Part shown: positions 1-33,628 of the stretch, one piece after another
Position numbering within the stretch: the stretch's first letter is position 1
Layout of the letters: every line of letters begins with the position of its first letter
Source: Acidobacteriota bacterium
Lineage (GTDB): Bacteria; Acidobacteriota; Thermoanaerobaculia; Thermoanaerobaculales; Thermoanaerobaculaceae
Assembly: GCA_003158745.1 (NCBI GenBank)
Contig: PMLC01000065.1
Span: 64,269-97,896 of the forward strand
Direction: 5' to 3'
Length of the DNA: 33,628 nt
Program-made: the position numbers and the translations under genes
Notes under the pieces: generated by a model
Database searches by the model: none
What the model was told of the DNA's origin: nothing
What the model saw: only the letters and a program-made list of their open reading frames with translations

Positions 1-1
1 A

Positions 2-22
2 GCTGTGAGCTGTGAGCTGTCT
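2..22. repeat. degenerate 7-bp tandem repeat, locus 1
   Basis: Three heptads in phase on the plus strand: gctgtga, gctgtga, gctgtct. The tract lies directly after the stop codon (26-24) of the minus-strand CDF transporter gene and may extend beyond the window edge. The last two heptads are identical to the last two of the tract at 7645-7700. Confidence 0.75.
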
Positions 23-23
23 T

Positions 24-890
24 TCAGACGGGATCCGTGTCGATCATGACCTCGGCGTGCTCCCCGTGGCGCTCACGAATCCGGCGAATCGCCGCTTCAG
101 TAATCTCATGCGAGCGCTCGAAGGATGCGCCCTTGTCCAAGAGGAGCCGGAACTCGATGAACGTCGTTCCACCCGCCCGACGCGAACGAAAAGCGCGATA
201 CCCCCGAACCTCCGCGGCGAAGCCGTCCAGCATCCCCTTGACCTCATCCTCCGCCTCGCGCGGGAGTCCCCGGTCCAGCAGTTCTTCCGCAGCGTCGCGG
301 AGGATCTGACCGGCGCTCACGATGATGTAGACGGCGATCACGATTGAGGCAACCGGATCGAGCCACTGCCAGCCCAACACCCGATACCCCACCAGCGCGA
401 CGCCCGCGACGAGGTTTGTCGTGATGTCGGTGACATAGTGGAACGCGTCCGCTCGGAGGGCAAGCGACCGTGTCGCCCTCGCCTCATGCCGCAGATACGT
501 GACTAGAACGAGCGAGACAGCCACGCAGAACGCAGTCACCGCCACACCGGACTCGGGGCTCCTGATGGGTTCCGGACGAAGCAGGTACCAGAGCCCGCGC
601 CCGACCAGCCAGAACCCGCCGATCGCGATGATCACTGCCTGAATCACTCCGGACAGGGCTTCCGCTTTCTCGTGGCCGTACGCGTGCTCCGCATCGGGAG
701 GATCCGCCGCCACGCGGAGGAAGAAAGCATTGAGACCGGAGCATGCCACGTCCATCAGGGAATCGACCGCCGCCGCCAAGACCGCAAGGGAGCCGGTCGT
801 GAGGCCGACCCCCGTCTTGGCAAGTGTCAAAGCGAGAGCGGTTGATGCGGCAACCGATGCTGCGACGATCTTCCGGCGCTCCTGCCTCAC
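24..890 (-). CDS. cation diffusion facilitator (CDF) family metal transporter
   Basis: A 288-residue inner-membrane divalent metal/proton antiporter of the CDF (FieF/ZitB) family, which exports Zn, Fe or similar ions. The two intramembrane metal-site pairs are visible: DxxxD (D43, D47) in TM2 and HxxxD (H151, D155) in TM5. The conserved YGHEKAE motif follows TM2 (71-77). A cytoplasmic CDF C-terminal domain starts near residue 205. Length is normal for the family. The start is GTG at 890, preceded by GGGAG at good spacing, and overlaps the TGA of the upstream small ORF as GTGA. The metal specificity cannot be read from the sequence. The gene ends beside a heptad repeat. Confidence 0.93.
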   Translation of the reverse strand: MRQERRKIVAASVAASTALALTLAKTGVGLTTGSLAVLAAAVDSLMDVACSGLNAFFLRVAADPPDAEHAYGHEKAEALSGVIQAVIIAIGGFWLVGRGLWYLLRPEPIRSPESGVAVTAFCVAVSLVLVTYLRHEARATRSLALRADAFHYVTDITTNLVAGVALVGYRVLGWQWLDPVASIVIAVYIIVSAGQILRDAAEELLDRGLPREAEDEVKGMLDGFAAEVRGYRAFRSRRAGGTTFIEFRLLLDKGASFERSHEITEAAIRRIRERHGEHAEVMIDTDPV

Positions 891-1312
891 TTCGGCTCCC
901 GTCCCGAAATCTCCCTGTCCTCAGAGGCGTTCAGGGGCCCCGGACCGACACCATCCGGGTACCACGCGACCCTGACCCGCCACCCGGTCACCGAGAGTCT
1001 GTCGGGACCGAGATCCAGCGTCTCGCTCGCACCGGCCGGCCTCGCAAGTCGGGCAGCCACGCGTATCCCCGCTCGTCCTCCGCCAGTGTACCGCCCGGCC
1101 TCGGCGAGGCTCCGGCACGGTACGCGCGCGACCGGCTCGTCCGGCTCGGAGGTCAGTCCCGCGAGCGGTAGGCGGTGCAGCCGAGGAGGCCTTTGCGCCA
1201 GGATCGCCTCACATGTGTGCGCCGTTACCTCGAGCCATGGCCGGTAGCAGCGCGGCGGCCTGCCCGCCGGCGCTGAGATCGTCCGGCGAGGATCGAACTG
1301 GGCGCAGATCAC
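887..1312 (-). CDS. hypothetical protein, coupled upstream of the CDF transporter
   Basis: An open frame of about 141 codons with no recognised domain. Support is its exact GTGA overlap with the CDF start and fairly G/C-rich third positions. The C-terminal part (after about residue 65) looks more protein-like than the arginine- and proline-rich N-terminal part. The start is uncertain: I chose GTG at 1312, another GTG lies at 1327, and no ATG occurs inside the non-overlapping region. The frame also continues upstream through the antisense of the exonuclease gene, which is not believable as coding. It could be a chance frame in GC-rich DNA; if so, 891-1352 is a gap with nothing else visible. 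Confidence 0.35.
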   Translation of the reverse strand: MICAQFDPRRTISAPAGRPPRCYRPWLEVTAHTCEAILAQRPPRLHRLPLAGLTSEPDEPVARVPCRSLAEAGRYTGGGRAGIRVAARLARPAGASETLDLGPDRLSVTGWRVRVAWYPDGVGPGPLNASEDREISGREPK

Positions 1313-1352
1313 CGCTGAATGGTACACTGCCAGCCCCTGGAGGGACGGAGGC

Positions 1353-1964
1353 GTGAAGGGCCCCAAGCACGAGGAGTGGAGCGGGCAGTTGAGTCTCTTC
1401 GAGGACGACTCGGCCCGCCAGGCCCCGACCGGCCGCGACATCCTGGTGTTCGACCTCGAGACACAGCGGTCGTTCCAGGACGTCGGCGGCCGAACGGCCA
1501 TGCGCGAACTCGGCATGTCGATCGGCGTCGTGTACTCCTTTCGCGACGATGCCTTCCGCGGCTTCCTGGAGCAGGAAGCCAAGGCCCTGATCGACCGCAT
1601 CCGCTCCGCCGAGTTGGTGGTTGGGTTCAACCTCCTCGGCTTCGACTACGAAGTGCTCAAGGGGTACCAGGACGTGCCTCTCGAAAACGTCCCCACCCTG
1701 GACATCATGTTCTATCTGCAGGACCGTCTAGGTTTCCGCCCCAAGCTCGACTCCGTCGTGCAGGCCACGCTCGGTGCCGGGAAGTCCGCTGACGGTCTGC
1801 AGGCGCTCCTGTGGTGGAAGGAAGGGCGGCTCGACCTGATCGAGAAGTACTGCACCGACGACGTTCGCCTCACCCGCGACCTGTACCTCTACGGGAGGCG
1901 CAATCGCCACGTCCTTGTGTCGCGGTACTCGGGCGGCCCCCTCAAGGTCGACGTGGACTGGTAG
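1353..1964 (+). CDS. DEDD-family 3'-5' exonuclease (RNase H-like / YprB-like)
   Basis: A 203-residue protein with the three exonuclease motifs of the DnaQ-like superfamily: Exo I as FDLET (D34, E36), Exo II as NLLGFDY (N93, D98) and Exo III as YCTDD (Y166, D170, a YxxxD form). It is expected to hydrolyse single-stranded DNA or RNA 3' to 5' with two metal ions. The domain fills the chain, so this is a stand-alone nuclease related to the PolB-type exonuclease domain and YprB. The start is GTG at 1353 behind a strong GGAGGGACGGAGG ribosome-binding stretch. It is divergent from the 887-1312 frame and followed by a 9-bp direct repeat. The substrate is unknown. Confidence 0.85.
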   Translation: MKGPKHEEWSGQLSLFEDDSARQAPTGRDILVFDLETQRSFQDVGGRTAMRELGMSIGVVYSFRDDAFRGFLEQEAKALIDRIRSAELVVGFNLLGFDYEVLKGYQDVPLENVPTLDIMFYLQDRLGFRPKLDSVVQATLGAGKSADGLQALLWWKEGRLDLIEKYCTDDVRLTRDLYLYGRRNRHVLVSRYSGGPLKVDVDW

Positions 1965-1977
1965 AGGTTCCAGGTCA

Positions 1978-1995
1978 AAGGCTAAGAAGGCTAAG
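1978..1995. repeat. 9-bp tandem duplication
   Basis: aaggctaag occurs twice without a gap, just after the exonuclease stop codon (1962-1964). Confidence 0.8.
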
Positions 1996-2024
1996 TACTT
2001 GACTCAACCTACCGCAGCTGCCAC

Positions 2025-2053
2025 TTGTCACCGCCGCACCGTCAGAGCACAAT
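2025..2053 (+). promoter_or_regulatory. candidate sigma-70-type promoter for the beta-oxidation genes
   Basis: TTGTCA (2025-2030), a 17-bp spacer and CACAAT (2048-2053). This would start transcription near 2060, giving a leader of about 74 nt that contains a run of ten G at 2081-2090. The -10 box is only a 4/6 match, so this is a candidate by spacing and position. Confidence 0.35.
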
Positions 2054-2133
2054 GAACCCGTATTCAGTCTCGGAGGTCGTGGGGGGGGGGCCGTGTCTCA
2101 ATCGGCGAGCCGTGACGGCCTAAGGAGATAGCC

Positions 2134-4551
2134 ATGGGCAGGGAAATCCGCAAGGTCGGGGTGCTGGGAGCGGGCGTGATGGGCTCAGGGATCGCTGCGC
2201 ACCTGGCCAACGCCAACGTGCCGGTGCTGCTGCTGGACATCGTGCCCGGGCAGCTCACTCCGGACAACGAGAAGGCCGGCCTGACCCTTGGGGACAAACG
2301 CTTCCGCAACAAGTTCTCTCTGGCCGGACTCGAAACCGTGAGGACTTCGAAGCCGGCGCTGCTCTACTCCAAGCGCTTCCTCCCGCTAATCTCGGCCGGG
2401 AACTTCGAGGACGACTGGAGGAAGCTCGCGGAGTGCGACTGGATCATCGAGGTGGTCGTCGAGCGCCTCGACGTCAAGCGGCAGGTGTTCGAGCGCCTGG
2501 AGCAGGTCCGGAAGCCAGGGGCAATCGTCTCGTCGAACACGTCCGGCCTGCCCATCCGGGCGATGGTCGAGGGGCGCTCCGACGACTTCCGCAAGAACTT
2601 CCTGGTGACCCACTTCTTCAATCCCGTTCGCTACATGCGCCTCCTGGAGGTCATCGCCGGCGAGGACACCGATCCCGATGTCGTGAAGTTCATGAGCGAC
2701 TTCGGCCAGTTCCTGCTCGGCAAGGGCATCGTCTTCGGCAAGGACACCCCGAACTTCGTCGCGAACCGGATCGGCGTCTACGGGCTGATGGCTACCGTGC
2801 ACGCAATGATGGAGATGGGCTACCAGGTCGACGAGGTGGACGCGATCACCGGCCCGGCGATGGCACGTCCGAAGAGCGCCTCGTTCGGCACCGTGGACCT
2901 CGTCGGGCTCGACACCATGGCGCACGTCGTGCGGACCCTACGGGAGGAATGTCCCAACGACGAGGGTCAGGCGGTGTTCGCGGTGCCCGAATTCATCACG
3001 AAAATGGTCGAGAACAAGCAGTTGGGCCGCAAGACGAAAGCGGGCTTCTTCAAGCGTGAGAAAGGCCCCAAGGGCGAGAACGTCGACTACACGCTCGACT
3101 GGAAGACCGGCCAGTACCGCCTCAAGGCCAAGCTCGATGCTCCCTCCCTCAAACAGACCAAGGGGATCCACGACGCCGGGGCGCGGATCAAGACGCTCGT
3201 CAACGCCCAGGACCGCGCCGGCGCCTTCGCCTGGCGCGTGACGCGAGACGCACTGGCATATACCTCCAGACGCCTTGGCGAGATCTCCGACACGATTGTG
3301 GACATCGACCACGGTCTGACGTGGGGTTTCAATTGGGAGCTGGGGCCGTTCGAAACCTGGGACGCCATCGGGGTCGCCGCAACGGTCGAGAGGATGAAAG
3401 CGGAGGGCGTTGCGCCGGCGCCATGGGTGGACGAGATGCTGGTGGCCGGCGTCGGCACCTTCTACCGGGACGGCGCGGCGGGCCAGGAGTACTACGACCC
3501 GCGCAGCAAGTCGTACGTCCCGACCAAACGGCCGGCGACCTTCCTGGTGCTGAAGGAGATCAAGCGGCGGACGCCGCCGGTGTTCGAGAACGCCGGAGCC
3601 TCCATCGTGGACCTCGGCGACGGCATCGCCTGCGTCGAGTTCCACTCGGTCCTGCAGCCGAAGCTGAACCCCATCGACGATGACATCATGGACGTCGTCC
3701 ACAAGGCGATCGGCATCGCAGAGAAGGACTTCCGCGGGCTCGTCATCCACCACCAGGGCGAGCAGTTCTGCGCGGGCGCCAACCTCCTGATGATCCTCGA
3801 AGGCGCCATGAGCCAGCAGTGGCGGGCCATTGACGCGATGATCCGCAAGTTCCAGGGGATGACGATGGGGCTGCGGCGGGCGCGCGTCCCGGTGGTCACC
3901 GCCCCGTTCGGCTACACATTCGGCGGCGGAGCTGAGATCACGATGGCGGGCGACCGCGTTTGCGCGCTCGCGGAAACCTACATGGGCCTGATCGAAGTCG
4001 GGGTCGGGCTCGTCCCTGCCGGCGGCGGCCACGTCTTCATGCTCGAGCGCGTGCTCGAAGGGCTGGACGAGCCGGTCCTCTCCAACCTGCCCTTCCTCCG
4101 CAAGGCGTTCGAGGCGATCGCGATGGCCAAGGTCGGCACCTCGGCCGAGGAAGCGCGGGAGCTCAAGTACCTTCGCCCGTACGATCACATCGAGATGAAC
4201 CGCGATCAGCAGCTCTGGACGGCCAAGCGGATGGCGATCGGGTTGGCGGAGGAAGGGTACCGGCCGCCCCTGGCGAAGAAGTTCAGCCTCCCCGGCCGGG
4301 AAGGGGTTGCCACCATCCGGATGCTCCTCCACAACATGAAGATCACCCACTGGATCTCGTCGCACGACGAGAAGATCGCGACCCACGTCGGGAACATCCT
4401 CTGCGGAGGCGACACCACGATCAACAACCCGGCGAGCGAGGAGACGATCCTCGACCTCGAGCGCGAGGCGTTCCTCTCGCTGTGCGGAGAACCAAAGACG
4501 CAGCAGCGCATTCAGTACATGCTGCTCAACAACAAGCCGTTGAGGAACTGA
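2134..4551 (+). CDS. fadN: 3-hydroxyacyl-CoA dehydrogenase / enoyl-CoA hydratase (FadN-type fusion)
   Basis: An 805-residue bifunctional beta-oxidation enzyme that hydrates trans-2-enoyl-CoA and oxidises 3-hydroxyacyl-CoA with NAD. The domain order is dehydrogenase first, hydratase second, as in Bacillus FadN and opposite to E. coli FadB. The N-terminal Rossmann motif GxGxxG is at about residues 9-14. The dehydrogenase histidine is in the HFFNP motif (H160). The C-terminal crotonase domain (about 475-720) keeps both catalytic glutamates, E601 in GGGAE and E621 in LIEVG, with the same 20-residue spacing as FadB E119/E139. The start ATG follows AAGGAGA. The thiolase gene lies downstream on the same strand. 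Substrate chain length is not readable. Confidence 0.94.
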   Translation: MGREIRKVGVLGAGVMGSGIAAHLANANVPVLLLDIVPGQLTPDNEKAGLTLGDKRFRNKFSLAGLETVRTSKPALLYSKRFLPLISAGNFEDDWRKLAECDWIIEVVVERLDVKRQVFERLEQVRKPGAIVSSNTSGLPIRAMVEGRSDDFRKNFLVTHFFNPVRYMRLLEVIAGEDTDPDVVKFMSDFGQFLLGKGIVFGKDTPNFVANRIGVYGLMATVHAMMEMGYQVDEVDAITGPAMARPKSASFGTVDLVGLDTMAHVVRTLREECPNDEGQAVFAVPEFITKMVENKQLGRKTKAGFFKREKGPKGENVDYTLDWKTGQYRLKAKLDAPSLKQTKGIHDAGARIKTLVNAQDRAGAFAWRVTRDALAYTSRRLGEISDTIVDIDHGLTWGFNWELGPFETWDAIGVAATVERMKAEGVAPAPWVDEMLVAGVGTFYRDGAAGQEYYDPRSKSYVPTKRPATFLVLKEIKRRTPPVFENAGASIVDLGDGIACVEFHSVLQPKLNPIDDDIMDVVHKAIGIAEKDFRGLVIHHQGEQFCAGANLLMILEGAMSQQWRAIDAMIRKFQGMTMGLRRARVPVVTAPFGYTFGGGAEITMAGDRVCALAETYMGLIEVGVGLVPAGGGHVFMLERVLEGLDEPVLSNLPFLRKAFEAIAMAKVGTSAEEARELKYLRPYDHIEMNRDQQLWTAKRMAIGLAEEGYRPPLAKKFSLPGREGVATIRMLLHNMKITHWISSHDEKIATHVGNILCGGDTTINNPASEETILDLEREAFLSLCGEPKTQQRIQYMLLNNKPLRN

Positions 4552-4608
4552 CGCGGCGATGCCCGACCGGAAAACGACCGTGAAGGTCCAGGCGACTCAC
4601 CCTTCTGT

Positions 4609-4681
4609 GGAGCGCGCCCTCCGGGCGTGCTCATGGTCGTTTCTCGGCGCGGGGAACGAGCACGCGCGTAGCGCACGCTCC
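4609..4681. repeat. large imperfect inverted repeat between fadN and thiolase genes
   Basis: Two 24-bp arms, 4609-4632 and 4658-4681, match at 20 of 24 positions in inverted orientation around a 25-bp centre. The stem ends are perfect (GGAGCG...CGCTCC outside, CGTGCTC...GAGCACG inside). No T-run follows, so it does not look like a classical terminator. It could be a REP-like intergenic element or an mRNA hairpin that sets the fadN:fadA ratio. Confidence 0.8.
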
Positions 4682-4770
4682 AGAGAGACGAGAACGAAAC
4701 CCGTGCTTAACCGGCCTATCCCGGCCGCACCGTTGCTCGCGACGACAGCCCAAGAAGGGAGAGTCTGCGC

Positions 4771-5934
4771 ATGCCAAAGGCCGTAATCGTCTCGTACGCC
4801 CGCACGCCGATAGGCAGGGCCAGGAAGGGCAGTCTGAAGGACACCCGGTCGGAAGAGTTCGCCGCGCCGTTGCTCAAAGCGCTCGTGGCCCGGACGCCGG
4901 GACTCGAGTCGGCGATGGTCGACGACATCATGCTGGGCTGCGCCATGCCGGAGGCCGAGCAGGGCATGAACATCGCGCGCCTGATTTCTCTGCTTGCCGG
5001 CTTCCCGGTCGAGGTGACGGCGTGTACCTCCAACCGCTTCTGCTCCTCGGGCTCCCAGGCCATCGCCTGGGCGGCCGACGTGATCCGCTCCGGCAACGCA
5101 GAGGTCATCATCGCCGGCGGCGTCGAGTCGATGTCCACGGTGCCCATGGGCGGCAACAAGATCGTCGCGGACCCGGCGCTGATGGATGCGCTCCCCAACG
5201 CGTACGCCGCGATGGGGACCACCGCCGAGGTGGTGGCCCGCCAGTTCGGCATCACCCGCGAGGAGCAGGACGCCTTCGCCCTGGGCTCGCACCAGCGGGC
5301 GGCCGCCGCGATCGCGGCGGGTAAGTTCAAGGACGAGATCGTGCCGCTTTCGGTCCGAACCATGGACGACGGAGTCTGGCGCGAGTTCGTGTTCGACACC
5401 GACGAGGGGCCTCGCGCCGACACCTCTCTCGAAGCGCTCGCCAAGCTGAAGCCTGCCTTCGACCCGCGCGGCACGGTTACCGCGGGCAACTCGTCACAGA
5501 TCAACGACGGCGCCGCCGCGGTGGTCGTGATGTCGGACGAGAAGGCCGCGAAGCTCGGCCTCGAGCCCGTCGCGTTCGTCCAGCACTGGGCCGTTGCCGG
5601 CGTGCCGCCCGACATCATGGGGATCGGTCCAGCCAAGGCCGTGCCAAAGCTCCTCGAGAAAGCTCATCTGACGCTCGACGACGTGGACCTCGTCGAGATC
5701 AACGAGGCGTTCGCCAGCCAGTCGATCTACTGCGCACGAGAACTCAAGCTCGACCCCGAGCGGACCAACGTCAACGGGGGCGCCATCGCCACCGGCCACC
5801 CGCTCGGCGCCACGGGCGCGGTCCTTACCTGCAAGATCCTGGGAGAGCTGAAGCGGCGCAACGCCAAGCGCGGCATCGTCACGATGTGCGTCGGCGGCGG
5901 GATGGGGTTCGCCTACCTGCTCGAGCGGCCGTAG
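4771..5934 (+). CDS. fadA: acetyl-CoA C-acyltransferase (3-ketoacyl-CoA thiolase)
   Basis: A 387-residue thiolase that cleaves 3-ketoacyl-CoA with CoA to acetyl-CoA and a shortened acyl-CoA, completing the beta-oxidation cycle begun by the upstream gene. The triad is visible: nucleophile C91 in NRFCSSGSQA, H343 in GGAIATGHPLGATG, and C373 in CVGGGMG. Length is standard for degradative or biosynthetic thiolases. ATG at 4771 follows AGAAGGGAGAG. It is separated from fadN by about 220 bp holding an inverted repeat, longer than expected for a simple operon pair. Whether it favours long-chain or acetoacetyl substrates cannot be decided. Confidence 0.95.
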   Translation: MPKAVIVSYARTPIGRARKGSLKDTRSEEFAAPLLKALVARTPGLESAMVDDIMLGCAMPEAEQGMNIARLISLLAGFPVEVTACTSNRFCSSGSQAIAWAADVIRSGNAEVIIAGGVESMSTVPMGGNKIVADPALMDALPNAYAAMGTTAEVVARQFGITREEQDAFALGSHQRAAAAIAAGKFKDEIVPLSVRTMDDGVWREFVFDTDEGPRADTSLEALAKLKPAFDPRGTVTAGNSSQINDGAAAVVVMSDEKAAKLGLEPVAFVQHWAVAGVPPDIMGIGPAKAVPKLLEKAHLTLDDVDLVEINEAFASQSIYCARELKLDPERTNVNGGAIATGHPLGATGAVLTCKILGELKRRNAKRGIVTMCVGGGMGFAYLLERP

Positions 5935-6078
5935 AACCCGCTCACGACGCGGCGCCGGCCGGCGAAGGGAAGGTCTCGACGGATAGGGAGCCGGCCACGA
6001 GGCTGTGTCTATGACAAACTCTGCGGCACGCCACAAAAGCGGGAGACCGTCCGACTCATCCGCCGTACCCCGAAGAAA

Positions 6079-7026
6079 CTAATGCGGTCGCTGAACACTC
6101 GGTTCGCCTCTTGACGACTGCTGCATTCGGCCCAGCCATGTCATGAACCACTCTTGGTACTCTTGCATTGACTTGGCGCAGGGCTTGTCGGCAGCATCGG
6201 CTCCTTGCGGAGAACCAGTCTCGAGTACCAGTTGGCGCGTGACGATGTCCTTGATCGAGGCGCAGCCGGGGTTGCGACGTGGAGCAAAGGCATCGCCAGT
6301 ACACACATAGGTGGCAATCTCATCGACGACTTGAGCGAACGCGGCGTCCTTGTTCATGCGGTCGCGGAAATCCCCGTCCTTCATGGCGTCGAGACGCTCA
6401 CTTGCCAAGCGGCTGGCGTCTTCTCGATCCGCCGCGCCTGCTCCGAGGCCCAGGCGCACAATCAACTCTGGGAGCGGAAAGTGCTCGCGGACCTGCGCAG
6501 TCTCCTCCGGGTAGTGCGTCTCTATCAAAGGCCTCAGTTCAGCGAGCCCGTCGTAAGAGGCAAGCAACATTGCGCTCTGGCGGAGCAGCGGCCAGCCGTG
6601 CCGGAGTGTCGTGCTGCCATCGACGATGGCCGCCGAATAGAGCCGCAGCCTCCGTTCGCGTGACATGCGGGCGAGCTCAATGCTATCGAGGAACCACCCC
6701 ACGTTCCGCGATGTGGGATTGTTGCTTCGCCCATACTCGGTGATGATGTCCTCGAATGGCCGAACGTCAAGCCAGCGGCTGTGCTCCCCGAGATACCCCA
6801 GGACCTCAGTCGCCACCTCGGGGCGGGTCTCCAGGAGCCCTTTCCGGATTGCCTCACGAAGGGCTGATTCGCGCGCCACAGGATCTGGAAGCCTCGCCGC
6901 ATTGTCGATTGCCTCCTGCTCGGGAAGCAGGCTCTCCTCGGCAACTGGCGAGGTGGCGCAAATGTAGACCGGCGCGCCAAGGCTGAGCACGAACACCAGG
7001 AATATGGTTGCGATCCGCGAGAGCAT
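6079..7026 (-). CDS. exported hypothetical protein
   Basis: A 315-residue protein of unknown function. Residues 1-24 form a typical signal peptide (positive N-terminus, hydrophobic core, cleavage expected near ICA-TS), so it is probably periplasmic or secreted. The cysteine there does not form a proper lipobox. The mature part is helix-rich and charged, with three cysteines near the C-terminus (around VCTG, PGCAS and KPCAK) that could form disulfides. No catalytic motif is recognised. ATG at 7026 has a clear AGGAGG that overlaps the stop of a 44-codon ORF upstream. It is convergent with the thiolase gene; the 144-bp gap between them shows no T-tailed hairpin. Confidence 0.75.
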   Translation of the reverse strand: MLSRIATIFLVFVLSLGAPVYICATSPVAEESLLPEQEAIDNAARLPDPVARESALREAIRKGLLETRPEVATEVLGYLGEHSRWLDVRPFEDIITEYGRSNNPTSRNVGWFLDSIELARMSRERRLRLYSAAIVDGSTTLRHGWPLLRQSAMLLASYDGLAELRPLIETHYPEETAQVREHFPLPELIVRLGLGAGAADREDASRLASERLDAMKDGDFRDRMNKDAAFAQVVDEIATYVCTGDAFAPRRNPGCASIKDIVTRQLVLETGSPQGADAADKPCAKSMQEYQEWFMTWLGRMQQSSRGEPSVQRPH

Positions 7027-7035
7027 ACTGACCTC

Positions 7036-7170
7036 CTACTGGACGTGAAGCAACACTGAAGACCGAGAGAGATCGAGGAGCGCCCCCGCCTGGTCGGTCA
7101 CCCGGACGACATTCGTCACAACCGGCACAGTCCCAAACACCAGCCCGCTGCGATGGGCCAGGCCCTGCAC
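7036..7170 (-). CDS. possible 44-residue small protein, coupled to the exported protein
   Basis: A GTG at 7170 is preceded at ideal distance by AGGAGG, and the frame ends in TAG (7038-7036) whose bases form part of the AGGAGG serving the next gene. The predicted peptide starts MQGLAHRSG and ends LLHVQ; its middle is rich in valine and threonine. Third positions are mostly G/C. No family is recognised. The frame is open back to a TGA at 7278-7276, overlapping the end of yraN, but no ATG, GTG or TTG occurs upstream of 7170. It may be a real coupled leader peptide, a gene remnant, or chance. Confidence 0.35.
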   Translation of the reverse strand: MQGLAHRSGLVFGTVPVVTNVVRVTDQAGALLDLSRSSVLLHVQ

Positions 7171-7234
7171 GATTGGCCTCCTGCGAACGCCTCGGCGCTC
7201 AGTCTGGACCTCCCCTGTTCCGCATGTCCACGCT

Positions 7235-7618
7235 TCACAGCAGGCCGTCAGCGCGAAAAGCGGCCTGAAGGTGCCTCACCCTCGGGAGCATGCGGCCGCT
7301 TTCCACGGCGATGACATCGAAGCGGCACGCCGGGATCTCCCCGCTCCGGTGCGCCAGGTAGGCGTGGGCGAGCCGGACGAGGCGCTGCTGCTTCGATGCC
7401 GTCACAGCTTCTTCAGGCGAGCCCGCACTGCGACCTGCCCGGGTCTTGACCTCGACGAACACGAGCGTGTCGCCCTTGCCGGCGACGATGTCGATCTCGC
7501 CCAACGAGCACCGCCAGTTGCGCGCCTCGATCCGATACCCCTTGACCCTCAGGAGCAGTGCAGCAAGCGCTTCCCCCCGCCGAGCCGTTCGTCCCCTGTC
7601 ACCGACTCTTGATTGCAC
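7235..7618 (-). CDS. yraN: YraN/UPF0102 family endonuclease-like protein
   Basis: A 127-residue member of the UPF0102 family with a restriction-endonuclease-like fold related to Holliday-junction resolvases. The core motif is present: LGEIDIVA, then LVFVEVKTRAG, matching the GE(I/L)D...(V)FVEVK signature. It is probably cytoplasmic and DNA-related; the cellular role of the family is unsettled. The start is GTG at 7618. It lies just downstream of the FadF-like gene on the same strand, with 30 bp between them. Confidence 0.9.
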   Translation of the reverse strand: MQSRVGDRGRTARRGEALAALLLRVKGYRIEARNWRCSLGEIDIVAGKGDTLVFVEVKTRAGRSAGSPEEAVTASKQQRLVRLAHAYLAHRSGEIPACRFDVIAVESGRMLPRVRHLQAAFRADGLL

Positions 7619-7644
7619 ACACGATGCTTGCGTTTTCGCTTCTG

Positions 7645-7700
7645 ACTGTCAACTGTCGACTTTCGGCCGTCGGCCGTCGGCTGTCGGCTGTGAGCTGTCT
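7645..7700. repeat. degenerate 7-bp tandem repeat, locus 2 (partly coding)
   Basis: Eight heptads in phase on the plus strand: actgtca, actgtcg, actttcg, gccgtcg, gccgtcg, gctgtcg, gctgtga, gctgtct. The stop codon and last codons of the FadF-like gene lie inside the tract, so the repeat encodes that protein's C-terminal tail. The final two heptads are identical to those at 9-22. Confidence 0.85.
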
Positions 7701-9712
7701 TCCCCCAGCGCCTGCGCCGCCAGCGTGATCACGTCCACGGTCTGCGCGCCCTCGATTCCGAGCTCCTTCTGCGCGTTCCCGACCATGACCGCGCAGAAGG
7801 GGCACGCGACCGCGACGTCGTTCGCGCCGGACTCCTGGAGCTGCCGCACCCGCGTCTGGTTGATGCGGTCCCCTAGCTTCTCCTCGAGCCACATCCTCCC
7901 GCCGCCCGCGCCGCAGCACATCGCCTTCTCCCGCGAGAGCGGCGCCTCCTTGAGCGCGAGGCCGGGGATCGCCTCGAGGATCCGCCGCGGCGCGTCGTAC
8001 TCGCGGTTGGTGCGGCCGAGGTAGCACGGGTCGTGATAGGTGAGGTCCCGCCGCAGTTCTGCAGTCAGTTTCAAGCGGCCGGAGGCCACAAGCTCCGCGA
8101 CGAACTGCGTGCCGTGGACGACCTTGTAATTCCCGGCGAAGTCGGGGTACTCGTGGGCGAGCGTGTTGAAGCAATGCGGGCAGTTGGTGACGATCTTCTT
8201 CACCCCGCGGCTGTTCAAGGTTTCGACGTTCGCGGCCGCAAGCACCTGGAACAGGTACTCGTTGCCCAGCCTGCGGGCCGCGTCCCCCGTGCACCTCTCC
8301 TCGGCGCCGAGCATGGCGAGCCTCACGCCCGCGGCTTGGAGCAGCTTGACCAGCGCCTGCGAGGTCCGCTTGCCGGCATCGTCGTACGAGCCGGCGCAAC
8401 CGACCCAGAAGAGGACCTCGAAATCTCCGCCCTCGGACGCGAGCGGCACGCCGAGCCCTTTTGCCCAGTCGCCTCGTGTCTCGCCGGAGAGCTGCCACGG
8501 GTTGCCGTTCACCTCCATCCCCCGGAATGCGGGCTCGGCCTCGGCGGGGAAGTCTGCCTTCTCGAGCACCAAGTGGCGGCGCATCTCGACGATTCTGTCA
8601 ACGTAGGAGATGAACAGCGGGCACGACTCCTCGCACCACCGGCATGTGGTGCACGCCCACACGACCTCGGGGTCGATCACGTCGCCGGCAAGCTCTCTGG
8701 TCGGCGTGCCCCGAGCCTCGCCAGGTGCCCGGAGGATCTCGCCCGCCGATGCGTTGAGATGGTCGCGCAAGCTGATGGTCAAGTTGCGGGGGATCAGCGG
8801 CTTCTTGGTGATCGTCGTAGGGCAGACCACGGTGCAGCGGCCGCACTCGGTGCAGGTGTACAGATCGAGGAGCTGCTTCCACGTCAGGTCCGTCACCTTG
8901 CCGGCACCGAGCGCGCTCGCCTCCTCGATGTTTTCGAGGTCCATCTTCGCGAGCCGGCCCGGCTCTCCCAAAGGGCGGAGCAGGACGTTCGGGAGCGAGG
9001 TGTAGACGTGGAAGTGCTTGGAGTACGGCAGGTAGTTTGCGAAGACGTAGAGAGCGCCCAGGTGAACCCACCAGGCGGCGGCGTAGAGGGTCCGCAGTGC
9101 CCCTACCGAGGTCCCGGCAAACCAGCCGCCGACGACCGCCGAAACCGGGGTCCAGGCCCACGGTCCGGGCGCTCCGCCACCGATGCGAGCGCCGTCGGCC
9201 ACCACGTCGCTCACCATCAGGGCGCTGATCAGCCCGAGGATCACCCAGGCGTCGGCGCTGTACTCGAGGCGCTCCGGTCTGGTGACCAGCCGCCGCCACG
9301 TCGCGATCGCGATGCCGATCAGCACGAGCACCGCGAATACGTCCTTGGTGAGCAGGTAGGCGTGCCCGACCGGGGTGTGAAGGAACGGCAGCTCCCATCC
9401 CCTGGTCAGACCCTCGACGACCATCGAGACCGACCGTATCGAGAAGACAAGGAAGCCCCAGAAAATCAACGCGTGCATGATCCCGGGGAGCGGCTCGAGG
9501 AACATGCGCCGCTGGCCCAGAAAAAAGACGAGGACGCCCCGCAGCCGCTCGTTCCAGCGGCCGAGCTCCACATCCTTGCGGCCGGCCAACAGAAGCGAGA
9601 GCTTCTGGGAGAGCGACCAGGCCACGCCCGCCACTGCGGCGATCGTCAGCAGCACGAACCAGAGCGTGTCCGAGCCGCCGAGAAAGCTCCCCGCCGTTGC
9701 GTGATGTGGCAT
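7649..9712 (-). CDS. FadF-like membrane Fe-S oxidoreductase (NarI-like / HdrD-like fusion)
   Basis: A 687-residue protein with about six N-terminal membrane helices (NarI-like region, roughly 1-250). Two [4Fe-4S] motifs follow (CTECGRCTVVCP and CTTCRWCEESCP), then two CCG domains (with CPHCFN and DPCYLGR, CCGAGGG, CPFC). This is the layout of the FadF/YwjF family, thought to pass electrons from acyl-CoA dehydrogenase/ETF to the quinone pool, which fits the nearby beta-oxidation genes. I set the start at ATG 9712 because it has GGAGGA upstream; the frame is open further back to 9775. The last 15-17 residues are encoded by a heptad repeat and are probably not part of the conserved fold. Confidence 0.88.
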   Translation of the reverse strand: MPHHATAGSFLGGSDTLWFVLLTIAAVAGVAWSLSQKLSLLLAGRKDVELGRWNERLRGVLVFFLGQRRMFLEPLPGIMHALIFWGFLVFSIRSVSMVVEGLTRGWELPFLHTPVGHAYLLTKDVFAVLVLIGIAIATWRRLVTRPERLEYSADAWVILGLISALMVSDVVADGARIGGGAPGPWAWTPVSAVVGGWFAGTSVGALRTLYAAAWWVHLGALYVFANYLPYSKHFHVYTSLPNVLLRPLGEPGRLAKMDLENIEEASALGAGKVTDLTWKQLLDLYTCTECGRCTVVCPTTITKKPLIPRNLTISLRDHLNASAGEILRAPGEARGTPTRELAGDVIDPEVVWACTTCRWCEESCPLFISYVDRIVEMRRHLVLEKADFPAEAEPAFRGMEVNGNPWQLSGETRGDWAKGLGVPLASEGGDFEVLFWVGCAGSYDDAGKRTSQALVKLLQAAGVRLAMLGAEERCTGDAARRLGNEYLFQVLAAANVETLNSRGVKKIVTNCPHCFNTLAHEYPDFAGNYKVVHGTQFVAELVASGRLKLTAELRRDLTYHDPCYLGRTNREYDAPRRILEAIPGLALKEAPLSREKAMCCGAGGGRMWLEEKLGDRINQTRVRQLQESGANDVAVACPFCAVMVGNAQKELGIEGAQTVDVITLAAQALGEDSSQPTADGRRPKVDS

Positions 9713-9786
9713 CGTGCGCGTCCTCCGGTCCGGCGAGCATTCTGCCACAACCCCCGCCACCGAGGCCGCCCGCACCTATCAGGGGC

Positions 9787-9795
9787 TGATACAAT
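9787..9795 (+). promoter_or_regulatory. candidate extended -10 promoter for the GNAT gene
   Basis: TGATACAAT fits the extended -10 form TGnTATAAT with one mismatch. No -35 box is visible. It lies in the 141-bp region between the divergent FadF-like and GNAT genes, about 60 bp before the GNAT start. Confidence 0.4.
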
Positions 9796-9853
9796 CGCAC
9801 CCCGTCAAACGGCTCGCCGGCGGTGCCATGGGGAGCCGACAGGAGGTCTTGAG

Positions 9854-10789
9854 ATGGTGGGGAAGGTCAAGGTGCAGCCGGTCTCACGGGTCGGCCTGGA
9901 GCCGCTCGTGGCAATGGCCGAGCAGCTGCGAGCCTCCCTGCCCGGCTGGGGAGACACGGCCCCGGTCGCCGCCAGGGGCCAGACTCCAAGCGACCTGGCG
10001 GTCGATCTCGGCCACCTGGCTCACCACGATGGCGACGGGTTCCTCGTCGCAAGCATAGGCGACGAGGTCGTCGGATTTGCCGCCAGCTTCGTCCGCTCGC
10101 GGCAGCTTACCGTCACCCAGCCCTGGCTGCTGCCCGAGTATCAGGACCAGGAAGTCGCCGACACGCTGGTGCGGCGCGCCATTGCGTACGGAGATCGGTC
10201 CGGGGCCACCGAGTGCGCGGCCCACATTCTCCACGATGCACCCTGGCAGGCCACCTTCTTCCGCTTCGGCTTGCGGCCACGAATGTCCTTCTATCGGCTC
10301 ATGCTCACGTCCGAGCAGGCCCGAACAACGGGGCGCGAACTCGCAAAGCTCCTCCCAGGCTCCGAGCTGAGCCGGGATGCCCTGAACCGGCGCGCCGGCG
10401 CCGCCGATCTTGAGCGCCTCGACCGGCTCGCCCGGGGAATGGTCCGACCAATGGACCACGAGTACTGGCTCGGTGAGCGGGGGCTTCACCTCGCCAAGGT
10501 CCGCGACGGTCAGCGGATCGCAGCGTACGCTTACGGCGGGGCTAGTGAGTGCGGCCCGGTGGCTGCCGCAACCGGCGAGGCAGCCCTTGCCGGCCTCGGC
10601 TGGGCTCTGCAGCTCGCTGCCGAGGGCGCCACAGCCGATGTTCAGGTCCTCGTGCCCTCGACGTTCGAGACGGCCCTCGAGAACCTGCTCGACGCCGGCG
10701 CCCGGTGCTTAGCAACCACCACCTGGATGACGCGCAACCCCGGCGCCACCCTCGAACGATACGTGCTGTCCTCCGTCACACTACCCTGA
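9854..10789 (+). CDS. GNAT family N-acetyltransferase, tandem domains
   Basis: A 311-residue cytoplasmic protein with two GNAT-like halves. The first (about 1-150) carries a recognisable acetyl-CoA domain ending in the segment around FFRFGLRPRMSFYRL. The second (about 170-311) contains RGMVRPMDHEYWL and ends with a predicted beta-alpha-beta like the C-terminus of tandem GNATs. One half is often degenerate in such proteins; here the pyrophosphate-binding Q/RxxGxG/A motif is not obvious in either half. The substrate is unknown. ATG at 9854 follows AGGAGG; the open frame continues far upstream antisense to the FadF-like gene, but that part is a shadow. It is convergent with rnr. Confidence 0.8.
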   Translation: MVGKVKVQPVSRVGLEPLVAMAEQLRASLPGWGDTAPVAARGQTPSDLAVDLGHLAHHDGDGFLVASIGDEVVGFAASFVRSRQLTVTQPWLLPEYQDQEVADTLVRRAIAYGDRSGATECAAHILHDAPWQATFFRFGLRPRMSFYRLMLTSEQARTTGRELAKLLPGSELSRDALNRRAGAADLERLDRLARGMVRPMDHEYWLGERGLHLAKVRDGQRIAAYAYGGASECGPVAAATGEAALAGLGWALQLAAEGATADVQVLVPSTFETALENLLDAGARCLATTTWMTRNPGATLERYVLSSVTLP

Positions 10790-10864
10790 CGGCGCGGGCT
10801 CTTTCGGTCCCGTCGGTGTCAGGGCCACCATCGACGCCTACTCGAAAATCGCTCGGATCCGGAG

Positions 10865-13111
10865 CTATCTGCGCCGCGTCCGACGCCCACCCGGCCGGGG
10901 GCGTGCCACCTTGCCCCGAGCCTTGGGCTCACTTTGAGGCTTCCCTTCCCTCGTGCCTGTGCGACGTGGTGCCTCGGGCGCCGCGAGGAGTGGCTCGAGG
11001 TTCACCTCCAGGAACTCCTCGTTGATCCCCTTGATGCGGACGCGAACGGCGTCGCCGAGGCGAATGACTCTCCCCTGCCGCTGCCCGATCAGGCGGTGCC
11101 CGGTCTCGTCGTAGCGGTAGAAGTCATCGTGGAGATCCGAGACGTGAACCAACCCTTCGACGAAGACCTGGTCGAGCTGCACGAACATGCCGAAGGCAAC
11201 CACCCCAGTAACGTGGCCCGAGAACTCCTCTCCCACGTGGGCCCGCATGAACTCGAGCTGCTTCCACTTGACGACCTGGCGCTCGGCCTCGTCGGCGCGC
11301 CGCTCGGTGAAGGAGCACTGCTGAGCAAGGTCCTCGAGGTCGGCCTGCGCGAAGGCAAGCTCGCGGCCCTGCAGCACGTGACCCGCCAACATCTCGCCGA
11401 GGAAGCGGTGAACGACGAGGTCCGGGTAGCGACGGATGGGCGACGTGAAGTGCAGGTAGAACTCCGTGGCGAGGGCGTAGTGACCCTTGCATTCGGGGTG
11501 GTATGCGGCCCGCGCCAGCGACCGCAGGACCAGGCTCTGGAGGAAGCGCTCCTCCGGCCTTCCGACGATGTCGGACAGCACCCGCTGCAGCTCCCGTGGG
11601 GGCAGCTCCTCGAGGTTTCCCCTCAGCTTGATGCCGAACTCGGCCAGCACCGCCTGCAGCTCGGCCAGCTTGCCAGCCGACGGGCGCTCGTGGATGCGGA
11701 AGAGCCCTGGCTGCCTTCCCCACACCAGCATGCGGGCCACGCAGTCGTTGGCCGTGACCATCAGTTCCTCGATGAGCCTGTGGGCGCGGTTGCGGGGGGC
11801 TGCCTGGACCCCCATCATGAAGCCTTCAGGGTCCAGCAGGATCTCCGGTTCGGGCAGGTCGAAATCGATCGAGCCGCGTTCGGTCCGACGGCGGCCAAGG
11901 CGCCGCGCCGCCTCGTCGAGCAGCTCCAGGGAACGCCGCACTCCAGCAGGCAGCTCCGGAGGCCACGAGCCCCGTTCCAGCCACTCGAAAACCTCCGTGT
12001 ATGTGCAGCGCCGGCGCGAGCGGAACACCGTCCGCTCGGCCCGGTAGCCCTCCACACCGCCGTCCGGGTTGACCAGGAAGCGAACGGAGAAGGCCAGCCG
12101 GTCCTGCTCCGGCACGAGCGAGCAAAGGTGGTTGGAGAGCTTTTCCGGCAGCATCGGCACGCAACGGCCGGGCAGGTAGACGCTGGTCCCCCGCTCTCGA
12201 GCCGCCGCGTCCAGTCCCGTGCCGGGCCGGACGTAATGCGACACGTCGGCGATGTGGACGAACACTTCGATCGCGCCGTCCGCGCCTTGAAGGGCCACGA
12301 CCGCATCGTCGAAATCCCGGGCCGTTTCCCCGTCGATTGTGACGGCGGGCTGGTCGCGGCGATCGGCCCGGCCCGTAAGGTCGCCCGGCAGGACTTCGTC
12401 CGCCAGAGCATCCGCATCACGGAGCGCCTCCGGAGGGAACTCCACCGGGATTGCCAGCTCGGCCAGGACAACCTCCTCGTCGACGCCGCTCTCTCCCTGC
12501 ACCCCGAGCGTCCGGACGAGCGTTCCCTCGATGGGTCCTTCTTCCGGGACCCCGCGCAACGCGACCTCAACGAACTCCCCGGCTCGCGGCGGCCGACCAG
12601 GCACCGGGTTGAGCAGCACCCTCATGTTGAGCCGTCGGGCGTATGGATCGACCCACGGCTGGACCGGATCGGGAACGTATCGCCCAACCAGCGTCGGCCT
12701 CCGGCGGCGCAGCACGCGTACGACCTCGCCGTGCTTCTCCGGGATCGGGCGCCCCATCTTCCTACGAACCCCAAGATGGACGAGGACCTGATCTCCATCC
12801 ATCGCCGTGCTGAGCTTCTCGGGAGGAACCACAATGTCGGGAAGATCGCGCTCGCCCTGGCGGACGATACCGAAGCCTCTCGACGTCAGCCTGATCTCCC
12901 CTGCGTAGAAGTCGGTGTACTCCAGCGCAACAACCCGGCCCTGACTGCGAGCGACCTCGCCGCGCTCCTCGGCCTCGGCAAGGAGCGCCGGTAGCTCGTC
13001 ACGGACCGGCTCTCGACCCCAAGTCCCGGCGAGCTTTCGCTCGAGCTGGGCAAGGGTCAGGCCGTTACCGCGCGCGCTCCTGACTTCGCCGACCACCTCC
13101 CTACGGTGCAT
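10865..13111 (-). CDS. rnr: ribonuclease R
   Basis: A 748-residue RNB-family 3'-5' exoribonuclease that degrades structured RNA and takes part in rRNA quality control. Domain order: an N-terminal helix-turn-helix-like region, cold-shock domains (about 60-230), the RNB catalytic domain (about 250-590) with the metal-binding TARDFDDA motif near 263-270 and the HIADVSHYV segment, then an S1 domain starting near residue 620 (FSGHVTGVVAFGMFV). It ends in a basic, arginine-rich tail typical of RNase R rather than RNase II. ATG at 13111 follows GGAGG. It is transcribed away from the tRNA-Leu gene. Confidence 0.95.
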   Translation of the reverse strand: MHRREVVGEVRSARGNGLTLAQLERKLAGTWGREPVRDELPALLAEAEERGEVARSQGRVVALEYTDFYAGEIRLTSRGFGIVRQGERDLPDIVVPPEKLSTAMDGDQVLVHLGVRRKMGRPIPEKHGEVVRVLRRRRPTLVGRYVPDPVQPWVDPYARRLNMRVLLNPVPGRPPRAGEFVEVALRGVPEEGPIEGTLVRTLGVQGESGVDEEVVLAELAIPVEFPPEALRDADALADEVLPGDLTGRADRRDQPAVTIDGETARDFDDAVVALQGADGAIEVFVHIADVSHYVRPGTGLDAAARERGTSVYLPGRCVPMLPEKLSNHLCSLVPEQDRLAFSVRFLVNPDGGVEGYRAERTVFRSRRRCTYTEVFEWLERGSWPPELPAGVRRSLELLDEAARRLGRRRTERGSIDFDLPEPEILLDPEGFMMGVQAAPRNRAHRLIEELMVTANDCVARMLVWGRQPGLFRIHERPSAGKLAELQAVLAEFGIKLRGNLEELPPRELQRVLSDIVGRPEERFLQSLVLRSLARAAYHPECKGHYALATEFYLHFTSPIRRYPDLVVHRFLGEMLAGHVLQGRELAFAQADLEDLAQQCSFTERRADEAERQVVKWKQLEFMRAHVGEEFSGHVTGVVAFGMFVQLDQVFVEGLVHVSDLHDDFYRYDETGHRLIGQRQGRVIRLGDAVRVRIKGINEEFLEVNLEPLLAAPEAPRRTGTREGKPQSEPKARGKVARPRPGGRRTRRR

Positions 13112-13146
13112 CGCTGCCTCCGAGGTTCGCCGCAGAATCGTTCACG

Positions 13147-13175
13147 TTGACAGTTTCCCGGCCCATCGGTAAACT
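13147..13175 (+). promoter_or_regulatory. sigma-70-type promoter of tRNA-Leu
   Basis: A perfect TTGACA (13147-13152), a 17-bp spacer and TAAACT (13170-13175). Transcription should start near 13182, a few bases before the mature 5' end at 13189. Confidence 0.75.
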
Positions 13176-13188
13176 CCCGGCGGCGCGT

Positions 13189-13275
13189 GCGAAAGTGGCG
13201 GAACTGGCAGACGCGCAAGGCTCAGGACCTTGTGAGGGCAACCTCATGGGGGTTCAAATCCCCCCTTTCGCACCA
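13189..13275 (+). tRNA. tRNA-Leu (anticodon CAG)
   Basis: A complete class II tRNA of 87 nt. The acceptor arm GCGAAAG pairs with CTTTCGC. The anticodon stem CAAGG/CCTTG encloses loop CTCAGGA with anticodon CAG at 13223-13225. It has a long variable arm (TGAGGGCAACCTCA) and a T arm GGGGG-TTCAAAT-CCCCC. Discriminator A is at 13272, and the CCA end is encoded at 13273-13275. It reads the CTG codon, abundant in this genome. Confidence 0.97.
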
Positions 13276-13351
13276 CTCACTCCCTGAATCCCGCGGACCC
13301 GAGTCTTGAAGCGACGGGCCGCACGGGGCCGCTCACCCGAGTCGGGAGCTT

Positions 13352-13705
13352 TCAAGGCGCCACGTCGCCCCGCACATAGCGAAGCGCGTCCTCGCGTTCC
13401 CAGTAGATTGGGAAGATCGTCTCCAGGCGGGTGAGCTTGAGCAGCGCCTCCAGACGATGGTGGGGGCGAAAAAGCGCCACGCGGCGGTTGGCACGGGTGA
13501 AGCGCTGTAGGTAACCGACCAGCTCCCCGATGCCGGTCGAGTCCACGTAGTCGATACGCGCGAAGTCGATCACCACGCCACCGGCCGTACTCTCGAAGAC
13601 GGTCTGCAGCTCGCGGGCGAACATCTCTGCAGACTCGCCCAGCTTGATGGTGCCCTCGACTTCGACGATCGTGACGCCATTCTCTTCGACCCGGCTCACC
13701 CTCAT
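13352..13705 (-). CDS. STAS-domain protein (anti-sigma factor antagonist-like)
   Basis: A 117-residue single-domain STAS protein of the SpoIIAA/RsbV type, which when dephosphorylated binds an anti-sigma kinase and frees a sigma factor. The phosphorylatable serine is present in DYVDSTGIGEL (S56 with the start used here). Two starts are possible: ATG 13729, with little ribosome-binding sequence, and ATG 13705, preceded by GGGGAG at 6-7 nt, which I prefer. It follows the hot-dog gene closely (stop TAG 13736-13734). No kinase (RsbW), phosphatase or sigma factor is in the window, so its partner is unknown; it could act on a lipid or ACP-linked process instead. Confidence 0.85.
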   Translation of the reverse strand: MRVSRVEENGVTIVEVEGTIKLGESAEMFARELQTVFESTAGGVVIDFARIDYVDSTGIGELVGYLQRFTRANRRVALFRPHHRLEALLKLTRLETIFPIYWEREDALRYVRGDVAP

Positions 13706-13733
13706 GGCTGGCTCCCCAAATTTCGCCATCGAC

Positions 13734-14117
13734 CTATGCCCTGACGGTCACATCCGCCACGGCGGCGACGCCTCCCCCGCGGGTCGCCCGGCACGCGTAG
13801 CGCCTCAGATCCCCGAACGCCCCGATCTCGCGTACTTCGACCTCAAGGCGGTCGCCTGCGGTGATTGGCTGGAAAACGCTGACCCCATCGAGACCCACGA
13901 GCCGCAGCGACGCCTGCTGGTCGGGTCGCACGACGAGGAGGATGGCCTGCGCCAAGGCCTCCGCAACGAGGCCGATCGGCCACGGGCCGGGCCCCGTCAT
14001 CATCCCTCCGGCGGTCCCCAGCACGATCGCGACCCTGCCACGATCGATCTCCTCGGTCCTCTCGACGAACCGGAAAGGGATTTGTTGCGGAAGCGGCTCA
14101 GGCGACCTCGCTGACAC
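13734..14117 (-). CDS. FabZ-like hot-dog fold protein lacking the catalytic histidine
   Basis: A 127-residue protein matching the 3-hydroxyacyl-ACP dehydratase (FabZ/FabA) fold: N-terminal PFRFVER, central helix VAEALAQA, then LDGVSVFQPITAGDRLEVEV. In FabZ the segment before the helix is GHFPxxPVMPGVL with the catalytic His; here it reads GGMMTGPGPWPIGL, shortened and without His. The helix glutamate is kept. It is therefore probably not a normal dehydratase; it could bind acyl-ACP or act as an altered thioester enzyme. The start is GTG 14117 inside the ACP gene (20-nt overlap), with AGGAG 5 nt upstream. Confidence 0.75.
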   Translation of the reverse strand: MSARSPEPLPQQIPFRFVERTEEIDRGRVAIVLGTAGGMMTGPGPWPIGLVAEALAQAILLVVRPDQQASLRLVGLDGVSVFQPITAGDRLEVEVREIGAFGDLRRYACRATRGGGVAAVADVTVRA

Positions 14118-14370
14118 CTTTGCTCCTCATGAACTCGACGAGGGAGTTGACGGACGCAAACGCCTTGGCGCCGACGTCCTCGTCCTGGATCCGGACGCCG
14201 AACGTTTTCTCGATGCCGATCACGAGTTCGAGCGCGTCGATGGAGTCCAACCCCAGACCATCGCCGAACAGTGGGGCCGCATCGTCGATGTCCTCCGGTT
14301 TCATCCCCTCGAGCTGCAGCCTGTCGATGATCAGCTGTTTGACCTTCGTGTGCAGCAAACTCTGGCTCAT
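14098..14370 (-). CDS. acyl carrier protein
   Basis: A 90-residue acidic ACP. The phosphopantetheine attachment motif is LDSIDALEL with S43. Length and predicted four-helix bundle are typical. The motif LDSI rather than the DSLD of housekeeping AcpP, and the partnership with an overlapping hot-dog gene, suggest a specialised ACP. No ketosynthase, phosphopantetheinyl transferase or AcpS lies nearby. ATG at 14370 has a somewhat distant GGGAAGGGG upstream. A 46-bp gap separates it from the glutaredoxin-like gene, the largest break between that gene and the rest of the run. Confidence 0.92.
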   Translation of the reverse strand: MSQSLLHTKVKQLIIDRLQLEGMKPEDIDDAAPLFGDGLGLDSIDALELVIGIEKTFGVRIQDEDVGAKAFASVNSLVEFMRSKGVSEVA

Positions 14371-14416
14371 TGCGCCCGGCCCCTTCCCGTCTCAAGTTTC
14401 AGTATAGCGGACGGCA

Positions 14417-14674
14417 TCAGCGAGCCCGCCTGGGCGGGGGTTGCAAACCGAGTTCGGCGAAGGAACTCGAGCGGCCCTGAAACCCCACGGAACACCGTTC
14501 GTGGTCGATGGTCACCGGCAGCCGCCGCTCCCAGGTCACGGCGACCACATCGGCGATGCGCCCGGGCATGCTGGACAGGTTGACGACCTCCAGCGACACT
14601 CGGCGTTTGGCCAGATCAGCGAGAAGAGCAGCGCAGTGAGGGCACCCGTCGGCCACGTAGACGGTGAGGGTCAC
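14417..14674 (-). CDS. glutaredoxin-like thioredoxin-fold protein
   Basis: An 85-residue protein with a redox motif CPHC (C11, C14) after the first strand LTVYVADG and a second half RRLPVTIDHE that fits the glutaredoxin cis-proline region (LPV). It is likely a small cytoplasmic dithiol oxidoreductase. The start is GTG 14674, giving a GTGA overlap with the end of era, with GGAGAGGAG just upstream; the frame continues upstream but that overlaps era. Such a small gene coupled behind era is uncommon; its target is unknown. Confidence 0.75.
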   Translation of the reverse strand: MTLTVYVADGCPHCAALLADLAKRRVSLEVVNLSSMPGRIADVVAVTWERRLPVTIDHERCSVGFQGRSSSFAELGLQPPPRRAR

Positions 14675-15606
14675 GACTCCTCTCCGTCGGCGACCGGCGC
14701 CTCCCAGGGCACTTCGACCGGTTCCAGCTCTGCGAGAAAGCCGGGGTCCTCTCGCCATCCTGGGCGCGCTTTGACACGCAGATCCAGATAGACCCTGGCA
14801 CCGAGGAGCGTCTCAATGCCGGCGCGGGCCGCGGTGCCTATATCCCGGATCATCGAACCGCGGCGACCCACGACGATCCCCTTTTGGCTCTCGCGGTCCA
14901 CGATGAGGTCCGCGAAAATGCGCAGCAGCGGCCCCGAGGACGTCTCTTCCTCCTGGAATGCGCGGATATGGACCGCGGATGTAAACGGCAGTTCCTGTTC
15001 GACCCGCTCCAAGAGAGCCTCCCGGATCAACTCGGCCACGAGGAAGCGCTCGCTCTGGGTGGTGACGAGCGAAGGATCGAGGAGCGGCGGGCCCTCCGGC
15101 AATAGCTCGAAGATCCGGTCCTTGAGATCCCCGAGCCCATCACCTCTTAGAGCCGAAACTGATATCACTCCCGCGTAGGATCGGCGAGACGTGTAGAACT
15201 CGAGCCGCTCCGCCAGGTGTTCGGGTGCGCCCGCAACGTCCATCTTGTTCGGAAGGAGGATCGTCGGCGCCTCGACCTCCTCCAGGAGCGCGACGACGAA
15301 GTCCTCGCCGCCGCCCGGGGCCTGGCTCGCATCGAAAAGCTGGAGCACGAGATCCACTTCGCCCAGGGTGTCACGCAACGCGTGCATCATCTGCACGTTC
15401 AGTCGGTGCAGTGGGCGGTGCACTCCGGGAAGATCGAAGATGACGGCCTGTCCGCGCTCCTCGGTGAGAACTCCGGTGATCCTGTGCCGCGTCGTCTGCG
15501 GCTTGTCGGAGACGATGGCCACCTTCTCGGCCAGCAGAGAATTCACGAGCGTGCTCTTCCCGGCATTCGGACGCCCGAGCAAGGCGACGGTCCCCGAGCG
15601 CGTCAT
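14671..15606 (-). CDS. era: GTPase Era
   Basis: A 311-residue essential GTPase that binds the 3' end of 16S rRNA during 30S maturation. G1 GRPNAGKS (11-18), the switch region TTRHRITG (38-45), G3 DLPG (58-61) and G4 NKMD (120-123) are present. The C-terminal KH domain carries IVVGRRGSMIRDIG. The start is ATG 15606, which overlaps the TGA of the CorC-like gene (ATGA); the open frame extends 29 codons further but that lies in CorC. YbeY, CorC and PhoH upstream form the usual ribosome-maturation neighbourhood. Confidence 0.96.
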   Translation of the reverse strand: MTRSGTVALLGRPNAGKSTLVNSLLAEKVAIVSDKPQTTRHRITGVLTEERGQAVIFDLPGVHRPLHRLNVQMMHALRDTLGEVDLVLQLFDASQAPGGGEDFVVALLEEVEAPTILLPNKMDVAGAPEHLAERLEFYTSRRSYAGVISVSALRGDGLGDLKDRIFELLPEGPPLLDPSLVTTQSERFLVAELIREALLERVEQELPFTSAVHIRAFQEEETSSGPLLRIFADLIVDRESQKGIVVGRRGSMIRDIGTAARAGIETLLGARVYLDLRVKARPGWREDPGFLAELEPVEVPWEAPVADGEES

Positions 15607-16853
15607 GAGATCCCATCTCCGACGCGACGCACCCTGACCCTCCTCACTCGCCGCCTCTCGACCTCGAGCACCTCCAGATCCAGGTCGTGCCACCTTGCGT
15701 GCTCGCCGGCGCGCGGGAGGTGTCCGAGCCGGTCGAGGATCAGGCCGGCCACCGAGTCGAAGCCGAGCTCCCCCACCTCGGTCCCGAAGAGCTCCTGGAG
15801 GACCTCGATGTGCGTGGCGCCGGCGAGCAGGAAGACGCCATCGGCCTCCTTCGCGACATCCGCCGTCTCTCGCTGGTGCTCATCCTGGATCTCGCCAACG
15901 ATCTCCTCGATGACGTCCTCCAGCGTCACGATGCCGGACGTGCCACCGTACTCGTCCACCACCACCGCCATCTGCTGATGTGCCGCCTGGAACTCGCGCA
16001 GCAGCTCGCGCAGAGGCTTGGTTTCCGGCACGGTCAACACCGGCCGCAACAAGTTGGGAACAGTCGGCCTATCCCCCCTGGCGACCGCCCGAAGGACATC
16101 TTTGACGTGCACGACGCCTTCGATCCGGTCCAGGGTGTCGCGATAGACCGGGATACGCGTGAACATCGAGTCGGCGAACAGACGTTCGGCCTCCGCGAAG
16201 GAAGCGGCCGCGGGAAGGGCCACGACGTCGGTCCTCGGGGTCAGGATCTCACGTGCCACAGTGTCCGAGAGGTCGACGATCGAAGCCACCAGCTCGGCGT
16301 CCTCTTTCTCGAGGATCCCTGCTTCCTCCCCCGCTCCGATGAAGGCCTGAACCTCGTGCTCGTCGACCTCCTCCGAGTCATCGGCGTTGCCCCGCGGCTC
16401 CGAGTCCTCGATCCGCGCGAGGCGCCGGAGCACCGGGGTCCACGGATGCAGCGCAACGAGCATCGCCACTGCGAGTGGTTCGACCCACGATCCGCGCGCC
16501 AGCGCCAGACCGACTGCCACCGCAAGCAACCACCCGAAGAAGAGCACCGCCAGCAGGGTGGCATGAGAAGCCCCGAACATCCGCCCGGCGCGAATCGCGG
16601 CTAGGGAGAAGAGGGCCAGAAGCACACCGTCACCGACCTGGAGGAACACGATCAGGCTCGCGTAGGCATCGGAGCGTCGGGGATAGCCGGGCAACAGTCG
16701 GGGGCGCTGGGCGAGTAGGCCGCCGAGTTGAATGGCTCCAAGCCGCACCACGGCGACGAAACCAGTCCCAGCCAACCCCACTAGGAGGAGGAGCACCACG
16801 GCCGACAGCACCGCGGTCACCGGGCTGGACCACCACGCGGCGAAAGCGCTCAC
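15603..16853 (-). CDS. HlyC/CorC family protein (DUF21, CBS pair, CorC_HlyC domains)
   Basis: A 416-residue membrane protein of the CNNM/CorC magnesium-transport-associated family, often misnamed hemolysin. Several hydrophobic segments fill residues 1-140. A soluble acidic linker (about 148-175) leads to a CBS pair (about 195-320, with PRTDVVALP and VVDEYGGTSGIVTLED), then a CorC_HlyC domain (about 335-410). The C-terminus is arginine-rich. The start is GTG 16853, overlapping the TGA of ybeY (GTGA). The first membrane region is less conserved than usual, but length and order are normal. Confidence 0.9.
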   Translation of the reverse strand: MSAFAAWWSSPVTAVLSAVVLLLLVGLAGTGFVAVVRLGAIQLGGLLAQRPRLLPGYPRRSDAYASLIVFLQVGDGVLLALFSLAAIRAGRMFGASHATLLAVLFFGWLLAVAVGLALARGSWVEPLAVAMLVALHPWTPVLRRLARIEDSEPRGNADDSEEVDEHEVQAFIGAGEEAGILEKEDAELVASIVDLSDTVAREILTPRTDVVALPAAASFAEAERLFADSMFTRIPVYRDTLDRIEGVVHVKDVLRAVARGDRPTVPNLLRPVLTVPETKPLRELLREFQAAHQQMAVVVDEYGGTSGIVTLEDVIEEIVGEIQDEHQRETADVAKEADGVFLLAGATHIEVLQELFGTEVGELGFDSVAGLILDRLGHLPRAGEHARWHDLDLEVLEVERRRVRRVRVRRVGDGIS

Positions 16854-17281
16854 CGGATCAGCTCCCGCCGGAGCTTCGTCTCGAGTGCCGCCATCTCGCC
16901 TTGGTCCTTCTCATGATCGAATCCGCACAGATGGACGATTGCATGGAGCAGAAGCACCTTCAACTCCCGCTCGACCGGCACGCCTGCTCCCGCAGCCTGG
17001 CGCTCCGCAGTTTCCAGAGAGATCGCCACGTCGCCCAGGTAGGGGAGGCCTTCGGGTTGGGTGAAACCGGCCGGGAACGAGAGCACATCGGTAGGCTTGT
17101 CCTTGCTGCGGAAACGACGGTTGAGGCTCCGAATCGTGGCGTCGTCGCACACGAGCACGCCAACCTCTACAGGGTCCGTATCGAGCCGATCCATCGCCGC
17201 CAAAGCGATCTTCCGGAGCGCTGGCGTCGGGCGCCCGCCGGGATGGCGCTGCCAGCGGAAGGTCACCCGTGCGCTAGCCAC
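16850..17281 (-). CDS. ybeY: rRNA maturation endoribonuclease YbeY
   Basis: A 143-residue metal-dependent RNase acting in 16S 3'-end maturation and ribosome quality control. The zinc motif HxxxHxxxxxH is intact: H113, H117, H123 in HAIVHLCGFDHE. The conserved RSKDKPTDVLSFP block is at 58-70. The start is GTG 17281, overlapping the end of the PgpH-like gene by 8 nt, with AGGAAG upstream. Confidence 0.95.
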   Translation of the reverse strand: MASARVTFRWQRHPGGRPTPALRKIALAAMDRLDTDPVEVGVLVCDDATIRSLNRRFRSKDKPTDVLSFPAGFTQPEGLPYLGDVAISLETAERQAAGAGVPVERELKVLLLHAIVHLCGFDHEKDQGEMAALETKLRRELIR

Positions 17282-19544
17282 GGCGCTTCCTGTTGAACTC
17301 GAACCCCGGGTACTCGATGCGGTGGTGGAACGCGTTGGTGAGAACCCAGAAGAACGCAGCCCCGATCCTCTCGAGATCCTTCAGAGTGAGGTCGCACTCG
17401 TCGAGCTGGCCGTCCTCCAGGATGTTCTTGATCATCTGATCGATCATCGACTGGATCCGGCCGGGCGTGGAGTCTTGGAGCGTCCGGCTGGCGGCCTCCA
17501 CGGCGTCGGCCAGCATCAGGATCCCCATCTCCTTGCTGTGCGGTTTCGGGCCCGGGTATCTGAACTCACTCTCCTGGACCTCGCCCTTGTCGGGGTCCTC
17601 CTTCTCCTTGGCCCTCGAGTAGAAGTACCGGATGAGCTTCGTGCCGTGGTGGGTCGTGATCGCCTCGCGGATCGGCTCGGGGAGCTTGTACTGCCGGGCC
17701 AGTTCGAGACCTGCCTTGACGTGGTTTGAGACGACCAGCGCCGACATCCAGGGCGTGAGGTTGTCGTGAGGGTTCTCCGCACGCTGGTTCTCGACAAAAT
17801 ACTCGGGTTTGGCAAGCTTCCCGATGTCGTGGTAGTAGCAGCACACCCTCGCCAGCAGCGGGTTGGCTCCGATCGCCTCCGCGGCGGCTTCCGCGAAGTT
17901 GGCCATCGCCAGAGAGTGTTGGAATGACCCAGGTGCCTCCAGTGCCATCCGCTTCAGGAGCGGCACGTTGGGGTTCGAGAGCTCGAGCAGGCGGATGTCG
18001 GTGATTGTGCCCGTCAGCGACTCCAAGACAGGCAGCAAGAAGCTCGCGAGCGCAGCGGCAACGACACCGCCGAGCGCACCGGATACGACTTGGGCTCCGA
18101 GCACTGCCCCGTCTGCGATCCTCCCGTGCCAGAGCACGAGGCCGACGACGGCCACGGCGTTCACCCCGGCGATGACGGCGCCCACCCGCGCCAGCACGTA
18201 CCGTTCCTTGAGCCGCTGCGAGGCGAACGCGGCCGCCACGCCGACAATCAGGGCATAGACCGCCAGCGTCACATCCCCGCCGAGCATGAGGGACACGAGC
18301 ACGCTCTGAGAAACCGCGAACAGCATGCCGACCGGAAGACCGAACATCAGCCCGGCCAGGATCGGACCGGTGCCGTGCGGTAGAGCAGGAAGGTAGATCT
18401 CGACGTGTCCGAACGGATCGCGCATCACGCTGGCGGCTACGCCACCGGCCAGAAACGCGAATCCGCGGGCCAGCAGCAGGACGACGACGCTGAGGACCAC
18501 GACGGCCCCGAATCGGATCCGCGCTTCCTCGGACGAAGGGCCCTGCCGCCGCAGGTAGAACAGCCAAGCCCCGGCAAGGAGGGCCATGACCAGAGCGGCG
18601 CCGGCCAGGGGCAGGAATGTCTGCGTCGACGTGCTGCGCTCGGCGAGCGCCGCCAGCAACCTCGCGGTCTGAGCGCTGACCTCGTCGCCGCGGCGAACGA
18701 GAACCTTGCCTCGAGGCAGCCGGACCGACACCTCCTCGACCGAACTCGCCGCCTTGAGCCTGCGCGCCAGCGTCTCCCCGCGGTCGAGGACCACGTTGGG
18801 CACCATCGCCCGCGCCAGCAAGGCGGCGAGCGGAACCCTCCAGGACCTCTGGATCCCCGGCTCGGCCGCCAGGCGCTGCTCGACGACCTCCGCGAGGCTG
18901 GTGCCGCCGTCGAGGAACCGGTAGACGTCCAGTTCGATGCGCTCCTCGGCCCTATCCGCGACGTGCAAGGTGATCCCGCGCTCGGCGCTGTGCAGCAACT
19001 CCGTGCGGTCGCCGACGATCCCTTCCCTGTAAATCCTCTGCACAAGTTCCCGCATGAGTCCGAGCAACCCCTCCGAGAAGTGCGCCCCTCGCAGGACCGC
19101 GGCCTCGCGAGGTTGGACGACCAGGGACCCGACCTCTCCCAGCCGCTGCGCCAAGTCGAAGTCGTCGCCCCCGGATTGCCTGCGGCCCTCCTGGAAGATG
19201 CGGTCGAGCTTCTCGACGAGCGAGGCTGCAACCCCCGGATCGTAGACGTACACTGAAAGCACTTCGAGGCTTGCGCGGCGACGCTTCTCTTCGGTTGACT
19301 CGCTGTCCGGGAGAACCACGCCCCGGTCCACTACGACGTCGGACGACGCGATCTCACCGGCCACAAACGTCGGTATCCTGTGCGAACGGCTCGGCGCGAT
19401 GAGGATCGCGCCGAGCACAACGAAGCAGGCGCACCAGGCCCAGGTTTCGGAGAGGATGCGGCGCCTGAGCTGGACGAACTCGCCCCGGCGGACCGCGAGC
19501 CTCGCCGCCGTCGTGCGGGCCTGCTTGGTCTCCTTGCCGTTCAC
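17274..19544 (-). CDS. 7TM-HD (PgpH-like) cyclic-di-AMP phosphodiesterase family protein
   Basis: A 756-residue membrane hydrolase. An N-terminal helix (about 30-50) is followed by a large extracytoplasmic 7TMR-HDED domain (about 60-300), seven membrane helices (about 310-510) and a cytoplasmic HD domain with HSLAMAN and the HDIGK motif near residue 571. Family members (Listeria PgpH) hydrolyse c-di-AMP to pApA. I set the start at GTG 19544, which gives a GTGA overlap with phoH and has GGGGGA upstream; the frame is open to 19649. No c-di-AMP cyclase is in the window. Confidence 0.92.
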   Translation of the reverse strand: MNGKETKQARTTAARLAVRRGEFVQLRRRILSETWAWCACFVVLGAILIAPSRSHRIPTFVAGEIASSDVVVDRGVVLPDSESTEEKRRRASLEVLSVYVYDPGVAASLVEKLDRIFQEGRRQSGGDDFDLAQRLGEVGSLVVQPREAAVLRGAHFSEGLLGLMRELVQRIYREGIVGDRTELLHSAERGITLHVADRAEERIELDVYRFLDGGTSLAEVVEQRLAAEPGIQRSWRVPLAALLARAMVPNVVLDRGETLARRLKAASSVEEVSVRLPRGKVLVRRGDEVSAQTARLLAALAERSTSTQTFLPLAGAALVMALLAGAWLFYLRRQGPSSEEARIRFGAVVVLSVVVLLLARGFAFLAGGVAASVMRDPFGHVEIYLPALPHGTGPILAGLMFGLPVGMLFAVSQSVLVSLMLGGDVTLAVYALIVGVAAAFASQRLKERYVLARVGAVIAGVNAVAVVGLVLWHGRIADGAVLGAQVVSGALGGVVAAALASFLLPVLESLTGTITDIRLLELSNPNVPLLKRMALEAPGSFQHSLAMANFAEAAAEAIGANPLLARVCCYYHDIGKLAKPEYFVENQRAENPHDNLTPWMSALVVSNHVKAGLELARQYKLPEPIREAITTHHGTKLIRYFYSRAKEKEDPDKGEVQESEFRYPGPKPHSKEMGILMLADAVEAASRTLQDSTPGRIQSMIDQMIKNILEDGQLDECDLTLKDLERIGAAFFWVLTNAFHHRIEYPGFEFNRKRRG

Positions 19545-20503
19545 GACCCGTTCCCCCGCCGGGCCTCGTCGTGCGCCTCGTACGCCGCCACCACCTTCTC
19601 CACCAGCTTGTGACGCACCACATCCTCTTTGAAGAAGTCGAAGAAGCAAATCCCGGTGAGGTTCCCGAGGATTTGCCGCGCCTGGACCAGCCCCGATGTC
19701 TTCTCGTTGGGCAGGTCGATCTGCGTGACGTCGCCCGTTATTGCCGCCCTGGAATGGAACCCGAGCCGAGTCAAGAACATTTTCATCTGTTCTGGGGTCG
19801 TGTTCTGGGCCTCGTCAAGGAGCATAAACGAATCGTTGAGGGTCCGGCCCCGCATGAACGCGAGCGGCGCGATCTCGATGACACCGCGCTCGAGGTGGCG
19901 CGCGACCCGGTCGTACCCGAGGATGTCGTAAAGCGCGTCGTACACCGGCCGCAGGTACGGGTTCACCTTCTCGACGAGGTCCCCGGGCAGAAACCCCAGC
20001 CGCTCCCCCGCCTCGACGGCCGGGCGCGTCAGCACGATGCGTTTGACCCGGTGCTCCGCCAGCGCTGCGGCGGCCATCGCCACGGCCAGGTACGTCTTCC
20101 CGGTCCCAGCCGGTCCGACAGCGAACACCAGGTCGAACTTGTTGAGGGCTTGGATGAACAGTCGTTGCTTGAGGTTTCGGGGGACGACCAGCCGTTTGAC
20201 CGAATCGGGTATCGAGGCGTCGGTGAAAAACTCAACCAGATCAACACCCGGATCCTCTTCGAGCACCCGCAGCGCTGTCCGGAACTCCTCCTTGCCGACC
20301 GAGTACCCGCTCGCCAAGAGCTTGCCGAGCGCCTGCAGGAGCTTGCCGGTCAGCTCGACGGCCTCGGGGTCGCCGTCCACGGACACGGTGTCGCCGCGGG
20401 CCGTGAGGCGAACCCGCAACCTCTCTCCGAGGTAGCGGAAGTTCTCGTCCAGGGTGCCCGCCAAGATCTCGAGATTCCTCTCCGGGAGGGTCAGTACGGT
20501 CAT
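19541..20503 (-). CDS. phoH: PhoH family ATPase (YbeZ-like)
   Basis: A 320-residue P-loop protein. Walker A GPAGTGKT is at 130-137 and Walker B LLDEAQN at 229-235. The N-terminal region (1-100) resembles the small RNA-binding-like domain of YbeZ. PhoH/YbeZ works with YbeY in RNA metabolism, matching the gene order here. ATG at 20503 overlaps the stop of the upstream gene (ATGA) and has GGAG at about 10 nt. Confidence 0.95.
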   Translation of the reverse strand: MTVLTLPERNLEILAGTLDENFRYLGERLRVRLTARGDTVSVDGDPEAVELTGKLLQALGKLLASGYSVGKEEFRTALRVLEEDPGVDLVEFFTDASIPDSVKRLVVPRNLKQRLFIQALNKFDLVFAVGPAGTGKTYLAVAMAAAALAEHRVKRIVLTRPAVEAGERLGFLPGDLVEKVNPYLRPVYDALYDILGYDRVARHLERGVIEIAPLAFMRGRTLNDSFMLLDEAQNTTPEQMKMFLTRLGFHSRAAITGDVTQIDLPNEKTSGLVQARQILGNLTGICFFDFFKEDVVRHKLVEKVVAAYEAHDEARRGNGS

Positions 20504-21084
20504 GCCGCCGATCGCTCCAGAGTACGCTCGCGAACCGCCCGGACGATCCGCTCAACGTCATATCTCGTCACGATCGTCTCGTGCAGGGCCAGCCCCTCCG
20601 GTGAGCCCCGGCGCATCAGCTCCTCCGAGTCGCAGTACAGCCACTCGCTGTTCTCTCGCACGATTACCATGTCGATATCTTCGGCGGCGATAAGTTCGAG
20701 CGGGTTGAGGCTCTCTTGCAGACACCGCACCGGCCTCAGATTGATGAAGAGGTCGAACTGGAACCCCATTCCCAGGAGGATCTCGCGCATGTACTCGCCG
20801 TCAGGGACCCGGGGGTCGCCAAAAGCAGCCGCGAGGATTGCGTCGAACGAGCGCAAGCGGTCGAAGCCGTTGGGGGGAACCGCCCGCCCGGTGGCCAGGA
20901 ACCGCTCCGCGCCCCACTCCAGTTCCTCCCACTCCGCAACGAAGTGACCGGCAGAGCGCAGTGCATCAGCAAGCGACATTGCCTTGGCAACAACTTCCCG
21001 CTCAATCCCGTCGCCCGGCAGTACCACGATCCGGACCGGCTTCGCGCTCATCTCCTGCGACTTTCGTCCCGTCACGTTCCCCAT
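20500..21084 (-). CDS. half-length isocitrate/isopropylmalate dehydrogenase family protein
   Basis: A 194-residue protein that matches only the N-terminal half of the LeuB/Icd/TtuC family (usually about 350 residues): RIVVLPGDGIERE, NLRPVRCL, VIVRENSEWLY and HETIVTRYDVERIVR are in the expected order. The chain ends right after that helix. The C-terminal part with the catalytic Lys and the Mg-binding aspartates is absent, and phoH starts on its stop codon (ATGA). It should not be a functional dehydrogenase. It may be a remnant kept for translational coupling, or a domesticated binding protein. The start is ATG 21084, 9 nt after the upstream stop; ATG 21051 is also possible. Confidence 0.8.
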   Translation of the reverse strand: MGNVTGRKSQEMSAKPVRIVVLPGDGIEREVVAKAMSLADALRSAGHFVAEWEELEWGAERFLATGRAVPPNGFDRLRSFDAILAAAFGDPRVPDGEYMREILLGMGFQFDLFINLRPVRCLQESLNPLELIAAEDIDMVIVRENSEWLYCDSEELMRRGSPEGLALHETIVTRYDVERIVRAVRERTLERSAA

Positions 21085-21093
21085 AAGGTCAGC

Positions 21094-21633
21094 TCAGCTT
21101 CGGCCTGCCCAGAGCACGTCGGGAGCGCCAGCCCGGCGGTTGAGCCATCGCGCCAGCACGAAGAAAGCATCGGAAAGCCGGTTCAACGTCGGGATGACGA
21201 TTGCCACGCCGTCACCGCGCTCGGAGAGAGCGACGACGCTCCGCTCGGCCCGCCGGCACACCGTCCGAGCCTGATGTGCCAGCGTTGCGGCGCGCGTCCC
21301 CGCCGGCAGCACGAAGTTCCGGAGGGGCGGAAGCTCCGCCTCCATGGCGTCGATCCAGCCTTCGGCCCAAGTGGGCTGGAGGACCTTCTCCGAGAGGATG
21401 AACCGGGCTTGCGGGTCTGCCACAAAAGCGCCTACCTCGAACAGCAGAGACTGAATTCGCTCCAGCTCGGCCCCGGCCTCCGCCGGAAGCTCCTCCGCGC
21501 GCAGCACGCCCAGAACCGCGTTAAGTTCGTCGACGTCCCCGTAAGCGGCGACTCGCAGGCTGGCTTTCGAGACTCTCGAACCGTCGCCCAGGCCCGTGGA
21601 GCCGTCGTCGCCGGTCCGCGTGTAGACCTTCAC
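21094..21633 (-). CDS. cob(I)yrinic acid a,c-diamide adenosyltransferase, PduO type
   Basis: A 179-residue ATP:cob(I)alamin adenosyltransferase (PduO/MMAB family) that makes adenosylcobalamin. The N-terminal ATP-binding motif TRTGDDGSTGL, GDVDELNA, the VCRRAER helix and the C-terminal LNRLSDAFF are all present. The start is GTG 21633, sharing one base with the TAG of the kinase gene (TAGTG), with no clear ribosome-binding site, so translation probably depends on coupling. No other cobalamin gene or B12-dependent mutase is in the window. Confidence 0.93.
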   Translation of the reverse strand: MKVYTRTGDDGSTGLGDGSRVSKASLRVAAYGDVDELNAVLGVLRAEELPAEAGAELERIQSLLFEVGAFVADPQARFILSEKVLQPTWAEGWIDAMEAELPPLRNFVLPAGTRAATLAHQARTVCRRAERSVVALSERGDGVAIVIPTLNRLSDAFFVLARWLNRRAGAPDVLWAGRS

Positions 21634-23705
21634 TATTTTATGTTATCACCGTTCGCGCCCCCATCGGGTTGACGCCCCGTGAGTTCGGCCACCTTTGCCA
21701 GGAACTCCTCGATACTGAAAGGCTTGATGAGAATGTCCGCGGCCGCGAGGACATCATCTCCGGACGGGTTGTACCCGGTGCAGACGATGACTGGCACTGC
21801 AGGGGCTTGGTCGCGCAGGCGGCGCAACGCCTCACGCCCATCCATGACAGGCATAACCAGATCCAGGACAACAAGGGCAAACTTGTGGGGAGCGCTGACT
21901 ACCTTCTCCACAGCTTCCAGCCCGTTACTTGCCTCGACGACCTCGTACCCCGCGTTCCTCAGCGACCCGGCCAGCGGGATTCGGACCATCACCTCGTCAT
22001 CGGCCAGGAGAACGGCGCCGGTGCGGACCGCACCTCGTTGCACGCCCTCGGCGGCCGTTTCGCCTGCCGCGCATGGCAACTCGAGCCAGGAGCGCCCGCC
22101 CAGGCCGGGCCTGAACGTTCCGCCGGTTCGTCCGCGGAGCCTGGCGGCGATGAGTTCTGCCAGCGCCTGCGCCGTGCGCCGTGAGGAGAACAGCTCCCGT
22201 TGGACGTCGCCTCCAGCCGAAGCATCGCCCTGCGTCCCCGTGTCGGAGAATACCAGGCTCACGGTTCCGGCCTCCCGACCAACGGCTAGCAGAACATCGA
22301 CCGCGCCGCCGAGCTCCATGACCGAAAGCGCCAATGGGAGACTCAGGTCCAGCCATAGGAGGAGCTGGGAAGCGTCGGCCACCACCCTGTCCTCTTTGGC
22401 TTCGCGGCGCACCGTGGCACGGACTTTTCGGGGAAGCCCCGGCTTCACGTTCTCCAACCACCGATCCAGAAGAGGTCCAAGGCGCACCGGGCGCAAAGCC
22501 CCGGACCCGCTCCGCGAGACGGCCACGAGGCGTCGGAGACCGTTCACCGACTGGGTGACAAGACCCTGGGCGACCCTCAGGGTCTGCTCCGCTGGCGTGC
22601 CGCCCTTCAGCTCCTCCAGGAGGCCTAGCAGTGCCTGGAAGTTGTTGCTCACCCTGTGCCCAAGGGAGGCGGCCACGTGAGACAGAGCGCGTTCGCGGGC
22701 AACCGCCGGGAACTCGCGGGAACCCGCAGGCGGAATCCCGAGCTCCACCATCACGAACAATACCCTCGTCACCGCGTTCTCCGTGCGCACGGGAAAGGTC
22801 TTGAAGTCAGTGGGAAGGACGTCTCCATCCCGGCCGAACACGCGCACCTGACCACCACCCGTCCTACCTCGCCGTGCGCGCGCCATCGCAGCCAGAGCGA
22901 CTCGCCAGTGCGAGCGCTCGACAAGGCTCAGCAACGGCTGGCCTTTCAGTCGGCGCAGTTGGTCTCCGCCGCGCTCGACAGCCGCGGCGTTCGCCCAGAC
23001 CAGTTTGCCGGACGGGTCCGTGAGCACGACCGCCAGGGGTATCGCATCGGCTAGCGTCGCCAGCACGGCCTCGGCCTGCTGACCCGGGCTGACCTCTTCC
23101 CAGCGGAGGTAGATCAGGTCTTCGTCGAACTCCCGCGTGGAGGCCGTGGGCACATTCGCGACGAACTCACGGCCCCCGGCTGATCGGAACCGTACGGCGG
23201 CCGACCGTCGAACATCGCTGCCGGAACGGCATCCCTCGAGGTCCCGGGCGAGGAGTCCCCGGTCGCTGTCGGCCGCAAACGTGAGAAAATCCCGCCCTAC
23301 GAGATGTTCTCTCTCACCGCCGGCCAGACTCTCAGCCGCCGCGAGGTTGGCCGCGACAACCCGAGCACCTTGGAGACAGACGACCGGGACAGGGCTGTGA
23401 TCCGACAGCCCCCTCCACCGCCCCTCACGCTGGCGACGTTCTGCGAGGTCCCGCCAGCGGTTGGCCTCCATCGCTGCCGCCGCGTGACCGGTTCGCGCTC
23501 CTCGCCAGGCAACCAGAGCCGTCACGGCGCCTGCCATGAAGACTGCCAGCAGCAACGTTGCCCCTAAAAGGACAGGCCGGACCCCCCGCACGGCCCAAGC
23601 CGCGGGCACCAGCGCGCCGAGAACCAGCTCACCGCCCGCCGCCCTGATCGGCTCCAACACACCGAGCAACCGCTCCTGGCCACGGGCCGTCCGGAGTCTC
23701 ATCAC
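21633..23705 (-). CDS. hybrid sensor histidine kinase/response regulator, C-terminal portion
   Basis: A 690-residue frame from GTG 23705: a membrane helix (about 43-67), two PAS-like domains (about 100-210 and 220-320), a kinase core and a C-terminal receiver. The H-box is LGHRVSNNFQALL (H350). The ATP-binding part is degenerate: where a conserved Asn is expected (about 444-468) the chain reads LDLSLPLALSVMELGG, and the G1 box is DTGTQGD. The receiver (about 567-685) is intact: DDE, phosphoacceptor D615 in LDLVMP, CTGY and KPF. The reading frame continues upstream, without shift, into the 23796-24446 frame past a single TAG. GTG 23705 and ATG 23702 have no ribosome-binding site, so this is probably not an independent gene. 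Confidence 0.85.
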   Translation of the reverse strand: MMRLRTARGQERLLGVLEPIRAAGGELVLGALVPAAWAVRGVRPVLLGATLLLAVFMAGAVTALVAWRGARTGHAAAAMEANRWRDLAERRQREGRWRGLSDHSPVPVVCLQGARVVAANLAAAESLAGGEREHLVGRDFLTFAADSDRGLLARDLEGCRSGSDVRRSAAVRFRSAGGREFVANVPTASTREFDEDLIYLRWEEVSPGQQAEAVLATLADAIPLAVVLTDPSGKLVWANAAAVERGGDQLRRLKGQPLLSLVERSHWRVALAAMARARRGRTGGGQVRVFGRDGDVLPTDFKTFPVRTENAVTRVLFVMVELGIPPAGSREFPAVARERALSHVAASLGHRVSNNFQALLGLLEELKGGTPAEQTLRVAQGLVTQSVNGLRRLVAVSRSGSGALRPVRLGPLLDRWLENVKPGLPRKVRATVRREAKEDRVVADASQLLLWLDLSLPLALSVMELGGAVDVLLAVGREAGTVSLVFSDTGTQGDASAGGDVQRELFSSRRTAQALAELIAARLRGRTGGTFRPGLGGRSWLELPCAAGETAAEGVQRGAVRTGAVLLADDEVMVRIPLAGSLRNAGYEVVEASNGLEAVEKVVSAPHKFALVVLDLVMPVMDGREALRRLRDQAPAVPVIVCTGYNPSGDDVLAAADILIKPFSIEEFLAKVAELTGRQPDGGANGDNIK

Positions 23706-23795
23706 CCAACGTCTCGCATCCGGTTCACTGACAGGTCTTTGGAGAGCCTTACGCCAGTCGGGCCCGAGAAGCCCCCCCAGCGTTCCTAGTGGCCC

Positions 23796-23798
23796 CTA
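23796..23798 (-). other. in-frame TAG interrupting the sensor kinase gene
   Basis: The frame starting at 24446 and that of the 21633-23705 kinase are the same frame. Between them only this TAG occurs; codons on both sides (ASDWDC, stop, then GPLGTLGGLLGPDW) read through without other stops. Without it the product would be a 937-residue kinase. Confidence 0.9.
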
Positions 23799-24446
23799 AC
23801 AGTCCCAGTCCGACGCGAGCAGCAGCCGCCCATCGTCCGCTGCCAGGAAGGCGACTCCCTGTCCATCGGCGGCAAGGCCATCGATCAAAGCGGTCCCCAT
23901 GCGTCCCAGGTCGCTCGCCACGCCCACGGCTCCGAATTCGGTCGAGGCGCCGGGCACAGACACCACGACGAAAACGGTCTTCCCGGCCCCGATTGGGTTC
24001 GACGACACCCCCAGGGACTCGCCGCCTCCTCGGCTCGCCCGGACCTGCGCCTCTTCCAGCGTGACGCGCTCATCCTCCCGCCAGACCCGCGGCGGCGTCG
24101 TCGCGAGAACCCTCCCAATGCGATCCAGGATCATCGTCGCAGCGAAGAGCGCCGGTTCCTTGAGGCGTAGCCTCTCGAGGTCCGCGGCGCAGTCGGTGAC
24201 TGTTCCTGAGTCGCTTGACCCGCACCGTAAAGCGACGCCACGCAGACCCGCGGCGACCTCATCGAGGGGGCGCCGGATTTGGCTTGCGACGAGGCGGACG
24301 GAGCCCTTCATCTGCGCAGCAGCCACTTCCTCGATTGAGCGTTCGGCCGAACGGTTGAAAAGGAGGACACCGGCGCACACGACGACCGCGACCGCGAACA
24401 CGCTCACGAGGATTCCTGAGCACCGATTGGAGGCCTGCTTACTCAT
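23796..24446 (-). CDS. extracytoplasmic sensor portion of the split hybrid kinase
   Basis: A 216-residue frame with one membrane helix (about 10-31) and an extracytoplasmic domain that looks like a CACHE-type ligand sensor (paired strands ending VAFLAADDGRLLLASDW). It lacks the second helix expected for such a sensor, which is found in the same frame in the downstream ORF. It is therefore the N-terminal part of one receptor kinase, cut by TAG 23798-23796. ATG at 24446 is 35 bp from the divergent ggt start, so promoters for both genes must overlap. If only this piece is made, it is a membrane-anchored sensor without output. Confidence 0.75.
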   Translation of the reverse strand: MSKQASNRCSGILVSVFAVAVVVCAGVLLFNRSAERSIEEVAAAQMKGSVRLVASQIRRPLDEVAAGLRGVALRCGSSDSGTVTDCAADLERLRLKEPALFAATMILDRIGRVLATTPPRVWREDERVTLEEAQVRASRGGGESLGVSSNPIGAGKTVFVVVSVPGASTEFGAVGVASDLGRMGTALIDGLAADGQGVAFLAADDGRLLLASDWDC

Positions 24447-24481
24447 TGAACTGTTCTATTCTAACGCTGGGGGATATGCCC

Positions 24482-26182
24482 ATGCGACTCGCTGCCGCAC
24501 TCACGGTCGTTGGCGCGTTGGGAGGCGCCATGGCGTTCGGAGCCGACCGCCCCGAGGGTCGCTTGTTCGCGACCCGTTCCGTCACCGTGGCGCGTCACGG
24601 GATGGTGGCGGCCGCACAACCTCTCGCCGTTCAGATCGGGCTCGAGGTGCTCAAGAAAGGCGGGAGCGCGGTGGACGCGGCGATCGCCGTCGACGCGGCA
24701 CTCGGCCTCATGGAGCCCGTGTCGTGCGGCCTCGGCGGGGACCTGTTCGCCATGGTGTGGGACCCCGCGACGAGTAAACTCTACGGCCTCAACGGCTCCG
24801 GCCGGGCGCCTCTCGCGTTGACCCCCGACAAGGTGCCCCCGGAGAAAGACGGGACGATGCCGGTCTACTCCCCCTACGCCTGGACCGTTCCCGGGTGCGC
24901 CGACGCCTGGTTCGAGTTGCACGAGCGGTTCGGCCGGCTGCCCATGAAGGAACTCCTGGCGCCCACCGTCGTGTACGCCCGGGAGGGCGCACCGGTGCCG
25001 CAGGTCATCGCCGGCTCGTGGGCCCGCAGCGTCGCACGCTTCAAGGACAAACCCGGGTTCGCCGATGTCTTCCTGCCGGGAGGCAGGGCTCCCGCGGAAG
25101 GCGAGCCGTTCGCCAACCCGGCACTCGCCCGCACCCTCGAGTTGCTGTCGGCCGGGGGCCGGGATGCCTACTACCGCGGCGAGATCGCCGAGAAGATCGT
25201 GGCGTTCTCGAAGAAGATCGGCGGCTTCTTCGCCATGGAGGACTTCGCCCGGCACACCAGCGAGTGGCAGGAGCCGATCTCGACAACCTACCGAGGCACC
25301 ACGGTGTGGGAGCTGCCGCCCAACGGCCAGGGTCTCGCGGCGCTCGAGCTGCTCAACATCCTCGAGCGCTACGACCTTAAGGCCATTGGCCGGGACAACC
25401 CTGACTTCTGGCACGTGCTGGTGGAAGCCAAGAAGCTCGCGTTCGCGGACCGGGCCAGGTACTACGCGGACCCGGCGTTCTTCCCGGCGCCGGTCGCCGC
25501 GCTGCTCGATAAGGGGTACGCCGCGAAGCAGGCAGCTCGTATCGACATGACCCGCGCCGCGAGGTCGGTGGAGCCCGGAAACCCCGCCCTGCAGCGAGGC
25601 GACACCACGTTCCTCGTCACGGCGGACGAACGCGGGATGATGGTCGCCCTGATCCAGTCCAACTACACGGGGTTCGGCTCCGGCTACGTCATCCCCGAAC
25701 TCGGGTTCGGGATCCACGACCGCGGCGCCTTGTTCTCGCTCAAGGCGGGGAGTCCGAACGTGCTCGCCCCCGGCAAGCGACCGTTCCACACCATCATCCC
25801 CGCCTTTCTCGGGAAGGACGGCAAGCCGCTGATGGCGTTCGGCGTCATGGGGGGCGACATGCAGCCGCAAGGCCACGCCCAGATCGTCGTCAACCTTGTG
25901 GACCTCGGGATGAACCTGCAGGAGGCCGGCGACGCCCCGCGCTTCTACCATACCGAGGACAGCGAGCCCACCGGGACCGTGATGACGAACGGAGGCGTTT
26001 TAAGCCTGGAATCGGGCGTCGGGCAGGATGTCCGCCAGGCGCTGATACGACGCGGCCACAAGCTCGTGGAGGCCAACGGCATCGTCTTCGGCGGCTACCA
26101 GGCGATCTGGCGCGACCCTAAGACCGGCGTCTACTTCGGCGCCACCGAGTCGCGCAAGGACGGTTGCGCAGCCGGCTATTGA
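24482..26182 (+). CDS. ggt: gamma-glutamyltransferase
   Basis: A 566-residue periplasmic or secreted enzyme that cleaves glutathione and other gamma-glutamyl compounds, made as a proenzyme that splits itself. Residues 1-23 are a signal peptide. The autoprocessing nucleophile is the first Thr of GDTTFLV (T375), equivalent to T391 of E. coli GGT, giving a small subunit of about 190 residues. The substrate-binding block PLAVQIGLEVLKKGGSAVDAA and the GGDLFAMV stretch are present. The start is ATG 24482 because GGGGGAT lies at good spacing; ATG 24476 and 24446 are in frame but poorer. The aminotransferase follows 75 bp downstream. Confidence 0.94.
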   Translation: MRLAAALTVVGALGGAMAFGADRPEGRLFATRSVTVARHGMVAAAQPLAVQIGLEVLKKGGSAVDAAIAVDAALGLMEPVSCGLGGDLFAMVWDPATSKLYGLNGSGRAPLALTPDKVPPEKDGTMPVYSPYAWTVPGCADAWFELHERFGRLPMKELLAPTVVYAREGAPVPQVIAGSWARSVARFKDKPGFADVFLPGGRAPAEGEPFANPALARTLELLSAGGRDAYYRGEIAEKIVAFSKKIGGFFAMEDFARHTSEWQEPISTTYRGTTVWELPPNGQGLAALELLNILERYDLKAIGRDNPDFWHVLVEAKKLAFADRARYYADPAFFPAPVAALLDKGYAAKQAARIDMTRAARSVEPGNPALQRGDTTFLVTADERGMMVALIQSNYTGFGSGYVIPELGFGIHDRGALFSLKAGSPNVLAPGKRPFHTIIPAFLGKDGKPLMAFGVMGGDMQPQGHAQIVVNLVDLGMNLQEAGDAPRFYHTEDSEPTGTVMTNGGVLSLESGVGQDVRQALIRRGHKLVEANGIVFGGYQAIWRDPKTGVYFGATESRKDGCAAGY

Positions 26183-26257
26183 GCGCGGGCCGGTTGCCCG
26201 GCTGCGCCGTTCAGACCATGGCCAAACCCGCCCGGACCGGATAGCATCCGCGTCGGG

Positions 26258-27436
26258 ATGAACGACTCCGTCCCCTCTCGCGTGCGTGACCTCTTCATGC
26301 TGCGGCCTGGCGTCACCTACCTGAACCACGGGTCGTTCGGTGCGTGCCCGAAACCGGTGTTCGAGCGCTACCAGGCGTGGCAGAACGAGCTCGAGGCGCA
26401 GCCCGTCGAGTTCCTGGGGCGACGGTTTGCGGATCTCATGCGCGCCGCCCGCGGGTCGCTGGCCGCATTTGTTGGCGCCGACCCGGACGACCTTGTGTTC
26501 GTGCCGAATGCCACCACCGGACTCAACGCTGTCGCCCGTTCCCTGCCGCTGGAGCCCGGCGACGAGGTCTTGGCGACCGACCACGAGTACGGCGCTCTTG
26601 ATCGCACGTGGACCTTCTTCTGCGGCAAGCGGGGCGCACGGTACGTCCGACAACCTGTGCCGCTTCCAGTCCATTCGGTCGGGCAGATCGTCGAAGCCGT
26701 GTGGGCCGGCGTGACATCTCGGACCAAGGTGCTCTTCCTGAGCCACCTCACTTCGACCACGGCGCTGGTGTTTCCCGTCGCCGAACTCGTGCGCCGCGCG
26801 CGCGAACGCGGTATCGTCACGGTCATCGACGGCGCGCACGCTCCCGGCCAGATTCCTCTAGACCTGAGAGCAGTCGGGGCCGACTTCTACGCCGGCAACT
26901 GCCACAAGTGGATGAACGCCCCGAAGGGCTCGGCGTTCCTCTACGCGAGCCGCAAGGCCCAGGCGTTGCTCGAGCCGCTCGTAGTGAGCTGGGGGTGGCA
27001 CAGCGACCGCCCCGGTCCGTCGAGGTTTGTGGACGAGCACGAGTGGCAGGGTACCCGCGATGTCGCCGCGTATCTCACCGTGCCGGCGGCGATCGACTTC
27101 ATGCGGGACCACGACTGGCCGGCCGTCGTCCGCGCCTGCCACAAAGTGGCGCGCGCCGCCCGCCGGGGCATGAACGCAGTCACCGGGATGGCGCCGATCT
27201 CCCCCGACAGCGAGCACTGGTTCGTCCAGATGGCCACTATGGCGCTCCCCTCCTGCGACCACGAGACTCTCCAAAGGCGCCTCTGGAACGAGTTCTCGAT
27301 CGAGATCCCGACCTTCGCCTGGAACGGAGGCTCGTACATCCGCGTCTCGATTCAGGCCTACAACACCGAGGCGGACGTGGACGCCCTCGTCCTCGCGCTC
27401 TCGAACCTTCTTCCAGAAGTGCTCAGGAAGAGCTGA
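26258..27436 (+). CDS. class V aminotransferase (isopenicillin N epimerase-like)
   Basis: A 392-residue PLP enzyme of fold type I. The Schiff-base lysine is K217 in GNCHKWMNAPKG; D191 and H194 in DGAHAPGQ contact PLP. The N-terminal YLNHGSFGACP motif is characteristic of the CefD/isopenicillin N epimerase-like and cysteine desulfurase-like group. The reaction is uncertain: epimerase, desulfurase or beta-lyase are all possible. Its place behind ggt could mean handling of cysteine or cysteinyl-glycine released from glutathione, which is inference. ATG at 26258 has only a weak ribosome-binding site. It is convergent with the DoxX gene, 27 bp away. Confidence 0.88.
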   Translation: MNDSVPSRVRDLFMLRPGVTYLNHGSFGACPKPVFERYQAWQNELEAQPVEFLGRRFADLMRAARGSLAAFVGADPDDLVFVPNATTGLNAVARSLPLEPGDEVLATDHEYGALDRTWTFFCGKRGARYVRQPVPLPVHSVGQIVEAVWAGVTSRTKVLFLSHLTSTTALVFPVAELVRRARERGIVTVIDGAHAPGQIPLDLRAVGADFYAGNCHKWMNAPKGSAFLYASRKAQALLEPLVVSWGWHSDRPGPSRFVDEHEWQGTRDVAAYLTVPAAIDFMRDHDWPAVVRACHKVARAARRGMNAVTGMAPISPDSEHWFVQMATMALPSCDHETLQRRLWNEFSIEIPTFAWNGGSYIRVSIQAYNTEADVDALVLALSNLLPEVLRKS

Positions 27437-27463
27437 CCAGGCGCCCTCGCCGCGGGTGGAAGC

Positions 27464-27925
27464 TCACGGTTTCGCCGAGCGCGGCGCGCGGCGCCTCGCG
27501 GCATCGATCGACCAACGGCCGGATCCCGAGCACAGCAGGAACAGCAGGCAGCAGAGCATCGCCAAGTCCGTTCGGGCATCGCTGACCATGAACCAGAACC
27601 CCTGGCCCGGGCGGAACAACTCGGGGATCTTCGTGGTCCCGATCGCGGTCGAGATGACGGCGAGCAGCGGGAGGGCAGCGAGCCTCGTGAACAACCCCAG
27701 CAACACAAGCAGACCGCACGCGATCTCGAAGCCGCCCACGACCTGCGCGGTCACCTCCGGGTATGAAAACCCGATCTTCGCGAACCTGATCGCGCCGAGC
27801 TTCGCGTCGGTGTACTTGAGGACCCCCTGCGTAAGGAAGATCAACCCTACCGCGAGCCTGATGAACAGCACGCACCCCGTGTCAAACCCACCCGGATAGA
27901 CAAGAAAGCCAACCACTCGTTTCAC
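27464..27925 (-). CDS. DoxX family membrane protein
   Basis: A 153-residue protein with four hydrophobic segments (about 15-35, 55-80, 82-100 and 118-135) and the DoxX hallmarks RLAVGLIFLTQGVLKY near the N-terminus and GGFEIACGLLVLLGLFTRLAALPL in the middle. DoxX proteins are inner-membrane proteins linked to quinone or thiol redox processes; the exact role is unclear. The start is GTG 27925 with GAGGTGA upstream. The C-terminus is basic. Confidence 0.88.
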   Translation of the reverse strand: MKRVVGFLVYPGGFDTGCVLFIRLAVGLIFLTQGVLKYTDAKLGAIRFAKIGFSYPEVTAQVVGGFEIACGLLVLLGLFTRLAALPLLAVISTAIGTTKIPELFRPGQGFWFMVSDARTDLAMLCCLLFLLCSGSGRWSIDAARRRAPRSAKP

Positions 27926-28000
27926 AATTCACCTCGGCCTTCGCACCTCAGCTGCCTCCTTCAACCATCCTCCTGCCGCTCTCATTTCGTCCTCCGCCAC

Positions 28001-28017
28001 CCCCGGAAGGACCGGGG
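28001..28017. repeat. perfect short hairpin in DoxX upstream region
   Basis: CCCCGG (28001-28006), a 5-nt loop and CCGGGG (28012-28017), about 76 bp upstream of the DoxX start. No T-run is present on either strand. Confidence 0.6.
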
Positions 28018-28071
28018 TCCGTGGTCCGAGAACAGCAAGACCGGCAAAACACCGCCACTCTGGCAGGACCG

Positions 28072-28102
28072 CGGCGGAGGGCGCGTAACCGCGCCGCCGC
28101 CG
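28072..28102. repeat. GC-rich hairpin
   Basis: The inner stem GGCGCG (28080-28085) pairs with CGCGCC (28090-28095) around TAAC. It is extended by CGGCGG (28072-28077) with CCGCCG (28097-28102) across a small internal loop. It lies between the ptb stop and the DoxX start; it may slow or end transcription from ptb, but no T-run follows. Confidence 0.65.
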
Positions 28103-28142
28103 TTGGGCCTATCGCAAGGCGCGCGAACCGGTCGCACCGGAG

Positions 28143-28159
28143 CGTAGCCGGAGGCTACG
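28143..28159. repeat. perfect 7-bp-stem hairpin
   Basis: CGTAGCC (28143-28149), GGA, GGCTACG (28153-28159), about 56 bp after the ptb stop codon. The surrounding 28103-28214 holds no open frame I can support. Confidence 0.65.
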
Positions 28160-28214
28160 TGAGATGCGTACCGGCGAGCGCAACGCAGCAGATGGTCCGC
28201 TATCGGTAGCGCCT

Positions 28215-29135
28215 TTACTTCGCGAGACGGCATCCGAGGGCGATGGAGTAGAACTTCGAATCCTCGGAGTCCGCCCGGCTCGTGAGCACGCACGGCGCCG
28301 AGGTTCCGACCACGACCGCCGCCAGGCTCGCGCCGCCGAGGATCGTGGCGGCCTTGTAGAACACGTTGCCGGTCTCGATGTTGGGGACGACCAGCACGTC
28401 CGCATCACCCTCCACGATCGAGGTCAGCTCCTTGATCTCGCAGGCCTCGCGCGAGAGCGCTACGTCGAGGGCCAGCGGCCCGTCCACGATCGCGCCCTTG
28501 ATCTGCCCGCGCTCCGCCATTTTGGAGATGATTGCGGCGTCCATCGTCGCCGGCATCTTGTCCGACACCTTCTCGCTGGCGGCGAGCAGCGCGACCTTCG
28601 GCTTCTCGATCCCGAACGAGTGGGCCGCGTCCACGGCGCAGTTCACGATCTTGATCTTGGTCGGCAGATCCGGCGCGGGGATGACCGCGACGTCGGAGAC
28701 GATCAGCAGCTTGCCGTGTGTTTTCTGGTATGCGGGGATGTCGAGGACCGTGATGTGCGTGAGCACCGCCCCTGCCGGCAGCAGGCCTCTGTCTTTGTCC
28801 AAGATCAGGTGCATGTACTTGTCGGTGGCGATGAGCCCTTTCATCAGGACGTCGGCCTCGCCGCCCCGCACCATGTCCCGCGCCTTCACCCCTGCTTTCG
28901 CGTCGTCGCGCTCGTCGATCACAGCGAAGACGCCCATGTCGAGCTTGAACTCCTTGCAGAGCGCCTCGATGCGAGCGGCGTTCCCCACCAGGATCACTTT
29001 CGCGATCCCTTCGCTCGCGGCGCGGGCCGAGGCTTGGATCGTGTTCTCATCGTGCCCGGCGGCGACCGCGACACGCCGCACCGGGACGCCCTTGACCCCT
29101 TCTGCGAGCTGCTCGAGCGTTCGAATCGGCTTCAT
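28215..29135 (-). CDS. ptb: phosphate butyryltransferase
   Basis: A 306-residue enzyme converting butyryl-CoA (or branched acyl-CoA) and phosphate to the acyl phosphate. The C-terminal half closely follows clostridial Ptb in motif order: SKMAERGQIKGAIVDGPLALD, PNIETGNVFYK, VVGTSAP, LTSRADS. Length matches Ptb (about 300). The start is ATG 29135 with GGGAGGGACG upstream; the open frame to 29297 is non-coding. It lies 79 bp downstream of the acyltransferase-butyrate kinase fusion gene and probably shares its transcript, so both steps from acyl-CoA to acid plus ATP are encoded together. Confidence 0.94.
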   Translation of the reverse strand: MKPIRTLEQLAEGVKGVPVRRVAVAAGHDENTIQASARAASEGIAKVILVGNAARIEALCKEFKLDMGVFAVIDERDDAKAGVKARDMVRGGEADVLMKGLIATDKYMHLILDKDRGLLPAGAVLTHITVLDIPAYQKTHGKLLIVSDVAVIPAPDLPTKIKIVNCAVDAAHSFGIEKPKVALLAASEKVSDKMPATMDAAIISKMAERGQIKGAIVDGPLALDVALSREACEIKELTSIVEGDADVLVVPNIETGNVFYKAATILGGASLAAVVVGTSAPCVLTSRADSEDSKFYSIALGCRLAK

Positions 29136-29214
29136 CGTCCCTCCCCGTCCTTTGCTGCGACTCCACCGCCCTGCATTCTCCGGTTCCCAGCGCCCTGAGC
29201 CCGGTGCCCGGTCA

Positions 29215-31428
29215 CTACCCCTCGGGCCGATAGTCGCGCGCGGGCTCCTTGTGGTTAAGCACGCGGAGCGCACCCTTCGCGAGAGCGAGCATCTCATTCT
29301 CGCCGGGGTATACCGTCACGCCACACCCCACCGCCGCAACGAGATGCGTGATCGCGGCCACCAGCTTCTGCGAGCGGGCCATCCCGCCTGTCAGGAGGAT
29401 GCGGTCCACCGGCTCGCCGTCAAACGCCGGCACGAGAGCCGCGATGTTCTTGGCGATCTGGTAGGCCATCGCCTCAAACACATCCGCGGCCTCCCTATCG
29501 CCGGCCGCGATGCGGCGCTCCACCTCGCGCAAATCGGCCGTGCCCAACAGGTCGATGAGGCCGCCGCGCCCCTTGTTGAGCTTTTTCAATTCGTCCTTGG
29601 TGTACTCCCCGGAGAAGCAGAGATCGATGAGCTGCCCGACCGGCAGAGAACCCGAGCGCTGGGGAGTGAAGGGACCCTCGCCGTCGAGGCCGTTGTTGAC
29701 GTCGATGTAGCGTCCCCTCTTGTGAGCTCCTATGGTGATGCCGCCTCCCATGTGGGCAACGATCACGTTGACCTTCTCGTAGAACGTTTCGTGCTCCTCC
29801 GCGTAGCGGTGGGCCGTGGCGATCTGGTTGAGAGCGTGGCTGATCACCTTGCGCCGGATCGCCTTGATTCCCGCGATCTTCACCCGCTCGGGCGCCTCGT
29901 CCACGACGACCGGGTCGACGATGTACGCGGGCTTGCCGGTCCCGGCCACCAACTCGTTGGCGATCAGCGCCCCGAGGTTCGAAGCGTGCTCCCCCAGGAC
30001 ACCGGCCCTGAGTTCCGCGGTCATCGCATCGCCGACACGGTAGGTGCCGTGTGCGATGGGCCTCAGAAGGCCGCCCCGTGCCGCGACAGCGTCTATCTCG
30101 TCCATCGAGAGCCCGTGACCCGCGAGCTCCTTTCCGATGACGTTCTTGCGAAACGCGAACTGCTCCGTGATCGGCTTTCCCTCGAACGGCGCGAGCTCCT
30201 CCGCCGGGTGCTGCAGCTCCACGGTGAAGCTTTCCTGGTCGCCCTCGTAGACGCTGATCTTGGTGGACGTCGACCCGGGGTTGATGGCGAGCACCCGGTA
30301 GCGGCGGAACAGTGTGTCTTTCGGGGTCTGTCGCCATTCCCCAAAACGGTGCAGGCGGAGGACGGAGGCCTTGACCGAGAGGCGCACGTCCTCGGGCGTG
30401 CAATCCATGGCCAGGTCCACGCCGCGGAACAGGAGCCCGAACATCACCGAGAATTTCTTTGCGGCCGGGTAGCGCGTGGCGTAGAGGTGGTAGAGCAGAT
30501 TCCCCATGTCGAGGTTCGGGCAGATGATGACGTTGGTGCCGCCTGTCCACCCGGCCTGCGCGCCCGCCCGGTAGTAGGTCGCGGACCGTTGCGACAGAGC
30601 GACGCTCACCTTGACCTCGGCATCGATCTTGATCGTGGCGTACCGCGCCCCACGCCGAGTCCGCTCGGCCAGGACGCTGGGTATGATCTCCGCGGCACGG
30701 CGCACCAGCTCCGCGGAGGGCCCCTCATCGGAGCCGCGATGGGAATACGAGACGATGACGCCGTGGATCTCGGGGAGCACGTCCTCCGGGATCAGGTCGC
30801 GGGCGATCGCGCACGTCCCTACCGCGACGTTTGCGAGCGCCTCAGGAGTCATCGTCGCGGTCACCCCGACGTCCCCGAACACCACGATGTTGTGGGGGAA
30901 GATCGTGTCCGGGTGGTCGTCGGGGAGGACAAACACGCCCGCCTCGCACGGCATGTACCGATGCCTCAGGGACCGCACCATCGGCCGGAAGAAGTCTCTC
31001 GGCTCATGTGTAGCGCCGCCCACGACCATGTCCGCGTGACCCAGCCTGACCGCGCAGATCGCGAAGTGGGCCGGCGTCGAAACGAACTGGCGCGCCTCCG
31101 CCGGCGTCGTTCCCTGTCCTCCCTCGCAGCTGCTCTCCAGATAGTCGTTCGCGAACTCGTCCAGGAGCGCCTTCTGAGTTTCGAGGTCCAGAAAAGCGCT
31201 TTCCGAAAATGCGAACTCGATTCGGTTGGGATCCACGTGTCCGAGGTCGCGTGCAGCCACCTCGCGGACCGCTTCCTCACTCGCGAGGAACACGGGCCGG
31301 ATGAAGCGCGTCAGGTAGCACGCCCCTTCGAGCACCCGAGGGTCGAGCGGCTCGATGAAGATGACGGTCGGCCGGTTGCGCGGGACCGCCAGGATCTGCC
31401 GGTCCAGCGACGCCTCGATGTCGAACAT
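29215..31428 (-). CDS. fusion: phosphate acyltransferase (PTA-like) domain + butyrate kinase
   Basis: A 737-residue two-domain protein. Residues about 1-370 resemble the phosphate acetyl/butyryltransferase (PTA_PTB) fold, closer to PTA of the MaeB type than to Ptb: GHADMVVGGATHEPRDF, NVIICPNLDMGNLLYHL and GVDLAMDCTPEDV. From about residue 376 a complete butyrate kinase follows: phosphate-1 motif VLAINPGSTSTKISVYE, VAARGGLLRPI, VAHMGGGITIGAHKRG, VNNGLDGEGPF, and ILLTGGMARS near the C-terminus. The kinase part is full length (about 360). ATG at 31428 has GGGAGG at 6 nt. The predicted reactions are acyl-CoA to acyl phosphate and acyl phosphate plus ADP to acid plus ATP. Since ptb follows, the N-terminal domain is either redundant, of other chain specificity, or regulatory. 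Confidence 0.88.
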   Translation of the reverse strand: MFDIEASLDRQILAVPRNRPTVIFIEPLDPRVLEGACYLTRFIRPVFLASEEAVREVAARDLGHVDPNRIEFAFSESAFLDLETQKALLDEFANDYLESSCEGGQGTTPAEARQFVSTPAHFAICAVRLGHADMVVGGATHEPRDFFRPMVRSLRHRYMPCEAGVFVLPDDHPDTIFPHNIVVFGDVGVTATMTPEALANVAVGTCAIARDLIPEDVLPEIHGVIVSYSHRGSDEGPSAELVRRAAEIIPSVLAERTRRGARYATIKIDAEVKVSVALSQRSATYYRAGAQAGWTGGTNVIICPNLDMGNLLYHLYATRYPAAKKFSVMFGLLFRGVDLAMDCTPEDVRLSVKASVLRLHRFGEWRQTPKDTLFRRYRVLAINPGSTSTKISVYEGDQESFTVELQHPAEELAPFEGKPITEQFAFRKNVIGKELAGHGLSMDEIDAVAARGGLLRPIAHGTYRVGDAMTAELRAGVLGEHASNLGALIANELVAGTGKPAYIVDPVVVDEAPERVKIAGIKAIRRKVISHALNQIATAHRYAEEHETFYEKVNVIVAHMGGGITIGAHKRGRYIDVNNGLDGEGPFTPQRSGSLPVGQLIDLCFSGEYTKDELKKLNKGRGGLIDLLGTADLREVERRIAAGDREAADVFEAMAYQIAKNIAALVPAFDGEPVDRILLTGGMARSQKLVAAITHLVAAVGCGVTVYPGENEMLALAKGALRVLNHKEPARDYRPEG

Positions 31429-31481
31429 TCGAACCTCCCGTTCCGGCCGGGGAGCACAGGAGCTGATTGCTCCGCCTCGAG

Positions 31482-31487
31482 ATTCTA
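31482..31487 (-). promoter_or_regulatory. candidate -10 box for the fusion-ptb operon
   Basis: On the minus strand TAGAAT, a 5/6 match to TATAAT, about 55 bp before the start codon. No good -35 box is found at 16-18 bp, which would fit a promoter needing an activator. Confidence 0.35.
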
Positions 31488-31520
31488 GCAATTGTATGTG
31501 ACGAAGCCGAACAAGCGCAC

Positions 31521-31534
31521 CTTGGCGTGCCAAG
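31521..31534. promoter_or_regulatory. candidate operator palindrome
   Basis: CTTGGC-GT-GCCAAG, a perfect inverted repeat with a 2-bp centre. It lies about 45-60 bp upstream of the start site implied by the candidate -10 box at 31482-31487, the usual distance for an activator site. The binding protein is unknown. Confidence 0.45.
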
Positions 31535-31563
31535 ACGCTCACGTTTGAAAGCCTGGCGACCGA

Positions 31564-31684
31564 AGTTAAGGGTTCAGAGTGAAGGGTCGAGAGACAACGG
31601 CCCAACCCAGTGTCACCAGGCCTGAAGTGCACAGCAGGAGGTTCTTGTCGCTAACTCTTAACTCTTCACTGTTAACTCAAAACT
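31564..31684. repeat. degenerate 7-bp tandem repeats, locus 3 (two inverted blocks)
   Basis: Block A (31564-31598) has five heptads: agttaag, ggttcag, agtgaag, ggtcgag, agacaac. Block B (31650-31684) has five: gctaact, cttaact, cttcact, gttaact, caaaact. Block B is the inverse of block A in type (for example agtgaag against cttcact), so together they form an imperfect inverted repeat around about 51 bp. The tract lies between the fusion gene start and the stop codon of the 31695-32405 gene. It has lower GC than its surroundings. Confidence 0.75.
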
Positions 31685-31694
31685 GGCCTCAGAA

Positions 31695-32405
31695 TCAGGC
31701 GGCAGTGACGCGGGCGAGCCAGGACTCGCGCAGGAACTTTCGGACCAACTCGGTCACCCTACGCAGTCCCTCCTGCTCCAGGACAACGTGAGGCTGGATC
31801 CCGGTGGCAAGGGCCTCGGTGCGCGCTTCCTCGCCGCCGTCATCCTCGACCAGGATGCAGCGCATGGCCGCGTGGGCGCGGACGTAGCTCGCAAGAGGGC
31901 CCCAGAAGGATGGCGCCGGGTGGCACGATGTGGCCGCGAGCAGGATATCCGGAGCGCCCGAGGGCAGGGTGTCGTTGAAGCTGACGACGCTCGCCCACTC
32001 ACCGACGACCAGGTACCGCAGGTAGGGGTGGTCCGCGGCGACGTTCGGACGGGTGAGCGCGGCGCCGACGACGCGCTCGAGCGGCTGTTTGTCCGGATCA
32101 AAGGCATAGTCGGCTCCGGCCCGCACAGCGTCCTGCTTCTCGGTGAGGAAGGCGCCGGCCGTGAGGATCTTGCCTGCGAAGCCGTTACGTCGCAAGCCCG
32201 CGATCGCTTCGAGCCTCGCATCGAGGGCGGCGATCGGGCCCTTGAGCAGCAGCGCGATGTCGTAGCTGCCTGACATCGCCCGCTCGACCATCTCCCAAGG
32301 GCGTCCAACGCTGTCGAGGTGGAGCTCCGGGTGATGTTCGGCCAGCAGCCGTTCGGCCTCGTAGCGATCGGGCAGGTCGCCGCAGAGGATGACCCGGCCG
32401 GGCAT
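31695..32405 (-). CDS. pseudo-receiver-like protein of unknown function
   Basis: A 236-residue protein. Residues 1-115 follow a CheY-like alternating pattern: strand RVILCGD, strand YDIALLLKG, strand KILTAGA, then GADYAFDPDKQPLE. The phosphoacceptor Asp expected at the end of the third strand is replaced (LLLKG), while the Thr/Ser-like position (LTAGA) and a Lys near the end remain, so it is a receiver without normal phosphorylation. The rest (about 116-236) has an additional alpha/beta region with WASVVSFNDTLPSGAPDILLAA and no recognised motif. ATG at 32405 is 2 bp after the stop of the rubrerythrin-like gene, so the two are one transcript. Confidence in the fold is moderate and the function is unknown. 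Confidence 0.65.
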   Translation of the reverse strand: MPGRVILCGDLPDRYEAERLLAEHHPELHLDSVGRPWEMVERAMSGSYDIALLLKGPIAALDARLEAIAGLRRNGFAGKILTAGAFLTEKQDAVRAGADYAFDPDKQPLERVVGAALTRPNVAADHPYLRYLVVGEWASVVSFNDTLPSGAPDILLAATSCHPAPSFWGPLASYVRAHAAMRCILVEDDGGEEARTEALATGIQPHVVLEQEGLRRVTELVRKFLRESWLARVTAA

Positions 32406-32407
32406 GG

Positions 32408-32635
32408 TCAGTTCTCCCCGGCGATGAAGCGATCGTGCTCCCGCTCGAGCAGGTCGAAGTGCTTCCCCTCCTCGCGTGCGAGGAACTCGAACATCTTCTT
32501 GACGCCCGGATCGCCGACGATGCCGGCGCAGGTGAGGTAGAACTCCCGCGCCTTCTTCTCACGCTCCATGGCGATCCTGACCGCTTCCTCGGGCCGGGTG
32601 TGCTCGTTGACGCCGAATTCGTCCTTGCCGGTCAT
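32408..32635 (-). CDS. half-size rubrerythrin/ferritin-like protein
   Basis: A 75-residue protein with only one pair of the iron-binding helices of rubrerythrin. Helix 1 has MEREKKAREFYL (E24, E31) and helix 2 has AREEGKHFDLLE (E55, E56, H59, the ExxH motif). Full rubrerythrin-type domains carry two such pairs in about 140 residues, so this protein would need to dimerise to build a diiron site, as in encapsulated-ferritin-like proteins. The C-terminal rubredoxin domain is absent. ATG at 32635 follows AGGGGG. No encapsulin gene is in the window. Confidence 0.85.
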   Translation of the reverse strand: MTGKDEFGVNEHTRPEEAVRIAMEREKKAREFYLTCAGIVGDPGVKKMFEFLAREEGKHFDLLEREHDRFIAGEN

Positions 32636-32781
32636 TCCAACCCCCTGGCGAAACTCGCAAAGGCCTTTATAGCAGAAGCGTCGCGCTCCTGGTATAGCCC
32701 GTCTCGACGCGGCACGGGCAGCGCGCCCCGCGGCTCCGGCGAGGCGCCGGCTTGCGCTAGTCTGTCTCCGGGAGACTCGTC

Positions 32782-33628
32782 ATGACGCCGCAAGAACTCG
32801 AGAGGACTACTGTCGCGTTCCAGCCCTCAATCGCCATCCTCGCCGCCAACCACGCGGGCGTCTTTGCGGCGTTGTGCGAAAAGCCGTCGACACCCACCGA
32901 ACTCGCCGATCGTCTCACGCTGGACAGGCGGGCAGTCACCACCCTCTCCGACGCCCTGGTTTGTCTTGGCGCCCTGGAGCGGCGCAACGACGTGCTCCGG
33001 GTCCCACCGGAGCTACGCGGCGCGCTCGATCCAGCCTCGGAGGCGTCGATCGCCAGCGCCCTCACCCACCAGTGGCACGTCCTCCAGCGCTGGGCGAGGC
33101 TCGACGTGGTGCTGGAAACCGGCAGGCCGCTTCCCCGGGCGCGGCAGGACGAAGACCGGTTGCGCGCCTTTATCCTGGCCATGGCCGACATGGCTCGCAG
33201 CGGTGGCCTTGCCCTCTGGGATGCGGTCGACCTGGGCGATCGTGAGCACCTGGTCGACGTCGGCGGCGGTCCCGGCGAGCTCTCACTCTCCGCGCTTGAG
33301 CGCTTTCCGAACCTGACAGCCACCGTCTTCGACCTGCCGCACGTGCTGGCGATCGCCCGCCAGTACGCGGGCACGCGGGCGGCAGCCTCTCGGCTCAGCT
33401 TCAAGGCCGGCGATGCGCTCAAGAGCCGGATCCCAACCTGCGACGTGGCTCTGGTGTCGTCCCTACTTCACTCCTACGGCCCGAAGGGCGTCGCGAAAAT
33501 CGCCCGCAACGTGGCGGCCGGCGTGAAGCCCCGAGGCCTCGTGCTGATCCGCGAGTTCATGTGGGACGACGAGGCGCACTCGGGACCGGTCGGCGCGGCG
33601 CTGTTCGCTGTGAACATGCTGTCCGGCA
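32782..33628 (+). CDS. SAM-dependent O-methyltransferase, partial (runs off the window)
   Basis: The first 282 codons of a class I methyltransferase of the O-methyltransferase family 2 type (acetylserotonin/hydroxyneurosporene-like). An N-terminal winged-helix dimerisation region (about 10-80) carries TELADRLTLDRRAVTTLSDAL. The SAM-binding motif I is LVDVGGGPGELSLS, followed by the acidic VFDLP, then GDAL, DVALVSSLLHSYG and PRGLVLIREF. The start is ATG 32782 with CGGGAG upstream. It is divergent from the rubrerythrin-like gene. The substrate is unknown; the C-terminal substrate-binding part lies outside the window. Confidence 0.88.
   Translation, partial: MTPQELERTTVAFQPSIAILAANHAGVFAALCEKPSTPTELADRLTLDRRAVTTLSDALVCLGALERRNDVLRVPPELRGALDPASEASIASALTHQWHVLQRWARLDVVLETGRPLPRARQDEDRLRAFILAMADMARSGGLALWDAVDLGDREHLVDVGGGPGELSLSALERFPNLTATVFDLPHVLAIARQYAGTRAAASRLSFKAGDALKSRIPTCDVALVSSLLHSYGPKGVAKIARNVAAGVKPRGLVLIREFMWDDEAHSGPVGAALFAVNMLSG

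Follow-up and report, generated by a model that had tools for sequence, protein, structure and literature searches.

Does a stop codon inside a long receptor-kinase frame mark a gene that has recently been broken, a codon that is read as sense, a boundary between two genes or an error in the assembled sequence? We addressed this question for a locus on the minus strand of a 33,628-nucleotide stretch of acidobacterial DNA (the window), which lies within contig 40 of a genome of 3.74 Mb in 163 contigs (96% complete). The explanation that we favor, with a probability of about 0.72, is a recent nonsense mutation or a segregating null allele.

One reading frame with a single internal stop

The frame occupies positions 24446-21633 and has 937 codons (938 in the translation with the terminal stop). 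It holds one internal stop, a TAG at 23798-23796 that forms codon 217 in the context GAC TGT TAG GGG CCA. This divides the frame into an upstream piece (23796-24446, minus strand), which starts with ATG and encodes in 216 codons the first membrane helix and most of a periplasmic double-Cache sensor before ending at the TAG, and a downstream piece (21633-23795, minus strand) of 720 open codons plus a terminal TAG, encoding the rest of the sensor, the second membrane helix, PAS-PAS, the kinase core and the receiver. The terminal TAG (21633-21635) overlaps the GTG start of a cobalamin adenosyltransferase gene. The first-pass annotation had proposed that these pieces are one 937-codon receptor-kinase frame broken by a single TAG, and both the translation and an alignment to the sister species (G001) confirm it: query residues 1-928, on both sides of the TAG, align in one frame to one intact ORF of 931 aa in the sister (L002) with 54.8% identity, and the matching segment contains exactly one stop. 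Since both sides align with a single sister ORF and a 720-codon open stretch follows the stop, the interrupted frame is more than a chance occurrence.

When orthologues were aligned at this site, as the first-pass annotation had recommended, none of them had a stop in the TAG column. The sister has a Trp codon (TGG) there, one transition away, in a variable loop where the column assignment is uncertain. Two compensating frameshifts, considered as an alternative to a point change, were rejected because the other frames near the TAG gave, by eye, no better match to the sister.

Orthologues and gene order

Across the family, we found a conserved order of a divergently oriented gamma-glutamyltransferase-like gene (GGT), the kinase, cobalamin adenosyltransferase, in some genomes an isocitrate/isopropylmalate-dehydrogenase-like gene (IDH), PhoH and PgpH, and this shared order identifies the true orthologues. 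All six orthologues that carry the sensor (the sister species G001, and G010, G012, G009, G011 and G014 from other genera) encode sensor and kinase as a single ORF, so the two pieces in the window are one broken gene and not, as could have been the case, members of a family in which sensor and kinase are always separate. A tree built from the cytoplasmic part places the window and G001 as sisters (100/98), with five congeners that lack the sensor as a clade (97/97) that is sister to this pair.

Two features of the flanking regions were noted in passing. At the 5' end, the kinase and gamma-glutamyltransferase-like genes diverge with starts about 30 bp apart (window 24446-24482), so their promoters must overlap. 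At the 3' end, the short motif GGTGGTACCAT, which has the extended -10-like form TGnTAnnAT, is found at 21639-21654 (minus strand) and also in L002-L008 and L167. In relatives, it precedes the GTG of the cobalamin adenosyltransferase gene by about 6 nt, and it is kept in the kinase-less G007. Lying within or just past the 3' end of the kinase gene, it may act as promoter of a leaderless transcript.

Domain architecture of the interrupted protein

The protein is a hybrid of dCache, PAS, PAS, histidine-kinase-like and receiver domains. A search of the upstream piece with Pfam gave only a hint of dCache_1 (E=0.14). A model of residues 1-329 was built from three sequences with the TAG read through (pLDDT 68). 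The modeled region comprises a single long helix, a pair of PAS-like modules and the second membrane helix. The first membrane helix, recognized from the sequence at residues ~12-30 (24357-24413, minus strand), is part of a helix spanning residues 3-77 of the model. A double Cache (dCache) ligand-binding domain follows at residues ~34-281 (23604-24347, minus strand), its best dCache match by Foldseek being 5t65_B (PctA; E=5.2e-11), with the histidine-kinase sensor domains 3lif and 3li9 also matched. The second membrane helix, likewise recognized from the sequence at residues ~291-314 (23505-23576, minus strand; helix 289-328 in the model), lies past the TAG in the downstream piece, just as had been annotated. 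A dCache fold is thus found between two membrane helices in this read-through model of pLDDT 68. The TAG falls where the model has a low-confidence loop, in the membrane-proximal sensor module and ahead of the second membrane helix, and because it cuts this module, the 216-residue product would lack a complete sensor.

The cytoplasmic part is modeled as PAS-PAS-DHp-ATPase-receiver, and Pfam found PAS and receiver domains in the downstream piece. The first PAS fold (23103-23399, minus strand) is assigned from the PAS-like order of strands and helices in the model, and the second (22743-23063, minus strand) from both the model and Pfam (PAS_4, E=1.5e-10, and others). A DHp-like helical pair (22503-22709, minus strand; model helices 255-289 and 294-323) has invariant H22, N26 and Q29 in the alignment, with the phospho-acceptor His (22658-22656) invariant in 8/8 orthologues within the motif H-R/K-x-x-N-D/N-F-Q-A. 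The C-terminal receiver (21672-22022, minus strand; Response_reg, E=1.3e-18) carries its phospho-acceptor Asp at 21863-21861 and was matched by VIA-align to 3a0u with Z=19.0 (rmsd 1.6, 113 aligned); the VIA-align matches listed for the kinase model are receiver matches only.

Between the DHp pair and the receiver lies a degenerate GHKL-type ATPase-like domain (22071-22493, minus strand) that keeps a D-T-G motif and whose modeled fold resembles those of histidine kinases and NifL. Pfam recognized HATPase_c in only one of eight family members (E=0.004), and a manual reading of the eight aligned orthologues showed no conserved Asn at the expected N box. The earlier description of this frame as PAS-PAS-kinase-receiver therefore holds for the PAS and receiver domains, which Pfam recovers, and less well for the kinase core, where the ATPase is barely recognized. 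As a separate observation on the family, the eight aligned orthologues all share the DHp His and the receiver Asp but have no conserved N-box Asn, and this kinase family is possibly non-autophosphorylating or a NifL-like signaling protein. Compared with dCache hybrid histidine kinases (dCache-PAS-HK-REC), the protein is alike in having two membrane helices that flank a dCache fold, cytoplasmic PAS domains, DHp-like helices with an invariant His and a receiver with a conserved Asp, but differs in its barely recognized ATPase without a conserved N-box Asn, and in that the copy in the window is interrupted.

Decoding of TAG in this genome

General recoding of TAG was considered and rejected. RF1 is present above the cut-off, a search for PylS found none, and the PgpH gene ends in a TAG at the C-terminus of its relatives' own proteins, where they use TAA, TAG or TGA. 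None of the 41 tRNAs recognized by ARAGORN has a CUA anticodon; this set is incomplete (tRNA-Glu UUC and tRNA-Lys UUU are absent), so the lack of a CUA tRNA is no proof. These results agree with the first-pass view of TAG as a normal stop here and of general recoding as unlikely.

Local readthrough of codon 217 at a useful rate, giving a little full-length receptor kinase in addition to a free sensor stub, is very unlikely for partly the same reasons. The downstream frame is open and conserved, as this explanation would require, and in-frame stops with dN/dS<1 have been reported in bacteria, with readthrough proposed for many of them (PMC7918605). However, such stops mostly persist only briefly in evolution (PMC7918605), the decoding machinery described above offers no help, and the RNA after the stop is not structured beyond shuffled sequences (z=+0.88). 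The window TAG resembles the stops described by Belinky et al. 2021 (PMC7918605) in interrupting an otherwise conserved frame and differs from them in being common to no orthologue. With neither a conserved TAG nor a stimulatory RNA structure, the option of programmed readthrough raised in the first-pass annotation gained no positive support. We consider it highly doubtful that a lineage-specific leaky TAG acts as a switch producing mostly sensor stub and rarely the full receptor kinase, and so forms an intermediate between the full-length and sensorless kinase forms in the genus. If readthrough were true, the finding would matter more.

Repeated loss at the same locus within the genus

We found that loss of the sensor or of the whole gene is common in the genus. 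In five congeners (G002, G003, G004, G006 and G008), the ORF measures ~700 aa and lacks the Cache domain but retains the kinase. A short loop connects the two hydrophobic segments that are left in their proteins (L003, L004, L005, L006 and L007), marking an in-frame, clade-wide loss, and since these congeners form one clade, a single deletion of the sensor domain explains all five. In a sixth, G007, the whole kinase is gone, leaving 282 bp between the adenosyltransferase gene and the GGT match, and that genome gave no match to the kinase. The G005 contig ends at PhoH and does not cover the kinase locus. With the sensor lost in five congeners and the whole gene in a sixth, the locus is under weak or changing selection.

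The retention of a sensorless kinase by five congeners means that a kinase can be kept without its sensor, and bears on whether the window might hold two functional genes, one for a sensor stub and one for a kinase that starts internally and is anchored by the second membrane helix. Several possible in-frame starts precede that helix (GTG 23705, ATG 23702 and GTG 23660, within 23660-23705 on the minus strand), the only AGGAG near them lies ~12 nt upstream of GTG 23660, and the product would be functionally like the sensorless proteins of the congeners. On the other hand, the first possible start comes 31 codons after the stop, making coupling unlikely; the sensorless congeners keep an N-terminal hydrophobic segment that an internally started product would not have; and a split preceded by a start is found in no orthologue. 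No Shine-Dalgarno sequence is visible for the start of the kinase frame itself, which weakens any argument from missing Shine-Dalgarno sites. Overall, we think that two working genes are very unlikely.

Further evidence of decay was seen two genes downstream of the kinase, where the dehydrogenase-like gene of the window (20500-21084, minus strand) encodes 194 aa as compared to 357 aa in the sister. This relic has an in-frame internal deletion of ~160 codons and altered motifs (GDGIG to GDGIE, RENTEGLY to RENSEWLY), and keeps its overlap with the PhoH start. The gene is absent at the locus in the five sensorless congeners and intact in G001, G007 and G009, and two full-length members of the dehydrogenase family are encoded elsewhere in the genome of the window. 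A link between loss of the sensor and loss of the neighboring IDH gene, suggested by seven congeners, was rejected because G007 has an intact IDH gene and no kinase.

Mutation or consensus error

A wrong consensus base at the TAG is possible, and an explanation by such an error, or by a minor strain variant in a metagenome-assembled genome whose living cells have an intact kinase, is unlikely but forms the main rival to a recent mutation. The assembly, with its 163 contigs, looks like a MAG and its named closest relatives are acidobacterial MAGs; the rest of the gene shows no damage and its rate of evolution matches that of the sister; and interrupted genes are often sequencing errors (PMC1852416). 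Resequencing of 73 interrupted genes in Mycobacterium smegmatis traced 28 to such errors, with 0 miscalled bases among them (PMC1852416). We saw no sign of a poor consensus around the locus: the base rate of interrupted genes was taken from contig 40 only, with shadow ORFs excluded, and over ~17 kb of synteny with G001 no gene other than the kinase had its coding frame interrupted by a stop, ~15 syntenic neighbors being free of internal stops (the one other syntenic alignment with a stop has it upstream of that gene's ATG). Repeated sensor or gene loss in congeners, where the locus decays independently, and the decayed gene two downstream in the window favor a real mutation over a miscall.

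Age of the stop and the course of gene loss

The stop is either recent or not real. Tajima-type relative-rate counts for the window and G001, taken for the segments before the TAG, from the TAG to the PAS domains and in the cytoplasmic part, gave no significant difference (highest chi2 3.57), and no second lesion was found in the frame. From these two results, we place the stop as recent. Neutral divergence since the TAG arose has a 95% upper bound of ~0.15 substitutions per site with relaxation confined to the sensor and linker, and of ~0.04 per site with the whole frame relaxed; the window's own branch amounts to 0.36 amino-acid changes per column. Equal rates without a second lesion are expected for a very recent stop and exclude a long-standing pseudogene; they neither support nor exclude pseudogene status as such. 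The first-pass statements that the remaining frame has no other stop and that any loss is recent are borne out, and orthologues, synteny, rates and the single lesion together point to a formerly continuous gene that was interrupted once and recently.

A recent nonsense mutation would then act as follows. The gene was originally one ORF encoding a membrane-anchored dCache-PAS-PAS-kinase-like-receiver protein, in which a recent point mutation would have created the TAG at codon 217. In the sampled population, this TAG would now be either fixed or segregating. Translation would mostly end there and yield an anchored sensor stub without part of the second Cache module, the second membrane helix and all signaling domains, with little or no kinase produced. 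The gene would stand at the start of a path to a pseudogene, at a locus where its genus-mates have lost the sensor only or the whole gene. A correct base call and a complete loss of expression are both inferred. Two observations count against this reading: the gene has kept its kinase motifs and its codon-position bias, as one that continues to be translated also would, and GC3 is low (0.53) in the 30 codons directly past the TAG, a small sample. As in nonsense-type bacterial pseudogenes and ICDS, one in-frame stop interrupts a gene whose counterparts in close relatives are intact, and neighboring genes are mostly intact; the gene in the window differs in having one lesion only so far. Our literature search on sensor-kinase pseudogenes formed by nonsense mutation found nothing specific.

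The finding thus looks like an ordinary one, a gene loss of a common kind and not a new reading of the genetic code. At one syntenic locus in one genus, the same receptor kinase is found intact, interrupted by a stop, deprived of its sensor and deleted as a whole, a small but clear case of loss along several routes that shows which parts of this receptor kinase are dispensable, with no new mechanism needed.

Follow-up and report, generated by a model that had tools for sequence, protein, structure and literature searches.

A conserved fusion of butyrate kinase with an N-terminal, probably inactive phosphotransacetylase-like domain: a candidate ligand-controlled kinase

Phosphotransacylases and butyrate kinases are known as separate protein families, and the idea that a phosphotransacetylase-type (PTA) domain can serve as a sensor comes from the malic enzyme MaeB. 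In MaeB, this domain is described as having no PTA activity and acting as an acyl-CoA sensor: once acetyl-CoA is bound, the malic enzyme site is inhibited from a distance, by way of linker helices and a hexamer (PMC7902834, PMC12704298). The first of these sources also describes one MaeB homologue that responded to acetyl-, propionyl- and butyryl-CoA and, for the B. bacteriovorus enzyme (BbMaeB), R581 as a pyrophosphate contact and N718 as part of the acetyl pocket (PMC7902834). With regard to catalytic phosphotransacetylases (Ptas), Q244 and K257 of the M. thermophila enzyme are described as CoA contacts made from the partner subunit (PMC9706017), and the P. gingivalis substitutions D309A, S311A, R312A and D318A are reported to have completely or dramatically lowered activity (PMC6461089). 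Here, we present a natural protein in which a putative pseudo-PTA domain is joined in front of butyrate kinase. This architecture appears to be new: no description of it was found in the open-access (PMC) literature.

The window, that is, the whole 33,628-nucleotide stretch of an Acidobacteriota contig that was analysed, contains the fusion gene (P0001) and a separate phosphate butyryltransferase gene (ptb, P0002), as listed in Table 1. ORF analysis gave P0001 as an uninterrupted frame of 737 codons (737 aa). The frame could open earlier, at GTG 31632; judging from the alignment, ATG 31428 is the preferred start, since M1 is common to the homologues (invariant in 47/47 aligned fusions) and GGGAGG lies just upstream. 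The fusion stop and P0002 are separated by 79 bp. P0002 was a full-length Ptb (NF004472, E 6.3e-96; TIGR02706, E 1.7e-91; below both curated cut-offs) and reads LTSRADSED near its C-terminus. The intergenic region before the fusion gene (31560-31690) showed, by eye, several similar short repeats of the TTAAC/GTTAA type, and the gene upstream of it (31695-32405, minus strand) encodes a 236-aa protein without Pfam match that has a similar upstream counterpart in six close relatives. Another ORF without Pfam match (216 aa; 23796-24446, minus strand) adjoins a gamma-glutamyltranspeptidase gene.

Table 1. Features of the fusion locus, in window coordinates
Feature	Coordinates	Strand	Basis
PTA-like domain / butyrate kinase fusion gene, P0001	29215..31428	-	One open frame; homologues of equal length with the same in-frame fusion
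PTA-fold domain (residues 1-361), a pseudo-phosphotransacetylase that is probably without catalytic activity	30346..31428	-	Pfam PTA_PTB and predicted structure
Ala340-Met341 codons, at the position of the M. thermophila Pta catalytic Ser309-Arg310	30406..30411	-	Alignment
Linker, residues 362-377, motif W-x-x-T-P-x-D-T-F-F-x-R	30298..30345	-	Conservation in 47 aligned fusions
Butyrate kinase domain, residues 378-737, catalytic positions intact	29218..30297	-	NF002834, 1x9j match, invariant residues
Separate phosphate butyryltransferase gene ptb, P0002, 306 aa	28215..29135	-	NF004472, TIGR02706
GGGAGG ribosome-binding-like motif ahead of ATG 31428	31429..31440	-	Read from sequence

Profile searches supported both halves of the fusion. 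Residues 17-317 of P0001 matched Pfam PTA_PTB (E 2.6e-23; 83.3 bits versus a cut-off of 24), and the PTA half scored below the cut-offs of TIGR00651 (Pta; E 1.8e-20, 73.6 bits, cut-off 311.2) and TIGR02706 (Ptb; E 0.026, 13.7 bits, cut-off 410.5), so that by score the fused domain resembles Pta more than Ptb. Residues 377-733 matched the butyrate kinase model NF002834 over its positions 3-355 of 357 (E 3.8e-135; 450.6 versus 222 bits), and the kinase half also matched TIGR02707 over positions 1-349 of 351 (E 3.4e-134; 447.3 versus 289.1 bits) and T. maritima butyrate kinase 2 (1x9j, E 1.9e-99). Among the malic enzyme models, NF009501 alone matched P0001, and the match covered positions 593-719 of the profile, which belong to the PTA part of that model; the malic enzyme catalytic domain was absent from P0001 in these searches, the partner being butyrate kinase. 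The same pairing was seen in 47/47 fusions scanned, each of which matched a butyrate kinase model and a Pta model. Profile models call the fusion 'butyrate kinase', and its PTA_PTB match might wrongly be taken to mean that the protein contains another, active enzyme.

The AlphaFold2 model, calculated from an alignment of 47 fusions (47 of the 71 sequences of at least 700 aa, these being P0001 and 70 others), had a mean pLDDT of 84.8 and a pTM of 0.85 over both domains. Its N-terminal half resembled M. thermophila Pta (1qzt; Z 32.9, rmsd 3.1, 321 residues aligned), the PTA domains of MaeB (Z 32.2) and C. acetobutylicum Ptb (7vg9; Z 25.8), while its C-terminal half resembled butyrate kinase (1x9j; Z 42.7). 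The linker was conserved at W365 (44/47), T368 (44/47), T372 (47/47), F374 (45/47) and R376 (45/47), which, together with the pTM, fits a model in which the two halves are rigidly coupled and not loosely tethered. The initial annotation had proposed a PTA-type domain fused to a complete butyrate kinase, with a separate ptb 79 bp away; all of this was borne out, and neither a frameshift or join near position 30300 nor another family for residues 1-370 was found, the latter being given as PTA_PTB by profiles and predicted structure.

We considered whether the joined frame could be an assembly or annotation artefact, or a single accidental fusion without function. We found it in 9/9 genomes searched in the genus and in two more of the family, making 11/59 relatives searched, with the own genome counted in both figures. 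An even draw from the phylum gave matches at 1e-40 in 31/297 genomes, among which one (G096) carries an unfused relative and another (G353) has its match split over two contigs. Single-contig genomes, among them G110, G165, G174 and G272, carry the fusion in open frames of 748-769 aa. Scanning of the genome contigs with the PTA part yielded 80 loci, which represent eight or more phyla and include Geothrix isolates. This count is a lower bound and biased towards close relatives, since the scan relied on a pair of short motifs derived from the fusion, by which 80 of 81 relatives were kept. By NCBI phylum, the loci belonged to Acidobacteriota (43), Krumholzibacteriota (10), Spirochaetota (4), Elusimicrobiota (3), Myxococcota (2), and Gemmatimonadota, Pseudomonadota and Bdellovibrionota (1 each), with 15 unplaced; phyla with a single genome need care because most of the 80 loci come from metagenome assemblies. 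An in-frame ORF of at least 645 aa was present at 72/80 loci (among them L054, though a contig end cuts it), and contig ends cut six others (L058, L064, L068, L101, L111 and L112). In the two remaining loci (L052 and L103, both Krumholzibacteriota) the fusion frame breaks off after 421 and 460 aa, reflecting either assembly errors or real truncations; these are the cases that could speak for an artefact, perhaps of metagenome assembly. The recurrence of the joined frame in the whole genus, in 72/80 loci and in single-contig genomes rules out an assembly join or frameshift, and with the purifying selection on the PTA half described below, the artefact explanation is already refuted. A wider Spirochaetota search (3/296 genomes at E 1e-30) added one fusion and two ordinary Ptas, and a scan of viral contigs found no relative of the fusion. 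The PTA-butyrate kinase fusion, annotated from one case, is thus a conserved protein family across several phyla.

Phylogenetic trees were built for both halves. Among 65 PTA-fold domains placed in one tree, the 24 from fusions (hand-picked for spread from 79 fusions) formed one clade (100/100), and in the butyrate kinase tree the same 24 fusions formed one clade (100/98) apart from 7 unfused kinases. As the fused sequences of either half group in a single clade with full support, a single ancient fusion event is the simplest reading of these sequences, in trees with long branches and small comparison sets. The long-branch sister of the fused PTA clade was the unfused relative mentioned above, L145, a 391-aa protein of genome G096 from the same phylum (L145:2061-3236, minus strand), whose class was represented by one genome in the search. 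L145 keeps Ser-Arg at the catalytic place (DFSRSS) and directly follows genes for subunits of a VorB-type 2-oxoacid:ferredoxin oxidoreductase. The combination of these two features suggests an acyl-CoA transacylase ancestry, and L145 is possibly an active, ancestor-like branched-acyl phosphotransacylase.

Seven positions of the kinase half (N383, R451, H481, D505, H559, R591 and E712) were invariant in 47/47 fusions, and butyrate kinase 2 of T. maritima has the same residues there. We take these Asn, Arg, His, Asp, His, Arg and Glu residues to be the catalytic residues of ASKHA kinases, as in M. thermophila acetate kinase. On this basis the fused kinase half looks active. For the genome-level analyses, 27 genomes were examined (the own genome and 26 that were hand-picked, mostly because ptb was not adjacent to the fusion), and the fusion was the only butyrate kinase in 23 of them. 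The other four (G070, G071, G076 and G083) contained additional unfused butyrate kinases, usually beside their own ptb, and thus fused and ordinary butyrate kinases may coexist in some genomes. Classical ptb-buk pairs were seen in these genomes at L155, L156, L157, L158 and L160 (G076, G070, G083 and G071).

The PTA half differed from Pta at its active site. We compared 79 rows (P0001 and 78 of the 80 loci, L111 and L112 being left out as too short; L107 without its first 91 residues; L052 and L103 included for their PTA part), with fixed residues located solely through homology to the numbering of M. thermophila Pta. The four mutated P. gingivalis residues, D309, S311, R312 and D318, correspond to D307, S309, R310 and D316 in this numbering. 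The place of Ser309 was occupied by Pro (44/79) or Ala (35/79) and in none of the 79 fusions by Ser, and that of Arg310 by Met (64), Arg (5), Ile (5), Leu (2), Lys (2) or Ser (1); P0001 itself has Ala-Met. In 17/17 Ptas from related genomes both residues were kept. The Arg310 equivalent was retained in L076, L081, L093, L099 and L105 only, and L076, L081 and L105 have Ser for Asp307. Asp316, the proposed general base, was kept in 79/79 fusions and Asp307 in 73/79, as were the ligand-type residues R133 and N279 (79/79 each). Twenty-one positions were fixed in fusions and in Ptas to different residues, including Q244 to K (78/79), K257 to Y (78/79), and A215 to D, G311 to D and N306 to V (79/79 each). 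R87, in the CoA site of M. thermophila Pta, was R in 2/79 fusions, and the K90 column was basic in 50/79; columns 87 and 287 align differently between two alignments, so that little rests on R87 and nothing on R287.

The PTA half is under purifying selection, with a dN/dS of 0.10-0.20 (five pairs) compared with 0.07-0.14 for the kinase half (four pairs); the mean pairwise identity among the 47 fusions was 59% and 66%, respectively. This rules out a decaying passenger domain. Because key active-site residues are lost, the PTA half probably does not function as a phosphotransacylase and would serve as a sensor instead of a further enzyme. The fixation of Pta-invariant positions to different residues points to a new role or ligand and not to decay. 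Some remaining or changed catalytic activity is possible, given that Asp316 and, in most fusions, Asp307 are kept, as is Arg310 in five. Likewise, CoA binding by this half is not assured, as R87 is not conserved, despite the basic K90 column.

We then considered whether a separate enzyme could supply the acyl phosphate. Among the 72 near-complete fusion loci, ptb was directly downstream on the same strand in 29 (gap of at most 250 bp, some overlapping), and in 19 it lay in convergent orientation no more than 1200 bp away (Geothrix and kin); it was further away in two, too little sequence was available in three, and in 19 it was absent from the fetched downstream sequence, these genomes having, G069 apart, a Ptb elsewhere. 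Clustering of four genes per side also returned ptb as the commonest shared neighbour (37/80 loci in the main cluster), but the 72-locus count is preferred because overlapping frames of the gene caller hid some ptb genes. The remaining shared neighbours were lineage-specific (named by sequence impression, a flotillin-type membrane protein at 17 loci, a nitroreductase-like protein at 7 and a rubrerythrin-like protein at 6), and a conserved neighbourhood other than ptb was not kept as a mechanism. In total, 26/27 fusion genomes examined had a separate Ptb, with 35-71% identity to the Ptb of the own genome used as query; the three weakest were Ptb-type by NCBIfam with scores below the curated cut-offs. 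The fused PTA domain therefore need not be a transacylase. In the remaining genome, G069 (Elusimicrobia, fusion locus L089), no Ptb was found, only a Pta; L089 is a natural test case for the activity of the fused domain.

These data bear on the possibility that the protein is truly bifunctional, its PTA half being active with a pocket remodelled for another acyl-CoA, so that acyl-CoA would be converted to acid and ATP. The retention of Asp316, Asp307 and Arg133, the genome with a fusion and no separate Ptb found, and unfused L145 with its Ser-Arg beside 2-oxoacid:ferredoxin oxidoreductase genes would fit such an enzyme. However, Ser309 is lost in 79/79 fusions and Arg310 in 74/79, the equivalent single mutants of P. 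gingivalis Pta are reported to be nearly dead, and a separate Ptb accompanies nearly all fusions, which makes this reading distinctly unlikely. The initial annotation had offered it as a channelling option, which is thereby weakened. Another reading retains channelling with an inactive PTA domain. PTA-fold enzymes pair through their second domain, and the dead domain could dimerise with active Ptb or form a homo-oligomeric core, the unstable acyl phosphate being passed from Ptb to the kinase. The adjacent or convergent ptb genes and a PTA domain that is conserved yet without catalytic residues are in line with such a scaffold. We consider it unlikely, since 19/72 loci have no ptb in the fetched downstream sequence and the conserved changes fall on ligand-site positions, not on surfaces only.

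Altogether, we favour, with a probability of roughly 55%, a butyrate kinase whose N-terminal pseudo-PTA domain binds a CoA-type ligand and controls the kinase. In this mechanism, the separate Ptb would convert acyl-CoA and Pi to acyl phosphate and CoA, and the fused butyrate (short-chain acyl) kinase would convert the acyl phosphate to acid and ATP, or act in reverse. Formation of acyl phosphate by the PTA half has most likely been lost. Its former active-site cleft probably still accommodates a CoA compound or a similar ligand, and we infer that ligand occupancy is probably relayed to the kinase through the short conserved linker and a shared oligomerisation. Regulation as in malic enzyme had been the other option of the initial annotation, and it is the one favoured by the replaced Pta residues, the kept kinase residues and the separate Ptb.

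If confirmed, the PTA fold would have taken up CoA sensing on no fewer than two occasions, once attached to a dehydrogenase (MaeB) and once to a kinase, through different residue losses. The fusion would stand for a second, independently evolved class of pseudo-PTA-sensor enzymes, in which the main butyrate kinase of members of several phyla is gated by acyl-CoA or CoA at a rebuilt ligand site, a proposal to which we give about even odds. It would also imply a regulated short-chain acid step in Acidobacteriota (Geothrix and others), Krumholzibacteriota, Spirochaetota, Elusimicrobiota and Myxococcota, and would show how ATP production gated by acyl-CoA can be built in nature, with an ATP-yielding carboxylate kinase step under allosteric control.

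Comparison with the known systems places each half of the protein. The C-terminal half is a full member of the butyrate kinases (TIGR02707; T. maritima 1saz/1x9j) by score and catalytic residues, although the fused kinases form a clade of their own. Ptb (C. acetobutylicum 7vg9) shares the PTA_PTB superfamily fold and is represented by the neighbouring P0002; the fused domain, however, is closer to Pta. The enoyl-CoA hydratase/phosphate acetyltransferase (PRK08190, NF006045) is also a natural fusion with a PTA/PTB domain, but has another partner, and its model matches P0002 and not the fusion. With Pta (TIGR00651; 1qzt and P. gingivalis 6iow/6iox) the N-terminal half shares the fold and the kept Asp316, Arg133 and Asn279, and differs in the replaced Ser309, Arg310, Gln244 and Lys257 and in a score far under the TIGR00651 cut-off.

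MaeB (B. bacteriovorus 6zng/6znj; E. coli 9krt/9krw) is alike in that a PTA-fold domain (Z about 32) is fused to another metabolic enzyme. By numbering offset, R581 and N718 of BbMaeB would correspond to R148 and N310 of the fusion (R133 and N279 in Pta numbering; 79/79), the acetyl-pocket residues Y576, K722 and Q748 to P143, H314 and A/P340, and the partner-subunit Q683 to K273. As R148 and N310 are kept and the other MaeB ligand positions differ, we expect the domain to bind a CoA compound with a changed preference for the acyl group, and to control the kinase. The resemblance to MaeB pointed out in the initial annotation holds as an analogy and not as ancestry: the MaeB rows (three counted of four, L034 being probably a long Pta) have Gln at 309 and keep Arg310 while the fusions have Ala or Pro and mostly Met, and a tree forcing fusions and MaeB into one clade was rejected (AU p 3.1e-5; three MaeB rows, long branches), which together rule out a PTA half derived from MaeB. 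Finally, the PTA domain is C-terminal in MaeB and N-terminal in the fusion, where its partner is butyrate kinase.
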